A stretch of 64,000 bases of DNA from Pseudoclavibacter chungangensis (GTDB lineage Bacteria; Actinomycetota; Actinomycetes; Actinomycetales; Microbacteriaceae), in assembly GCF_013410545.1 (NCBI RefSeq), contig NZ_JACCFV010000001.1, positions 248,001 to 312,000 on the forward strand. The letters are read 5' to 3'. Positions 1 to 64,000 of this stretch are shown piece by piece. The position numbers were made by a program, and so were the translations under genes. The number at the start of each line of letters is the position of its first letter. Position 1 is the stretch's first letter. The notes beneath the pieces were generated by a model. It had not been told where the DNA came from and searched no databases. It saw nothing but the letters and a program-made list of their open reading frames with translations.

Positions 1-153
1 GCGAAGGCGCTGCCACGACTCGGCGATGATCGGTCGCGGATGCGCGGGCGCCTGCCGACCCGCGAACGTCGCCTCGTGGATCCGCTCGAGGAGCGACTCG
101 TACGCCGAACGCCCGTCGCCCACGACGAGCGCGGGCTCGACGTCATCGCTCAC
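1..153 (-). CDS. AcoR-like GAF/Fis-type regulator, N-terminus only (partial)
   Basis: Only the first 51 codons lie in the window; the rest runs off the left edge. Translation starts at a GTG (151-153) preceded on the minus strand by a strong GGAGG at the right distance. The peptide ends in RPIIAESWQRLR, which resembles the N-terminal motif (R-P-x-I-x-x-S-W-x-R) of acetoin-catabolism regulators such as AcoR, in which a GAF sensor and a Fis-type helix-turn-helix follow. It faces away from an acetoin reductase across 242 bp, so control of that gene is a reasonable inference. The family call rests on this short motif and the neighbour, because no DNA-binding domain is visible. Confidence 0.6.
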   Translation of the reverse strand, partial: MSDDVEPALVVGDGRSAYESLLERIHEATFAGRQAPAHPRPIIAESWQRLR

Positions 154-395
154 GTGCAACCTCCGGAGTGCGTTCGGTTCGCCGACACCAGTCAAGCACT
201 GCGCGGCCCCGCCCGCGAGTCCCGCGTGCAAGACGTTGCGGAGGGTTGCTCGCGCCGCGCGCCCCGCCGTTCCGGGCCGCGTCCGGGCCGTCGGGTCACG
301 TCGCCGCCACGGGCCCCGGATCGGACTACCGTCGGCAACGTCCGGCGCTCCACGAGGGCGCCGTGAACACGACAGCAACGAAGCAAGGAGCAGGA

Positions 396-1178
396 ATGTC
401 GGACACACGCGTCGCACTCGTCACCGGATCGGGTCAGGGTATCGGCCGGGGCATCGCCCTCAAGCTGGCGTCGGACGGATTCGACATCGCCGTCGCCGAC
501 CTCCCCTTCCAGGAGGAGAAGGCCGCGGGCGTCGTGAAGGAGATCGAGGCGCTCGGCCGCAAGGCGTTCTTCACGCCCGTCGACGTGAGCGACAAGACCC
601 AGATCGAGGCAGCCGTCGCGGCGACCGTCGACACGCTCGGTGGCTTCGACGTCATCGTCAACAACGCCGGCATCGCGCAGATCAAGCCGTTCCTCGACAT
701 CACCGAGGAGGACCTCGACAAGATCTTCAAGATCAACGTCAACTCGGTCGTCTTCGGCACGCAGGCCGCCGCGAAGTCGTTCATCGAGCGTGGCGTCAAG
801 GGCCGCATCATCTCGGCCGCGTCGATCGCGTCCATCAAGGGCTTCCCCATCCTCGGCGCCTACTCGGCCTCGAAGTTCGCGGTGCGCGGCTTCACGCAGG
901 TCGCGGCGCAGGAGCTCGCGCCCAAGGGCATCACGGTCAACGCCTACGCCCCCGGCATCGTCGGTACGGGCATGTGGGACCTCATCGACAAGGAGCTCTC
1001 GAAGATCAACGGCAAGCCCGTCGGTCAGAACCTCAAGGAGAACGTGGACTCGATCGCGCTCGGTCGCATCGAGACGCCGGACGACGTCGCGGGTGTCGTG
1101 TCGTTCTTCGCGAGCGAGAACGCCGACTACGTCACGGGCCAGGTGCTGCTCGTCGACGGCGGCATGCTTTACAACTGA
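396..1178 (+). CDS. budC: acetoin reductase / 2,3-butanediol dehydrogenase (SDR)
   Basis: A 260-residue classical short-chain dehydrogenase, expected to interconvert acetoin (or diacetyl) and 2,3-butanediol with NAD(H) in the cytosol. It has the nucleotide-binding TGSGQGIG near residues 10-17, VNNAG in the middle, and a Ser, Tyr-x3-Lys active site in a GAYSASK context. The C-terminal VTGQVLLVDGGMLYN and YAPGIVGTGMW closely match the BudC/ButA acetoin reductases. I start it at the ATG at 396, which has an AAGGAG just upstream and gives the usual family length; longer in-frame extensions upstream are not conserved-looking. It is divergent from the AcoR-like regulator and ends at a shared hairpin terminator. 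Confidence 0.85.
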   Translation: MSDTRVALVTGSGQGIGRGIALKLASDGFDIAVADLPFQEEKAAGVVKEIEALGRKAFFTPVDVSDKTQIEAAVAATVDTLGGFDVIVNNAGIAQIKPFLDITEEDLDKIFKINVNSVVFGTQAAAKSFIERGVKGRIISAASIASIKGFPILGAYSASKFAVRGFTQVAAQELAPKGITVNAYAPGIVGTGMWDLIDKELSKINGKPVGQNLKENVDSIALGRIETPDDVAGVVSFFASENADYVTGQVLLVDGGMLYN

Positions 1179-1210
1179 TCGTCGCGCCCGGCACGACCCG
1201 GGCACGCACA

Positions 1211-1252
1211 CGACGGCGGCCCACCCGAAGCTGAGCGGGTGGCCCGCCGTCG
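1211..1252. terminator. bidirectional hairpin terminator between budC and ltaE
   Basis: A 17-bp inverted repeat with one mismatch (arms 1211-1227 and 1236-1252) and an 8-nt loop lies between the convergent stops of the acetoin reductase and the threonine aldolase. There is no long U-tract, as is common in high-GC actinomycetes. Confidence 0.7.
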
Positions 1253-1265
1253 TCGTGTCGAAGGC

Positions 1266-2324
1266 TCAGGCGGGCTGCGATGCCGCGTCGCGGGCGGCCG
1301 CCACGAGTTCGTCGACGAACGCGGGCGTCGTGTCCCACGCGCACAGGAACCGGGCCATGCCCTCGGCCCCCGGCCAGTCGTGGAACGCGAAGCGCTCGTG
1401 CAGCGCGAGCCGGACGGCGTCGGGCAGCACGGGGAAGACGCCGTTCGCCTGCACCGCGAGCGGGAGCGCCACGCCGGGGATCGTCGCGAGGCCCGCAGCG
1501 AGCCGCTGCGCCATCGCGTTCGCGTCACCCGCGCAGCGCAGCCAGAGGTCGTCGTCGAGGAGCGCGAGCAACTGGGCCGAGAGGTAGCGGGCCTTCGAGG
1601 CGAGCTGCAGGTCGATCTTCTGCAGGTACTCGATCCCGGGTGCCGCATCCGGATCGAGCACGACGATCGCCTCCGCGCCGAGCGCACCGTTCTTCGTGCC
1701 ACCGAGGCTCAGGACGTCGACGCCGACGTCGCGCGTGAGTGCCGCGAGCGGCACGTCGAAGAACGCGGCCGCGTTCGCGAGCCGTGAGCCGTCGACGTGC
1801 ACGCGCAGCCCGTGCTCGTGCGCGATGCCGGTGAGGGCGGCGAGCTCGTCGGGGGAGTATGCGGTGCCGAGCTCGGTCGATTCCGTGAGGCTCACGACGG
1901 CGGGCAGCGCCGTGTGCACGTCGTGGCGGCCGCGGAGCACCGCGAGGACGTCGTCGGGCCGCAGCTTGCCGTCCGCCGTCGGGACGTCGATGAGCTTGAG
2001 GCCCGCGATGCGCTCCGGTGCGGCGTTCTCGTCCGTCGCGATGTGCGCGTCGCTCGTGCACACGACCCCGCCCCAGCGCGGCGACATCGCCTGCAGCGAG
2101 ACGACGTTCGCGCCCGTGCCGTTGAACACGGGGAACACGCGGGCCCGCTCACCGAACTCCGCCCGCACGACCTCCCGCAGGCGCTCCGTGTACGGATCGG
2201 TGCCGTACGGGCCGACGTGACCGCCGTTCGCCGTCACGACGGCCGCGAGCACATCGGGGTGCGCACCGGCGCCGTTGTCGCTCTCGAACGAGAGCCGAGT
2301 GGGGTCGTGGAGCTGCGGGATCAT
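1266..2324 (-). CDS. ltaE: low-specificity L-threonine aldolase
   Basis: A 352-residue PLP enzyme of the beta-eliminating lyase/threonine aldolase family, cleaving L-threonine or allo-threonine to glycine and acetaldehyde. The N-terminal FESDNGAGAHPDV, the HVDGSR motif (residues 176-181) and LSLGGTKNG with the predicted PLP lysine K211 are typical. The ATG start lies next to GGATGAA-like purines, and the length fits the family. It is the last gene of a minus-strand run after a TPR protein and an SprT-like protein, 42 bp downstream of the latter, and ends at the hairpin shared with budC. Nothing in the neighbours ties it to a particular pathway. Confidence 0.88.
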   Translation of the reverse strand: MIPQLHDPTRLSFESDNGAGAHPDVLAAVVTANGGHVGPYGTDPYTERLREVVRAEFGERARVFPVFNGTGANVVSLQAMSPRWGGVVCTSDAHIATDENAAPERIAGLKLIDVPTADGKLRPDDVLAVLRGRHDVHTALPAVVSLTESTELGTAYSPDELAALTGIAHEHGLRVHVDGSRLANAAAFFDVPLAALTRDVGVDVLSLGGTKNGALGAEAIVVLDPDAAPGIEYLQKIDLQLASKARYLSAQLLALLDDDLWLRCAGDANAMAQRLAAGLATIPGVALPLAVQANGVFPVLPDAVRLALHERFAFHDWPGAEGMARFLCAWDTTPAFVDELVAAARDAASQPA

Positions 2325-2366
2325 CCGTTCATCGTGCCACGACCCGGTGACGGCAGCCGCCCCGGG

Positions 2367-2840
2367 TCAGCTCGCGAGGCGCTCCGCCTCGGTGCGCTCG
2401 CGCCACGTGATGAGGTAGCGCCGATCGAAGCGCCGCGAACAGCGGGCGCACGACGCGGTGCGCGACGAGGGCCGGCGGAAGCGGAGGAACTCGTGGCCGT
2501 TCGGGCACGACCCGACCCAGCGCGCGAACTCCGCCGCGACCTCGCCGTGATGCGTCGCACCACCCACGTAGCCGATCTCACGCGCGATGCGCCGCCACTC
2601 GGGGCCGTGCCCCTCGGCATGACCCGCCATCGCGTGCGCGACCTCGTGGAGGAGGGTCTGGTGCACCTCGTGGTCGGAGTGCCGCTGGGCGAGATACCGC
2701 GACACGGTGATGCGACGCTCGGTGTAGTTGCACAGCCCCGCGCGCTTCTTCGCATGATCGAAGTCGAAACTCCACGACGCGTCGAGGTGGACTCGGATGA
2801 GCTCGTGCGCGACCCCGCGCACCCAATCCAAATCGGACAT
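2367..2840 (-). CDS. SprT-like zinc metalloprotein
   Basis: A 157-residue protein with the SprT zinc site HEVAHAMAGH at residues 65-74 and a likely C-terminal zinc ribbon (C112-P-N-G-H, then C131-A-R-C134). The layout matches the SprT-like domain, related to the eukaryotic DNA-protein crosslink protease SPRTN. Bacterial members of this small type are mostly uncharacterised, so DNA-bound protein cleavage is only a suggestion. It starts 9 bp after the stop of the TPR gene, which implies co-transcription. Confidence 0.8.
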   Translation of the reverse strand: MSDLDWVRGVAHELIRVHLDASWSFDFDHAKKRAGLCNYTERRITVSRYLAQRHSDHEVHQTLLHEVAHAMAGHAEGHGPEWRRIAREIGYVGGATHHGEVAAEFARWVGSCPNGHEFLRFRRPSSRTASCARCSRRFDRRYLITWRERTEAERLAS

Positions 2841-2849
2841 GTTCCGAGC

Positions 2850-3440
2850 CTACGCGTCGAGCGGCGAGACCCCGCGCCCAGCTCCCGACGACGCCTCCTC
2901 GGGCGTCTCCGCGGGCGCTTCGGCGCCGAGTCGCTCGCGGGCGACACGGATCGCGTACTTCGTCGACTCGAGCTGGTTCGGCGGCACGCCGTCGTGCTGG
3001 CGCTCCTCGAGTGCCGTCTCGAAGTCGGCGAGCGCCTCGGTGATCTCGCCGAGCTCGAAGTGCACCTTGCCGCGGTGCTGCAGCGCGAAGCCCGCGAGCT
3101 CGTGCCAGTCGTGGGTCACGGCCTCGTCCACGCAGCCGTTGAGTTCGGTCAGGGCGACGTCGTACTTGCCCTGGAACTGCTGCACCTGCGCGCGCCGGAT
3201 GCGCGCCGCGATCGCGTCCTCGCGCGCGCCCGTGAAGCGCGACTGCCGGTAGGCGGCCTGCGCGATGTCGAACGCCTCGTCGAGGCGACCGAGCATGCGC
3301 AGCAGCGCGACCTGCTCGTTGAGGGCGGTGAGCGAGCGGAATGGCTTGATCTCCGCGAGACGTGCCTCCGCGGCGGTCACATCGATGCGCTCGCGGAGGG
3401 TCTTCGGGTCGTAGCCGAGGATGATGGGCGCGTCTGACAC
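2850..3440 (-). CDS. tetratricopeptide-repeat protein
   Basis: A 196-residue soluble protein with no signal peptide. Helical repeats of the TPR type run from about residue 35 to 165, for example the segments around LGRLDEAFDIAQAAY and LGEITEALADFETAL, which carry the small and aromatic residue spacing of TPR units. The tail is Ala/Glu/Pro-rich. It heads the minus-strand run followed by the SprT-like gene and ltaE. TPR proteins bind partner proteins, but the partner here is unknown. Confidence 0.7.
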   Translation of the reverse strand: MSDAPIILGYDPKTLRERIDVTAAEARLAEIKPFRSLTALNEQVALLRMLGRLDEAFDIAQAAYRQSRFTGAREDAIAARIRRAQVQQFQGKYDVALTELNGCVDEAVTHDWHELAGFALQHRGKVHFELGEITEALADFETALEERQHDGVPPNQLESTKYAIRVARERLGAEAPAETPEEASSGAGRGVSPLDA

Positions 3441-3623
3441 CCCACGAGGGTAACCGGGCGGGTTCGGGCGGAGCCGACGAAATGCCCTGGGATCCGAAAG
3501 CGGCGTGGACTCGCGGCGGCTCGTCCGTGGCGTCCGGCATGCTGGGGGCAGGTGCCGCGGGCGGTCGGGGCGCCGAGCGGCTGAGCGGGCGGCGTCGTGC
3601 GGCGCCCGGGACGGGGGAGCGGC

Positions 3624-4310
3624 ATGGCGGACGGTCGTCGACGGGGATCACGGGGGCGCGCGGCGGACGGACCCGCCGCGCCGAGCCGGCCGGGGCCCGA
3701 TCTGCCGCGCGTGTTCGATCCCCACGAGGGGCTCGAGCCCGGCATGAGCGTCGAGGCGGTGCGCGTCGAGGGGCTCGACGGGGACGTCGCTGCGGCCGGC
3801 GCCGAGCTCGAGGCGTGTCTCGTGGCGGATGCGTCCGTGTCGCGTCTCGACCTGACGGGCGCGACGCTCGTCGACGTCGAGGTGCGCGAGTTGCGTGCGA
3901 TCGAGGTCGTCGCGCCCGGCTCGCGATGGCGTCGGGTGCGCATCGCGGGCGGGCGGCTCGGCACGCTCGATCTGCAGGGCGCGGATCTCGACGAGGTCGA
4001 ACTCGTCGACGTGCGCGTCGACTACCTGGCGCTCGGTGGCGCGCGGGTCGCCGATCTCGTGGTCGCGGGGTGCGCGATCCGGGCGCTCGACCTGCCGAAC
4101 GCGACGCTCGAGCGCGTCGCGTTCACCGACAGTCGCAGCGACGAGCTCGATACGAACGGCCTGCGGGCGCGCGACGTCGATCTGCGCGGTCTCGAGGTGG
4201 GCGACGTCTCGTCGCTCGACGGGCTGCGCGGCACGACCCTCACGACACTCCAGGTCGAACGCCTCGCGACGACGTTCGCTCGCCGAGCGGGCATCGACGT
4301 CCGCGACTGA
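3624..4310 (+). CDS. pentapeptide-repeat-like protein
   Basis: A 228-residue protein. From about residue 60 it shows a five-residue periodicity with leucine or valine at the central position (for example SRLDLTGATLVDVEVREL and LDLQGADLDEVELVDV), the pattern of right-handed quadrilateral beta-helix pentapeptide repeats, although many units are degenerate. I chose the ATG at 3624, which follows GGGGGAG; a GTG/ATG extension 27 bp upstream has no better signal. The first 25 residues are Arg-rich and disordered-looking. No enzymatic motif is visible. It is divergent from the TPR gene and ends at a very strong hairpin. Confidence 0.6.
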   Translation: MADGRRRGSRGRAADGPAAPSRPGPDLPRVFDPHEGLEPGMSVEAVRVEGLDGDVAAAGAELEACLVADASVSRLDLTGATLVDVEVRELRAIEVVAPGSRWRRVRIAGGRLGTLDLQGADLDEVELVDVRVDYLALGGARVADLVVAGCAIRALDLPNATLERVAFTDSRSDELDTNGLRARDVDLRGLEVGDVSSLDGLRGTTLTTLQVERLATTFARRAGIDVRD

Positions 4311-4350
4311 CCCAGCCCCGCCCGGCTCTGAGCCTGCGAGCCCCCGAGCC

Positions 4351-4432
4351 CGGATCCGCCACAAAAAGCCGGGTTGTTGCTACCGGGCCCCGGGCCCGGT
4401 AGCAACAACCCGGCTTTTTTCGTGCGGATCCG
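4351..4432. terminator. very long bidirectional hairpin terminator
   Basis: A near-perfect palindrome. The inner arms 4363-4390 and 4391-4419 pair with essentially no loop, the A5 on one side and T6 on the other give an intrinsic U-tract in both directions, and an outer 9-bp repeat (4351-4359 with 4424-4432) encloses it. It separates the convergent pentapeptide-repeat and spermidine-synthase-like genes. Confidence 0.92.
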
Positions 4433-4439
4433 GGGCCGG

Positions 4440-5348
4440 TCACCAGCCGCCGGAGCGGCGTTGCGTGAACGTCTGGCGGCCGGGCAGCGGGGAGGGCGTC
4501 GCGTCCGCATCGTGCACCGGCGGTGTGCCGCGCAACCACTCGCGGGTCGCGCGCGTCGGGAGCACGGTCGCGGGCGGGAAGCCCGAGGCGACGCGCCGCT
4601 CGATGCCGGGCAGCTCGACGCCGTGCGCACCCGCGACCGCCGTGATGTTCCCGAAGCGTCGCCCCTTGAGCGTCGCGGGGTCCGCGATGAGCGTCACCTC
4701 GCCGAACACCTCCACGAGCGTCGCGACCTCGCCGCGCGCGAACACGAGCTCGTGCCCGTCCGCGATGTTCACGAGCACGAGCCCGTCCGGCACGAGCAGC
4801 TCGCGCACCTCGGTGAAGAACTCGACGCTCGTCACGTGCGCGGGCGTCCGCGCACCCGCGAAGACGTCGACGATCGCGATGTCGACCCGGCCGCGGATGC
4901 CGGCGGGGAGGCGGCCGAGCTGTTCGCGCGCATCGCCGTAGCGGATGCGGATCGCGGCCGACGGGTCGAGCGGCAGCGTCCGCCGCACGAACGCCATGAG
5001 CTCGGGTTCGAGCTCGACGACCTGCTGCCGGGAGCGCGGCCGCGTCGCGTCGATGTAGCGCGGCAGCGTGAGCGCGCCACCCCCGAGGTGCAGCACGGTG
5101 AGGGCCTCGTGCTCGGGGTAGGCGAGGTCAATGACGTGCCCCATGTGCCGGATGTAGCCGAAGGAGAGTTGCGTCGGGTCGTCGGGGTTGACGGCCGATT
5201 GCGGCGTGCCGTCGACGACGAGCACGAACTCGTCGTCGTCGCGGACGAACGCCGCCGTCGCGCCGGAGGGCAGGGTGATCGTGCTCGTGATCTCGTCGTC
5301 GGCCCGTCGCCGCCGCGAGCCCCCGCGTCCTCGTGAACCGTCGCTCAT
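4440..5348 (-). CDS. spermidine-synthase-like protein
   Basis: A 302-residue protein with a Rossmann methyltransferase/spermidine-synthase fold. It shows LHLGGGALTLPRYID (glycine-rich motif I), VVELEPEL with an acidic residue after the second strand, and YGDARE and VDVFAGA later. Actinobacterial genomes commonly carry such single-domain spermidine-synthase-like proteins without polyamine enzymes nearby, so the substrate is uncertain. The start is the ATG at 5348; a GTG-type extension of 9 codons upstream is possible. The first 20 residues are very Arg/Gly-rich. Confidence 0.7.
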   Translation of the reverse strand: MSDGSRGRGGSRRRRADDEITSTITLPSGATAAFVRDDDEFVLVVDGTPQSAVNPDDPTQLSFGYIRHMGHVIDLAYPEHEALTVLHLGGGALTLPRYIDATRPRSRQQVVELEPELMAFVRRTLPLDPSAAIRIRYGDAREQLGRLPAGIRGRVDIAIVDVFAGARTPAHVTSVEFFTEVRELLVPDGLVLVNIADGHELVFARGEVATLVEVFGEVTLIADPATLKGRRFGNITAVAGAHGVELPGIERRVASGFPPATVLPTRATREWLRGTPPVHDADATPSPLPGRQTFTQRRSGGW

Positions 5349-5511
5349 GCGACCAGTCAAGCACGGTGCGGGCACGCGACCGAACCGCCCGGACGCGCGC
5401 CCACGGATGCGGCGTCGGAACCGGGAGACACGCCCGACGGCCTCCGGGAGGGTTCGGAGAAATCCAGATCGCGGCGTGATTCGGTGAGCGACTTAGGGTT
5501 CCCTTTCTTCT

Positions 5512-5526
5512 TTTGAACCATTCAAA
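5512..5526. promoter_or_regulatory. candidate Fur/PerR-type operator upstream of the Fur-family gene
   Basis: A perfect palindrome TTTGAA-CCA-TTCAAA lies in an AT-rich island in otherwise very GC-rich DNA, 18 bp before the proposed start of the Fur-family gene. Autoregulatory A/T-rich boxes just upstream of furA are known in other actinomycetes, so this is a plausible self-operator. Confidence 0.5.
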
Positions 5527-5543
5527 TGTGCGATCATCGGGGC

Positions 5544-6020
5544 ATGCCGACGACCGAGACCGCCCCCACGGGGCACGACTGGGCACCGCTCCTGCGCGCC
5601 CACGGTCTCCGCGTCACGAAGCAGCGGCTCGCCGTGCTCGGCGCGCTCGACGGGACGCCGCACGCCTCGGCCGAGGCCGTGCACGCCGCCGCGCAATCGG
5701 CGGGGCTCGCCGGACTCACGCTCCAGGCCGTCTACCTCATCCTCGCCGACCTCACGCGCGCCGGGCTCGCCCGCCGCGTCGACGCGCCCCGCCAGTCGGC
5801 GCGCTACGAGACGCGCGTGGGCGACAACCACCACCACATCGTGTGCGAGGTGTGCGGTCGTATCGAGGACGTCGATTGCGTCGTCGGCGAGGCGCCCTGC
5901 CTCGAACCCGCCGATGCCCGCGGCTTCGTGGTGCACCGTGCCGAGATCACGTTCTCGGGCGTGTGTGCTGAGTGCCTCGCGCGCCCCGAACCCGAACCCC
6001 CAACACCTCCGGCCGCCTGA
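5544..6020 (+). CDS. furA: Fur-family metal/peroxide-sensing repressor
   Basis: A 158-residue winged-helix regulator of the Fur family. It has the N-terminal DNA-binding segment LRVTKQRLAVLGAL, then LTLQAVYLILADLTRAGL, the metal-site cluster DNHHHIVCEVCGRIED and a second cysteine pair CAEC near the C-terminus. The gene lies 216 bp upstream of a catalase on the same strand, the arrangement of furA/catR/perR regulators that control catalase in response to iron or peroxide. I start it at the ATG at 5544; an ATG at 5526 overlaps the palindromic operator and is less likely. The name furA follows the context, and PerR-type peroxide sensing cannot be separated from Fur by sequence alone. Confidence 0.8.
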   Translation: MPTTETAPTGHDWAPLLRAHGLRVTKQRLAVLGALDGTPHASAEAVHAAAQSAGLAGLTLQAVYLILADLTRAGLARRVDAPRQSARYETRVGDNHHHIVCEVCGRIEDVDCVVGEAPCLEPADARGFVVHRAEITFSGVCAECLARPEPEPPTPPAA

Positions 6021-6236
6021 CCACGGCCGGATCGCCGGATCGCCGCCAGGTCGACCCGGTGCACCACCGCTCCACACGCACCACCGCTCCACCCCCGGAC
6101 CGACCGGGCGGCCGTTTCGGCGACCTCCGATCCGACCGACCGCATCGGCGACCGCGTTCCCCGCAGGGGCGCACGGACCGTCGGTGCCGGAGTGACCGCT
6201 CCACCAGCAGTGACCGAAACGAGAGAAGGAGAACTC

Positions 6237-7748
6237 GTGACCGACACGATCGATCCCAACATCCACTCGACGGGCGACTTCGGCGCCCCGACGGACTCCG
6301 ACCGCAACTCGCTCAGCATCGGGCCGAACGGACCGCTGCTGCTGCACGACGTGCGGCTCGTCGAGACGCTCGCGCACTTCAACCGCGAGCGGGTGCCGGA
6401 GCGCAACCCGCACGCCAAGGGCGCGGGCGCGTTCGGCACGTTCGAGACGACCGAGGACGTCTCGAAGTACACGAAGGCCGCGATCTTCCAGCAGGGCCAG
6501 AAGGTCGACATGCTCGCGCGCTTCTCGACCGTCGCCGGCGAGCAGGGCTCGCCCGATACGTGGCGCGACGTGCGCGGCTTCTCGCTCAAGTTCTACACGC
6601 CCGAGGGCAACCTCGACATCGTCGGCAACAACACGCCCGTGTTCTTCGTGCGCGACCCCATGAAGTTCCCGCACTTCATCCGTTCGCAGAAGCGCCTGCC
6701 CGACTCGGGCCTCCGCGACAACACGATGCAGTGGGACTTCTGGACGCAGAACCCCGAGTCGGCCCACCAGGTGACCTACCTCATGGGTGACCGCGGCCTG
6801 CCCCGTTCGTGGCGCGAGATGAACGGCTACTCGTCGCACACCTACGCGTGGATCAACGCCGAGGGCGAGCGCTTCTGGGTGAAGTACCACTTCATCTCGA
6901 AGCAGGGCGTGCACACGCTCACGAACGAGGAGGCCGACGAGCTCGCGGGCACGGACGCCGACTTCCACCGTCGCGACCTGTTCGAGGCGATCGGTCGCGG
7001 CGAGTTCCCGCAGTGGGAGCTCAAGGTGCAGGTCATGCCGTACGAGGACGCGAAGACGTACCGCATCAACCCGTTCGACCTCACGAAGGTCTGGTCGCAC
7101 GCGGACTACCCGCTCATCCCCGTCGGCACGATGACGCTCGACCGCAACCCGAAGAACTTCTTCGCGGAGATCGAGCAGGCCGCGTTCGCACCGTCGAACA
7201 CGGTGCCCGGCACGGGCATCTCGCCCGACAAGATGCTGCTCGGACGCGTGTTCGCGTACGCCGATGCGCAGCGCGCCCGCATCGGCACCAACTACGCGCA
7301 GTTGCCCGTCAACCGGCCCGTCGTCGAGACGAACAGTTACACGTTCGACGGTCACATGAGCTACCTCAACTCGGGTGACGCGCCCGTGTACGCGCCGAAC
7401 TCGTTCGGTCGGCCGTGGGCGGACGAGGTCGGCGAGGTCGACAACTCGTGGGAGTCGGACGGCGAGCTCGTGCGCGCCGCGTACACGCTGCGCCCGGACG
7501 ACGACGACTTCTCGCAGCCGGGACACCTCGTACGCGACGTGTTCGACGACGCGGCACGCGAGCGCTTCGTCGAGACCGTCGCGGGCGCTCTCGAGCCGGT
7601 CATCGAGCCCGTGCTGTCGAACGCGTTCCAGTACTGGAAGAACGTCGACGCCGAGATCGGTGCGCGCATCGAGGCCGCCGTGCGAGAGCGCCACGGCGAC
7701 CAGCAGCCGGGCGGCACGCCGCTCAAGGAGGCGACGCCGGTCGGCTGA
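6237..7748 (+). CDS. katA: monofunctional haem catalase (small-subunit, clade 3 type)
   Basis: A 503-residue catalase that decomposes hydrogen peroxide. The distal histidine H59 sits in [15 protein letters not shown], the distal asparagine in [13 protein letters not shown], and the haem-ligand tyrosine is Y341 in [12 protein letters not shown]. The length and lack of a C-terminal flavodoxin-like domain fit the small-subunit NADPH-binding group. Translation starts at GTG 6237 after AGAAGGAGA. It is downstream of a Fur-family regulator and followed by a perfect hairpin terminator. Confidence 0.95.
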
Positions 7749-7764
7749 CGACCCGGCGGTTCCG

Positions 7765-7806
7765 CGACGGGCAGGACGGGAGCATCGGCTCCCGTCCTGC
7801 CCGTCG
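7765..7806. terminator. hairpin terminator after katA
   Basis: Perfect inverted repeat: arms of about 19 bp (7765-7783 and 7788-7806) around an ATCG loop, starting 16 bp after the catalase stop. Confidence 0.85.
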
Positions 7807-7993
7807 TCGTTCCGCCCGTCGTCGTCCCGCCAGTCGTCGTTCCACGCGATGTCGTTCCGGGCGGCGGCGGTTCGCCGTGCGACACCGGGTCGATTCGGGA
7901 ATCATCGAGAGCGGGCCGACCGTGTCGGACCGCGCCGGTCGGCGCGGGTGCATCCCGCGAGCACCGGCCGTGAGCGATCCCTGGAGGAGCATC

Positions 7994-9043
7994 GTGAGCA
8001 CGAACATCGATCCGAGGCACGACGGACCGGACGAGCAGAACGTTGACCGCGTGGCCGACGCGATCCTCGTCGTGTACGCGGGCGGCACGTTCGGCATGCG
8101 CGATCTCGGGCGTGGGCTCGAGGCCGTGCCCGACATCACCCCGATCGTGGCCGGGCTCATGGACCGCCGCGAGCGCGAGACCGGCGAGCCGCTCGCGTGG
8201 GACCTCGTGTCCGTGACGCCCGCGATCGACAGCGCCGAGGCCGACGCGTCCACCGCGCCGTCCCTCGCCCGACTCGTGCGTCGACACGTCGAGGCCGGCG
8301 CATACCGGGGCGTCGTGATCGTCCACGGCACCGACACGCTCGCGCACACCGCCGCACGCCTCGCGTTCGACCTCGCCGACCTCGACCTCGTCGTCGCGTG
8401 CACCGGATCGCAGATCCCGCACGGCGCGCCCGATAGCGACGCCGACGCGAACTTCACCGACGCCGTCCGCGTGGCCGCGGGCGACGCGGCACCCGGCGTC
8501 CGCATCGTGTTCGGCGGTCGCTGCCTCCTCGGGGTGCGTGCGACGAAACGCTCGAGCGAGGACCTCGACGGGTTCACGGCACACCGGGCGCCGGGTGGCT
8601 CGCCCGTCGGCGTCCCGCGGGACGTCACGCGCGCACTCGCCGAGCGCCGTGACGCGCCGAGTACACCCATCGGGCTGCTGCACGTGTCGCCCGGTCTCGT
8701 CCCGGCCGTGGCCGACGCCGTCGCCCGCGCGTACCCCGCCGGGTTCGTGCTCGCGTGCTACGGCGCCGGGACGGCGCCCGGGTTCGTCGCAGCCACCGTG
8801 CGCGCCGTGGCCGCGGCGGGCGCGGTCGTCGTCGCGATCACGCAGTGCGAGGACGGGGGCGTCCACCTCGACCGTTACGCGGTCGGGGCGGCACTCGCCG
8901 ACGCGGGCGCGGTCGACGGGGGCGATCTGACCGCCGAGGCCGCGGTCGCGAAGCTCGGCGCACTCGTCGACGCGGGCCTCGCGCGCGCCGACGTCGTGCG
9001 GCTGCTCGGCGCGAACCTCGTCGGGGAGCGCAGCCCCGCCTGA
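7994..9043 (+). CDS. ansA: L-asparaginase, type I-like
   Basis: A 349-residue asparaginase/glutaminase-fold enzyme hydrolysing L-asparagine to aspartate and ammonia. The first catalytic motif VVYAGGTFGM holds the nucleophilic threonine near T32, and VIVHGTDTLAHTAARLAF holds T113-D114 of the second motif. A conserved lysine follows in RATKRSS. No signal peptide is present, so it is cytoplasmic. The start is GTG 7994, preceded by GGAGG at six bases; an earlier GTG at 7971 lacks a ribosome-binding site. It stands alone between two terminator-bounded regions. Confidence 0.85.
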   Translation: MSTNIDPRHDGPDEQNVDRVADAILVVYAGGTFGMRDLGRGLEAVPDITPIVAGLMDRRERETGEPLAWDLVSVTPAIDSAEADASTAPSLARLVRRHVEAGAYRGVVIVHGTDTLAHTAARLAFDLADLDLVVACTGSQIPHGAPDSDADANFTDAVRVAAGDAAPGVRIVFGGRCLLGVRATKRSSEDLDGFTAHRAPGGSPVGVPRDVTRALAERRDAPSTPIGLLHVSPGLVPAVADAVARAYPAGFVLACYGAGTAPGFVAATVRAVAAAGAVVVAITQCEDGGVHLDRYAVGAALADAGAVDGGDLTAEAAVAKLGALVDAGLARADVVRLLGANLVGERSPA

Positions 9044-9436
9044 GCCTCCCCGCGGGTGCGGCCCCGCCCGCTCCGTCGGCCGCGAGCCCGGCCCCGACCG
9101 CCCCGCCGCGAGCGCCGACGGGACGTCCGCCACGCGCCGGGCGCGTGCTGCCCGCCGCGACATCCTGCGACGCGCGAGGTCCCGGGGCTTCCGCGACGGC
9201 CCGCGGCCCTGTAGAACGGCTCTCGCACCGTATGCGGATCGTCCGTCGCGGTGCGACGACGAGGAGCGGCAGCGACGCCGCGGGAGGGGCGAGGATGCCG
9301 GGACCCGTCGGGACCGCGCCCCGAGCGCGCACGACGCCACACCGTGCCCCGTCGCCGACTCGTTCCGGCGCACCGACGCGCCGACCGCGGCCGCCTCGGC
9401 GCTGCCGCGGGTCCCACGACCGAGAAAGGCACCCAC
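9044..9436. other. intergenic region, no gene seen
   Basis: 393 bp of very GC-rich sequence between ansA and the gluconate permease. No convincing coding sequence, RNA gene or strong hairpin is seen; it must hold the permease promoter, but I cannot place it. Confidence 0.5.
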
Positions 9437-10897
9437 ATGCACCTCCTCTCGCTCACCCTCGCGCAGGCGGCCGCGGACCCACCCGACGGATTCCTCGGCT
9501 GGCTCCGAACGAGCACCGCCGGGCTCATCATCCTCTGCGTCGTCGCGATCGGTGTCCTGCTCGCGCTCATCATCGCGCTCAAGATCGAGCCGTTCATCGC
9601 GCTGCTCATCACGGGCCTCGCACTCGCCCTCGTCGCGGGGCTCAGCGTCTACGAGCTCGTCGGCGTCGCCGTCCCCGATCCGTTCGACGCGGAACAGATC
9701 AAACCTGGCGACTCGATCCTCGAGAAGGGCTTCGGCGGGATCCTCGGGCACATCACGATCATCATCGGGCTCGGGACGGTGCTCGGCGCGATCCTCGAAC
9801 GCTCCGGTGGCGCCGACGTGCTCGTCTCGAAACTCCTCGAACGCATGGGTGACCGCTTCGCGCCCATCGCCCTCGGCATCGCGGGGCTCATCTTCGGCAT
9901 CCCCGTGTTCTTCGACGTCGGCATCTTCGTGCTCGCGCCGCTCGTCTACATCGCCGCGCGCCGCGGCGGGAAATCGCTCGCGCTGTACGCCCTGCCGATG
10001 CTCGCGGGCCTCTCGATGACCCACGCGTTCCTGCCGCCGCACCCCGGCCCGACCGCGCTCGCGGGATCGTTCGGCGTCTCGCTCGGCTGGATCATCGTCA
10101 TGGGCTTCGCGTGCGGTATCCCCGCCTTCATCGCCTCGGGTATCGCGTGGCCGCTGTGGATCGGGAAGCGCATCCACGTCGCGCTCCCCGAGGACTCCCT
10201 CATCGAGCCCGAGGACGACGGGCGCCCGCCCGTGTCGATCTGGTCGGTCGCGCTCGTGATCCTCATCCCGCTCGTGCTCATCCTCGCCTCGACCGTCGGC
10301 TCGCTCGTCATCACCGATCCGGGGTGGCTCGAGTTCGTGACGTTCGTCGGGAACCCGTCGGTCGCCCTCACGATCGCGGTGCTCGTGGCGATGTACCTGC
10401 TCGGCATCCGGCGCGGGACGACGCTCGCGGAGCTCGGTCACGTGACGGGCGAGTCGCTCAAACCGATCGGCATGATCCTGCTCGTCGTCGGTGCGGGTGC
10501 GTTCTTCGGCGCCGTCATCACGAAGACGGGCATCGGGACGGTGCTCTCCGACGTCTTCAGCGGCCTCGGCCTGCCCGTGTTCGTGACGGCGTACATCATC
10601 GCGTGCGTGCTGCGGCTCGCGCAGGGCTCCGCGACGGCCGCGATCGTCATCACGGCCGGCATCCTGCAGCCCGTCGTCGCGGGCGGCGACTACTCGCAGC
10701 CGCAGCTCGCCCTCATCGGCATCGCGATCGCCGCGGGCTCGATCATCGCGTCGCACGTCAACGACGGCGGATTCTGGATCATCCAGCGCTACTTCAACAT
10801 GACGGTGCCGCAGACGCTCGCGACCTGGACGGTGCTGGAGACGATCCTCTCGCTCGTCGGCTTCGCCATGGTGTGTCTGCTCTGGCTCGTCGTCTGA
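9437..10897 (+). CDS. gntP: gluconate:H+ symporter, GntP family
   Basis: A 486-residue polytopic membrane protein with about 12 hydrophobic segments. It resembles GntP/GntT permeases across its length, with the family signatures IFGIPVFFDVGIFVLAPL, THAFLPPHPGPTA and, near the end, SHVNDGGFW. It should import gluconate or a related sugar acid with protons. The ATG at 9437 follows GAAAGGC. No gluconate kinase or other pentose-phosphate entry gene is adjacent, so the substrate is inferred from the family. A perfect palindromic terminator follows. Confidence 0.88.
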   Translation: MHLLSLTLAQAAADPPDGFLGWLRTSTAGLIILCVVAIGVLLALIIALKIEPFIALLITGLALALVAGLSVYELVGVAVPDPFDAEQIKPGDSILEKGFGGILGHITIIIGLGTVLGAILERSGGADVLVSKLLERMGDRFAPIALGIAGLIFGIPVFFDVGIFVLAPLVYIAARRGGKSLALYALPMLAGLSMTHAFLPPHPGPTALAGSFGVSLGWIIVMGFACGIPAFIASGIAWPLWIGKRIHVALPEDSLIEPEDDGRPPVSIWSVALVILIPLVLILASTVGSLVITDPGWLEFVTFVGNPSVALTIAVLVAMYLLGIRRGTTLAELGHVTGESLKPIGMILLVVGAGAFFGAVITKTGIGTVLSDVFSGLGLPVFVTAYIIACVLRLAQGSATAAIVITAGILQPVVAGGDYSQPQLALIGIAIAAGSIIASHVNDGGFWIIQRYFNMTVPQTLATWTVLETILSLVGFAMVCLLWLVV

Positions 10898-10920
10898 CTC
10901 GGATCGCGCGCCGACGCGGC

Positions 10921-10956
10921 TCGCGCTGCCGCCCGCACGTGCGGGCGGCAGCGCGA
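10921..10956. terminator. palindromic terminator between gntP and the acyl-CoA ligase
   Basis: A 36-bp perfect palindrome (two 18-bp arms) between the convergent ends of the permease and the acyl-CoA synthetase, able to serve both. Confidence 0.85.
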
Positions 10957-10963
10957 TCGTCGC

Positions 10964-12547
10964 TCACGCGGTCGCGGCCGGAGCGCGCAGGTCCTTGCGC
11001 AGGATCTTGCCCGAGGCGGACTTCGGGATCGCGTCGACCCACTCGACGACGCGCACCTTCTTGTAGGGCGCGACGCGCTCCGCGACGAACGCGAGCACCT
11101 CGTCGTCGCTCGTCGACGTGCCCGGCTGCGCGACGACGAACGCCTTCGGCACCTCCTCGCCCTCGTCGTCGAGCACCCCGACGACGGCGGCGTCCGCGAT
11201 GCCCGGGTGCTCGAGCAGGAGCGACTCGAGCTCGGAGGGCGCGACCTGGTAGCCCTTGTACTTGATGAGCTCCTTGAGGCGGTCGACGATGTGGACGACG
11301 CCGTCCGCGTCGACGGTCGCGACATCACCCGTCTTGAGCCAGCCGTCGTCGGTGAGCGTCTCGGCCGTCGCCTCGGGGTTGTTGAGGTAGCCGGTCATGA
11401 CCATCGGCCCACGGCACCAGAGCTCGCCCGGCGCCGACACGCCGTCGGTCACCTCGACGTCCTCACCCGTCGCGGGGTCGACGAGGCGGAACTCGACGTT
11501 CGGGATCGCGAGGCCGACCGAGCCGGGGGAGATGTCGTCCCGGTCGAACGGCGTGACGTGCGAGACGGGGCTCATCTCGGTCATCCCGTAGCCCTGCAGC
11601 ATGCGGGCCCCGAGTCGCGCCTCGATCGCGCGGCCGAGGTGCTCGTCGAGCGGTGCGGCGCCCGAGAGCACGTGGCGGACGGTCGACGTGTCGACCGTGT
11701 CGACGAGCGGGTGCTTCGCGAGCGCGACGCCGATGGGCGGCGCGATGAACAGGTACGTCACGCCGTGGTCCTCGATGAGGCGCAGGAACTCGGCGAGGTC
11801 GAACCGCGGCATCGTGACGAGCGTCGCGCGCTCGCGCAGGCCGAGGTTGAGCAGGGCCGTCATGCCGTAGATGTGGAAGAACGGCAGGACGGCGAGCAGG
11901 ACGTCGTCCCGCCCGACGCCGAGCATCGCGCGGGCCTGCTCGACGTTCGCGACGAGATTGCGGTGCGTGAGCATGACGCCCTTCGGCAACCCCGTCGTCC
12001 CCGACGAGTACGGCAGCACCGCGAGGTGCTCCGCCGGCTCGAACGACACGTCCGGTGCGGGCGCACCCGCCGCGAGCAGATCGCGTAGCGACTCGTGCCC
12101 CTCGGCGCCGTCGAGCACGATGACCGCCGAGTCGGGCAGCCCGACGTTGCGTGCGGCCGTCGTCGCGGCCTCGAGCAGTGGGCTCGCCGTCAGGAGCAGC
12201 TCGGCCCCCGAGGCGCGCAACTGCGACTCGAGGTCCTTCACGGTCGCGAGGCTGTTGACGGTCGTGGCGGTCGCGCCCGCGCGCAGGATGCCGTGGAACG
12301 CGATCACGAAGCCGCTCGAGTTCGGGCAGTGGAGGGCGACGACGTCGCCGACGCCGATGCCGCGCGCCGCGAGCGCACCGGCGACGGCCTCGATCCGGGC
12401 GGCGAGGTCGCCGTAGCTCGTCTCGGCGCCGCTCGGCCCGTCGACGAGGGCGGTCTTCTCGCGATCCTCGTCGGTGAGCGAGCCGAACAGGGAATCGAAC
12501 ACGGAGACGTCGGGGACGACGACATCGGGGAGGGTGCTGCGGTACAT
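10964..12547 (-). CDS. AMP-forming acyl-CoA synthetase, 4-coumarate-CoA-ligase-like
   Basis: A 527-residue ANL-superfamily ligase that should activate a carboxylic acid to its CoA thioester via an acyl-adenylate. It has the P-loop YSSGTTGLPKGVMLTHRN, the FFHIYGM and GYGMTE motifs, DGWLKTGD, DRLKELIKYKGYQVAPSE and the C-terminal catalytic lysine in PKSASGKILRKDL. The motif set and length are closest to 4-coumarate/aryl- or medium-chain acyl-CoA ligases. The ATG at 12547 has GAAGGAG upstream. It is transcribed away from the clpP pair across 272 bp. The true substrate cannot be read from sequence. Confidence 0.88.
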   Translation of the reverse strand: MYRSTLPDVVVPDVSVFDSLFGSLTDEDREKTALVDGPSGAETSYGDLAARIEAVAGALAARGIGVGDVVALHCPNSSGFVIAFHGILRAGATATTVNSLATVKDLESQLRASGAELLLTASPLLEAATTAARNVGLPDSAVIVLDGAEGHESLRDLLAAGAPAPDVSFEPAEHLAVLPYSSGTTGLPKGVMLTHRNLVANVEQARAMLGVGRDDVLLAVLPFFHIYGMTALLNLGLRERATLVTMPRFDLAEFLRLIEDHGVTYLFIAPPIGVALAKHPLVDTVDTSTVRHVLSGAAPLDEHLGRAIEARLGARMLQGYGMTEMSPVSHVTPFDRDDISPGSVGLAIPNVEFRLVDPATGEDVEVTDGVSAPGELWCRGPMVMTGYLNNPEATAETLTDDGWLKTGDVATVDADGVVHIVDRLKELIKYKGYQVAPSELESLLLEHPGIADAAVVGVLDDEGEEVPKAFVVAQPGTSTSDDEVLAFVAERVAPYKKVRVVEWVDAIPKSASGKILRKDLRAPAATA

Positions 12548-12780
12548 CTCACTCCTTCGTGGGATCGTGCGCTGCGCGCCTCGACGATGAGGGCACGCGC
12601 GAGCGGGCGTCGTACCGACGCCGTCCGGTGAGCGTAGCGGGCGACGACGAGCGCACCGTGAACGGCGTGGGGTTCCCACAACGACGGTCCCTCGGCTCCC
12701 CAGTCGGGTTCGTCCCTCACCGTCGGTCGTCGCGGTCGTCCAGGGGCGCGCTGCCGAGGGGCGATCCGCTCGTAGCCGCG

Positions 12781-12801
12781 TTCGCTGACGTCCGACGCGA
12801 A
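12781..12801. promoter_or_regulatory. inverted repeat upstream of the clpP pair (candidate regulator site)
   Basis: TTCGC and GCGAA half-sites are separated by 11 bp, ending 18 bp before the first clpP start. ClgR/PopR-type operators are built from CGC/GCG half-sites, so this could be the site for the neighbouring regulator. The spacing is longer than that recalled for ClgR boxes, which lowers confidence. Confidence 0.3.
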
Positions 12802-12819
12802 TCCGGCTGGACTCGGGGC

Positions 12820-13434
12820 ATGAACGAATCCGACGGTGACCAGCGGTCCGCGATCGCGGCCGATCTCCATCTGCGCCTCGGCGCACAGCGCATCGTGCTC
12901 CTCGGTGGCGAGCTCGACGAGGAGGCGACGAACCGGCTCTGCGCACAGATCCTGCTGCTGAGCGCCGAGGATCCGCGGCGCGACATCGCGCTGTGGATCA
13001 ACTCGCCGGGCGGCTCGGTGCCCGGCATGCTCGCGATCCGCGACGTCATGCGGCTCGTGCCGAACGACGTGTCGACGCTCGGCCTCGGCATGGCGTACAG
13101 CGCCGGGCAGTTCCTGCTCAGCTCGGGGACTCCCGGCAAGCGGTACCTGCTGCCGCACGCGCGTGTGCTCCTGCACCAGGGGTCGGCCGGCATCGGTGGC
13201 AACGCGGCCGACATCGAGATCCAGGCCGACGAACTGCGCAACACGCGCGACACGGTCATCGGGCTCATCGCGGCCGACACGGGGCGCACGTTCGACGAGG
13301 TCGAGCGGGACGCACGCCGCGACCGGTGGTTCTCGGCCGAGCAGGCGGTCGCGTACGGCTTCGTCGACCGGATCCTGGAGCACGCCGCGGACGTGCGCCC
13401 CGCCGGGCCCGGACGCGCCGGGATCGGGGCCTGA
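12820..13434 (+). CDS. ClpP-family serine protease subunit, accessory paralogue (ClpP3-like)
   Basis: A 204-residue ClpP subunit. The catalytic triad appears intact: S94 in GLGMAYSAGQ, H119 in RVLLHQ and D168 in ARRDRW; the family motif LWINSPGGSVPGM is present. The active-site serine motif is divergent (MAYSA rather than QAASM). It is followed one base later by a second clpP, and the next gene encodes an XRE regulator of the PopR/ClgR type. This matches the clpP3-clpP4/popR arrangement known from Streptomyces rather than the housekeeping clpP1P2-clpX locus. It likely forms a hetero-oligomer with the next gene product. Confidence 0.85.
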   Translation: MNESDGDQRSAIAADLHLRLGAQRIVLLGGELDEEATNRLCAQILLLSAEDPRRDIALWINSPGGSVPGMLAIRDVMRLVPNDVSTLGLGMAYSAGQFLLSSGTPGKRYLLPHARVLLHQGSAGIGGNAADIEIQADELRNTRDTVIGLIAADTGRTFDEVERDARRDRWFSAEQAVAYGFVDRILEHAADVRPAGPGRAGIGA

Positions 13435-13435
13435 C

Positions 13436-14041
13436 ATGGGTGAGTACCTGGTGCCCAACGTCACGACGATCACGTCGCGCGGCGAACGTACCGTCGACGT
13501 CTACAGCCGATTGCTCGCCGATCGCATCGTGTACCTCGGCACGGCGATCGACGACGGTGTCGCGAACGTGCTCATCGCGCAGCTGCTGCACCTGGAGGCC
13601 GACGAGCCGGATTCGCCCATCAACCTCTACATCAATTCGCCCGGCGGCTCCGTGACCGCCATGCTCGGCCTGTACGACGCGATGCAGTACGTTCGGCCGG
13701 CCGTGCACACGACGTGCATCGGACAGGCCGCGTCGTCCGCGGCCGTGCTCCTCGGTGGCGGCGAGCGGGGATTCCGGTCGATCCTGCCGCGTGGGCGCGT
13801 GCTGCTGCACCAGCCCTCGTCACAGGGCGGCCGCGGGGCGATCCCCGATCTCGTCGTCGAGGCGGAGGAGATGGCGCGCGTGCGCGACGAACTCGACGGG
13901 ATCGTGGCCGCCGACACGGGGCGTACGCCCGCGCAGGTGCGCGTCGACACGGAGCGCGACCTCGTGCTCACGGCACAGGCCGCACGGGAGTACGGGATCG
14001 TCGATCACGTGCTCGCGCGCCGCGAGCTCGCCTCGGTGTGA
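13436..14041 (+). CDS. ClpP-family serine protease subunit, accessory paralogue (ClpP4-like)
   Basis: A 201-residue ClpP subunit with S100 in CIGQAASSAAVLL, H125 in RVLLHQPSSQGGRG and D175 in DTERDLVL. The handle-region segment SQGGRGAIPDLVVEAEEM is typical of ClpP. It starts one base after the preceding clpP stop, so the two are co-translated and probably assemble together. No clpX or clpC lies nearby, so an unfoldase must be supplied from elsewhere. Convergent with the regulator gene downstream. Confidence 0.87.
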   Translation: MGEYLVPNVTTITSRGERTVDVYSRLLADRIVYLGTAIDDGVANVLIAQLLHLEADEPDSPINLYINSPGGSVTAMLGLYDAMQYVRPAVHTTCIGQAASSAAVLLGGGERGFRSILPRGRVLLHQPSSQGGRGAIPDLVVEAEEMARVRDELDGIVAADTGRTPAQVRVDTERDLVLTAQAAREYGIVDHVLARRELASV

Positions 14042-14118
14042 GTGTCTGGGCGCCGCGCGGCGCCGGGGTGGTCGGCGCCGCGCGCGTGCCCGCGTTCGAG
14101 TCGGGTCGCGGCGCCGGG

Positions 14119-14673
14119 TCAGGCGGCGAGCGCGACGAGCGCACCCACGGGCGCGTTCGCCCGGATCACCGGGTCGGTCCCCGTTCCCGTCTCGTCGACG
14201 GGTACGGAGCCCGTCGCCGAGCGCAGATCGAGGGGCGCGAGCGGGACGGCCGATCGCGCACCGACCGTGGCGCCGGGGCCGATCGGCCACGCCTCCTCCG
14301 TGACGAGCGTCGCCGGTGCGCCGAACCCGGCGCGGACACGGACGCCGCGGCCCGGCCGCGCGCGCCGGGCGGTGAGCGTCACGCGCTGACGGTCCGCGGC
14401 ACGCGCGTCGGCCATGCGCCGAGCGGCGCGCTCGACGAGGTCGAGGGGGTCGAGGCCGAGCGCCTGGGCGAGCTCGCGCAGCACCTCGCTCGATGGGTCC
14501 TTACGACCGCGTTCGATCTCCGAGAGGTACTGCGGGGAGAGCGCGGCCGCGTGCGCGACGTCGACGAGCCGCTCACCGCGGCGCACGCGCTCGTCGTGCG
14601 CCTCGCGCCCGAGTGCCTCGCGGAACAGGAGCCTGCGGGGAACGGGGTGCGTGCCCCATGGGTCGTCGCTCAT
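14119..14673 (-). CDS. XRE-family regulator of clp genes, PopR/ClgR-like, with C-terminal LAA
   Basis: A 184-residue protein with an XRE helix-turn-helix at about residues 22-80, including SPQYLSEIERGRKDPSSEVL, the signature of ClgR and PopR. The C-terminal half is Ala/Val/Thr-rich with no recognised domain. The last residues are GALVALAA. In Streptomyces lividans PopR activates clpP3-clpP4 and is itself degraded by ClpP through C-terminal alanines; the LAA end here resembles that signal and the end of ssrA tags. The gene is convergent with the clpP pair and lies 86 bp downstream of the AI-2E-family gene on the same strand. Assignment as PopR orthologue is inferred from position, motif and tail. 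Confidence 0.75.
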   Translation of the reverse strand: MSDDPWGTHPVPRRLLFREALGREAHDERVRRGERLVDVAHAAALSPQYLSEIERGRKDPSSEVLRELAQALGLDPLDLVERAARRMADARAADRQRVTLTARRARPGRGVRVRAGFGAPATLVTEEAWPIGPGATVGARSAVPLAPLDLRSATGSVPVDETGTGTDPVIRANAPVGALVALAA

Positions 14674-14715
14674 GGCGACAGGCTACGACCCGCGGCGGCG
14701 AACCCGGCGGGCGAT

Positions 14716-14749
14716 CTGCTGTGAGCAGAACGACTCGGAGCAGAACGAC
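14716..14749. promoter_or_regulatory. repeats in the popR-like promoter region
   Basis: Two copies of the 12-mer GAGCAGAACGAC (14723-14734 and 14738-14749) are spaced at exactly 15 bp, preceded by the inverted repeat CTGCT-GTG-AGCAG (14716-14728). They sit 43-76 bp upstream of the regulator start, where an activator or repressor would bind. The binding protein is unknown. Confidence 0.4.
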
Positions 14750-14759
14750 GTGGGGCGCG

Positions 14760-16121
14760 TCAGGCGCGCGCGGGTGACGGACCCTCGCCGCTCGGCCCGG
14801 GGGCGGGAGTGGTTCCGGCGTCGGCGCTCGCGGGCGCGCCCTCCGCCGCCGTGCCGGAATCGGGCACCGCGTCGGCGTCCGGCGTCGCGTCTCTCTCCCC
14901 CGTCGCGTCGGAATCCCGTGTCGCGTCGGAATCGGGCGTCGTGTCGGAATCCGGTGTCGTGTCGGAATCGGGCGTCGTGTCGGAATCCGGTGTCGTGTCG
15001 GAATCGGGCGTCGCGTCGGAATCCGGTGTTGTGTCGGAATCGGGCGTCGCGTCGAGATCCGGCTTCGCGTCGATGACGAGGTTCATCCACCGGGACCGAG
15101 GATCGGCGTCGATGAGGATCGACTTCGCGAGGAGCGTCGCCGGCAGCGCGAGCAGCGCCCCGACGGGGCCGAGCGCGAACGTCCACACGAGCACGGAGAG
15201 GAAGGAGACGGTGGGCGTGACGCCCACGGCGTCCCCCGCGACCTTCGGCTGGATGAGCGATTGGGCGACGAAGTTGATGACGCACCACACGACGAGCACG
15301 ACGAGCGCGTTCACCCAGTCGTTCGCGAGCAGCGCCATGAGCACGGGCGGCACCATGCCGATGACGAAACCGATGTTCGGGATGTAGTTCGTGAGGAACG
15401 AGAACACGCCCCACACGATCGCGAACGGCACGTGCAGGATCTCGAGCGCGACGACGTCGAGCACCGCGACGATGAGGCCGAACACGGTCGTGACGATCCA
15501 GTAGCGACCCACGCCGCGGACGAAGCCGTCGAGCGCGGCGCCGAGCGCGGGACGCACCTCACGGAGCCGCGCCATGCGCCCCTCGAAGCCGATCGCGTCG
15601 AAGAACAGGAAGAACGCCGTGATGACGAGCGTGCCGAGGAACGCGAGCACGACGCCGATGTTGCTCAGCACGGCCTGCAGCGTCGAGGTGATCGCGGTCG
15701 GCGAGAGCACGCCCGACACCTGTGCGAGCAGCGTGTCCTCGGTGACGCCGAGGTCGGCGAGGAGCGTGAGGATCTCGCGGTAGAGCGCCGTGAACTCGCC
15801 CGCGTAGTGCGGCAGCTCCTGCACGAGCACCGCGACGGACCACACGAGCAGCCCGACGAACCCGATGAGCACGGCGTACAGCACGAGCAGCGTGAGCGTC
15901 GCGGCGATGATGCGATGCACCCCGTGTCGAATGAGCAACCGCATGAACGGCGAGACCGCGATGACGAGGTTGAGGCTCAGGAACACGGGCGCGACGATCG
16001 CCGACACCTGGGGGAGGGCGATGAGCACGACGAGAACGAGGGTGATCGTGCCGAGGATCGCGAGCGGGCGTCCCCACCCGGGTCGGAGCTCGGCGCTCGG
16101 TGCGGGTGATGCGATCGGCAT
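14760..16121 (-). CDS. AI-2E-family transporter-like membrane protein with acidic repeat tail
   Basis: A 453-residue protein. The first 350 residues are a PerM/AI-2E family core with about eight hydrophobic segments, including the VFSFLTNYIPNIGFVIGMVP region and IQPKVAGDAVG. Such proteins have been linked to autoinducer-2 export, but the function of most members is unknown. The start is the ATG at 16121 with GAGGAGAAG just upstream; a GTG 27 bp earlier has no such signal. The C-terminal 100 residues are unusual: nine tandem six-residue TPDSD(T/A)-type units followed by an Asp/Glu/Ala/Pro-rich tail, presumably cytoplasmic and disordered. Confidence 0.82.
   Translation of the reverse strand: MPIASPAPSAELRPGWGRPLAILGTITLVLVVLIALPQVSAIVAPVFLSLNLVIAVSPFMRLLIRHGVHRIIAATLTLLVLYAVLIGFVGLLVWSVAVLVQELPHYAGEFTALYREILTLLADLGVTEDTLLAQVSGVLSPTAITSTLQAVLSNIGVVLAFLGTLVITAFFLFFDAIGFEGRMARLREVRPALGAALDGFVRGVGRYWIVTTVFGLIVAVLDVVALEILHVPFAIVWGVFSFLTNYIPNIGFVIGMVPPVLMALLANDWVNALVVLVVWCVINFVAQSLIQPKVAGDAVGVTPTVSFLSVLVWTFALGPVGALLALPATLLAKSILIDADPRSRWMNLVIDAKPDLDATPDSDTTPDSDATPDSDTTPDSDTTPDSDTTPDSDTTPDSDATRDSDATGERDATPDADAVPDSGTAAEGAPASADAGTTPAPGPSGEGPSPARA
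14902..15063. repeat. coding minisatellite, nine 18-bp units
   Basis: Nine tandem 18-bp units (consensus GTCGTGTCGGAATCSGGY on the plus strand) lie in frame inside the AI-2E-family gene. Adjacent units alternate between two variants, giving a 36-bp higher-order period in the centre, which indicates expansion by unequal exchange. Each unit encodes six residues of the TPDSDT type, so copy-number changes would keep the frame. Confidence 0.95.
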
Positions 16122-16314
16122 CGGCTTCTCCTCGTTCCACTCCGCCACCGCCTGTGGCCGAGGGCCGGGCGAGGCGCGTCCAGGCTAGACGAGCCGTTCG
16201 AACGGTCGCGTCGGCCGCGAGACAGGTTCGGTGCACCCCGCGCGGGGGATCCGTCGACGGGATGGGCGGGGCTCGGCCGCCGGGGCTCGGCCGTGGGTGC
16301 TCGGCCGTGTGTAC

Positions 16315-17310
16315 TCAGCCGTCGGCCGCGAGGACGAGCGGCCAGACGTCGGGCACGCGGCCGTCGACGTCGACGACGCCGTAGGCGCGGGCGAGGTCGG
16401 TCGCGGTCGCGGACCGGCCCGTCCAGCGCTGTCGATCGGGATCGGCGGCGAGCGCCGCGATGCCGCGTCCGACGAAGCGCGGCGACTCGGACTGCTCGAA
16501 GTCGGCGGGCGCGGCCGGTTCGGCGCCGTCGCGCCCCTCGAGGGCGTCGCGCCAATTCGCCTCGCGGACGCCGAAGTGCTCGAGCATGAGCTCGGAGCGC
16601 AACCACCCGGGCGTCACCGAGAGCGCCGTGCCGCCGACGGACCGCAGATCGTGCGCCTGCGAGAAGCCGAGTCGGCCGACGGCCGTCTTCGCGAGATCGT
16701 AGAAGACGGAGATGCGGTAGTGATCGCGGTTGTACTCGACCGTGCCGTCGGTCATCTCGACCACGAGCCCGCCCTCGCGGGACGCGAGGAGCGGGAGCAG
16801 GGCGTGGGAGGTGACGAGGTGCGTCTCGACCGCGAGGCGCAGCATGCGCAGCCCCGCGTCGAGGTCGAGCTCCCACATCGGGCGATCCCAGCCCGACGGG
16901 TCGCCCACGAGGCCCTCGCCGCCCCAGATGTCGTTCACGAGCACGTCGAGCCGGCCGTGCTCGCGCTCGATCCGCGCGGCGAGCGCGCGCACGGCGTCGT
17001 GATCGAGGTGATCGACCTGGATCGCGACGCCCGTGCCGCCCGCGGCGGTCACGAGCTCGGCCGTCTCCTCGATCGTCTCGGGCCGCGTGCCGTAGTCGGA
17101 GCGGATCGTGCGATCGCCCGCGCGACTCGATCTGCCCGTGCACACGACTGTCGCGCCCGCCTCGCCGAGCGCGATCGCGATGCCTCGCCCCGCGCCGCGC
17201 GTCGCGCCCGCGACGACGGCGACCCGGCCGCGCAGCGAGTCGGGATCGAGCCCGCCGTGCGCGGGCACCGACTCGCCGGCGCCGTCGCCCGGTGCCGAGC
17301 CGGTGGTCAC
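16315..17310 (-). CDS. SDR-family oxidoreductase
   Basis: A 331-residue short-chain dehydrogenase, longer than the classical 250. The cofactor motif GATRGAGRGIAIALGEAGA and CTGRSSR suggest NADP(H) use, VNDIWGGE replaces the usual NNAG, and the catalytic Tyr-Lys pair is in SVFYDLAK. I start it at the GTG at 17310, which overlaps the stop of the upstream hydrolase as GTGA; a GTG 18 bp further upstream is possible. The coupling suggests that the two enzymes act together, but the substrate is not apparent. Confidence 0.75.
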   Translation of the reverse strand: MTTGSAPGDGAGESVPAHGGLDPDSLRGRVAVVAGATRGAGRGIAIALGEAGATVVCTGRSSRAGDRTIRSDYGTRPETIEETAELVTAAGGTGVAIQVDHLDHDAVRALAARIEREHGRLDVLVNDIWGGEGLVGDPSGWDRPMWELDLDAGLRMLRLAVETHLVTSHALLPLLASREGGLVVEMTDGTVEYNRDHYRISVFYDLAKTAVGRLGFSQAHDLRSVGGTALSVTPGWLRSELMLEHFGVREANWRDALEGRDGAEPAAPADFEQSESPRFVGRGIAALAADPDRQRWTGRSATATDLARAYGVVDVDGRVPDVWPLVLAADG

Positions 17311-17981
17311 CAGCCGCGTTCCCGCCACTCGGCGAGGTGGGGCCGTTCGGCACCGAGCGTCGTCGCGGCGCCGTGGCCCGGGTACACGACGGTCTCGTCG
17401 TCGTACACGCCGAACAGGCGCGACTCGACATCGGCGAGCAGGCTCGTGAAGCGCTCGTGGTCGCCGTCGGTGTTGCCGACACCGCCGGGGAACAGCGAGT
17501 CGCCGGTGAAGAGGCGCACCGCCTCGCCGGGCACGGCGAGCGCGAGCGCGACGGAACCGGGCGTGTGGCCGCGCAGCGCGATGACGCGCAGCTCGGTCGA
17601 GCCGAGCCCGATCGTGTCGCCGTCGTGCAGGCGCCGGTCGACCGTGACGGGCAGTGCATCGGCATCGGCGTCGCCCGCGAGCACGGCCGCGCGGGTCTCG
17701 TCGGCGAGCGCGGCGAGGGCACGGTGATGATCCCAGTGCTTGTGGGTCGTGACGACCGATTCGAGGTGCGGCGCGGGCTCACCGCGCTCGGCCGCACGCG
17801 CGGCCGCATCGGCCAGCATCGCGCGCAGCGCGTCCGGCCGGTCGGCCGCGTCGACGAGCAGCGCCGCGCCGCTCGCGCGCTCGACGAGCAGATAGGCCAT
17901 GTTGTCCTGGTCCGAGACGCTCGCCGCGGAGACGTCGATCGGACCGACGGCGTCGTGACTGATATCGGGTGGGGTGCTCAT
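17307..17981 (-). CDS. metallo-beta-lactamase-fold hydrolase, glyoxalase II-like
   Basis: A 224-residue hydrolase. The di-zinc motif THKHWDHH, the downstream RGHTPGSVA, TGDSLFPGGVG and the late YPGHG histidine are those of hydroxyacylglutathione-hydrolase-like (glyoxalase II-type) enzymes. Since actinomycetes use mycothiol rather than glutathione, a mycothiol thioester or another small thioester or lactone is a more likely substrate; this is inference. It is translationally coupled to the downstream SDR. Confidence 0.82.
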   Translation of the reverse strand: MSTPPDISHDAVGPIDVSAASVSDQDNMAYLLVERASGAALLVDAADRPDALRAMLADAAARAAERGEPAPHLESVVTTHKHWDHHRALAALADETRAAVLAGDADADALPVTVDRRLHDGDTIGLGSTELRVIALRGHTPGSVALALAVPGEAVRLFTGDSLFPGGVGNTDGDHERFTSLLADVESRLFGVYDDETVVYPGHGAATTLGAERPHLAEWRERGW

Positions 17982-18025
17982 GCCCGAACGGTAGCGCGTC
18001 CCACCGACACGGCCCGGGGAGCTGC

Positions 18026-19342
18026 TCAGCGCGCCGGGCGGCGCCGCACGAGGAGGACGACGAGCGAGGTCGCGCCGCCGAGGACGAGGACCGCGCCCGC
18101 GATCGCGAGGCCGACCGCGATCCCCGGCGGCCCGACGGGGTCGACGGGCCACGGCACGAGCGGCCCGCCGGACTCGTACTCGGGCGCGCCGACGCCGGCC
18201 TCGCCGCTCACCTGGAACGTGAGCGTGTAGGTGTACTGCTCGGCGGCATCCCCCCACGGGGGCGTCCCGAGCGCGAGGGCGATCGTGTAGGGGCCCGCGG
18301 TCGATGCGTCGGCCTCGCTCGTGTTCCCCGAACGTCCCGCGCCGAAGTCGAGACCGCGGCTCAGATACGACACGTCGAACGACACGGCCGTGAACGAGGT
18401 CGTCTCGTCGGACGAGAGCGCACCGTTCGGCCCGTTCCCGTCGGCGTCACGGACCTGGCTCGGCGAGACGACGCCGCGATACGGGTTGCGGATCGCGAGG
18501 GCGGCGTTCGGCCTCGCCGTCGTGGCGACGTCGTCGACGGCATCGAAGCGGACGTTGACGGTGAGGCGTTGGCCGTAGTCGAGGGGCACCGTCACGTACT
18601 GCGTCGCGCCGGGGGCGATGGAGCCGGCGTACGAGCCGGACGCGGCGATCGGTGCGCTCGCGTAGTCGGTGCCGGGCGAGATCGTGCCCGCGCTCCCGTC
18701 GGCGGCCGGAAGGGGTGCCGGCGCGGGGACCGTCGGATCGGGCGCCGGGAGCGCCGCGAGGTTCGCCGCGGGTGGTTCCTCGCCCACGAGGAGCTCGAGG
18801 TCGACCGGCTCGCCCTGACCCGGTCCGGTCCCGGTTCGCGTCAGGTCGACGGCGAGCACGACGGAGTCGGCCGATCCGCACACGCCCGTGTCGGGGCGAA
18901 GTGCCGATGCCGTGAGCGAGACGCTCGCGTCACCGAACACGTCGAAGCCCGTCACGGGGCTCGCCGTCTCCTCCGCGCACGATTCGCCGTCGAGCGTCTC
19001 GAGGGTCGCCTCGATGCGGACGCGCTCATCGGCCGGATCGAACGCCGCGGAGACGCCCACGTCGATCGTCGAGCCCGGGATCGTGCGGTCGACGCGGTAG
19101 TAGCGGGTCCGGCTGTCGTCGATGGTCGTGTCGAGCGAGCGGAGGCCACCGGTGATCGGAGTCGCGGTCGTCCGCTCGGTCGACCCGACGGTCGTGGCGG
19201 CGGGCGTCGATGACGGAGTCGTCCCGCCGTCGGCCGCCGCCGGGGTGGCGCCGAGCCCGAGGAGGACGGCGACCGCGAGGACGACGTGCAGGAGCACGTG
19301 CCGGGGTCGTCGCGTGGTCCGGGTGTTCGCGACGCTCGTCAC
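18026..19342 (-). CDS. secreted, membrane-anchored protein of unknown function
   Basis: A 438-residue protein with a signal peptide (about residues 12-41, ending near TPAAADG), a long Thr/Asp/Gly-rich extracellular region with beta-rich character, two cysteines likely to form disulphides around residues 125 and 150, and one C-terminal transmembrane helix (about 405-430) followed by RRRPAR. The start is GTG 19342, overlapping the kinase stop as GTGA and preceded by GGGAGGGGG. No known domain was recognised. The coupling to a receptor-type kinase suggests an extracytoplasmic partner or target of that kinase. Confidence 0.6.
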   Translation of the reverse strand: MTSVANTRTTRRPRHVLLHVVLAVAVLLGLGATPAAADGGTTPSSTPAATTVGSTERTTATPITGGLRSLDTTIDDSRTRYYRVDRTIPGSTIDVGVSAAFDPADERVRIEATLETLDGESCAEETASPVTGFDVFGDASVSLTASALRPDTGVCGSADSVVLAVDLTRTGTGPGQGEPVDLELLVGEEPPAANLAALPAPDPTVPAPAPLPAADGSAGTISPGTDYASAPIAASGSYAGSIAPGATQYVTVPLDYGQRLTVNVRFDAVDDVATTARPNAALAIRNPYRGVVSPSQVRDADGNGPNGALSSDETTSFTAVSFDVSYLSRGLDFGAGRSGNTSEADASTAGPYTIALALGTPPWGDAAEQYTYTLTFQVSGEAGVGAPEYESGGPLVPWPVDPVGPPGIAVGLAIAGAVLVLGGATSLVVLLVRRRPAR

Positions 19343-20964
19343 AGGCCCCCTCCCGTCCACAGCACCGCGGCCGTCACGAGACAGCCGACACCGACGACGA
19401 TGCTGGACGAGGCGAGCACGATGCCGATCGTGGGGCGACGACGGCCCCGCGCCGGCGCGAGGCCGTTGCCCGTGCCGTTCGGCGTACCGCGGGTGGACGG
19501 GTCGGTCGCGTTCGGCCCGTAGCGGACGGTCGGGTCGGTCGCACGGGGGCCGGAACCGGCGAGCGGGTGCTGGGACGGACCCGACGGATTGACGTACGGG
19601 TTCGGTGCGCCGAACCCCGCGCCCACGGATCCGGGGTACGGGATTCCCTGCAGCGGCGGGACCCCGGGCCGGGAGGGCGTCGTCGACGGGGTCGTCGCGC
19701 CGTCCGGCCGGGACGGCTCGGCCCCGGCATACGGCGGTGTCCGGAAGGGGTCACCGTGGAACGGGGCACCGTTCGCGGCGGGCGGCCGGTCCGTGGGCGC
19801 GTCCCGCGGGGCCTCGGGGCGGGGCGGGGCGGACGCGAAGGCGGAGAATACGTGAGCCCCGGGCGATCCTGCCGCGCCGGGCGAACCTGCCGCCCCGGGC
19901 GATCCTGCCGCGCCGGGCGAGCCGGGTGTCGCAGGGGTCGCGCCGGGCCACGTGCCACCGGGCGGCACCATGCCGACGGTGGGCTCGAGGCCGTCCTCGT
20001 CGAGGTGCGCCGCACGGTCCTCGAGCGGGGTGCGTGTGCCCGGCGTCGCGGTCGCCGTGGGGTGGCCGGGCGAGGCGTTCGTCGGGAACGGGGCGAGGAC
20101 CGTGTGCACACCCGTGTGCGGGCCGTCGTCGGTCCACCCCTCCGGAAGCTCGGGGAGGCGCGGACGGATGTCGACGCCCTCACCGAGCGGCCGTGTCGCG
20201 AGCCCCGACGCGTCGAGGAGGAGGAGCGCCGCGGTCGCGTCGCCGGGACGCCGCGCCGCGTCGATGTCGACCATCGGCTCGATGACGGCACGGAACTCGG
20301 GGTCGATGTCGGCGAGCGATTCGAGCACCGCGCCCGCATCGCGCAGGCGCGTGCCCGCGGCCATCTCGAGCGCGGCGACGCCCGCGGAGTACACGTCGAC
20401 GGCCGGCGTGTCGGCCGCCGCCGAGAGCAGACGCTCGGGTGCGAGGTAGCCGGGCGTCCCGAGCACGATGTTCGTGCTCGTGAGCCGTGCGTCGTCGGCG
20501 TGCACCGCGAGACCGAAGTCGCTCAGGCGCGACACGGGCTCACCCCGTCCCGTCGCCTCGAGGAGGATGTTCGCGGGCTTGACGTCGCGGTGCACGACAC
20601 CCGCGCCGTGGACGGACGCGAGGGCGAGCAGGAGCTGTTCGAGGACGCGCGCCGCCCACGGCGTCGGGAGGACGCCGCGCTCGCCGATGAGCGTGTGCAG
20701 CGAACCACCGTCGACGAGCGGCATGACGAGGAGCACGTGTTCGTCGTCGCCGTACCAGCCGGTCGGGGCGAGGATGTTCGGGTGGTCGAAGCGTGCCGAC
20801 TGTTCGCGCACGAAGCGCACGAGCGAGGCGGCATCGACGTGCTTGAGCATCTTCACGGCCACGAAGCGCTCGTCGCGGGAGTCCCACGCGCGCCACACCG
20901 CGCCCGAGCCACCCTCCGCGAGGGGGTCGACGAGTGCGTAGCGACCCGTTCCGACGATCCCCAT
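19339..20964 (-). CDS. membrane Ser/Thr protein kinase, PknB-like catalytic domain
   Basis: A 541-residue protein. The N-terminal Hanks-type kinase domain (residues 8-260) has LAEGGSGAVWRAW (glycine loop), VAVKML (K38), HRDVKPANILL (D127), DFGLA (D149) and GYLAPERL, so it should be active. A long low-complexity Pro/Gly/Thr linker (about 290-510) includes GSPGAA tandem repeats, and one transmembrane helix lies at the C-terminus (about 515-540) with almost nothing outside. It lacks PASTA domains. The ATG at 20964 gives the natural kinase N-terminus although the ribosome-binding site is weak. The next gene, a secreted protein, is translationally coupled. Confidence 0.85.
   Translation of the reverse strand: MGIVGTGRYALVDPLAEGGSGAVWRAWDSRDERFVAVKMLKHVDAASLVRFVREQSARFDHPNILAPTGWYGDDEHVLLVMPLVDGGSLHTLIGERGVLPTPWAARVLEQLLLALASVHGAGVVHRDVKPANILLEATGRGEPVSRLSDFGLAVHADDARLTSTNIVLGTPGYLAPERLLSAAADTPAVDVYSAGVAALEMAAGTRLRDAGAVLESLADIDPEFRAVIEPMVDIDAARRPGDATAALLLLDASGLATRPLGEGVDIRPRLPELPEGWTDDGPHTGVHTVLAPFPTNASPGHPTATATPGTRTPLEDRAAHLDEDGLEPTVGMVPPGGTWPGATPATPGSPGAAGSPGAAGSPGAAGSPGAHVFSAFASAPPRPEAPRDAPTDRPPAANGAPFHGDPFRTPPYAGAEPSRPDGATTPSTTPSRPGVPPLQGIPYPGSVGAGFGAPNPYVNPSGPSQHPLAGSGPRATDPTVRYGPNATDPSTRGTPNGTGNGLAPARGRRRPTIGIVLASSSIVVGVGCLVTAAVLWTGGGL
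19860..19913. repeat. short coding tandem repeat in the kinase linker
   Basis: Three full 18-bp units plus a partial one encode GSPGAA repeats in the kinase linker. Two units are identical and one differs at two bases. Confidence 0.85.
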
Positions 20965-21321
20965 GGCGGAGAGTCTAGGCGGGCTCCTCGTCGGTGGTGA
21001 CTTCCGATGCGTTCGGGCGGGTGCGACAGACGGAACGCAAGTCGAGTTGACGCCCCGTGACGCCGAGTGTGACGTCCCGTTTCGCTCGGTGACGCCGGGC
21101 GGCATCGGGCGTCGGACTGTGTCGGATCGGCGCGGGGGCACGCGGGAATAGCCCGAGACTGGGCGCACATCGACGACGAGCGGCGGGCGGTTCGCGCCCG
21201 GCGCGGCCATCCGGATGGGCCGGACGGATCGCGTCGAGGCGGTCGGACCGACCGGGGGACCGCGCTCGCGACCCCGCGTTCGTCCGGTCGTCGGAGGCAT
21301 CGAACGAGGAGAGGGGCCGCC
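20965..21321. other. divergent intergenic region, promoters not resolved
   Basis: 357 bp between the kinase start (minus) and the aldo/keto reductase operon (plus). It holds a repeated GTGACGCCG element (copies near 21058-21066 and 21090-21098) and slightly less GC-rich sequence than its surroundings. No clear promoter pair or gene is seen, although the promoter of the nine-gene operon must lie here. Confidence 0.4.
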
Positions 21322-22269
21322 GTGCCGATTCGAGGCGGAACGAGCGACGTCGCACCGGACCCGACGGGCGTGCGCGCCGCGCTCGCCGGCCACGAGGTGC
21401 GACGGGTGGGCTTCGGCGCCGCCCGGCTCACGGCCGGGGACGGCTGGGGACGCCTCGCCGATCCGGAGCCCGCGCGGCGACTGCTCCGGGACGCACTCGA
21501 CGCGGGCTACGACCTCGTCGACACGGCCGACTCCCTCGGCCCCGGGGTCAGCGAGCAGATCGTGGGTGAGGTCGTCGGCGACCGCGACGACGTGCTCGTC
21601 GCGACGAAGGTGGGGATGCTCCGCCCCGCGCCCGGTCGCTGGGGGATCCTCGGCCACCCCGACTACCTGCGTCAGCAGGTGCACACGAGCCTGCTCCGCC
21701 TGCGTCGCGAACGGATCGACCTCCTCTACCTGCACCGCATCGATCCCGCCCATCCCGTCGCCGATCAGCTCGGCGCCCTGCAGGAACTGTGCGATGCGGG
21801 CCACATCGGTGCGATCGGCGTGAGCGAGCCGAGCGCGGAGCAACTCGACGAGGTGCTCGCGATCGAGCGGGTCGCGGCGGTGCAGAGCCTCTTCAACGTC
21901 GCCGCGACGGGCAATGCCCCGATCGTGCGTCGGCTCGCGGCCGAGGGGATCCCGTTCGTCGCCTACTGGCCGCTCATCGGTCGCGGCCTGCCGCGCGATG
22001 TGTACGAGCGCGTCTTCGCGGTGCTGGCCCGGGCGGGCGACGAGCTCGACGCGAGCCCCGCACGCGTCGGGCTCGCCTGGATCCTCGCGCAGGCGCCCAC
22101 GACCTTCGCCGTCGCCGGATCGCGCGACCCGGCGCACCTGGCCGACAACCTCCGCGCCGACGAGCTCGTGCTCGATCCGGCGCGCGCCGATCGCCTCGCG
22201 GCCGATGTCGCGAACGCGCTCGACGGATTCACCTTCGACCCACGCTACGACCGGGAGCACGAGAGATGA
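21322..22269 (+). CDS. aldo/keto-reductase-family protein lacking the catalytic tyrosine
   Basis: A 315-residue aldo/keto reductase fold. The catalytic aspartate D67 is in LVDTADSLGPG, the lysine K96 in VATKVGM and the histidine H138 in LYLHRID. The position of the proton-donating tyrosine, normally DTAxxY, is leucine (L72). The NADPH-binding segment near the C-terminus (VAGSRDPAHLADNL) is recognisable. Loss of the tyrosine suggests altered or lost reductase activity, though cofactor binding may remain. GTG start at 21322 after GAGGAGAGG. First gene of a nine-gene operon, overlapping the next by ATGA. Confidence 0.8.
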   Translation: MPIRGGTSDVAPDPTGVRAALAGHEVRRVGFGAARLTAGDGWGRLADPEPARRLLRDALDAGYDLVDTADSLGPGVSEQIVGEVVGDRDDVLVATKVGMLRPAPGRWGILGHPDYLRQQVHTSLLRLRRERIDLLYLHRIDPAHPVADQLGALQELCDAGHIGAIGVSEPSAEQLDEVLAIERVAAVQSLFNVAATGNAPIVRRLAAEGIPFVAYWPLIGRGLPRDVYERVFAVLARAGDELDASPARVGLAWILAQAPTTFAVAGSRDPAHLADNLRADELVLDPARADRLAADVANALDGFTFDPRYDREHER

Positions 22270-23618
22270 CCACGATCGACCGGCCCGACATCGACCGCGA
22301 GACCGCCGCGAGCGACCCGCTCGAGGTGTACCTCGCGCACGACCGGCGTCCGCAGCGGGCACCCGCCGACGCCGACCCCGCATCGCCGTTCGCGGGCGCC
22401 GGCGCCGACGTGCACGATCGCATCCGCGAGCGCGTGCGGGCACTGCGCCCGACCCTCGAGGCGCTCGCGACCGAGATCCACGGCTACGCCGAGATCGGCT
22501 TCGATGAGCACCGCAGTGCGGCCGCGATCGCACGCGTCCTCGACGAACACGGGACGCCCGCCGAGACGGGCGTGTTCGGGCTCGACACCGCACTGCGGGC
22601 GAGCGCGGGGCCCGCGGACGGGCCCACCTTCGCCGTCCTCGCCGAGTACGACGCACTGCCCGAGATCGGCCACGCGTGCGGACACAACATCATCGCGGCG
22701 CTCGCGGTCGGGGCGTTCCTCGCGGCCGCCCCGGAGGTCGGCGAGCTCGGCGCACGACTCGTCCTGCTCGGGACCCCGGCGGAGGAGAACGGCGGCGGCA
22801 AGGCCCACCTCATCCGCGCCGGAGCGTTCGAGGACATCGACGCGGCCGGCATGGTGCACCCCTCGGGCGGCGACAGCGCATCGCCCGTGTTCGGTGGCGG
22901 CACGACTGGTGTGCGTCGCATCCGCGTGACGTACCACGGCCGCGCGTCGCACGCCGCGATGAGCCCGTACCTCGGCCTCAACGCGCTCGACGCGGTCGTC
23001 ACGGCCTACCAGAGCATCGCCCAGCTGCGGCAGCACATCCTGCCGATCGACCGCGTCCACGCGATCATCACCGACGGTGGCGTCGCGGCGAACATCGTGC
23101 CCGAGCGCGCCTCGGCCGAGATCTTCATCCGCTCGACCGAGATCGACACGCTGCAGGCCCTCACCCGGCGCGTGCTCGACATCGTCGACGCCGCCGCGCT
23201 CGCGACGGGCACACGCGCGGAGGTCGACGCCGACTACGAGCCGCCCTACCTGCCGCTGCGGAACAACGTGTCGCTCACGAAGCACTGGGCACGCCACCTC
23301 GGCGCGCTCGGCCGGAACGTGCCGACCGTCCCGGCGACGATCCGCCAGGGCGGTCCGTCCACCGACATGGGCAACGTGACCCAGATCCTGCCCGGATTCC
23401 ACCCGTCGCTCGGCCTCGGCGGCGACGGCACCGTGCTGCCGCACAACGCCTCGTTCGCGGCGCTCGCCGTGACGCCCTCGGCGTTCGACGCGCTCGAGGA
23501 CGCGGCCGTCGCGCTCGCGGGTGCGGCGGTCGACTATCTCGCCGACCCCGAGCTGCGGGATGCGGCGCGGGCCGAGTTCGAGGCGTCCGGCGGGGTCGTC
23601 GAGTGGGAGGACGAATGA
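22266..23618 (+). CDS. M20-family amidohydrolase
   Basis: A 450-residue metallopeptidase-fold amidohydrolase of the AbgB/aminobenzoyl-glutamate or N-acyl-amino-acid hydrolase type. It has IHGYAEIGFDE, the metal motif HACGHN (residues 136-141), the catalytic glutamates in TPAEENGGGK (E173-E174) and the dimerisation-domain motif YHGRASHAAMSP. It should cleave an amide bond, for example removing an N-acyl group from an imported compound. It overlaps its upstream and downstream neighbours by ATGA, placing it in the same pathway as the ABC importer and the flavin monooxygenases. Confidence 0.85.
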   Translation: MTTIDRPDIDRETAASDPLEVYLAHDRRPQRAPADADPASPFAGAGADVHDRIRERVRALRPTLEALATEIHGYAEIGFDEHRSAAAIARVLDEHGTPAETGVFGLDTALRASAGPADGPTFAVLAEYDALPEIGHACGHNIIAALAVGAFLAAAPEVGELGARLVLLGTPAEENGGGKAHLIRAGAFEDIDAAGMVHPSGGDSASPVFGGGTTGVRRIRVTYHGRASHAAMSPYLGLNALDAVVTAYQSIAQLRQHILPIDRVHAIITDGGVAANIVPERASAEIFIRSTEIDTLQALTRRVLDIVDAAALATGTRAEVDADYEPPYLPLRNNVSLTKHWARHLGALGRNVPTVPATIRQGGPSTDMGNVTQILPGFHPSLGLGGDGTVLPHNASFAALAVTPSAFDALEDAAVALAGAAVDYLADPELRDAARAEFEASGGVVEWEDE

Positions 23619-24685
23619 GCGCCCCCGCACCCGTGCGCCCCGGCGACACCGGGATCGACGCACCCACGACCGTCCCCGCACCCGCGACGACGCCGGCGTC
23701 CGACACGGATACCGCCGCCGAGAAGCGCCGCGCGCGCCTGCGCGCGACCGGTCGCCTCGCGCTCGCGATCGGCAACCGGCTGCTCGACATCGTGCTCGTC
23801 CTGTGGGCAGCGGCGACCCTCGCGTTCATCGCGCTGCAGCTCATCCCCGGTGACCCGCTCGACCGGCTCATGGCCGGCATCCAGGACGCGACGCCCGAGA
23901 TGCGCGCCGCGATCTCGGCGCACTACGGGCTCGACCAGCCCGTGTTCGTGCAGTACCTGCAGTTCCTCGCCCACGCGGCCGTCTTCGACTTCGGCACGAG
24001 CTACCAGCGGGCCGCGCCCGTCACCGAGGTGCTGCTGTCCGAACTCCCCGCGACGCTCGAACTCACGTTCTGGGCGATGACCCTCGCGGTCGTCGTCGCG
24101 ATCCTGCTCGCGCTCGCGACGAGCGGCCGCGGCCGCATCGGCCGGGCGATCGCGGTCGGCCTCGAACTCGTCTCGGTCTCGGTGCCGTCGTTCTGGCTCG
24201 GCATCGTGCTCATGACCGTGCTGTCGTTCCAGCTGCGCCTGCTGCCCGCGTTCGGCGCGAACGGCCCCGCGAGCCTCGTGCTGCCGGTCATCACGCTCGC
24301 GGTCCCGCTCGCCGGCGTCCTCTCGCAGGTGCTGCGGGAGCGGATGGAACACGCGCTGCACGAACCGTTCGTGACGACCCTCCGGGCCCGCGGACTCACG
24401 GAGAGCGGCATCCGGTCGGGGCACGTGCTGCGCCACGCGGCGCTGCCCGCGCTGACCCTCACGAGCGTCATCTTCGGATCGCTCCTGAGCGGAACCGTCA
24501 TCATCGAGACGCTCTTCTCCCGGCCCGGCCTCGGCCGCGTGGCGGTCGCCGCGGTCCAGGACCGCGACATCCCGCTCGTCCTCGGGTTCGTCGTGTTCGC
24601 GGCGTTCGTCTTCATCGTGCTCAACACGATCGTCGACCTCGTCGCGCCCCTGCTCGACCCGCGATCGCGAGGGAGTCGCGCATGA
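23615..24685 (+). CDS. oligopeptide/nickel-type ABC transporter permease 1 (DppB-like)
   Basis: A 356-residue inner-membrane permease with six predicted helices and a 50-residue Pro/Thr/Ala-rich N-terminal extension. FIALQLIPGDPLDRL after the first helix and LRARGLTESGIRSGHVLRHAALPALT, the EAA loop contacting the ATPase, are typical of DppB/OppB. It pairs with the next gene to form the translocation pore. ATGA overlaps on both sides. Confidence 0.9.
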   Translation: MSAPAPVRPGDTGIDAPTTVPAPATTPASDTDTAAEKRRARLRATGRLALAIGNRLLDIVLVLWAAATLAFIALQLIPGDPLDRLMAGIQDATPEMRAAISAHYGLDQPVFVQYLQFLAHAAVFDFGTSYQRAAPVTEVLLSELPATLELTFWAMTLAVVVAILLALATSGRGRIGRAIAVGLELVSVSVPSFWLGIVLMTVLSFQLRLLPAFGANGPASLVLPVITLAVPLAGVLSQVLRERMEHALHEPFVTTLRARGLTESGIRSGHVLRHAALPALTLTSVIFGSLLSGTVIIETLFSRPGLGRVAVAAVQDRDIPLVLGFVVFAAFVFIVLNTIVDLVAPLLDPRSRGSRA

Positions 24686-25578
24686 GCGTCCTCGATCGGG
24701 GCACGTCCCGGAAGGGGCCGGCCCTCTCCACCGTCCGACCGCCACGAGGCGGGACGGGCACGAAGCGTCGTCGTCCGCCCGTGGGCATCCTCCTCGCGTT
24801 CGCCGTCTTCGCGGTGCTCGTCGTCGTGTCGCTCGTCCCCGACCTCGTCTCGGGCGACCCGCTCGACGGGAACCCGGCTCAGGCGTTCCAGCCGCCGAGT
24901 GGGGAGCACCTGCTCGGCACCGATCAACTCGGTCGCGACCTGTACTCGCGACTCGTGCACGGTGCCTTCGCGTCGCTCTCGCTCGGCATCGGCGCGACCC
25001 TCATCGGCCTCTTCGGTGGCGCGCTGCTCGGCGTCGCCGCGGGCTATGCGCGCGGCACGGTCGACCGCATCATCACGCGTCTGCTCGACGTCCTGCTCGC
25101 GTTCCCCGAGGTGCTCGTCGCGCTCCTCGCGATCACGGTGCTCGGGCCCGGCCAGTGGAGCCTCGTGCTCGCCGTCGGCCTCGGCCGCATCCCCGGCGCC
25201 GCGCGACTCGTGCGCGCCCAGGTGCAGCAGGTGCGCTCGGCACCGTTCGTCGCGCAGAGCATCGGGCTCGGCCTCACCCCGGCGCAGATCCTGCAGCGCC
25301 ACATCGTGCCGAACAGCCTCGGGCCCGTTCTCGTGCACACCGTGCTCGGCGTCGGCGTCTGCATCATCTTCGGGGCCGGACTCAGCTTCCTCGGCCTCGG
25401 CGCCGTGCCGCCCTCACCCGAATGGGGCCTCATGCTCTCGGAGGCGCGGCAGTACCTCTCGGTCGCGCCGTGGCTCGCGATCTGGCCGGGCCTCGCGATC
25501 ACCGCCGCCGTCGTGAGCGTCACGCTCAGCGGCCGGTGGCTGCAGCAGGAGTACCTCACGAGACGGAGCGCGACATGA
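24682..25578 (+). CDS. oligopeptide/nickel-type ABC transporter permease 2 (DppC-like)
   Basis: A 298-residue permease. It has the DppC hallmark HLLGTDQLGRDLYSRLVHG after the first helix, then a permease core with an EAA-like loop (SIGLGLTPAQILQRHIVPNS) and FLGLGAVPPSPEWG before the last helix. It partners with the upstream permease. The first 30 residues are basic and probably cytoplasmic. Confidence 0.9.
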   Translation: MSVLDRGTSRKGPALSTVRPPRGGTGTKRRRPPVGILLAFAVFAVLVVVSLVPDLVSGDPLDGNPAQAFQPPSGEHLLGTDQLGRDLYSRLVHGAFASLSLGIGATLIGLFGGALLGVAAGYARGTVDRIITRLLDVLLAFPEVLVALLAITVLGPGQWSLVLAVGLGRIPGAARLVRAQVQQVRSAPFVAQSIGLGLTPAQILQRHIVPNSLGPVLVHTVLGVGVCIIFGAGLSFLGLGAVPPSPEWGLMLSEARQYLSVAPWLAIWPGLAITAAVVSVTLSGRWLQQEYLTRRSAT

Positions 25579-27266
25579 CCGCGGTCGAGACCCCGGCACC
25601 CGACACGACGACGGGCGCACCGTCCGCGGCCGCGACGACGGGCATCCGCGTGCGCGACCTCGGCGTCGCGTTCGACGGGCGGAGCGCCGTGCAGGGCGTG
25701 ACGTTCGATCTCGCCCCGGGGCGCTGCGTCGCGCTCGTCGGCGAATCGGGCTCGGGCAAGAGCGTGAGCGCGCGGAGTCTGCTCGGGCTCTCGGGCGCGA
25801 ACGCGACCGTGACGGCGAGCGAGCTCTCGCTCGACGGCGAGGACCTGCTCGCGGCGACGCCCGCGCAGTGGCGCGCGATCCGCGGCGGCCGGATCGGGCT
25901 CGTGCACCAGGACGCGCTCGTCTCGCTCGATCCGCTCCGGCCCGTCGGTGCGGAGATCGCCGAGACCCTCCGCCTGCACACCGATCTCGCCCGGCGGGAT
26001 CGCCGCGCCGAAGTCGTCCGGCTGCTCGCGTCCGTGGGCGTGCCCGAACCGGAGCAGCGCGCGAAGCAGCGCCCCGACGAACTCTCCGGCGGTCTGCGCC
26101 AGCGCGCGCTCATCGCGAGCGCGATCGCGGGCAGGCCCGACTACATCGTCGCCGACGAGCCGACGACCGCGCTCGACGTGACCGTGCAGGCCCAGGTCCT
26201 GCGCCTGCTCGCCGAGCTGCGCGACGCCGGGACGGGCCTCCTGCTCGTGAGCCACGACCTCGCGGTCGTCGGTGAACTCGCCGACGAGATCCTCGTGCTG
26301 CGCGGCGGCGAGGTCGTCGAACGCGGCACGCCCGACGAGGTGCTCGGCTCGCCACGCACCGACTACACGCGGCGCCTCCTCGACGCCGTGCCGTCGTCGC
26401 ACACGCGCGGTGAGCGACTGAGCGACGTGCCGCCCGTCGAGATCGACACGGCGCTCGTGCAGCCCGTCCGCGATCTCGGCGTGCCGCTGCTCGAGGCGAG
26501 CGGCCTCACGAAGCGCTACCGGCGGGGGCGGGAGACCGTGACGGTCGTCGACGCGGTCGACGTGCGGCTCGAACGCGGCCGCACGCTCGGCGTCGTCGGC
26601 GAGTCCGGCTCCGGAAAATCGACGCTCGCGGGCATGCTGCTCGGGCTCGTCGAGCCCGACGGCGGCACCGTGTCGTTCGAGGGCGAGGCGTGGGTGCCGC
26701 TCCCGGAGCCCGCCCGCCGCGCCCGCCGGCACCGCATCCAGTCGATCTCGCAGGACCCGCTGAGCTCGTTCGACCCGCGCTACCGGGTGCACGAGGTACT
26801 CGGCGAGGTGCTCGCCGCGATCGGCGTCCGGCGCGACGCGCGCCGCGAGCGTGCGGCGGCCCTGCTCGACCAGGTCGGGCTCGCTCCCGAGCTGCTCGAT
26901 CGAGCGCCGCTCACGCTCTCCGGCGGCCAGCGCCAGCGCGTCGCGATCGCGGCGGCGATCGCGGTCGGCCCCGACGTGCTCGTGTGCGACGAGCCCGTCG
27001 CCGCGCTCGACGTATCGGTGCAGGCGCAGGTGCTCGACCTCCTCGGCGACCTACAGCGGCGGCTCGGGCTCGGCATCGTGTTCATCTCCCACGATCTCGG
27101 CGTCGTCCACCACCTCGCCGACGAGGTGCTCGTCATGCACCACGGCGAGGTCGTCGAACGCGGCGACGTCGACGCGGTGCTCACCGCGCCGCAGCAGCCC
27201 TACACGCGTGAACTCCTCGGCGCCGTCCCCCGGCTCCGATCCACCCTCGAAAGGAACACCCCATGA
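25575..27266 (+). CDS. dipeptide-type ABC transporter ATPase, DppD-DppF fusion
   Basis: A 563-residue protein with two complete ABC domains. The first has Walker A GESGSGKS near residue 56, signature LSGGLRQRA and Walker B IVADEP; the second has GESGSGKST near residue 345, LSGGQRQR and LVCDEP. Fusion of the two ATPases of the DppD/DppF pair in one chain is common in actinomycete peptide importers. It energises the two permeases encoded just upstream. ATGA overlaps at both ends. Confidence 0.9.
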   Translation: MTAVETPAPDTTTGAPSAAATTGIRVRDLGVAFDGRSAVQGVTFDLAPGRCVALVGESGSGKSVSARSLLGLSGANATVTASELSLDGEDLLAATPAQWRAIRGGRIGLVHQDALVSLDPLRPVGAEIAETLRLHTDLARRDRRAEVVRLLASVGVPEPEQRAKQRPDELSGGLRQRALIASAIAGRPDYIVADEPTTALDVTVQAQVLRLLAELRDAGTGLLLVSHDLAVVGELADEILVLRGGEVVERGTPDEVLGSPRTDYTRRLLDAVPSSHTRGERLSDVPPVEIDTALVQPVRDLGVPLLEASGLTKRYRRGRETVTVVDAVDVRLERGRTLGVVGESGSGKSTLAGMLLGLVEPDGGTVSFEGEAWVPLPEPARRARRHRIQSISQDPLSSFDPRYRVHEVLGEVLAAIGVRRDARRERAAALLDQVGLAPELLDRAPLTLSGGQRQRVAIAAAIAVGPDVLVCDEPVAALDVSVQAQVLDLLGDLQRRLGLGIVFISHDLGVVHHLADEVLVMHHGEVVERGDVDAVLTAPQQPYTRELLGAVPRLRSTLERNTP

Positions 27267-28909
27267 CCCACCGACGTCTTCCGGTGGCCCTCGCGCTCGT
27301 CGCGGGCCTCGGACTCGCCGGATGCTCCGGTACCGCCGGAGCCGACGTGCCGAGCGAGCCCGTCTCGGGCGGCACGCTCACCTACCTCGCGAACACCGAA
27401 CCGCCCGTGTGGGACGGCCAGCGCATCCCGAGCCTCAACCTGAACTCGATCAACTCGTCGATCTTCGACACCGTCACGACGCAGCTCCCCGAGGCCTCGG
27501 GCTACGGTCCCGGGCTGGCCACGGCGTGGACCGTGAGCGACGACGGACTCGTCTACACGTTCGACCTGCGCGACGACGTGACGTTCCACGACGGCAGCCC
27601 CTTCAATGCCGAGGTGCTCAAGCAGAACCTCGACCGGCCGCTGTCGGAGCCCGACCTCGCGACCGTCGGCAACGGCATCGCCGAGAACGTCGTCGTCGAC
27701 GACGACACGCTCGAGGTGCACCTCTCGAAGCCGAACGGTGCGTTCATCCACGCACTCTCGACGCCGCACTGGCCCATCTACTCGGGCGAGATCCTCTCGA
27801 ACCACTCGAGCCAGGAGCTCTCGGCCGACCCGACGCTCTCGATCGGCACCGGCCCGTTCAAGGTCGAGTCGTACACGAAGGGCTCGAGCCTCACGCTCGT
27901 GCGCAACGACGACTACAACTGGGCGCCCGAGACCGCGTCGCACCAGGGGCCGGCCTACCTCGACCAGGTCGTCGTGAACTTCGTCCCCGAGACGCAGGCG
28001 CGCATCGGCGCGCTGAACTCGCAGCAGGCGCAGGCGATCGACCAGGTGCCGCCGCTGAACTTCGCCGAGGTCGAGGCGGGCGGCAACGCGATCCTCGAGC
28101 AGGACAACACGGGCACGCCGTACCAGCTGCACCTCAACCCCAACGTCGCGCCGTTCGACGACCTGAACGTGCGTCGCGGCTTCCAGGCCGCGATCGACGT
28201 GAACGCCGCACTGCAGAGCGTATACCAGGGCGCCTACGAACTCGCGTGGGGACCGACGCTCCCCGGCACGGCACCCGCGGGCTCGGCCGACGAGTCGATC
28301 AAGGGCACATGGGGCTTCGACGCCGACAAGGCGGCCCAGTACTTCGCGGAGGCCGGCTACACCGAGAAGGACGCCGAGGGGTACCTCGTGAAGGACGGCC
28401 AGCGCCTCCACCTCGACTGGTACGTCGACAGCCTCTACGCGCAGACCGACCAGCGTCAGCAGCTCGGTGAGGCGATCGTGCTGCTCGCGAAGGACGCGGG
28501 CATCGAGATCGTGCGCACGCCGTTCGACACGGCGACGTTCACGGCGAAGATCGCGGAGGGGAAGCACCAGCTCGCCGACTCGTCGCGCGGCTACGCCGAC
28601 GTCGCGACGAGCATCCAGCCGTTCACGACCGCCGCGATCCCCACCTCGAACGGCGGCTCGGGCATCAACTACGGCCTCGTGAGCGACCCCGAGATCGACG
28701 CGCAGGCGGCGATCCTCCGCGCCTCCAACGACGACGCCGAGCGCGTGGCCGCGGCGCACGTCGCACAGCAGCGCATCATCGACCAGGCCTACTCGCTGCC
28801 GCTCTACGTGCCCAAGAAGACGGTGGGCGTGACGCCCGCCGTGCAGGGCTGGGCGTTCGACCAGGTCGGCTACACGGACACCTTCCACGGTGTCTGGCTC
28901 GCGCAGTAG
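27263..28909 (+). CDS. ABC transporter substrate-binding lipoprotein (family 5, DppA/OppA-like)
   Basis: A 548-residue solute-binding protein. The signal peptide ends in the lipobox LAGC with the lipidated cysteine at residue 21, so it is anchored outside the membrane. GGTLTYLANTEPPVWD, DDVTFHDGSPFNAEVLKQNLDR and IGTGPFKVESYTKG are characteristic of SBP family 5. It captures the substrate for the importer encoded upstream. The family binds peptides, nickel complexes and various small compounds, so the ligand is open. Confidence 0.9.
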   Translation: MTHRRLPVALALVAGLGLAGCSGTAGADVPSEPVSGGTLTYLANTEPPVWDGQRIPSLNLNSINSSIFDTVTTQLPEASGYGPGLATAWTVSDDGLVYTFDLRDDVTFHDGSPFNAEVLKQNLDRPLSEPDLATVGNGIAENVVVDDDTLEVHLSKPNGAFIHALSTPHWPIYSGEILSNHSSQELSADPTLSIGTGPFKVESYTKGSSLTLVRNDDYNWAPETASHQGPAYLDQVVVNFVPETQARIGALNSQQAQAIDQVPPLNFAEVEAGGNAILEQDNTGTPYQLHLNPNVAPFDDLNVRRGFQAAIDVNAALQSVYQGAYELAWGPTLPGTAPAGSADESIKGTWGFDADKAAQYFAEAGYTEKDAEGYLVKDGQRLHLDWYVDSLYAQTDQRQQLGEAIVLLAKDAGIEIVRTPFDTATFTAKIAEGKHQLADSSRGYADVATSIQPFTTAAIPTSNGGSGINYGLVSDPEIDAQAAILRASNDDAERVAAAHVAQQRIIDQAYSLPLYVPKKTVGVTPAVQGWAFDQVGYTDTFHGVWLAQ

Positions 28910-28929
28910 GCGCGGGGAAGGAGCACAGG

Positions 28930-30015
28930 ATGCCTCGAATCGATCTCTTCTACTACGGTGACGTCACCACCGGGCAGTCGCCCGCGCAGTGGTATCGCGA
29001 CGTCGAACAGCAGGTCGTCGCCGGCGACCGCCTCGGGTACAACGGCGTGTGGGTGACGGAGCACCACTTCCACATGCGCGGCGAGGTGCCCGATCCGCTG
29101 CTCTTCCTCGCGCGGCTCAGCGGTCGCACCGAGCGGATCCGCCTCGGCACCTCGATCGTGTGCGCGCCGTTCTACGACCCGTTGCGGCTCGCCGAATCGG
29201 CGAACCTCCTCGACGCGATCTCCGGCGGCCGATTGAATCTCGGCGTCGGTTCGGGGATCGGCGACGAGCCGTCGCTCGCCGCATGGGGACTGCAGCGGGA
29301 CGAGCTCTCGGCACGTTCGGCGGAGATCCACGAGATCCTGCGCCTCGCGTTCGACGAGGGCACGGTGACCTTCGACGGCGAGTACTACCAGTACGACGGC
29401 GTCGAGATCTCGCCGCCCGCGGGCCGGGCCGCGCGCGACGTGATCTGGACGGGTGCCGGCCGCAACGCGGTCGAGCTCGCGAGGGCGCACGGCTACCGGC
29501 TCATGATCCCGCGGCCGTTGCCCCTCGAGGAGCGTCTGCGGTTCAACCGCGAGTACCGCGCCGCGGTGCCCGACGGTGAGGTCATCCACCTGCGCTCGGG
29601 CCTCGTCGCCCCGACGCGGGCGCTCGCTCGCGAGCGAGCGGTCGAGTTCCTCCGCAACTACGCCGCGATCTACCTGCGCAAGAAGTGGACGGGTGGCCCC
29701 GACAGTCAGGCGTTCGACGAGATCGCGGAGCGGTTGAGCTTCGCGGTCGGCACGGCGGGTGAGGTCGCGGATCGCATCCGAGCCTGGACCGACGACTTCC
29801 GCGGCACGGAGGAGACGGCGATCCAGTTCCAGGGGCCCGGCGTCGCGCACGAGCACGCGCTCGAGTCGATCGAGCTGTTCGCCGCCGAGCTCCCCGGCCT
29901 GCAGGACGACGCACCGCGCACCGCGACCGAGTACGTCGACCGTGACATCCCCGCGCGCGGCGTGAACGCGTCGCTCACCCCGTATCCGACCGACACGCAG
30001 GAGGTACTCGTATGA
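28930..30015 (+). CDS. LLM-class flavin-dependent monooxygenase 1
   Basis: A 361-residue luciferase-like TIM-barrel protein. It has GVWVTEHHFHM, IRLGTSIVCAPFYDPLRLAE and SGGRLNLGVGSGIGDEPSLAAWG, the flavin-site motifs of bacterial luciferase-like oxygenases using FMNH2 (or F420). It starts 20 bp after the binding-protein stop with AAGGAG upstream, and overlaps the second LLM gene by ATGA. In this operon it probably oxidises a carbon-sulfur or carbon-nitrogen bond of the imported compound; no flavin reductase is encoded nearby. Confidence 0.85.
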   Translation: MPRIDLFYYGDVTTGQSPAQWYRDVEQQVVAGDRLGYNGVWVTEHHFHMRGEVPDPLLFLARLSGRTERIRLGTSIVCAPFYDPLRLAESANLLDAISGGRLNLGVGSGIGDEPSLAAWGLQRDELSARSAEIHEILRLAFDEGTVTFDGEYYQYDGVEISPPAGRAARDVIWTGAGRNAVELARAHGYRLMIPRPLPLEERLRFNREYRAAVPDGEVIHLRSGLVAPTRALARERAVEFLRNYAAIYLRKKWTGGPDSQAFDEIAERLSFAVGTAGEVADRIRAWTDDFRGTEETAIQFQGPGVAHEHALESIELFAAELPGLQDDAPRTATEYVDRDIPARGVNASLTPYPTDTQEVLV

Positions 30016-31133
30016 GTGGCACCGGCATCCCCGACACGCGTTCGCCGCGGACGGGCGAGATCCCCGAGCTCCGGATCGGGTTCATCACGCACCTCGATCA
30101 GCACGACGACCTCGGCAGCATCTACCGCGACAACCTGCGGCTCGTGCAGGCGCTCGAGACGCTCGGCTACGACAGCGCGTGGATCGCGACCCGGCACTTC
30201 AAGGCGGGCTGGGCGACGCTCCCGAGCCCGTTCGCGTTCTACGGTGCGGCGGCCGTGTCGACCGAGCGCATCGCGCTCGGGACGGCCGTCCTGCCGCTGC
30301 TGCTCGACGACCCGGTGCGGGCCGCGGAGGAGGTGTCGGTCGTCGACCACCTGTCGAACGGTCGACTCGTGCTCGGGCTCGGCAAGGGTGTTCCGTCGGA
30401 CTCGTTCCACGTGTTCGACTCGTGGAACAAGAATCGCGACGCGGGGTTCGTAGCGAAGGCCGAACGGCTGCAGTGGGCGCTCGAGGGGTCGCAGGTCGAG
30501 GGCGGCAGCGAGTCGCTGCACCCGCCGAACCGTTCGCTCTCGGGGCGCGTGCTGTACGGCTCGTCGAACCTCGAGACGATCCGGCGTGCGGCCGAGAACG
30601 GCGAGGGGTTCATCCTCGAACGGTTCGGGAACGGCCCGGAGCGGACGGCCGCGGCGCGGCGCGGGTTCCAGGAGCGGCAGGCGGAGTCGATCCGCATCTA
30701 CCGGCAGGTGTTCGAGGAGACGTGGGGTGACATGCGCACGCCGTACGTCGTGCTGTCCCGGAGCGCGTATCCGGGCCCGACGGTCGAGTCGGCGCTCGCG
30801 GAGGCGGGGACGCGCGTGCGGCGTTGGAACGACTTCGCGGCGAGGATCGGTCGTGTCGATCCGACGTGGTCGGTACCCGATCAACTGCTGAGCGACAACG
30901 TGCCGTGGGGCACGCCGGAGGTGCTCGCGGCGGATCTGCTCGCCGACCCGAGCGTCGCGCTGAGCGACGAGATCGTGCTCGGCGTGCACCCCGCGCACCA
31001 CACGATCGACGAGACGATCGAGAAGGCACGGATCCTGCTCGAGGAGCTCGTGCCGCTCGTGCGGAGCGGGTGGCGGGCGCAGCGGGAGGAGCTCGGGATC
31101 GACGAGCTGCGGACGGATCGGGTGACGGCATGA
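30012..31133 (+). CDS. LLM-class flavin-dependent monooxygenase 2
   Basis: A 373-residue luciferase-like protein only distantly similar to its neighbour. It shows IALGTAVLPLLLDDPVRAAEE, SNGRLVLGLGKGVPSD and an N-terminal TIM-barrel strand (ELRIGFITHLDQ). Two unlike LLM proteins in tandem suggest either a heterodimer of the luciferase type or successive oxidations. Overlaps both neighbours by ATGA. Confidence 0.83.
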   Translation: MSGTGIPDTRSPRTGEIPELRIGFITHLDQHDDLGSIYRDNLRLVQALETLGYDSAWIATRHFKAGWATLPSPFAFYGAAAVSTERIALGTAVLPLLLDDPVRAAEEVSVVDHLSNGRLVLGLGKGVPSDSFHVFDSWNKNRDAGFVAKAERLQWALEGSQVEGGSESLHPPNRSLSGRVLYGSSNLETIRRAAENGEGFILERFGNGPERTAAARRGFQERQAESIRIYRQVFEETWGDMRTPYVVLSRSAYPGPTVESALAEAGTRVRRWNDFAARIGRVDPTWSVPDQLLSDNVPWGTPEVLAADLLADPSVALSDEIVLGVHPAHHTIDETIEKARILLEELVPLVRSGWRAQREELGIDELRTDRVTA

Positions 31134-31927
31134 CGAGCGGCGGCGAGCGCGCACTGGTTTCGGCGCGGACCTTCGTGGCCGACTGGGATCGCTGGCACGC
31201 GAAGCGGCGGGCGGAGGTGCTGGCGCCGACGGGGCCGGCGAGCCTCGCGCACACCGCGTGGCTGGACGACGAGTTCGCCGCCGTTCCGGATGCGCCGGGT
31301 GAGTGGGCGCGCGACGGCGGGGCGGTGCTCGGGCGCGAGATCGGCTGGAGCGGGTACCGCTCGGGCGACGGCGACATCGTGACGGGCGAGACGCGGCTCG
31401 AACCGGGCGAGGAGTTGAGCGACGGGACGCGCACGCTGCGTGCGCACGCGCGTCGCGACGAGCGGGCGTTGCGCGTGTTCGATGCGGGCAGGCCGGCGCG
31501 GGAGGGGATCGTCGGTATCGACGCGTATCCGCCGGAGTCGCGCTGGGTCGTGTCGGCCGATTTCCGGCCGGTGCCGGGGCGTGTGGTCGTGGACCATGTG
31601 GACGGTTCGACGTCGGAGCACGCGGAGGCGGGTATCGCGGTGTTCCTGCTCGACGGGCACGAGATCGCGCTCGAGGTGCGTGTGGGGGAGCGGGGGCTGA
31701 GCGCGGTGTTCGCCGACTCGGGGAGCGGTGGCGCGCACAACGCCTTCCGGTTCCTGTCGCTCCCGTCGCCGGATCGCACGGGCCGCACGCTCGTCGATTT
31801 CAACCGTGCGACGCTGCCGCCGTGCGCGTTCAGTGATCAGTTCGCGTGCCCGTTGCCGTCGGCGGCGAACCGGCTGCCGGTGAATGTCGCCGCGGGTGAG
31901 CGGGCGCCGCGTCGCAAGCGCGACTGA
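31130..31927 (+). CDS. DUF1684-domain protein
   Basis: A 265-residue soluble protein resembling the DUF1684 family, with the core RWVVSADFRPVPG, the aromatic/acidic segment LSLPSPDRTGRTLVDFNRATLPPC (broken here by variable residues) and AFSDQFACPLPSAANRLPVNVAAGE at the end. The molecular function of the family is not established. It is the last gene of the operon, overlapping the second monooxygenase gene by ATGA, and precedes a strong terminator. Confidence 0.75.
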   Translation: MTSGGERALVSARTFVADWDRWHAKRRAEVLAPTGPASLAHTAWLDDEFAAVPDAPGEWARDGGAVLGREIGWSGYRSGDGDIVTGETRLEPGEELSDGTRTLRAHARRDERALRVFDAGRPAREGIVGIDAYPPESRWVVSADFRPVPGRVVVDHVDGSTSEHAEAGIAVFLLDGHEIALEVRVGERGLSAVFADSGSGGAHNAFRFLSLPSPDRTGRTLVDFNRATLPPCAFSDQFACPLPSAANRLPVNVAAGERAPRRKRD

Positions 31928-31951
31928 TCGCGCCCGTTCGCGAGGTGGCCC

Positions 31952-31979
31952 ACGGCCCGCACCGTCCGGTGCGGGCCGT
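31952..31979. terminator. hairpin terminator at the end of the nine-gene operon
   Basis: Perfect 12-bp arms (31952-31963 and 31968-31979) around GTCC, 24 bp after the DUF1684 stop. It also lies just beyond the minus-strand stop at 32022 and could serve both transcripts. Confidence 0.85.
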
Positions 31980-32021
31980 CGGTGTTGAGGCCGGTGTCGG
32001 TGTCGGCGCCCGATGCGGGCG

Positions 32022-33338
32022 TCAGCGACCGATCCCGGTGTTGCCGCGCCTCGGTGCGCCGGAGGTTCGGGGGCGCGTCGCGCGTTCGACGGCCCGGCGG
32101 GCCGCGTCAGTGCGTGGTGTGGGCGTCGTGTTCTGGTCGCCCGGGGTGCTACAGCTGGCGGGCGACGCCGTGCGCGAGGCATGCCGAGGGTCCGAGGCCT
32201 CCGTCGGAGTGGCGTCGCCGAGGCGTGTTCCGGCTGGTGCCCCGGCGGGCGCTCGGCCCGGCCCGCCGGGGTCGGGCCCTGTGTTCGTCCATCGTGCCCG
32301 GAAGTGCTCGTGGGCGGTGCTCGGACGCGCGGGTGCGCTCTCGTCTCGGGAGTACCGGAGGGGTCGGAGGATGCCCGGTGTGGGTGGGCGGGTGGAGGTG
32401 TCGAGGTAGTGGAGTGGTTCGGCGTCGGGTCCGAGGTCGATGCCGTTCTTCTCGAGGAGGTCGGGCGTGAGGCCGTGTGTGGCGAGGTCGATGCGGATGG
32501 GTGGTTCGGCGGGCCGGGGGAGTACACGTCGGGCGTGGTCGCTGGCGATCTCGGCGTGGTGTTCGCGGTGGACCTGGCCGATGAAGCTCAGTGCCGCGGC
32601 GGTGTAGTAGTTCGCGTAGTCGGATTCACCGGTGCGGCCGATGTTGGTCATGTCGGGCGCGGCACCGGTGTAGTAGCGCCGCATGGCGGCGAGATTCTGC
32701 TCCGAGGACTCGAGGCTGCCGTCCGGGTTGGGCGCGAAGCCGATGCCGAATCGCACGTGTCTGCGGTCGACAGAATCCGCCACGGTTCGCGCCCGCACCG
32801 TCTGGGCGACCGCCATTGGAAGCGGGACCTTGCTGCTGGCTGCGAACTCGACAAAGGTGTTCCAGCCTTCGAGGTCGGCACGATCCTCGTCCGCGCGGCA
32901 GGCGTCGAGGTACTGGTTCAGCGCCGTCGCGTAGTCGGTTTCTCCCGCTCGAGTGCTCGCGACGATCTCAGTCGAGAACAGGTGCGTGCTGTGGTCGATG
33001 TCGCTGGAATTGTGGGCGTGTTGGATTTCGTGCCCGAGGAGGTAAATGGTGTCGGCCGCGTCCGCCCAGCGTTCCGGGCGCACGCACTCGAGTGGGAGCG
33101 TGATCGCCTTGCTGGCGGGGTCGTATTGCGCGCCGGCGTGCGTTCCCTCCGGCTGCAGCACGAAGCTGGTCAAGGTTCGGTTCCCGACGGCTTCGTTGAG
33201 ATTGGCGACCAAGCGGGGAGATGCGGCGATCATGTCGCGTAGTCGTGCCGCGTCGGATCGAGTGACGCGCGGGGCCTCGATGAATCGCTCGAGCGCGGCG
33301 TGTGCATCGGGCGTCAGGTCGTGTACGGGTCGCTCCAC
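32022..33338 (-). CDS. putative HExxH zincin protein, module 1 (large gene)
   Basis: A 438-residue protein I do not recognise as a named family. Residues 99-108 read YLLGHEIQHA, a classical HExxH zinc motif (H103, E104, H107), and EDRADLEGWN (151-160) could supply the third ligand. There is no signal peptide or transmembrane helix. Residues 1-225 are about half identical to the paralogue at 34016-35320, while residues 225-438 are nearly identical. The last 100 residues are Arg/Pro/Thr-rich and disordered-looking. Its start overlaps the upstream small gene by 25 nt. The base composition is more AT-rich than its surroundings in the central part. It could be a protease effector, but this is inference. 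Confidence 0.65.
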   Translation of the reverse strand: MERPVHDLTPDAHAALERFIEAPRVTRSDAARLRDMIAASPRLVANLNEAVGNRTLTSFVLQPEGTHAGAQYDPASKAITLPLECVRPERWADAADTIYLLGHEIQHAHNSSDIDHSTHLFSTEIVASTRAGETDYATALNQYLDACRADEDRADLEGWNTFVEFAASSKVPLPMAVAQTVRARTVADSVDRRHVRFGIGFAPNPDGSLESSEQNLAAMRRYYTGAAPDMTNIGRTGESDYANYYTAAALSFIGQVHREHHAEIASDHARRVLPRPAEPPIRIDLATHGLTPDLLEKNGIDLGPDAEPLHYLDTSTRPPTPGILRPLRYSRDESAPARPSTAHEHFRARWTNTGPDPGGPGRAPAGAPAGTRLGDATPTEASDPRHASRTASPASCSTPGDQNTTPTPRTDAARRAVERATRPRTSGAPRRGNTGIGR

Positions 33339-33856
33339 CTCATCACGACCTTGGTCACGTAGCTCACGTCATTACCGAGTCGGCCGCTGCCGGCAAGTCC
33401 GTAGTTTCCACTGATCCTGCCTCGGGCGAACCGCATCGCGATCGGTTTGCCTTCGTGGGCGGGATAGATGGGATGCAGCGTGAACCCGGCCCGGCTGAGC
33501 TCCGTTTCGACCCACGCGGCATCGGGGTCGCGGACCAATGCCCGCACGTCGCGGCGCGACCTGTCGGAGCGGTCCAGCGTGAGGTCGGCTCCCGCGAATC
33601 GGTCGGGATCCGGCGCGACGTTCGCCCAGCAGTCGTAGTTCGAATTGCTCTCGTCCCGGAGGTGCCACAGGTCATTCTCGGTGGGAAGGAAGGTGATGCC
33701 GAGTGTGCGTTCGAAGCGGTCGGGTGTGGTGTCGGGATCGTCGGTGCTCTCGATGATGAATCGGATCATGCCGCGGAGCCAGGAGCTGGCCTTCTGTTCG
33801 AGTTCGGGACTCGGGACGACGTCCCAGTGGGGTGTTCCGGTCCGGTCTTCGTTCAT
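33314..33856 (-). CDS. partner protein of the zincin, module 1 (small gene)
   Basis: A 180-residue soluble protein of no recognised family. ATG at 33856 follows GAGGAA. Residues 1-55 (TPHWDVVPSPELEQKAS region) match the second-module partner at all but about five positions, while the rest is only about one-third identical. The C-terminal part looks beta-rich (FARGRISGNYGLAG, VVMRWSDPY). It ends inside the start of the zincin gene, so the two are translationally coupled. Role as inhibitor, immunity protein or chaperone of the zincin is plausible but untested. Confidence 0.6.
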   Translation of the reverse strand: MNEDRTGTPHWDVVPSPELEQKASSWLRGMIRFIIESTDDPDTTPDRFERTLGITFLPTENDLWHLRDESNSNYDCWANVAPDPDRFAGADLTLDRSDRSRRDVRALVRDPDAAWVETELSRAGFTLHPIYPAHEGKPIAMRFARGRISGNYGLAGSGRLGNDVSYVTKVVMRWSDPYTT

Positions 33857-33982
33857 GCTGTTCCTCGCCGTGTCGTGTGTTCGTGTCGTGACGTGCGTGG
33901 GTCGTCTCGTTGCGGTGCCGCGTCGCCGTGTGGGCGTTCAGGTTACGGTCCTGGGGCCCGTGGGTGGGGTCGGTTCGTCGCA

Positions 33983-33993
33983 CTGTGGACAAC
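33983..33993. promoter_or_regulatory. conserved upstream element, module 1
   Basis: CTGTGGACAAC (TTGTCCACA on the coding strand side) about 130 bp upstream of the module 1 start. The same 11-mer occurs at 35968-35978, about 135 bp upstream of module 2. In both cases a TAACCT/TAGTCT hexamer lies 38-39 bp downstream of the element in the direction of transcription and could be a -10 box. It resembles an actinomycete DnaA box but occurs singly. Confidence 0.4.
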
Positions 33994-34015
33994 GGGGCGG
34001 GCAGCGGCTGGCGGC

Positions 34016-35320
34016 TCAGCGGCCGATCCCGGTGTTGCCGCGCCTCGGTGCGCCGGAGGTTCGGGGGCGCGTCGCGCGTTCGACGGCCCGGCGGGCCGCG
34101 TCGGCGCGTGGTGTGGGCATCGTGTTCTGGCCGCCGGGGGTGCTGTGGCCGCTGGATGACGGCGTGCGCGGGGCGCGCCGAGGGTCCGAGGCCTCCGTCG
34201 GAGTGGTGTCGCCGAGGCGTGTTCCGGCTGGTGCCCTGGTGGGCCCTCGGGCCTCGGCGCGTGTGCTCGTCGATCGTGCCCGGAGGTGTTCGTGGACGGT
34301 GCTCGGACGCGAGGGTTCGTTCTCGTCGCGGGAGTACCGGAGTGGCTGGAGGATGCCCGGCGTCGGTGGGTGGGTGGAGGTGTCGAGGTAGTGGAGTGGG
34401 GCGGCGTCGGGGCCGAGGTCGATGCCGTTCTTCTGGAGGAGGTCCGGGGTGAGTCCGTGTGTGGCGAGGTCGATGCGGATGGGTGGTTCGGCGGGCCGGG
34501 GGAGTCCGCGTCGGGCGTGGTCGTCGGCGATCGTGGTGTGGTGTTCGCGGTGGATCTGGCCGATGAAGCTCAGTGCGGGGGCGGCGTAGTAGTTCGCGTA
34601 GTCGGATTCACCGGTGTGGCCGATGTTGGTCATGTCGGGCGCGGCGCCGGTGTAGTAGCGACGCATGGTCGCCAGGTTGCAGTCCGAAGGAGTGAGAGTC
34701 CCATCGGGTTCCGGCTGGAACCCTTCCTTGAACACCAGCCCATCGGCCTCGCTGACACGTGCGACCGTCCACGCACGCTCGGTCCAGGCGACGGCATCGG
34801 GGACGTCCACCCCACTCGTCGCGGCGAACTCGACGAACGCGTTCCAGCCCGCGAGATCGGCGCGATCCTCGTCGGCTCTGGACACGTCGAGGAACGCATT
34901 CAGTGCGTGCGCGTAGTCGACCCCTCCGAACCCGGCGATTGTCATTACACGCGCTGTGAAGCTCGCTTCACCACGCTCGACGTCGTTCGTGTGGTTCGCA
35001 TGATGGAGCTCGTGTCCGAGGAGATACACCGTATCGGCCGCGTCATACCAATCCTGCGGACGTGTGCTGTCCAGTTCGAGTGTGATCGTGCGATGCGCCG
35101 GATCGTACTGGGCACCGGCATGAGTGTCCTCGGGCTGCACCTGGAACCCGACCAGGTTTCCCGTGCCGACGGCATTGTTCACGCTCACGATCAGGCGAAG
35201 GGACGAGGCGATCAGGCGCCGCAGCGAGTCGGCGTCCGCTCGGGCGACGTGCGGGGCGCTCGCGAAGCGGTCTATCGCCTCGTGCGACGCCTCGCTCAGG
35301 ACTCGTAGGGATCGCGCCAC
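34016..35320 (-). CDS. putative HExxH zincin protein, module 2 (large gene)
   Basis: A 434-residue paralogue of the module 1 protein. The zinc motif is YLLGHELHHA with H103, E104 and H107 at exactly the same positions, and EDRADLAGWN follows at 151-160 (the glutamate at 157 is alanine here, so E151, D152 or D155 is a better third-ligand candidate). The N-terminal 225 residues have diverged by about half; the C-terminal 200 are nearly identical to module 1, down to the last residues TSGAPRRGNTGIGR. Again it overlaps the small gene by 25 nt. No secretion signal is visible. Confidence 0.65.
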   Translation of the reverse strand: MARSLRVLSEASHEAIDRFASAPHVARADADSLRRLIASSLRLIVSVNNAVGTGNLVGFQVQPEDTHAGAQYDPAHRTITLELDSTRPQDWYDAADTVYLLGHELHHANHTNDVERGEASFTARVMTIAGFGGVDYAHALNAFLDVSRADEDRADLAGWNAFVEFAATSGVDVPDAVAWTERAWTVARVSEADGLVFKEGFQPEPDGTLTPSDCNLATMRRYYTGAAPDMTNIGHTGESDYANYYAAPALSFIGQIHREHHTTIADDHARRGLPRPAEPPIRIDLATHGLTPDLLQKNGIDLGPDAAPLHYLDTSTHPPTPGILQPLRYSRDENEPSRPSTVHEHLRARSTSTRAEARGPTRAPAGTRLGDTTPTEASDPRRAPRTPSSSGHSTPGGQNTMPTPRADAARRAVERATRPRTSGAPRRGNTGIGR

Positions 35321-35835
35321 GACATCACGACCCTGTTGGCGTACCCGCCGCTCGGATCCCGCTCGCGCCCGCCGCGGAGTCCGATGGTGCCTCCGACCCG
35401 TCCACGTGCGAATCTGATCGCGACGAGTCGGTCACCGTGGTTCGGGAAGACCGGGCGAAGTCCGAATCCGGCATCGGCGAGTTCAGTCCGAACCCACGTG
35501 GCGTCGGGAACCCTGACGAGGGGGCTCGTGTCGGCGGAGGCGGTGTTGACGCGGTCGATGGTGAGGCTTGCGCCGGTTCTCGGCGCAGGCGGGAGAGTGA
35601 TGCCGACTTCGCAGATGTACGTCGGGTCACGTCGGTCATCGCTGTAGTGCCCCCGTACACCGGGCTCGGTGGTGATGCCGAGTGTGCGTTCGAAGCGGTC
35701 GGGTGTGGTGTCGGGCTCGTCGGTGCTCTCGATGATGAATCGGATCATGCCGCGTAGCCAGGAGCTGGCCTTCTGTTCGAGTTCGGGACTCGGGACGACG
35801 TCCCAGTGGGGCGTTTCGGACCGGCCCTCGTTCAT
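35296..35835 (-). CDS. partner protein of the zincin, module 2 (small gene)
   Basis: A 179-residue paralogue of the module 1 small protein. ATG 35835 has AGGAGGAG upstream; longer in-frame extensions are Arg-rich shadow sequence. Residues 1-55 are almost the same as in module 1, while the remaining 125 residues are strongly diverged apart from a shared C-terminal pattern (IRFARGRVGG, VVMSWRDPYES). Function unknown; see the module 1 entry for possible roles. Confidence 0.6.
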   Translation of the reverse strand: MNEGRSETPHWDVVPSPELEQKASSWLRGMIRFIIESTDEPDTTPDRFERTLGITTEPGVRGHYSDDRRDPTYICEVGITLPPAPRTGASLTIDRVNTASADTSPLVRVPDATWVRTELADAGFGLRPVFPNHGDRLVAIRFARGRVGGTIGLRGGRERDPSGGYANRVVMSWRDPYES

Positions 35836-35967
35836 GCTGCTCCTCCTCGTCGTCCGTGTCGCGTCGCGTCGTGACGGAGACGGGTTCGCCTCGGCCCGGT
35901 GACGCGCCGCTGCGTGGGGGCTCAGACTATGGTGCGGAACGGGCGCGGCACCAAGGTCATGACACCC

Positions 35968-35978
35968 CTGTGGACAAC
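35968..35978. promoter_or_regulatory. conserved upstream element, module 2
   Basis: Second copy of the 11-mer CTGTGGACAAC described for module 1, followed on the coding side by a TAGTCT hexamer at the same spacing (39 versus 38 bp). Confidence 0.4.
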
Positions 35979-36046
35979 CCGTGGTGTGAGTGGCGGTGAC
36001 TTCCTGAGAGTGGGTCCACACGAGCCGATGCCCGGTCCGCAGCGAA

Positions 36047-36078
36047 CGGCGGCCCGAATCGATCGATTCGGGCCGCCG
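36047..36078. terminator. palindromic terminator downstream of the DoxX gene
   Basis: A perfect 32-bp palindrome (16-bp arms) 23 bp beyond the DoxX stop codon on the minus strand. Confidence 0.85.
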
Positions 36079-36101
36079 CCCCGCGTCGTGGGCAGATCGG
36101 C

Positions 36102-36563
36102 TCAAGCAGCTGCCGTCGCGCTCCCGCTCGCGCGAGCCGTGCGCGTCGCCAGGCGTGCGCCGTCGATGCCGTACCGGCCGCCGCCGAGGACGGCGAGCGC
36201 GGCGGAACCGACGGCGTAGAGCGCGACGAGTTCCCATCCGCCGTCGGTTGCGAACGGGCCGAACGGGGCGTGTGCGAGCACGAGCACGCCCGCCATGTAC
36301 ACGGCGACGACGAGTCCGCTGACCGGCAGCCAGAGGCCGAGGACGAGGAAGAGGCCGCCGATCACCTCGACGGCGATCGCGATGCCGGCGGCGACCGGCG
36401 CCGCGGGAACACCCATGCCGTCGAACGCTCCGACGGTGCCGTGGTAGCCGAACGCGACGAGCTTCTGCAGGCCGTGGGCGAGGAGCAATCCGCCGAGGAC
36501 GATGCGAAGGACGAGGAGCGTCCAGTCGCGGAGGGCGGGGGTCGTGAGGTCGAGCTGTCGCAT
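36102..36563 (-). CDS. DoxX-family membrane protein
   Basis: A 153-residue protein with four hydrophobic helices. LLVLRIVLGGLLLAHGLQKL at the N-terminus and the spacing of later helices match the DoxX family (quinone-linked or redox-stress membrane proteins; exact role unresolved). The ATG at 36563 gives the canonical length; an upstream in-frame extension is unlikely. The region just upstream (36610-36660) is unusually AT-rich and probably holds the promoter. Confidence 0.82.
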   Translation of the reverse strand: MRQLDLTTPALRDWTLLVLRIVLGGLLLAHGLQKLVAFGYHGTVGAFDGMGVPAAPVAAGIAIAVEVIGGLFLVLGLWLPVSGLVVAVYMAGVLVLAHAPFGPFATDGGWELVALYAVGSAALAVLGGGRYGIDGARLATRTARASGSATAAA

Positions 36564-37040
36564 GCGTATTCGATCCGTTCGTGTTCGTTCGTGTTCACTC
36601 GGCTGTCGAGTCTCATCAGTTGTAGTCGCAAGTATTGCAACCGGAAATAATGTAGGTGATCCGAGCTGAGCGCGGGACCCGAGTTTTCGGGGCACCGGGC
36701 CCCGGGACGTGAGTGAATCGTCGAGGTGATCAGGCACGGTCCCGCGGATCCGTGTGATGGCCGCGTCCTGCCTCGCGCCGCAGTGGACACGCTGGTGTGG
36801 ACATCACCCGCCTGCCCTCGCTGGTCGATCGGGTGGGGTGGCGGTCGAGCCGCTCGACGGCAATACGCTTGGTGCCGGGGGATTTCGTGGCAGCCGGTCA
36901 CTTTACGAAGATCGGCGGGCCTGGTTCAGTTGACGGGCCGTGTCCGACCGGGCAGGGGTGAAGGTCGGTTCGCCGGCCAGGGGGGCCGAGCCCGCGCCGC
37001 ATCCGTGCGACGCGACTCGGGAGGGGGTACGAACAGAGGC
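36564..37040. other. divergent intergenic region with an AT-rich island
   Basis: 477 bp between the DoxX gene and an unknown plus-strand gene. Around 36614-36660 there is a sharp AT-rich island containing GCAAGTATTGCAACCGG and AATAATGTAG, likely the DoxX promoter and perhaps an operator. The remainder is ordinary GC-rich sequence with no gene that I can support. Confidence 0.45.
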
Positions 37041-37895
37041 ATGAGCATGGAGACCACGGGGAACGCGTTCCCCGGCACCGCACTCATGGTGGCCGCGAGC
37101 CTGCAGAAGCGGGGAATCGGGGTCGTCGAGCTCGAGCCGTTCACGGTCGTCGACGATCGCGGGCGCCGATACCACGTCAGGCGCCTTGCGGAGACGCTCG
37201 CCACGACGCAGGACATGTGGCGCACTCTCGAGGTGGAGCGCTACCTCGACGAGCTGCTCGGGGCCTCGGGCATCGACGGCGCCGAGCGCGATCGCCTGCT
37301 CGTGCGGGTCGTACCGGCGCCGGAACACGCGCACGATGCGCTTCCCTACGACGGCTCGCTCGTGCTGTTGCCGGCCTACGATCTGCCCGACGTGGTCCGG
37401 ACGGTCACCGCGCCCGAACGCCTCGGTGGGTGGGATGCGATCTGGCCCGTCGCGCTCGAGAACCTGCGTCGCCTGCCCGCGCCGCACCACACGCTCCTCG
37501 CGCCGAAGTCGCGGCCGGGCGTGCGAGGGCACGTGTTCGAGTCCGGCGATTGGTTCGGCGCCTCGCGGGTGCTCATCGTCGACGAACTCCTCGCGCGCGT
37601 GCCCGACACGCCCCCGGCGGTCGACGGACTGCTCGTCGCGACCCCCAATCGCTCGACCGTCCTCGTCCACGGCATCGAGGGGCCGGGCGTCGCCGCCGCG
37701 CTCGAGTACCTGGCGTTCGTCGCCGATCAGCTCTGTGCGCCCGAGGCGGGGCCGCTTTCGCCCGTCGTGTCCTACCGAGACGGGTTCGGCCCGGTTCAGC
37801 CGGTGGCGTGGTTCGACGAGCGACGCGAGCTTCGGACGGACACGGTGAACGGCCCCTTCGGCGCGAAACTCGCGGAGCTCGCGGCGCGGGGGTGA
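37041..37895 (+). CDS. conserved-looking cytoplasmic protein of unknown function
   Basis: A 284-residue protein. I do not recognise a family. It has no signal peptide or membrane segment; alternating hydrophobic strands (GLLVATPNRSTVLVHGIEG, RVLIVDELLARV) suggest a compact alpha/beta fold. Two ATGs (37041 and 37047) follow CAGAGG; either may be used. Codon use is like that of its neighbours, so it is probably a real gene. It is convergent with a PLP decarboxylase 35 bp away, and no terminator is obvious in that gap. Confidence 0.6.
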   Translation: MSMETTGNAFPGTALMVAASLQKRGIGVVELEPFTVVDDRGRRYHVRRLAETLATTQDMWRTLEVERYLDELLGASGIDGAERDRLLVRVVPAPEHAHDALPYDGSLVLLPAYDLPDVVRTVTAPERLGGWDAIWPVALENLRRLPAPHHTLLAPKSRPGVRGHVFESGDWFGASRVLIVDELLARVPDTPPAVDGLLVATPNRSTVLVHGIEGPGVAAALEYLAFVADQLCAPEAGPLSPVVSYRDGFGPVQPVAWFDERRELRTDTVNGPFGAKLAELAARG

Positions 37896-37930
37896 GCGGC
37901 CCGGGTCGCCACCGGGCTCGCCCCGTCATG

Positions 37931-39325
37931 TCACTCGAGCGTGTCGAGGATCTCCGTCAGCCGCTCGAACGTCGTGAGCGGGCTCACGATCGCGAAGCGC
38001 AGCACCGTCTCGCCCTCGTGCGAACTCGGCACGACGAACGCGAGTTGTTCGTCGAGCAGGCGGTCCGACCATGCGCGGTAGTCGGCGGGTGACCAGCCCT
38101 CGCGCTGGAACACGACGACCGAGAGCTGCGGATCGCGCACGAGATGCACCCCGTCGCGCCGTTCGATCTCGTCGGCGATGCGACGCGCGAGCTCGATGCC
38201 CGACGCGATGGCCTCCCGATAGTGCTCGGTGCCGTGCGTCGCGAGGGAGAACCATAGCGGCAGGCCGCGTGCGCGTCGGGTGAGCTGCACGGCGAAGTCG
38301 GCCGGGTTCCAGTCGTCGGCCTCGGTGAGCGTGTCGAGGTACTCGGCGTGCTGCGTGTGGGCGCGCTTGCCGTGGCCCGGGTCCCGGTAGATGAGCGCGC
38401 ACGCGTCGAACGGCGCGAACAGCCACTTGTGCGGATCCACGATGAGCGAGTCGGCGAACTCGACGCCCGCGAACAGCGGCCTCGTCTCGGGGACGAGCGC
38501 GGCGGCGAGACCGTACGCGCCGTCGACGTGCAGCCACACCTCACGTTCGCGTGTCACCGCCGCGATCGACGCGAGATCGTCGACGATGCCGAAGTTCGTC
38601 GTCCCGGCGGTCGCGACCACGGCGAACGCGGCACGATCCTCGTCCGCGAGGGAATCGAGTGCGGCCGCGACGGCCGCGCCGTGGAGGAGGCCGTCGTCGC
38701 CCGTCGCGACGGGGAGCACGTCGACGTCCATGACGCCCGCCGCCGATGCGATCGAGGAGTGTGCCTCCGCACTCCCGACGACGACCCAGCGACGCGGTGC
38801 AGGCAGTCCCTCGGCCTCGCGGCGTTCGCGCGCCGCCTGTCGCGCCGCGACGAGCGCCGAGAGATTCCCGATCGTGCCACCCTGCACGAACACGCCGCCC
38901 GCGCCCTCGGGCAGCCCGAACTCGGCGGCGAGCCAGTGCAGCACCTCGTTCTCGGCGTACACCGCACCGGCGCCCTCGGCCCACGAGCCACCGTAGATCG
39001 CCGAGGCCGAGACGACGACGTCGAACGCGATCGCCGCCTTCGTCGGCGCGGACGGGATGAAGGAGAGGTAGCCGGGGTGGTCGATCGAGAGGCACGCGGG
39101 CGCGAGGACGTCCTCGAAGCGAGCGATCGCCCGCCGGGCTCCGATGCCCTCCGGCGTGATCGAGCCGGGTGCGAGCCGGCGCAGCTCCCGCTCCGTCATG
39201 GGCTTGTCGAGCGGGACGTCGCGGTACAGCGCGCGTCGCCGCGCGTAGTCGAGCACCGAGTCGACGATCTCGGTGGTCTCGTCGGAGACGGCGTGCATGC
39301 GAGCGGGGCGGGGGATCGAGTCCAT
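37931..39325 (-). CDS. PLP-dependent group II decarboxylase
   Basis: A 464-residue fold-type I PLP enzyme of the aromatic-L-amino-acid/2,4-diaminobutyrate decarboxylase family. It has HPGYLSFIPSAPT, FVQGGTIGNLSAL, the cofactor-stacking histidine in AEAHSS (H189), HVDGAYG and the Schiff-base lysine K300 in VDPHKWLF. ATG at 39325 with AGGAG five bases upstream. The substrate amino acid cannot be assigned; no amine exporter or permease lies next to it. Confidence 0.85.
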   Translation of the reverse strand: MDSIPRPARMHAVSDETTEIVDSVLDYARRRALYRDVPLDKPMTERELRRLAPGSITPEGIGARRAIARFEDVLAPACLSIDHPGYLSFIPSAPTKAAIAFDVVVSASAIYGGSWAEGAGAVYAENEVLHWLAAEFGLPEGAGGVFVQGGTIGNLSALVAARQAARERREAEGLPAPRRWVVVGSAEAHSSIASAAGVMDVDVLPVATGDDGLLHGAAVAAALDSLADEDRAAFAVVATAGTTNFGIVDDLASIAAVTREREVWLHVDGAYGLAAALVPETRPLFAGVEFADSLIVDPHKWLFAPFDACALIYRDPGHGKRAHTQHAEYLDTLTEADDWNPADFAVQLTRRARGLPLWFSLATHGTEHYREAIASGIELARRIADEIERRDGVHLVRDPQLSVVVFQREGWSPADYRAWSDRLLDEQLAFVVPSSHEGETVLRFAIVSPLTTFERLTEILDTLE

Positions 39326-39787
39326 GTGGTGCTCCTGATTCGTGTTCGCGTGCCGCGTGCCGTGATGGTCGGGGTCCGGGACGTCGGGGTCGGCCCGGTG
39401 CCGGGGTCGCTGGTTCGACGGTAGAGCCGCGGCGGGTGCGGGGCAATGACGGCGCGCGGCGACGACGACGGTGCGGCACGGTCGTCCGGTGGGAGAGTTC
39501 GGCGCGGCGGCGTGGCTTGATCGTTCGGTGCGGCGCGGCGGCGCGGCGTGGTCGTCCGGTGCGGTCGTTCGGCGCGGCAGCGCGGCGAGGTCGTCCGGTG
39601 CGTTCGTCCGGGTGCGCTCGTCCGGCGCGGCGGCACGGTGTGTCGCGGGGCCTCGCGGTCGCGATCGCGATCGCGATCGCGTGCGGGCACCCGGGCGCCG
39701 TGTCGTTCGACGGGAATCCTGTCGGACCGACGGCGATCCCGTGACCGGGTCTCGACGCAGGCGAGGTCATCCGATATCGTTCTGAAC
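39326..39787. other. intergenic region with degenerate GC repeats
   Basis: 462 bp between the decarboxylase start (minus) and the TetR gene (plus). No gene can be supported. It contains the degenerate repeat block listed separately (39481-39640), a short GATCGC microsatellite at about 39659-39681, and the TetR promoter at its right end. Confidence 0.6.
39481..39640. repeat. degenerate GC-rich tandem repeat
   Basis: About four imperfect copies of a 30-40 bp unit built from TCGTCCGGTGCG followed by TTCGGCGCGGCGGCGCGGCG. Copies differ in length and sequence, and there are no uniform spacers. Confidence 0.6.
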
Positions 39788-39808
39788 ATGTTCACTGAAC
39801 ACGTTCAG
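39783..39808. promoter_or_regulatory. double palindromic operator over the TetR start codon
   Basis: Two adjacent palindromes, TGAACATGTTCA (39783-39794) and CTGAACACGTTCAG (39795-39808), share TGAAC-2-GTTCA half-sites. The first contains the ATG of the TetR gene. A TATCGT hexamer at 39775-39780 lies 7 bp before the ATG, which would make the transcript leaderless. This is very probably the self-operator. Confidence 0.75.
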
Positions 39809-40384
39809 TCACGCGCGGCGAAGCGAGCCTCGTCCAGCGCGCGGGTGTTGGAGGCGGCGGCGACGCTGTTCGCGGAGCGCGGGTTCGCCGCGTCGACCGT
39901 GCGGGACATCGCCGCGCACGCGGGCGTGAGTGTCGGAACGGTCATGGCGGTGGGCGACAAGGACCGCCTGCTGCTCGACGTCATGGAACAGCGCATCGAG
40001 GGGCTGCAACGTGGCGCCGTGCCCGAGCGAGGGAGCCTGCCTGAGCGCGTCCTCGCCCTGCTCGTGCCGTTCGTCGAGCTGTTCGTGGCCGACACGGAGC
40101 TCGCACGGGCGTTCGCGGGGGTGCTCGTGGCGGGACGACACCGCTCGGCGGTGTTCGGAGCCCTCGGGACGGAGCTGCGGGAGCGGGTCGCCACCGTCGC
40201 GCGCTCGACGGCCGCGATCGGCGAGAACGAGGCATCCGCGTTCGCGGCACTCGTCCACGATGCCTACCTCGGTGTTCTCTTCGCCGGTGCCGCGGCGGGG
40301 CCGGACGTCACGGGGCCCGAGATCGCCCGGCGACTCGACGCGGCCGTCACGACGGCGTGCCGAGCGATCGCGGTGGACCGATGA
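39788..40384 (+). CDS. TetR-family transcriptional repressor
   Basis: A 198-residue protein with the TetR N-terminal helix-turn-helix (RVLEAAATLFAERGFAASTVRDIAAHAGVS, broken here by family-typical residues) followed by an all-helical ligand domain. Translation appears to begin at the ATG inside a palindromic operator with no ribosome-binding site, pointing to a leaderless mRNA. It is coupled by ATGA to the next gene, a small DoxX-like membrane protein, which is its likely target. Confidence 0.82.
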   Translation: MFTEHVQSRAAKRASSSARVLEAAATLFAERGFAASTVRDIAAHAGVSVGTVMAVGDKDRLLLDVMEQRIEGLQRGAVPERGSLPERVLALLVPFVELFVADTELARAFAGVLVAGRHRSAVFGALGTELRERVATVARSTAAIGENEASAFAALVHDAYLGVLFAGAAAGPDVTGPEIARRLDAAVTTACRAIAVDR

Positions 40385-40773
40385 TCGCGTTGCTCGTCGC
40401 GCCCGGGGCCGCGCCGGTGTTCGCCCCCGATCCGGTCTGGTTGCCGCTCGTGCTCGCGGCCGTCCTGTTCGCGGACGCGCTCTTCTCGCTCCGCCCGCCA
40501 CGTTTCATCCGCGATTGCCTCGACGGCGTCCGGTTCCCTCGCGAATGGTGGTGGGTGCTCGTCGTCGTGAAGCTCCTCGCGACGGTCGGGCTCGTCGTGG
40601 GCACGTGGGTGCCGGGCATCGGGGCGGCCGCGAGTGTCGGTGTCGTGGCGTACTTCCTGTGTGCGGTGGTCGCGCACCTGCGTGCGCGGTTCCTGGGTTC
40701 GGCGTTCTGGCTGAACTGCCTCGGGATGCTCGCGCTCTCGATCGTGGTGCTCGTGGTCGCCTACCTCCGCTGA
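40381..40773 (+). CDS. DoxX-like small membrane protein
   Basis: A 130-residue protein with four hydrophobic segments; EWWWVLVVVKLLATVGLVVGTWVPGIG is typical of DoxX-like proteins (broken here into its visible core: KLLATVGLVVG). ATGA overlap with the TetR gene makes a self-regulated pair. Substrate or stress signal unknown. Confidence 0.7.
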   Translation: MIALLVAPGAAPVFAPDPVWLPLVLAAVLFADALFSLRPPRFIRDCLDGVRFPREWWWVLVVVKLLATVGLVVGTWVPGIGAAASVGVVAYFLCAVVAHLRARFLGSAFWLNCLGMLALSIVVLVVAYLR

Positions 40774-40945
40774 GTGCGGGCGGGGCGGGACATGGTGTCC
40801 GTCGTCGCCGGGCCCCGCCGACAGGGGACGTCGCGGGGGACGCGGATCGTTCTGTGCGGCCGTCGCACCGATCGGCAACGGCCGCTCGATGCGAGTGTCC
40901 GAGCTGCCCGGCGGCGATGTCCGTGGGTGGTGATGTGATGCGTCC

Positions 40946-41047
40946 ATGAACGAACTCGATGCGTCGGAGCACCCGACACCGGCCCGCGGCGGCGACGCGG
41001 CTGCCGGTGCCGAGTCGTGCGCCGAGATCGGTTCGGCGGCGGGGGGG
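40946..41047 (+). other. likely out-of-frame 5' end of the HNH endonuclease gene
   Basis: An ATG at 40946 opens a reading frame (MNELDASEHPTPARGG...) with a normal-looking N-terminus, but it runs into a G7 tract (41041-41047) after which the HNH protein continues in another frame. One additional G would join the two frames. Either the gene starts downstream, or the G tract has lost a base by real mutation, phase variation or sequencing error. Confidence 0.5.
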
Positions 41048-42840
41048 CAAGGGACGAACGCGGGAACGGGAACGAGAACGGGAACGGGCACGGTCGCGGA
41101 CACGAACGCGAGCACGGCCGCGAGCAGGGCCGCGAGCACGGCCGCGGGCACGCGCCTGCCGCCGACGACTACTCGGCGTCGGCGACCGCCGCGCGGCGGC
41201 GCGCGGCGCTGGACGTCGAGCTGGCGCGCACCCGTCAGGAGCACGATGCGCTGTTGTTCGAGCTCGGGTTGCTCGAGGTGACGGGCCGGCACGACGAGAC
41301 GTTCCGGATCGCGGTGGACGAGATCCGCGCGCAGGAGCGCCTCGTCGCGGCGGCACAGGCCAAACGGGCCGAGTTGCTCGCCTTCGTGCACGACGCGACA
41401 GCGGGCCACGCCCGCTCCCGGTATCCCGGCGACGACGACGCACTCGTGTGGGCGATGCGCGAGCGCACGAGCGAGCTCGCGGTCGCGACCGCGCAGCCCG
41501 AGGCGCGCCTCAGCTCGGAGCTCGCCGAAGCGGTCGTGTTGCACGAATCGTTCCCCGAGACGGCGAACGCGTTCCACCGCGGCAGCCTGTCGCTCGCGCA
41601 CGTCCGCGCGATCACGGGCCCGGGCGCGCGCATCCCCACGCGCCGGGCACGCACCGAGTACCAGCGCACCCTGCTCGGCCCCGCTCACCACCTGACCCCC
41701 GCGCGACTCCGTGCACGTGCAGCGAGGCTCGCCGAGGAGCACCTGCCCGAGAGCATGGACGAGCGTCACGCCCACGCCGCCGGGGCCCGTGGCGTGCACG
41801 TGCGGCACGAGCACGACGGCATGAGCCGCCTGGAGGCCGACCTCCCCACGGTGCTCGCCGCCGCGATCCACAACCGCCTCACCGCGCAGGCCCGCGCGCT
41901 CACCGGCCCGGACGAATCCCGCACCCTCCACCAGCTCCGCGCCGACGTGTTCAGCGAGCTGCTCCTCACGAGCGACCTCACCGGCACCGGCTCGCCCCAC
42001 GCCGCTGCCTCGGGCATCTCGGCCCGCATCGCGATCACCGTCCCGGTGCTGTCCCTGCTCGACCACACCACCACCCCGGCACTGCTCGACGGCCTCACGC
42101 CCGTCCCGCTCAAGCAGGCTCGCGCGCTCACGGCACACGCACCGTCCTGGCTGCGCGTGCTGACGGATCCCATCACCGGCACGACGCGCGAGGTCGACAC
42201 CCGACACCCGACGGCGGCGCAGCGCGCGCTGCTGCACGCACGCGACCACCACTGCCGCTTCCCCGGCTGCACCCGCCCGGCACCCCGCTGCGACATCGAC
42301 CACACCGTCGCCGTCGTCGACGGGGGAGCGACCCACATCGACAACATGGAACACCTCTGCAGGCCCCACCACACGCTCAAACACCACACGCGCTGGCGCG
42401 TCCGCCAGCACCCCGGCGGTCACCTCGACTGGACCAGCCCCACGGGCCACACCTACACCGACGACCCAAGGCCCACCACCACGCACATCAGGCGAACGAA
42501 CGCCGGAAGCGACGAACCACCCCCGGCGTCGCCGCGCGGGCCGCGGTCCGGCGAGGCAGCCGTGGCCACGCAGACGCTCCGCACCATCGAACGGGTAGCG
42601 GATCCCGGCCGCGGCGTGGAACGAGAGCGCGAACGCATGCAACCGCGGGGATACGTTCCGGAGCTCGGATCGCCCCCGGGGCACGCATTCGGTGTGCGGC
42701 CGCGGCCGGTGCTCGATCCGGCTGATCTCGGTGACGCTCGCGGCAGCACCGGGGCAGCTCTGCGTGACGGCGCACAGGGGAGCCGGGCGCGACGGGCCGG
42801 ACCTCGATTCGAGCCGAGCGACGATCCTCCGCCGTTCTGA
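41017..42840 (+). CDS. HNH endonuclease with DUF222 (13E12-type) domain
   Basis: A 607-codon frame opened by a GTG with no clear ribosome-binding site. After a Gly/His/Glu/Arg-rich low-complexity stretch, the DUF222 region spans about residues 60-380 and the HNH nuclease motif lies at about 415-450 ([33 protein letters not shown]). Such 13E12-family proteins are present in many copies in actinomycetes and their role is unclear. The C-terminal 120 residues after TYTDDP are a long disordered tail that typical members lack. The N-terminus probably lies in another frame upstream (40946). Confidence 0.8.
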
Positions 42841-43304
42841 TCGTCCGCTCCGGTTGTCAGTCGGGAATCGTCCGCAGCGCGGTGAGACGACCCGATCGAC
42901 GAGAGGGGGCCGCGATGGTCACATCGATCGACCACGGTTCGCTCGTGGCGGACGGCACCGTCGTGACCCACGCGGCGGGGCCGGATGCACGTGGAGCGAG
43001 GCCTGAGGTCGTCCCCCGAACGGACTCGAGCCAGCTTATACCGGAGATTTTCAGCTTCGGCAAGCATCGGGGGTGGACAGGCGCGTCACGAGCGCATACA
43101 GTGGTTCCTTGCGCTTCGTCTCCCCATGCCTTCATATTGCGGTCGGCACGGTGGTCGCTCCTCGGTGTTCCGGACTCCCCGCCTGATGCAGGCGACGGGG
43201 CTCGTCGATCCCTCCGAGTGCCCGCCGGCTGGAGCCGTGGCGGATTCCTCACCGACGACACTACTGGCACCCGGTTCTTCGCCGGGTCCGCGGAGGTAAT
43301 TTCC
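42841..43304. other. rpoB upstream region and leader
   Basis: 464 bp upstream of rpoB. It contains a good promoter (43074-43102), leaving a leader of about 195 nt. No coding sequence is supported, although rpoB's frame is open upstream. Confidence 0.7.
43074..43102 (+). promoter_or_regulatory. predicted sigma-70-type promoter of rpoBC
   Basis: TGGACA (43074-43079) and TACAGT (43097-43102) are separated by exactly 17 bp, with transcription expected near 43109. Confidence 0.7.
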
Positions 43305-46796
<3,492 letters not shown>

Positions 46797-46844
46797 ATCG
46801 GTCAGCACAGGACGACGAAGCTTTCCAACGAGGAGAATTAAGAA

Positions 46845-49800
46845 TTGCTGGACGCAACAACGTTTGATCAGCTGCAGATCGGGCTCGCGACGGCCGACGA
46901 CATCCGCCGGTGGTCGTACGGCGAGGTCAAGAAGCCCGAGACCATCAACTACCGCACCCTGAAGCCCGAGAAGGACGGTCTGTTCGGCGAGCAGATCTTC
47001 GGCCCCTCGCGCGACTGGGAGTGCGCGTGCGGGAAGTACAAGCGCGTGCGCTTCAAGGGCATCGTGTGCGAGCGCTGCGGCGTCGAGGTCACGAAGTCCT
47101 CGGTGCGCCGCGAGCGCATGGGCCACATCGAGCTCGCCGCGCCCGTCACGCACATCTGGTACTTCAAGGGCGTGCCCTCGCGCCTCGGGTACCTGCTCGA
47201 CATGGCGCCGAAGGACCTCGAGAAGGTCATCTACTTCGCGGCCTACATGGTCATCGACGTCGACGAGGAGGGCCGCCGCGACGACCTCCCCGGTCTCGAG
47301 CAGGAGGTCCGCCTCGAGATCAAGACCATGAACGACCAGAAGGACGCGGCGATCGCGGGACGCATGAAGCGTCTCGAGGACGAGCTCGCGGCCCTCGAGG
47401 CCGAGGGCGCCAAGTCCGACCAGAAGCGCAAGGTCAAGGACGCCGGCGAGAAGGAGATGGGACAGCTCCGCAAGGGCTTCGAGGAGGACATCGCCCGCCT
47501 CGAGCGCGTGTGGGAGTCGTTCAAGAACCTCAAGGTCGGCGAGCTCAAGCCCGAGGACACCGACTTCCACGAGCTGCTCGACCGCTACGGCGACTACTTC
47601 GAGGCGTACATGGGCGCCGAGGCGATCCAGAAGCGCCTCCAGTCCTTCGACCTCGAGGCCGAGGGTGAGCTCCTGCGCCAGCAGATCGCCGAGGGCAAGG
47701 GTCAGAAGAAGATCCGCGCCATCAAGCGGCTCAAGGTCGTGAGCTCCTTCCTGCAGACGGGCAACAGCCCGGCCGCGATGGTGCTCGACGTCGTCCCCGT
47801 GATCCCGCCGGAGCTGCGCCCCATGGTGCAGCTCGACGGTGGCCGCTTCGCGACGAGCGACCTCAACGACCTGTACCGACGCGTGATCAACCGCAACAAC
47901 CGCCTCCGTCGACTCCTCGACCTCGGCGCGCCGGAGATCATCGTCAACAACGAGAAGCGCATGCTGCAGGAGGCCGTCGACGCGCTGTTCGACAACGGCC
48001 GCCGCGGTCGCCCTGTCACGGGCACCGGCAACCGTGCGCTCAAGTCGCTGAGCGACATGCTCAAGGGCAAGCAGGGCCGGTTCCGTCAGAACCTGCTCGG
48101 CAAGCGCGTCGACTACTCGGGCCGTTCGGTCATCATCGTCGGTCCGCAGCTGCGCATGCACCAGTGCGGTCTGCCGAAGCAGATGGCGCTCGAGCTGTTC
48201 AAGCCGTACGTCATCAAGCGCCTCATCGACCTCGGTCACGCCTCGAACATCAAGGCGGCGAAGCGTTCGGTGGAGCGTGCGAAGCCCGAGGTGTGGGACG
48301 TCCTCGAAGAGGTCATCCGCGAACGCCCCGTGCTGCTCAACCGCGCCCCGACGCTGCACCGTCTCGGGATCCAGGCGTTCGAGCCCCTGCTCGTCGAGGG
48401 CAAGGCGATCCAGCTGCACCCGCTCGTGTGCGCGGCGTTCAACGCCGACTTCGACGGTGACCAGATGGCCGTGCACCTGCCGCTCTCGGTCGAGGCACAG
48501 GCCGAGGCGCGCGTGCTCATGCTCGCGTCGAACAACATCCTCAAGCCGTCGGACGGTCGCCCCGTGACCCTGCCCTCGCAGGACATGGTCGCCGGGCTCT
48601 ACCACCTGACGACGCGTCGTGACGACGTCGAGGGTGCGGGTCGCGCGTTCGGCTCGGTCGCCGAGGCGATCATGGCGATGGACGAGGGCACGCTGCACCT
48701 CAACGCGCCCGTCCGGATCCGCCTGCGCGACATCACGTTCGCGCCGGGCGAGGGCCCCGCGAACCTCGAGCCCGGTGAGACCGCGCTCGTGGAGACGACC
48801 CTCGGGCGCGCCCTGTTCAACGAGCTGCTGCCCCTCGACTACCCGTACGCCGAGGACACGATGACGAAGGGCCGCCTGTCGGGCGTCGTCAACTTCCTCG
48901 CCGAGCGGTACTCGAAGGACGAGGTCTCCTCGACCCTCGACCGCATCAAGGACGCCGGCTTCTACTGGGCCACGCGTTCGGGTATCTCGATCGCGCTGAG
49001 CGACATCGTCACCCCCGACTCGAAGGCGAAGATCGTCGCCGAGACGGAGGCCGAGGTCGCCGACATCCGCGCCGAGTGGCAGTCCGGTCTGCTCACCGAG
49101 CAGGAGTACCGCGCCGACGTGATCCGCAAGTGGGAGGCCGCGACCAACCGCGTCGCCGACGAGATGCAGGAGGAGTTCCCCACCACGAACTCGATCCACC
49201 GCATGGTCACCGCGGGCGCGAACGGTAACTGGCTGCAGGTCCGTCAGATCGCCGGTATGCGTGGTCTCGTCGCGAACCCGAAGGGTGAGACGATCCCGCG
49301 TCCGATCGTGCACTCGTACCGTGAGGGCCTCACCGTGGCCGAGTACTTCATCTCGACCCACGGTGCCCGCAAGGGTCTCGCCGACACGGCACTCCGCACG
49401 GCCGACTCGGGCTACCTGACGCGTCGACTCGTCGACGTCTCGCAGGACGTCATCATCCGTGAAGAGGACTGCGGCACGTCGCGCGGTCTCGACCTCGTGA
49501 TCGGCCGCGTGAACGCGGACGGCGAGCTCGAGCGCGACGAGAACGTCGAGAACTCCGTCTACGCGCGGAACCTCGCGGTCGACGCGGTCGCCGCCGACGG
49601 GACGGTCGTCGCGACGGCCGGCACCGACGTGGGCGACGTCGTCATCGACGAGCTCATCGCGGCGGGTGTGAACGAGGTCAAGGTCCGCTCGGTGCTCACG
49701 TGCGAGTCCGCGGTCGGTGTGTGCGCCATGTGCTACGGCCGCTCACTCGCCTCGGGCAAGCTCGTCGACATCGGCGAGGCCGTCGGCATCATCGCGGCCC

Positions 49801-50723
49801 AGTCGATCGGTGAGCCCGGAACGCAGCTCACGATGCGTACCTTCCACTCGGGTGGTGTGTCCTCGGCCGGCGACATCACGCAGGGTCTTCCCCGCGTGCA
49901 GGAGCTGTTCGAGGCGCGTACCCCGAAGGGTGCGTCGCCGCTCGCCGAGGCCGACGGGGTCATCGAGATCCAGGAGACCGAGAAGTCGCGCAAGGTGATC
50001 CTCACGCCCGACAACGGCGACGAGCAGTTCATCTACCCGGTGCTCAAGCGTGCCGACCTCCTCGTCGAGGACGGCCAGCACGTGAAGATCGGGCAGGCGC
50101 TCCACGAGGGTCCGGTGGACCCGAAGGACGTGCTGCGCGTGCGCGGTGCCCGCGAGGTGCAGAAGTACCTCGTCGGTGGCGTGCAGGGCGTGTACCGCTC
50201 GCAGGGTGTGCCGATCCACGACAAGCACATCGAGGTCATCGTCCGTCAGATGCTCCGCAAGATCACGGTCATCGACCACGGTCAGACGGACATGCTGCCG
50301 GGTGAGCTCGCCGACCGCATGCACTTCGCCCAGGTGAACCGTGCCGCGGTCACCGAGGGCAAGCAGCCCGCGTCGGGCCGCCAGGAGGTCATGGGCATCA
50401 CGAAGGCCTCGCTCGCGACCGAGTCGTGGCTGAGCGCCGCCTCCTTCCAGGAGACGACGCGCGTGCTCACGCAGGCGGCGATGGAGGGCAAGAAGGACCC
50501 GCTCGTCGGGCTCAAGGAGAACGTCATCATCGGTCGCCTCATCACGGCCGGTACCGGACTCCCGAAGTACCGCGAGATGGCCGTCGAGCCGACCGAGGAA
50601 GCCCGCGCCGAGCGGTACCCGTTCGGCGCCACGACGGGGAGCGAGTTCGACGAGAACGACCTCACGTTCGTCGACTTCGACGCCTTCTCGAGCGACGACT
50701 TCCAGGGCGGCACCTACCAGTAG
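46845..50723 (+). CDS. rpoC: DNA-directed RNA polymerase subunit beta'
   Basis: A 1292-residue beta' subunit. TTG start at 46845 after AGGAGAA. Zinc site 1 is C60, C62, C75 and C78 ([14 protein letters not shown]); the catalytic magnesium loop [12 protein letters not shown] occupies 533-544; the trigger-loop region and the C-terminal [11 protein letters not shown] region are intact. Co-transcribed with rpoB and ended by a strong hairpin 30 bp downstream. Confidence 0.98.
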
Positions 50724-50753
50724 GGAGCCGGTCCTCGTCACCGCACGAACCAC

Positions 50754-50783
50754 GAACGCCCCGGGCCCCGGCCCGGGGCGTTC
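50754..50783 (+). terminator. rpoBC terminator
   Basis: Arms 50754-50767 and 50770-50783 form a perfect 14-bp GC-rich stem with a very short loop, 30 bp after the rpoC stop. Confidence 0.85.
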
Positions 50784-50867
50784 GCCGTTCACCCGGACGG
50801 CGAACGGTTTCGTCCCGCGGGCGGCCTGTCTCGACGTGTCGGCGCGAACTGCGAATACCCTGATCGC

Positions 50868-52889
50868 ATGACGGACACCCCCACCGACCGGCGCGAGCCC
50901 TTCGACGACGGCCCCTCGGGCCGCGCCGGTGGATCGAACGAGCGGCTCGATGCCGCGGTCGCGCGCAGTCGCTCGATCGGCCGCACGGGCGGCCTCGGCG
51001 ACACGCTCGAGCTCGGCGACGTGCAGGCCGAGTATGGGCGCATCGCCGCCGGCACCGACGACAGCCACGGGGTCGAGCCGGCAGCCGAGGGTGCGACGCC
51101 GTCACGGCCCATCCTGTCGCGGCGCGTCCCGTCGGGCCGCGGCACGCGCGCCACCGACGCAGCCGAGCGGGACGACGCCGCAGGCGTGAGGGACGATGAG
51201 GCGCTGCGGGACGGCGACGCAGCCGTGTGGGCCGATGACGCCGAGCGGGACGCGGGGGAGGACGCGGCGTCAGGTCAGCTCACCGACGCGTCGGCTGCCG
51301 GGACGGACGAGAACGACACGGCCGCCGTGGGTGTCGACGGGCACGCGGACGAGCGCGAGGAGCGCGAGCCGACGGCCGTCGTCGCGCGTTCCAGCATGCT
51401 GACCCCGATCGAGGTCGAAGCCGAGTCCACGAACCGGACCGCACCCGTCCCGACCGTCGACGCCCCCGTGGCGTCGTCCTCCGGAGACACCGAGGCGGAC
51501 GCCGACGCCGACGCCGAGGTGGACGCCGACGTCGATGCGGACGCCGACGCCGAGGCCGACAGCGACGCCGATGGAGCGGACGGGGGAGCGGCCACGGACG
51601 TGCCCGCCCGGCGTACCGCGCGGACGATCGAGGTCGACCGCACCGAGGGGCGTGCGCGATCGGCACGGAAGCGCGCGACCCGCGGCGATCGCACGCGCGA
51701 GCAGACGCGCGCCGACGACAGCGCCGAGACCCCCGTCGTGCCCGACGTCGTCGAGGACGAGGAGTCGGGGGTGGGGACGGAGGTCGCGCTACGGGACGAG
51801 GCGCCCGAGATGCCCGAGCACGACGGTGCGGCCGAGGCGGACCGCCGGACGTTCGCACCGCTCGCGCTCTCGGAGGAGGCCATCGAGCTCCCCACGCTGC
51901 CCGCCGAGCCGCTCCCGCGCGGCAATCGCGCCTTCGGGTTCATCATGGCGCTGTTCGGGACGGGCGTGTTCGCGGCCGCCTACGTGTTCGCGTTCGCGGG
52001 CGTTCGCGCGCTCCTCACGGCACACACCGATGTGCTCGTGACCGCCGGTGACTTCATCGTCACGACCCCGTTCATCCTGCCCGTCGTCGCCTTCGGGATC
52101 CTGTTCGTCCTGTGGACGCTCGTCGCCGGTCGGGCCGGCTGGGGCTGGTACGTCCTCGGCGGGCTCGTCGCCGCTGTCGTCGCGTTCGTCGCCTACCACG
52201 TGGGCGTGGCCATGCAGCTCACGCTCAACGCGGGAGGCTTCGTGCCGGCCGACCCGTTCGCGTCCCTCGTCGACCCCACGCACCTGCCCGGCTCGCTCGT
52301 GGCCGCGATCGTCGCCCGCGAGGCCTTCACGTGGGTCGGCGCACTCGTCGGACTGCGTGGACGCCGCGTCACGGCGACCAACGCACGCGAGCGCGCCGCG
52401 TACGAGCGCACGCTCGCCGAGGTGGACCGCGAGGAACGCGCGGCGCGCGAGACGGCATCGGCGCCGGTCACCGTGACGGGGCCCGTGGCGGTCGCGACCG
52501 TGGACGATGCGGCCGTCGCCGGGGACGTCGTGCCCGACGAGCACGCGGTCGACGAGCAGGCGGTCGACGAGCACGGGGTCGACGAGCACACGCCCAGCGG
52601 CGACGAGCAGACCGAGAACGCCGATGTCGACGCGGGCGACGCAGTGACCGCCGACGTTGCGGCCGACGACGGGGCGACCGAGGACGCCGCGACGGACGGC
52701 GACGCCACGAGCGACGCCGCCACGAGCGACGACGAGTCGACAACGGACGCCGCGGCGGAGGACGATGCCGCGAGCGACGCCGACGCGAGCGACGCCGACG
52801 AGAGCGACGCCGCGAGCGACGCCGACGCGACCGCACCGATCGACCACACCACGACCGAGTCCGACGACGAGGAGCGACCCCGCGCATGA
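50868..52889 (+). CDS. large membrane protein with acidic low-complexity arms, function unknown
   Basis: A 673-residue protein. Residues 1-345 are hydrophilic and strongly acidic, including an Asp/Ala tract (about 205-235) and a basic patch (RSARKRATRGDRTREQTR). A hydrophobic core with four helices lies at about 353-500. The C-terminal 150 residues return to Asp/Ala/Glu-rich repeats with DEHAVDEQ-type units. No domain was recognised. ATG 50868 is the first good start. The next gene overlaps by ATGA, so the two work in one transcript between rpoC and rpsL. Confidence 0.65.
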   Translation: MTDTPTDRREPFDDGPSGRAGGSNERLDAAVARSRSIGRTGGLGDTLELGDVQAEYGRIAAGTDDSHGVEPAAEGATPSRPILSRRVPSGRGTRATDAAERDDAAGVRDDEALRDGDAAVWADDAERDAGEDAASGQLTDASAAGTDENDTAAVGVDGHADEREEREPTAVVARSSMLTPIEVEAESTNRTAPVPTVDAPVASSSGDTEADADADAEVDADVDADADAEADSDADGADGGAATDVPARRTARTIEVDRTEGRARSARKRATRGDRTREQTRADDSAETPVVPDVVEDEESGVGTEVALRDEAPEMPEHDGAAEADRRTFAPLALSEEAIELPTLPAEPLPRGNRAFGFIMALFGTGVFAAAYVFAFAGVRALLTAHTDVLVTAGDFIVTTPFILPVVAFGILFVLWTLVAGRAGWGWYVLGGLVAAVVAFVAYHVGVAMQLTLNAGGFVPADPFASLVDPTHLPGSLVAAIVAREAFTWVGALVGLRGRRVTATNARERAAYERTLAEVDREERAARETASAPVTVTGPVAVATVDDAAVAGDVVPDEHAVDEQAVDEHGVDEHTPSGDEQTENADVDAGDAVTADVAADDGATEDAATDGDATSDAATSDDESTTDAAAEDDAASDADASDADESDAASDADATAPIDHTTTESDDEERPRA

Positions 52890-53377
52890 CCGAGCACGAG
52901 ACCTCCGGCGTCGCCGCGTATCCCTCGGCGCACTATCCCGAGCTGCCCGCCGTCTCGATCGACGCGCCCGCCGGGTGGCAGCCCATCGTCTTCCCCGGCG
53001 CCCTCGTCGGGATCCGCCATGTCGTCGATGACGGGGGCTTCAATGCCAACGTCCTCGTCACCCACGAGCGCTGGCCCGGCGAGATCCCGGCCGCGGACGC
53101 GCTCGGCCGCCTCCGCGCGCAGCTCGTCGCCGCGGGCGCGACCGAGACCTATGCCGATCTCGAACCCGCGGGCGCTCCGGGCGCCTATCTCGAGGCCGAC
53201 CAGCAGGAGGCGAGCCTCGGCGACCTCCGCGTCCGGTACCGGCTCGTCGTCGTGTCGCACGACGGACTCACCGAACTCGTCACGGCCGTCGGAACGGCGA
53301 CCGCGACGCAGTCGGCGAACCTCGGTTCGTCGCTCGGGGACATCGTCCGCAGCCTCACCGTGACGGCACGTTCCTGA
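52886..53377 (+). CDS. small soluble protein, possibly LpqN/PsbP-like fold
   Basis: A 163-residue protein without signal peptide. The pattern VSIDAPAGWQPIVFPGALVG, NANVLVTHERWPG, then a helix, ADQQEAS, RYRLVVVSHDGLTELVTAVG and a final helix resembles the Mog1/PsbP/LpqN alpha-beta fold, but this is a structural impression only. ATGA overlap with the upstream membrane protein gene. Confidence 0.55.
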   Translation: MTEHETSGVAAYPSAHYPELPAVSIDAPAGWQPIVFPGALVGIRHVVDDGGFNANVLVTHERWPGEIPAADALGRLRAQLVAAGATETYADLEPAGAPGAYLEADQQEASLGDLRVRYRLVVVSHDGLTELVTAVGTATATQSANLGSSLGDIVRSLTVTARS

Positions 53378-53394
53378 TCGTGCGGGGATCGACC

Positions 53395-53844
53395 GTGGCG
53401 AGCGTTCGCACGGGGGTCCTCGTCGCGATCCTCACGGGCGCGCTCGTGTTCGCGGGCTGGGGCATGACGAGCCTCGCGATCGATCGCGACGTCGTCCCCG
53501 AGGAGGGCACCGCGACCCTCGTCGGCCCGGCGATGCTCGTCGCGACGATGGTCGTCGCCGGCATCGGGGCCGCCCGTGAGTCGGCGCGTGCCCGCGCGAC
53601 CCGCCACGTCTCGTGGGCGGGGTCAGCGGGCTGGGCGGTCGTCGCGTGGTTCGCGTTCTCGCTCACCGCGCTCGCGGGCGCCACGCTCGGCGGCCTGCCG
53701 GTCGAGGCGGGGACACCGGTCGGCTTCGCTCTGCGGCATGCGACGGACGCGTTCGCGCTCGTCGTCGTGCTCGCGGTGTTCGGCTGCGTCGCGGGGGCCG
53801 CCGTGCTCGCTCGCAGCGGAACCGACACGTCGGATCGAACATGA
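53395..53844 (+). CDS. small four-helix membrane protein, function unknown
   Basis: About 149 residues with four predicted transmembrane helices (near 5-27, 43-62, 80-103 and 120-140). I start it at GTG 53395, which has GGGGA upstream; a GTG at 53380 would add five residues. It lies 17 bp after the previous stop and probably belongs to the same transcript. No family recognised. Confidence 0.6.
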   Translation: MASVRTGVLVAILTGALVFAGWGMTSLAIDRDVVPEEGTATLVGPAMLVATMVVAGIGAARESARARATRHVSWAGSAGWAVVAWFAFSLTALAGATLGGLPVEAGTPVGFALRHATDAFALVVVLAVFGCVAGAAVLARSGTDTSDRT

Positions 53845-53850
53845 CGCAGC

Positions 53851-53879
53851 TTGACCGATTTTCCACCAGCGGTTAGGAT
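53851..53879 (+). promoter_or_regulatory. predicted promoter of the str operon
   Basis: TTGACC (53851-53856) and TAGGAT (53874-53879) with a 17-bp spacer, giving a leader of about 240 nt before rpsL. Confidence 0.75.
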
Positions 53880-54125
53880 TTTCTGGTGCGCGCGCTCGGT
53901 CGCGCCCAATTCCGAGCGGTCTCACGCCGCCCGGAATGAGGGCCACGGCGTAGCCGCAGTGACGAAGCGAAGTCGACCCGATCCGGTCGCCACCGCTTCA
54001 CCAACCAGCGATACCAGTTGTTTGTACCGCCGGTGGGTCCGAATGAGACGAGTCACGTCTCCGGTGCGAGAGCCCTCGCGCCAGTATCCAAGCGAGCAGT
54101 GCAAAACCAACAAGGAGAACTACCC

Positions 54126-54500
54126 GTGCCAACCATTCAGCAGTTGGTCCGCAAGGGACGTCGCCCCAAGGCGACGACGTCGAAGACGCCCGCCCTGAAG
54201 TCCAACCCGCAGCAGCGCGGCGTGTGCACCCGTGTCTACACGACGACCCCGAAGAAGCCGAACTCGGCGCTCCGCAAGGTCGCCCGCGTGAAGCTGTCGA
54301 ACGGCACCGAGGTCACCGCCTACATCCCCGGTGAGGGCCACAACCTGCAGGAGCACTCGATGGTGCTCGTCCGTGGTGGTCGTGTGAAGGACCTCCCCGG
54401 TGTCCGCTACAAGATCGTCCGCGGCGCGCTCGACACGCAGGCCGTGAAGAACCGCAAGCAGGCTCGCAGCCGGTACGGCGCGAAGATGGAGAAGAAGTAA
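54126..54500 (+). CDS. rpsL: 30S ribosomal protein S12
   Basis: 124 residues, the normal S12 length, from GTG 54126 after AAGGAGAA. K43 (TTTPKKPNS) and K88 (GGRVKDLPG) are the wild-type residues, so no classical streptomycin-resistance substitution is present. The stop codon overlaps the rpsG start by one base (TAATG). Confidence 0.98.
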
Positions 54501-54970
54501 TGCCCCGCAAGGGTCCCGCCCCGAAGCGTCCCGTCGTCGCCGACCCGGTCTACGGCGCGCCCGTCGTCTCGCAGCTCGTCAACAAGATCCTCGTCGACGG
54601 CAAGAAGGGCCTCGCCGAGCGCATCGTCTACGGCGCGCTCGAGAACGTCGCCAACAAGTCCGGCCAGGACGCCGTCGTCACGCTCAAGAAGGCGCTCGAC
54701 AACGTCCGCCCGACGCTCGAGGTGCGTTCGCGCCGCGTCGGCGGCTCGACCTACCAGGTCCCCGTCGAGGTCAAGCCGCACCGCGCGAACACGCTCGCGC
54801 TGCGCTGGCTCACGGACTACGCCAAGGCACGTCGCGAGAAGTCGATGACCGAGCGTCTCACCAACGAGATCCTCGACGCGTCGAACGGTCTCGGTGCCGC
54901 GGTCAAGCGCCGCGAGGACACCCACAAGATGGCCGAGTCGAACCGCGCCTTCGCCCACTACCGCTGGTAG
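54500..54970 (+). CDS. rpsG: 30S ribosomal protein S7
   Basis: 156 residues, typical of S7 ([12 protein letters not shown] start, [13 protein letters not shown] and [13 protein letters not shown] end). Primary binder of the 16S 3' domain and, in E. coli, the operon's translational regulator. Coupled to rpsL. Confidence 0.98.
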
Positions 54971-55023
54971 TCGGACCCCACTACTCCTCTTCTCTCCACC
55001 CCTTATCTCTCGGAGGAACATCC

Positions 55024-57138
55024 GTGGCACAGGACGTGCTTACCGACCTGAACAAGGTCCGCAACATCGGCATCATGGCCCACATCGATGCCGGCAAGAC
55101 CACGACGACCGAGCGCATCCTGTTCTACACCGGCGTCAACCACAAGCTCGGTGAGACCCACGACGGTGCCTCCACGACGGACTGGATGGAGCAGGAGCAG
55201 GAGCGTGGCATCACGATCACCTCCGCGGCCGTCACCTGCTTCTGGAACAAGAACCAGATCAACATCATCGACACGCCCGGGCACGTCGACTTCACGGTCG
55301 AGGTGGAGCGTTCGCTCCGCGTCCTCGACGGTGCGGTCGCCGTGTTCGACGGCAAGGAGGGCGTCGAGCCCCAGTCGGAGACGGTCTGGCGTCAGGCCGA
55401 CAAGTACGACGTGCCGCGCATCTGCTTCGTCAACAAGATGGACAAGCTCGGTGCGGACTTCTACTTCACGGTCGACACGATCGTGAACCGCCTCGGCGCG
55501 AAGCCGCTCGTGATCCAGCTGCCCATCGGGGCGGAGAACGACTTCATCGGCGTCATCGACCTCGTCGAGATGAACGCCAAGGTGTGGCCGGCCGACGCCA
55601 AGGGTGACACGACCCTCGGTGCCTCGTACGAGACGCAGGAGATCCCGGAGGACCTCCAGGAGCGCGCCGCGGAGTACCGCGAGAAGCTCCTCGAGGCCGT
55701 CGCCGAGACCGACGACGCGCTGCTCGAGAAGTACTTCGGTGGCGAGGAGCTCACGATCGACGAGATCAAGGGCGCCATCCGCAAGCTCACCGTGAACAGC
55801 GAGATGTACCCCGTGCTGTGCGGCTCGGCGTTCAAGAACCGTGGCGTGCAGCCCATGCTCGACGCGGTCGTGGACTACCTCCCGAGCCCGCTCGACGTGG
55901 CGGCCGTCGAGGGCACCGACCCGCGCGACGAGGAGAAGATCCTCACGCGCAAGCCCTCGGCCGACGAGCCCTTCTCGGCGCTCGCGTTCAAGATCGCCGT
56001 GCACCCCTTCTTCGGGCGACTGATCTACATCCGCGTGTACTCGGGCAAGGCCGAGTCGGGCGCGCAGATCATCAACTCGACCAAGGGCAAGAAGGAGCGC
56101 ATCGGGAAGATCTTCCAGATGCACGCCAACAAGGAGATGCCGGTCGACTCGATCACCGCCGGGCACATCTACGCCGTCATCGGTCTGAAGGACACGACGA
56201 CCGGTGACACGCTCTGCGACCCGAACAACCAGATCGTCCTCGAGTCGATGACCTTCCCCGAGCCGGTCATCAACGTGGCCATCGAGCCCAAGACGAAGGC
56301 CGACCAGGAGAAGCTGGGCGTCGCGATCCAGAAGCTGGCCGAGGAGGACCCGACGTTCCGCGTCGAGCTCGACCAGGAGACCGGCCAGACCGTCATCGGC
56401 GGCATGGGCGAGCTCCACCTCGACGTCCTCGTCGACCGCATGAAGCGTGAGTTCAAGGTCGAGGCGAACGTGGGCAAGCCCCAGGTCGCCTACCGCGAGA
56501 CGATCCGCAAGACGCTCGACAAGTGGGACTACACCCACAAGAAGCAGACCGGTGGATCGGGTCAGTTCGCCAAGGTGCAGATCCGCCTCGAGCCGCTCGA
56601 GGTCGAGGGCGACGTCACGTACGAGTTCGTGAACGGCGTCACCGGTGGTCGCGTGCCGCGCGAGTACATCCCCTCGGTCGACGCGGGCATCAAGGACGCC
56701 ATGCAGGTCGGCGTGCTCGCCGGCTTCCCCATGGTGGGCGTCAAGGCGACGCTGCTCGACGGTCAGTACCACGACGTCGACTCCTCGGAGATGGCGTTCA
56801 AGATCGCGGGTTCGATGGCCTTCAAGGAGGCCGCTCCCAAGGCCGGCCCCGTCATCCTCGAACCGCTCATGTCGGTCGAGGTGCGCACGCCCGAGGAGTA
56901 CATGGGCGACGTGATCGGCGACCTGAACTCGCGTCGCGGTCAGGTGCAGTCGATGGAGGACGCCTCGGGCGTCAAGGTCATCCGTGCACTCGTCCCGCTG
57001 TCGGAGATGTTCGGCTACATCGGTGACCTGCGGTCGAAGACCTCGGGTCGCGCCGTCTACTCGATGACCTTCGAGACCTACGCCGAGGTTCCCAAGGCGG
57101 TCCAGGAAGAGATCATCCAGAAGAGCAAGGGCGAATAG
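55024..57138 (+). CDS. fusA: elongation factor G
   Basis: A 704-residue translocase GTPase. GTG start at 55024 after GGAGGAA. G1 [12 protein letters not shown], the switch [15 protein letters not shown] and the domain IV region ([18 protein letters not shown]) are all present. Confidence 0.98.
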
Positions 57139-57151
57139 CCCCGGCCCCGCT

Positions 57152-57174
57152 CGGGAAGCGCGTGCAGCTTCCCG
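57152..57174 (+). other. hairpin in the fusA-tuf gap
   Basis: An 8-bp stem CGGGAAGC/GCTTCCCG with a 7-nt loop, 13 bp after the fusA stop. There is no U-tract, so it may be a processing or partial attenuation site rather than a full terminator. Confidence 0.4.
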
Positions 57175-57229
57175 GGCGGTAGCATGAACAACTGCACGAA
57201 AAAACCCCAACGTCCTGAGGAGGACCATA

Positions 57230-58423
<1,194 letters not shown>

Positions 58424-58440
58424 TCTTCGCGTCCACGACG

Positions 58441-58472
58441 ACGGGGGTCTGGCTCTGCCAGGCCCCCGTTTT
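58441..58472 (+). terminator. str operon terminator after tuf
   Basis: A 12-13 bp stem (ACGGGGGTCTGGC paired with GCCAGGCCCCCGT, one wobble) followed by a short T run. Confidence 0.9.
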
Positions 58473-58671
58473 CGTGTTCCCGGACGGCGTGACCGCCCCC
58501 GTCGCGGAGCCTTCCGAGGCGACGCACCGACCCACGCGGACGCTCGGGACGGGAAGAGACGGTTCCCGTGCGCCGAGGCACACCGTAGACTGTTGCAGTT
58601 ATGCGTCCCGTGGGGGGAGTGCATCGCGTCGGGCGGACCGACCGGCGCGAGACCGTCGATCGGGGGTTCCT

Positions 58672-60825
58672 GTGCGTGTTGGTGTCGTGAGCGTCGAGAG
58701 CTCGCGGAGTGCCCCACCGAAGCGGGCGCCCGAGCGGCCGTCGCGATACCGGGCGGACCTGCAGGGCCTGCGCGCGCTCGCCTCGCTCCTCGTCGTCACG
58801 TACCACACCTGGGTTGGCACCGTCTCCGGCGGCGTCGACATCTTCTTCGTCGTGACCGGCATGCTCATCACGACGACGCTCCTGGGCGGTCTCGAACGGA
58901 CGGGACGCGTCGACGTCCGCGGGTTCGTCGGACGCCTCGCCGGGCGGCTGCTGCCGCTCGCGGGCATCGTCCTCGCGCTCGTGTCGATCGGGGTGCTCGT
59001 CGCCTGGCCCGTCTTCCGTTGGGAGGGCACGTTCCAGCAGGTGTTCGCGTCCGCGACCTACTGGGAGAACTGGCTGCTCGCGGACCTGTCGACCGACTAC
59101 CTCGCGCAGGGCGCAGACAAGTCACCCGTCCAGCACTTCTGGGCCATGTCCGTGCAGGGGCAGTTCTACCTCATCTGGGCCGGGCTGTTCGTGCTCGTCG
59201 CACTGCTGGCGCGAACGTTCTCGGGTCGGAGTCCGCGTCGCATCGCCTTCGCCGTCGTCGGGGCCGTCACCCTCGCGTCCTCCTGCTGGGCGGTCTACGG
59301 CATCATCACCGACCCCGTCTTCACGTACTTCGACACGTTCGCGCGACTCTGGGAGTTCGGCCTCGGGGCACTCGTCGCGATCGTGGCCGATCGGCTCGCG
59401 CTCCCGCGTGCCGTTCGGGTCGGTCTCGGTGTCGCCGGTCTCGCGCTCATCCTCTCGGCGGGACTCCTGCCCGCCGCCTGGCACTACCCGGGGCTCGTCG
59501 CGCTCTGGCCCGCCGGTGGTGCCGTCGCCCTCCTGCTGAGCCATCGCGCCGGTGACGACCGGCCCGGCCCGGTGACGCGCCTGCTCGCGTGGCGCCCCCT
59601 CTCGACGCTCGGCAACTACTCGTACGGCCTCTACCTGTTCGGTTGGCCCGTGCTCGTCGCCTACCACACGCTCTTCCCCGGCACCGCCGAGGTCGGGCCG
59701 GTCGCGGGCACGGTCGTCATCGTCGTCTCGCTCGTCCTCGCGGTCGTCACGATCCGTGGGCTGAAGCTCTTCGAGGCGCTGTTCGCGCGCCACCGACCGC
59801 CCGCGCTGCGGACGGTCTCCCCGTTCGCGGGTCTCGTCCCGCTGATCGCCATCGCGAGCCTTCTCGCGCCCATGACGACGACGCCCGCCCCCACTGAGCA
59901 GCGCCAGGTGTCGGCCGCCGCGGACGACGTCGACCAGCCGTCGCCGATCGTCGAGTACGACAACGTCGAGCAATTGCAGACGGACATCCGCTCGGCGCTC
60001 GCATCGGAGCAGCTTCCCGACGAACTCGACCCCGGCTTCGGCGACGCATCGCGCGTACCCGAGTGGATCGACGACGAGTGCGCCACCGTCGATGCCTCGA
60101 ACGTCGACCGGTGCCGGTACTCCGACGGCGACGGGGCGCAGGGCGAGATCGTGGTGATCGGCGATTCGCAGGCCGTCAGCTGGATGCCGGGGCTGCGGGC
60201 AGCGGTCGACGGTCGCGCGTCGATCCAGCTCCTCACGCGAGAGATGTGCCCGGTCTCGACCGTGCCCGTCTCGTCCGCCTGGCAGGGGATCGACGCGCAG
60301 CAGGCGTGCCTCGAGCACAACGAATGGACGATGAACGAGATCCGTGAGCGTCAACCACTGCTCGTCGTCATGAGCTTCGGGGTGTGGCGTTCGGCACGCG
60401 TGCAGGACGTCGACGACGCGGCGGCGGGCATCGACGAGCTCGTCGCGGGAACGCGGCCGTACCTCGCGGAGTTGCAGGCGCTCGGGCAGCCCACGGTCTG
60501 GCTGGATTCGCCCCCGCCGGGTGTCCCGCGGGACGAGTGCGCGCTCGCGCGAACAGCCGAACAGTACGACGAGTCGTGCATCCGCTCGGTCGACCAGGAG
60601 GGGGTCTGGCGTATCCAGGGGCTCGCGGGGGCGGCCGCCGAGTACGGGATCCCGTTCGAGAGCACCACGTCGTGGTTCTGTGACACGCAGAGCGGCTTCT
60701 GTCCCGCGTACGTCCGCGACATCGCGGTGCAGGCCGACGGCAGCCACCTCACGTGGGGCATGTCGAGGGCGCTCGCGCCCATGATCGACTCGGCGCTCGA
60801 GCTCGAACTCGTGCTCACCCCCTGA
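58672..60825 (+). CDS. OafA/YrhL-type acyltransferase with C-terminal SGNH domain
   Basis: About 717 residues. The N-terminal acyltransferase-3 domain (about 20-400) begins YRADLQGLRALASLLVVTYH with the catalytic histidine at H45 and FFVVTGMLITTT, followed by about ten helices. A soluble SGNH-like domain (about 440-715) has GDSQAVSW (GDSQ rather than GDSH; serine near 499) and a late ADGSHLT. Such proteins O-acetylate cell-wall or surface polysaccharides. The start is uncertain: GTG 58672 follows GGGGG, GTG 58687 is an alternative. It lies between the str and S10 operons with its own signals. Confidence 0.85.
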   Translation: MRVGVVSVESSRSAPPKRAPERPSRYRADLQGLRALASLLVVTYHTWVGTVSGGVDIFFVVTGMLITTTLLGGLERTGRVDVRGFVGRLAGRLLPLAGIVLALVSIGVLVAWPVFRWEGTFQQVFASATYWENWLLADLSTDYLAQGADKSPVQHFWAMSVQGQFYLIWAGLFVLVALLARTFSGRSPRRIAFAVVGAVTLASSCWAVYGIITDPVFTYFDTFARLWEFGLGALVAIVADRLALPRAVRVGLGVAGLALILSAGLLPAAWHYPGLVALWPAGGAVALLLSHRAGDDRPGPVTRLLAWRPLSTLGNYSYGLYLFGWPVLVAYHTLFPGTAEVGPVAGTVVIVVSLVLAVVTIRGLKLFEALFARHRPPALRTVSPFAGLVPLIAIASLLAPMTTTPAPTEQRQVSAAADDVDQPSPIVEYDNVEQLQTDIRSALASEQLPDELDPGFGDASRVPEWIDDECATVDASNVDRCRYSDGDGAQGEIVVIGDSQAVSWMPGLRAAVDGRASIQLLTREMCPVSTVPVSSAWQGIDAQQACLEHNEWTMNEIRERQPLLVVMSFGVWRSARVQDVDDAAAGIDELVAGTRPYLAELQALGQPTVWLDSPPPGVPRDECALARTAEQYDESCIRSVDQEGVWRIQGLAGAAAEYGIPFESTTSWFCDTQSGFCPAYVRDIAVQADGSHLTWGMSRALAPMIDSALELELVLTP

Positions 60826-60944
60826 CCCGGCCGTCCGTCACGCGAGGCAACGGACGACGACCGACGCACGGAACGTTCAGACTCGTCCGGAAAGATCTCC
60901 TCCGGTCGCGATCGCGATCGTTCCACACGACCGACGGAGCATCC

Positions 60945-61142
60945 ATGGGACTTCTCGACGACGCAGGTAAATTCCTCAACAGCGACCAGGGCGAGCAGCT
61001 CAGCGACCAGGCCATCCAGGCCGGGTCCGACGCCGCCAACAAGGCGACCGGCGACAAGTACGCGGAGCAGATCGGTCAGGCCGGCCAGTTCGCCGACGAC
61101 CACGTCGGCAACGAGGGCTCGCAGGGCAACCAGGGCGCCTAG
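60945..61142 (+). CDS. MT0933-like small antitoxin-family protein
   Basis: A 65-residue acidic, Gly/Gln/Asp-rich helical protein: MGLLDDAGKFLNSDQGEQ, then KATGDKYAEQIGQAGQFAD. It resembles the MT0933/Rv0909 antitoxin family. No toxin gene is adjacent, so it may be an orphan or act outside a toxin-antitoxin pair. ATG 60945 after CGGAG; followed by a clear terminator. Confidence 0.65.
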   Translation: MGLLDDAGKFLNSDQGEQLSDQAIQAGSDAANKATGDKYAEQIGQAGQFADDHVGNEGSQGNQGA

Positions 61143-61168
61143 CCCACACGCTCGCGACACCGCCACGG

Positions 61169-61197
61169 ACGCCCCGGACCATCGGTCCGGGGCGTTC
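61169..61197 (+). terminator. terminator after the small antitoxin-like gene
   Basis: Perfect 12-bp stem ACGCCCCGGACC/GGTCCGGGGCGT with an ATC loop and TTCTC tail, insulating the S10 operon. Confidence 0.88.
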
Positions 61198-61243
61198 TCG
61201 CATGCCGGGCGTGTCGCCCGGCACGGCGCGCGACACGCCCGGG

Positions 61244-61273
61244 TTGCACGAACTTCGGGACCCGGTCTAAACT
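61244..61273 (+). promoter_or_regulatory. predicted S10 operon promoter
   Basis: TTGCAC (61244-61249) and TAAACT (61268-61273) with an 18-bp spacer. It leaves a leader of about 295 nt (to 61575) before rpsJ in which no gene is supported; S10 leaders are sites of L4 autoregulation in some bacteria, but no specific structure was identified. Confidence 0.7.
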
Positions 61274-61575
61274 CGGGTGTTCAGTATTTCGGGTCGGCAC
61301 GCGAGTGTCACGTGCCCGGATCACTGCCAGTTCGTGTGTGACCGCCCGAGACTCCCACGGAGTCGAGCGCGCAGGTCCCGCCGCTGGCAGCAGAGCGCAG
61401 CTCCGGTCGCACCGGGATCCCCATCCCGCGCACCGTACCCTCCGACGCTCACGCACGCGTGCGGCGGCGGGGGATTTGACAGAAGAACAGTGGTGCGAAC
61501 ACCAGGACCCGCGGCAACCCCTCGGGTATGCACACGAGGCCGCCGCGGCGGCGAGTGACAGAGAGAGAGCAGGCT

Positions 61576-61884
61576 ATGGCGGGACAGAAGATCCGCATTC
61601 GACTCAAGTCGTACGACCACGAGGTCATCGACAACTCGGCACGCAAGATCGTCGACACGGTGACCCGTGCCGGCGCCTCGGTCATCGGCCCGGTGCCGCT
61701 CCCCACGGAGAAGGACGTGGTCTGCGTGATCCGTTCTCCCCACAAGTACAAGGACAGCCGTGAGCACTTCGAGATGCGCACGCACAAGCGACTGATCGAC
61801 ATCGTCGACCCGACGCCGAAGGCGGTCGACTCGCTCATGCGCCTCGACCTCCCGGCCGACGTCAACATCGAGATCAAGCTCTAG
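61576..61884 (+). CDS. rpsJ: 30S ribosomal protein S10
   Basis: 102 residues, normal S10 ([19 protein letters not shown] start, RTHKRLIDI near the middle). ATG 61576; a 16-codon upstream extension is not conserved. First gene of the S10 operon. Confidence 0.98.
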
Positions 61885-61892
61885 AGGAACAC

Positions 61893-62546
61893 ATGTCTAC
61901 CGCTACCAAGGCATACAAGGGCCTGCTGGGCACCAAGCTCGGCATGACCCAGGTCTGGGACGACGCAGGCAAGCTCGTCCCGGTCACCGTCATCCAGGTG
62001 CCGACCAACGTCGTCACCCAGGTGCTGACCGAGGACGCCCAGGGCTACAGCGCGATCCAGATCGCCGCAGGCGCCATCGACCCCCGCAAGGTGAACGCAC
62101 CCGCCGCCGGCCAGTTCAAGAAGGCCGACGTCACCCCGCGCCGTCACCTCACCGAGATCCGCACCCCCGACGCCGACACCTACACGGTCGGCCAGGAGCT
62201 CGACGCCACGGTCTTCGAGGCCGGCGCCAAGATCGACGTCGTCGGGACGTCGAAGGGCAAGGGCTTCGCCGGTGTCATGAAGCGCCACAACTTCAAGGGC
62301 GTCTCGGCATCGCACGGTGCACACAAGAACCACCGCAAGCCCGGTTCGATCGGTGCCTCCGCCACCCCGAGCCGCGTCTTCAAGGGCACGCGCATGGCCG
62401 GCCGTATGGGCGGCGACCGCGTGACCGTCCAGAACCTCACCGTCCACGCCGTGGACGCCGAGCGCGGGCTGCTGCTCGTCAAGGGCGCCGTTCCCGGCGC
62501 CAAGGGACGACTCGTGTTCGTCCGCAACGCAGTGAAGGGGGCCTAG
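61893..62546 (+). CDS. rplC: 50S ribosomal protein L3
   Basis: 217 residues with the L3 signatures [13 protein letters not shown] and [17 protein letters not shown], and [23 protein letters not shown] ribosome-binding site overlaps the rpsJ stop. Confidence 0.98.
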
Positions 62547-62550
62547 CCAC

Positions 62551-63459
62551 ATGGCTGACACCACCATCGACGTCCTCGACGCCGCCGGCAAGAAGTCCGG
62601 CACCGTCGAGCTGCCCGGCGCCGTCTTCGACGCCACGACGAACGTTCCGCTCCTGCACCAGGTCGTCACGGCCCAGCTCGCCGCCGCCCGCCAGGGAACG
62701 CACAAGGCGAAGAACCGCGGCGAGGTCTCCGGTTCGGGTCGCAAGCCGTTCAAGCAGAAGGGCACCGGCCGCGCCCGTCAGGGTTCGGTCCGTATGCCGC
62801 AGCACACCGGCGGTGGCGTCGTCCACGGCCCCGTGCCGCGCGACTACGCCCAGCGCACCCCCAAGAAGATGATCGCGGCGGCGCTGCTCGGCGCCATCAG
62901 CGACCGCGCCCGCGGCGGCCACGTGCACGTCGTCTCCTCGCTCGTCGAGGGCGACGCCCCGTCGACCAAGCAGGCCGCGGCAGCGATCGCGCAGTTCAGC
63001 GACGGACGCAACGTGCTCGTCGTCATCGACCGCTCCGACGAGCTCTCGCTCAAGTCGGTGCGCAACATCCCCGCGCTCCACGTCATCTTCGCGGACCAGC
63101 TCAACGCGTACGACGTGCTCGTCGCTGCGGACATCGTCTTCACGAAGCAGGCCTTCGACGCCTTCGTCGAGAGCAAGACGGCCTCGGTCGCTCCCGCCGC
63201 CGCGGCTGGTCCTGCCGCCGCTGCGTCGGCCGCCGCGCCCGTCGAGGCAGACGCCGATCACACCGACGGCGCAGCCCCGCTCGCGGACGGTTCCGCGCCC
63301 GTGGGATTCGACATCAAGGGCAACAAGGACTCGATGCTCTTCCACCGGCCCTCGAGCCGCTGGTACGAGAGCACGGTCGCCGAGGTGTGGTTCCGCACCG
63401 CAGAGGACGCCGAGGCCGCAGGCTTCACCGAGGCCGGCGCGAACAAGGAAGGTAAGTGA
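62551..63459 (+). CDS. rplD: 50S ribosomal protein L4 with C-terminal sunset-like domain
   Basis: 302 residues, against about 200-220 for ordinary L4. Residues 1-208 are complete L4, including the tunnel loop [19 protein letters not shown]. An Ala/Pro-rich linker (209-250) follows, and residues 252-292 ([19 protein letters not shown] then [22 protein letters not shown]) resemble the small sunset domain of actinobacterial surface and nuclease proteins. The fusion is in frame, with no frameshift. Coupled to rplW by a one-base overlap. Confidence 0.95.
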
Positions 63460-63758
63460 TGAGCGCCAACAACAAGGCACCGCACGACGTGATCATCGCT
63501 CCCGTCGTCTCGGAGAAGAGCTACAGCCTCATCGACCAGGGCAAGTACACGTTCATCGTGGACCCGTCCTCGAACAAGATCGAGATCCGCCAGGCGATCG
63601 AGAAGATCTTCGACGTCGAGGTCGCCTCGGTCAACACGCTCAACCGCAAGGGTAAGACGCGCCGCACGCGCTTCGGCACCGGCAAGCGCAAGGACACCAA
63701 GCGCGCCATCGTGACGCTGAAGTCCGGCTCGATCGACATCTTCTCGAACGCCGGCTAA
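63459..63758 (+). CDS. rplW: 50S ribosomal protein L23
   Basis: 99 residues ([14 protein letters not shown], then [20 protein letters not shown]). ATG 63459 overlaps the rplD stop by one base; a GTG directly before it is less likely. Confidence 0.97.
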
Positions 63759-63783
63759 TCGGAACACAGAGGACGAACCACAC

Positions 63784-64000
63784 ATGGCTATTCGCAACTA
63801 CAAGCCCACGACCCCCGGTCGTCGCGGCGCCTCGGTTTCCGAGTTCACCGAGATCACCCGGTCGACGCCCGAGAAGTCGCTGCTCCGCCCCCTCTCGAAG
63901 TCGGGCGGCCGCAACAACCAGGGCCGCATCACGACCCGCCACATCGGTGGCGGCCACAAGCGCCAGTACCGCGTCATCGACTTCCGTCGGAACGACAAGG
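63784..64000 (+). CDS. rplB: 50S ribosomal protein L2, N-terminal part
   Basis: First 72 codons of L2 ([37 protein letters not shown]), cut by the window end. GAGGAC ribosome-binding site upstream. Confidence 0.97.

What the first reader, a model, noticed from the sequence alone, without database searches (positions are those of the whole stretch)
32022..35835. Tandem zincin/partner modules with conserved ends and a diverged centre across the gene junction
Two direct copies of a two-gene unit encode a small protein overlapping by 25 nt a 434-438 residue HExxH protein. The first 55 residues of the small protein and the last 200 of the large one are nearly identical between copies, while the C-terminal two-thirds of the small and the N-terminal half of the large have diverged in parallel. 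The diverged parts are adjacent in DNA and could recombine as one cassette. The zinc motif sits at residues 103-107 in both. This looks like a protease or effector and its cognate inhibitor, immunity protein or chaperone, diversifying together. Unlike classical polymorphic toxins, the variable catalytic part would be N-terminal.
Basis: partly seen in the sequence, partly recalled or inferred. Interest (0 to 1): 0.82.

Follow-up and report, generated by a model that had tools for sequence, protein, structure and literature searches.

The report
Tandem zinc-protease toxin and immunity modules
Two neighbouring copies of a likely antibacterial protease toxin and its immunity protein keep similar ends but have very different middles; they are relatives of weapons of Gram-negative Xanthomonas-type bacteria and sit, unexpectedly, in what looks like a Gram-positive genome.

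Summary
Two tandem modules on the - strand each encode a ~180 aa protein overlapping by 25 nt a 434-438 aa HExxH protein. The outer ends (small codons 1-56; large codons ~221 to stop) are similar. The centre across the gene junction is diverged even at synonymous sites, so recombination shaped the module, not only selection on protein. The same genome holds a second array with the same mosaic but its own end sequences, including an orphan small gene beside a toxin remnant, and a third pair whose HExxH is lost. The large protein's folded part (1-329) is homologous to XVIPCD-tailed zincin effectors of Xanthomonadales type IV secretion; the small protein to the lipoprotein often encoded just upstream of them. 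Best reading: an effector-immunity family of X-Tfe/X-Tfi ancestry in an actinobacterium, without XVIPCD and with cytosolic immunity; not a formal X-Tfe. Delivery is unknown: the genome has a Gram-positive-type T4SS cluster and an unlinked coupling protein, but nothing ties them to these genes. Unexplained: a DnaA-box-like 9-mer precedes 5 of 6 small genes; 15 copies in the 1.77 Mb held.

The parts
35296..35835 (-). small2: putative immunity protein, 179 aa
   Evidence: AF2 model pLDDT 85.0, pTM 0.82; family linkage
34016..35320 (-). large2: HELHH zincin-like effector, 434 aa; folded 1-329, disordered tail 330-434
33314..33856 (-). small1: putative immunity protein, 180 aa
32022..33338 (-). large1: HEIQH zincin-like effector, 438 aa
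35668..35835 (-). conserved head of module 2 (small2 codons 1-56; holds two predicted helices, 17-36 and 45-52)
   Evidence: helices
34661..35667 (-). diverged centre of module 2 (small2 from codon 57, overlap, large2 codons 1-220 with HExxH and E151)
34016..34660 (-). conserved tail of module 2 (large2 from codon 221)
   Evidence: the last ~95 residues differ in the allele P0005
33689..33856 (-). conserved head of module 1
32679..33688 (-). diverged centre of module 1
32022..32678 (-). conserved tail of module 1
35969..35977 (-). TTGTCCACA (DnaA-box-like) upstream of small2
33984..33992 (-). TTGTCCACA (DnaA-box-like) upstream of small1
   Evidence: these two are the only copies in the window

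Best explanation
Each module is an immunity-effector pair. The large protein is a zinc-dependent (gluzincin-like) protease toxin homologous to HExxH X-Tfe effectors of Xanthomonadales. The small cytosolic protein, encoded first, binds the toxin's catalytic half and keeps it inactive until export, or protects against incoming kin toxin. Modules multiply by tandem duplication. Recombination through the conserved outer ends (N-terminal helices of the immunity protein; C-terminal part and tail of the toxin) replaces or homogenises DNA, so that one central cassette carries both halves of a matched specificity pair. Toxin deletion leaves orphan immunity genes. Shown: homology, gene order, linkage, mosaic structure, an orphan small gene with a toxin-like remnant. 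Suggested only: the zincin fold class. Inferred: proteolysis, toxicity, neutralisation, export, and the direction of exchange (gene conversion of ends or cassette replacement).
Confidence: 0.72

Rival explanations
1. Gram-positive T4SS effector: the toxin is recognised through its disordered arginine-rich tail by a VirD4-like coupling protein and injected into neighbouring cells by the genome's own T4SS. This adds a delivery route to the best explanation.
For: Family relatives carry the C-terminal signal of T4SS substrates (PMC6759196 passages). Own genome has VirB4 (AAA_10, 7.4e-36), a TcpC/VirB8-like protein (4.4e-7), an M23 peptidase and membrane-type genes in one cluster and a TraG-type coupling protein (1.3e-29). 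Tails are positive: 7-9 R+K against 1-3 D+E in the last 30 residues of the five toxins.
Against: Two TrwC relaxase matches exist, so the T4SS may serve conjugation. Coupling protein, T4SS cluster and effectors lie far apart. VirB4 is found in 3 genus mates without a toxin match (one of them is 83% complete). No shared tail on other proteins. Nearest DnaA-box-like sites are over 4 kb from the coupling gene and over 12 kb from the cluster.
Confidence: 0.3
2. Intracellular toxin-antitoxin or abortive-infection system: the protease stays in the cell and is held by the small protein until stress or phage infection releases it.
For: Small protein lacks a signal peptide by eye; overlapping genes; DnaA-box-like site hints at coupling to replication.
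Against: No PADLOC match for 6 proteins or PHROGs match for 4; large2 has no tblastn match in 72,556 plasmid or 50,697 phage records; homologues carry a secretion domain and lipoprotein partners.
Confidence: 0.2
3. The small protein is an export chaperone or adaptor, not an immunity protein.
For: Upstream, overlapping, conserved N-terminal helices.
Against: Orphan and multiple small genes; many relatives are exported lipoproteins, and XAC0096/XAC0097 is listed as an X-Tfe/X-Tfi pair (PMC10933484 passage).
Confidence: 0.1
4. Simple old tandem duplication with strong positive selection in the centre; no recombination.
For: Centres of a pair are closer to each other (51%, 36%) than to those of other loci (22-31%).
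Against: Synonymous sites are also near saturation in the centre and not in the ends, in two pairs; selection on protein alone does not do this.
Confidence: 0.03

Closest known systems
X-Tfe/X-Tfi pairs of Xanthomonadales, zincin type (X. citri XAC0096, 'putative HExxH metallopeptidase', with XAC0097)
   Same: Homologous zincin part, homologous partner encoded just upstream, C-terminal tail after an N-terminal toxin domain. That XAC0096 itself is in this sequence family is inferred from motif and literature; its sequence was not fetched.
   Different: No XVIPCD; disordered R-rich tail instead; partner without lipoprotein signal by eye; presumed Gram-positive genome; three dispersed loci far from the T4SS genes found.
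Tandem T7SS immunity genes esaG and tipC with recombination through conserved blocks (PMC9484751: abstract, outline, passages)
   Same: Conserved blocks, at the 5' and 3' ends for tipC, shared by tandem paralogues.
   Different: Here the blocks bracket two genes, so toxin half and immunity half lie in one exchangeable cassette.
Polymorphic toxins (CDI, Rhs, LXG; PMC3482391: listing abstract and passages; layout partly recalled)
   Same: Constant trafficking part, variable toxin part beside variable immunity gene, orphan immunity genes.
   Different: Mirror order: immunity gene first, variable toxin part N-terminal, constant part C-terminal.
V. cholerae T6SS immunity arrays by effector displacement (PMC5361080: abstract, opening pages and outline)
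   Same: Orphan immunity left after toxin loss.
   Different: Array of paralogues within one family rather than displaced unrelated pairs.

Membership tests
X-Tfe/X-Tfi (Xanthomonadales T4SS effector and immunity) | C-terminal XVIPCD (PF20410) | tested here: not met
   No hit at E<=1 in the two window toxins nor at E<=0.1 in the three other own-genome toxins
X-Tfe/X-Tfi (Xanthomonadales T4SS effector and immunity) | Toxin domain homologous to XVIPCD-bearing effectors | tested here: met
X-Tfe/X-Tfi (Xanthomonadales T4SS effector and immunity) | Immunity gene directly upstream | tested here: met
   Own genome 5 of 5 toxins; fetched loci 74 of 80 after iteration
X-Tfe/X-Tfi (Xanthomonadales T4SS effector and immunity) | Immunity protein a periplasmic lipoprotein (usual for envelope-acting effectors) | tested here: not met
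   N-termini show no hydrophobic stretch or lipobox; read by eye, no predictor run
X-Tfe/X-Tfi (Xanthomonadales T4SS effector and immunity) | Export by a class A T4SS | tested here: inconclusive
   A Gram-positive-type T4SS cluster and a coupling protein exist; use by these proteins not testable here
Zincin (gluzincin-like) metallopeptidase | HExxH on a helix | tested here: met
   HExxH 103-107 in predicted helix 91-109
Zincin (gluzincin-like) metallopeptidase | Third, acidic zinc ligand on a following helix | tested here: inconclusive
   E151 is invariant in A9 and lies in predicted helix 137-168; its ligand role is inferred, geometry not measured
Zincin (gluzincin-like) metallopeptidase | Solved zincin fold as best structural match | tested here: inconclusive
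Zincin (gluzincin-like) metallopeptidase | Proteolytic activity | not testable with these tools
   No assay
Classical polymorphic toxin (CDI/Rhs/LXG) | Variable toxin domain at the C-terminus after a constant N-terminal trafficking region | tested here: not met
   Variable part is N-terminal
Known anti-phage defence protein | Match to a PADLOC model | tested here: not met
   0 families at E<=0.1 for 6 proteins

The most novel reading that the evidence does not exclude
A Gram-positive bacterium uses its own T4SS to inject protease toxins into competitors, recognised by an arginine-rich disordered tail in place of XVIPCD. Each locus carries its own outer tags, so that recombination swaps a single two-gene specificity cassette (immunity half plus catalytic half) without touching delivery or expression signals, and the modules are switched together through DnaA-box promoters.
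Probability: 0.17. Interest if true: 0.85.

Novelty: new variant of a known kind. Interest (0 to 1): 0.62.

Why it matters
[quoted passage not shown] Relatives of T4SS bactericidal effectors in an actinobacterial genome that also encodes a T4SS make an interbacterial case testable by deleting one gene. The modules also show how a matched toxin-immunity pair could diversify in one recombination step: the two variable halves are contiguous and the shared ends lie outside, seen in two arrays of one genome and, with different ends, in two Xanthomonas loci (L038, L028). Print: a full-text search for XVIPCD with Actinobacteria returned 0 papers. For XVIPCD with recombination or toxin domain (247 papers hold two terms, 10 listed) and effector-immunity with gene conversion or mosaic (193 papers, 12 listed) no listed title or abstract start describes this layout. 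Only open-licence papers were searched.

Tried and rejected
Pfam, NCBIfam, PADLOC and PHROGs gave no family above cut-off for the window proteins; the weak XopG/HopH-type hint (E 0.027) was not taken as membership. Plasmid and phage tblastn with large2: no match. A tail profile was used to look for other proteins with the same export tail: five strong matches, all toxins; two weak ones (0.03, 0.89) lie opposite to frames that look like real genes (150 of 217 candidates scored). No PDB sequence relative of the small family at E<=0.001 (best 0.28). PDB sequence search with the toxin profile found XVIPCD structures at the tail end and only weak M13 peptidase matches (E 0.13 or worse) at HExxH. 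Foldseek gave nothing at E<=0.001 for either model. The Microlunatus pair (L041) is real, but its toxin's last 73 codons overlap a frame on the other strand that reads like an ABC permease, so its tail was not used as evidence. The idea of a relaxase-free T4SS was dropped. T7SS and contractile injection systems were not searched in the genome. Whether the other ten DnaA-box-like sites mark further effectors: looked at (the tenth shares its region with 3536819); they lie in or near frames that look ordinary; none has a toxin-like pair by eye. One search was aimed at the wrong strand and adds only the genome's size and place.
Full report
WHAT IS THERE. The window is bases 248001-312000 of a 3,985,007-base single-contig genome. 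On its - strand, small2 (35835-35296, 179 aa) overlaps large2 (35320-34016, 434 aa) by 25 nt, and small1 (33856-33314, 180 aa) overlaps large1 (33338-32022, 438 aa) by 25 nt. Both large proteins carry HExxH at residues 103-107. The DNA repeats begin 15 nt before the small start codon and end at the large stop codon.

MORE THAN CHANCE. Codon analysis separates three segments. Small head: 93% aa identity, pS 0.08. Centre: small remainder 40%, pS 0.61; large 1-216 51%, pS 0.62. Large from 217: 83%, pS 0.15. The best two breakpoints on third positions are small codon 57 and large codon 221, with 2dLL 141.9 against at most 25.6 in 200 shuffles on the same grid. Because synonymous sites are near saturation only in the centre, the segments have different histories; protein-level selection cannot be the whole reason.

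THE SAME PATTERN ELSEWHERE. The genome has three further toxin relatives and four further small relatives. In L008 the order is small B1 (6885-7403) - toxin B1 (7396-8598) - a transposase (8803-10122, ISL3 type by recall) - orphan small B2 (10394-10927) with ~25 codons behind it that by eye resemble a toxin start - small B3 (11035-11580) - toxin B3 (11561-12766). B1 and B3 show the same mosaic with heads and tails of their own: borders at small codon 51 and toxin codon 229-230, 2dLL 164.3 against at most 25.9. The small-gene borders of the two loci fall at nearly the same aligned position (57 minus a six-residue gap). In L009 a third pair has HGLHR where HExxH stands, so that toxin is probably inactive. 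An allele on a 3.3 kb contig, P0005, matches large2 at 335 of 339 residues before 340 (one of the four differences is the start codon read as V) and at 77 of 95 after: the tail turns over independently of the cassette. In Xanthomonas cannabis L038 three immunity genes share a signal-peptide head (0.90-0.94 nt identity) but not the domain (0.66-0.68); its two toxins have pS 0.16-0.18 in three of the last four 25-codon blocks (0.49 in the fourth, 0.33 over four end codons) against 0.53-0.92 before. In L028 the heads reach 0.99 against 0.64, and the second toxin has pS 0.14 or less over its last ~114 columns against 0.58-0.84 before. That these toxin ends are XVIPCD is inferred from position. It is not general: 6 of 26 within-locus immunity pairs, in 4 of 14 loci, show conserved heads, with equal medians overall; of six toxin pairs profiled, L077, L078 and L095 are diverged throughout and L054 is conserved at the other side. 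Other second hits (L021, L024, L094) were not profiled.

WHAT IT IS. Large2's relatives in a database of 5.8 billion proteins are few (7996 best candidates scored): after P0005 and P0006, which is large1 from a later start, six remain, five of them with PF20410 precomputed, named X-Tfes_XVIPCD. The alignment runs to about residue 330 and includes HExxH, D135-Y136, R148, E151, the G/S/Y block near 234-245 and a PPT block near 318. One scan of one genome per species for 84,980 species with two motif patterns found 93 relatives; the best 80 were kept. By title nearly all are Xanthomonadales (Lysobacterales) genomes or MAGs, with two Variovorax (L042, L054) and one actinobacterium, Microlunatus endophyticus (L041). 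HExxH is present in 76 of the 80 frames read. An HMM from the seven actinobacterial small proteins (one of them L041's own) found a partner beside the toxin in 55 of 80; iterated, in 74 of 80. Of the six without, L050 and L090 keep HExxH and L070, L084, L085 and L095 do not. Many partners are lipoproteins ('ACAH' type; a simple lipobox pattern matched 39 of 74 and missed several obvious ones). In the actinobacterial partners no signal is seen by eye.

DISTRIBUTION. The toxin query hit only the own genome among 10 genus, 100 family and 198 phylum genomes (in the last two only the best candidates of each genome were scored). The five own-genome toxins form one clade (0.979), each tandem pair a subclade (0.998, 1.0; partly owed to the homogenised end); Microlunatus branches elsewhere. 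One acquisition followed by spread within this genome is the simplest reading.

HOW IT LIKELY WORKS. Immunity first, toxin second, variable halves contiguous, constant ends outside. Recombination between paralogues through the ends can replace both halves of a matched pair at once. Orphan small genes and multiple immunity copies fit toxin-immunity conflict. X-Tfis of X. citri mainly guard against the cell's own toxin (PMC10933484, passages), and cytosolic forms of X-Tfi have been proposed (PMC6536674, passages), so a cytosolic immunity protein is plausible. Proteolysis, toxicity and neutralisation are inferred.

DELIVERY. The genome encodes a cluster with an M23 peptidase, a 674 aa protein without Pfam match, VirB4 (AAA_10 7.4e-36), two further proteins of 227 and 103 aa (membrane-type by eye) and a TcpC/VirB8-like protein whose start is unclear (C1:3101564-3110542), and a TraG-D_C coupling protein at C1:602531-604417. 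Clusters with most of these genes exist in three of nine genus mates in which no toxin was found. Two TrwC relaxase matches are present. The tail is specific to the five toxins as far as scored. So T4SS delivery is a testable idea, not a result.

A SHARED PROMOTER SITE. TTGTCCACA, or its reverse, lies 62-134 nt upstream (distances) of five of six small genes, in all three loci; B3, whose leader seems lost with toxin 2, lacks it. In 1,768,000 bases held (44% of the genome; pieces chosen by me, module loci included) there are 15 copies; expected from the other ten in 6 x 250 nt is 0.0085. A1/A2 and B1/B2 are related by duplication, so the independent count is three loci of three. Other copies lie between frames that I read as dnaA and dnaN and before one read as dnaB (gene names by recall), so it is probably the DnaA box (consensus recalled). 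This suggests shared control tied to replication; untested, and unexpected for toxin modules.

VERDICT. The immunity-effector reading is well supported, the Microbacteriaceae-wide diversification is not. It works like an X-Tfe/X-Tfi pair but fails the XVIPCD criterion, hence a new variant of a known kind. Papers were seen as follows: PMC6759196 passages and section 7; PMC6536674, PMC10933484 and PMC3482391 passages; PMC12857230 passages and section 22; PMC9484751 abstract, outline and passages; PMC5361080 abstract, opening text and outline.

Noticed in passing
window 33984-33992 and 35969-35977; genome 3254811, 3258320, 3580306: DnaA-box-like TTGTCCACA upstream of 5 of 6 immunity-type genes in three loci; only 15 copies in 1.77 Mb held
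   Followed up: partly
L100:6564-15542 (C1:3101564-3110542): Gram-positive-type T4SS cluster with VirB4, TcpC-like and M23 genes, chromosomal, no coupling protein seen beside it; related clusters in 3 of 9 genus mates
   Followed up: partly
C1:602531-604417: Solitary TraG/VirD4-type coupling protein (628 aa) between an aminotransferase-like and a metal-regulator-like gene (neighbours named by eye)
   Followed up: partly
L008:8803-10122 and 13682-15034: Two transposase genes (ISL3 type by recall), one inserted between modules of the second array
   Followed up: no
L008:10917-11000: Toxin-start-like remnant behind orphan immunity gene B2, fused to the leader of the next module
   Followed up: partly
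L009:6668-8244: Third pair with HGLHR in place of HExxH; partner frame open
   Followed up: partly
C1:589164-593055 (L097): Three tandem paralogues whose N-termini share an 'LTRR.AREIERRTG.RPVA' segment
   Followed up: no
L054, L077, L094 and related loci: Some relatives are longer (~570-650 aa) with HExxH near residue 210-220, i.e. an extra N-terminal part; in L054 two neighbours are conserved at the N-terminal side instead of the tail
   Followed up: no
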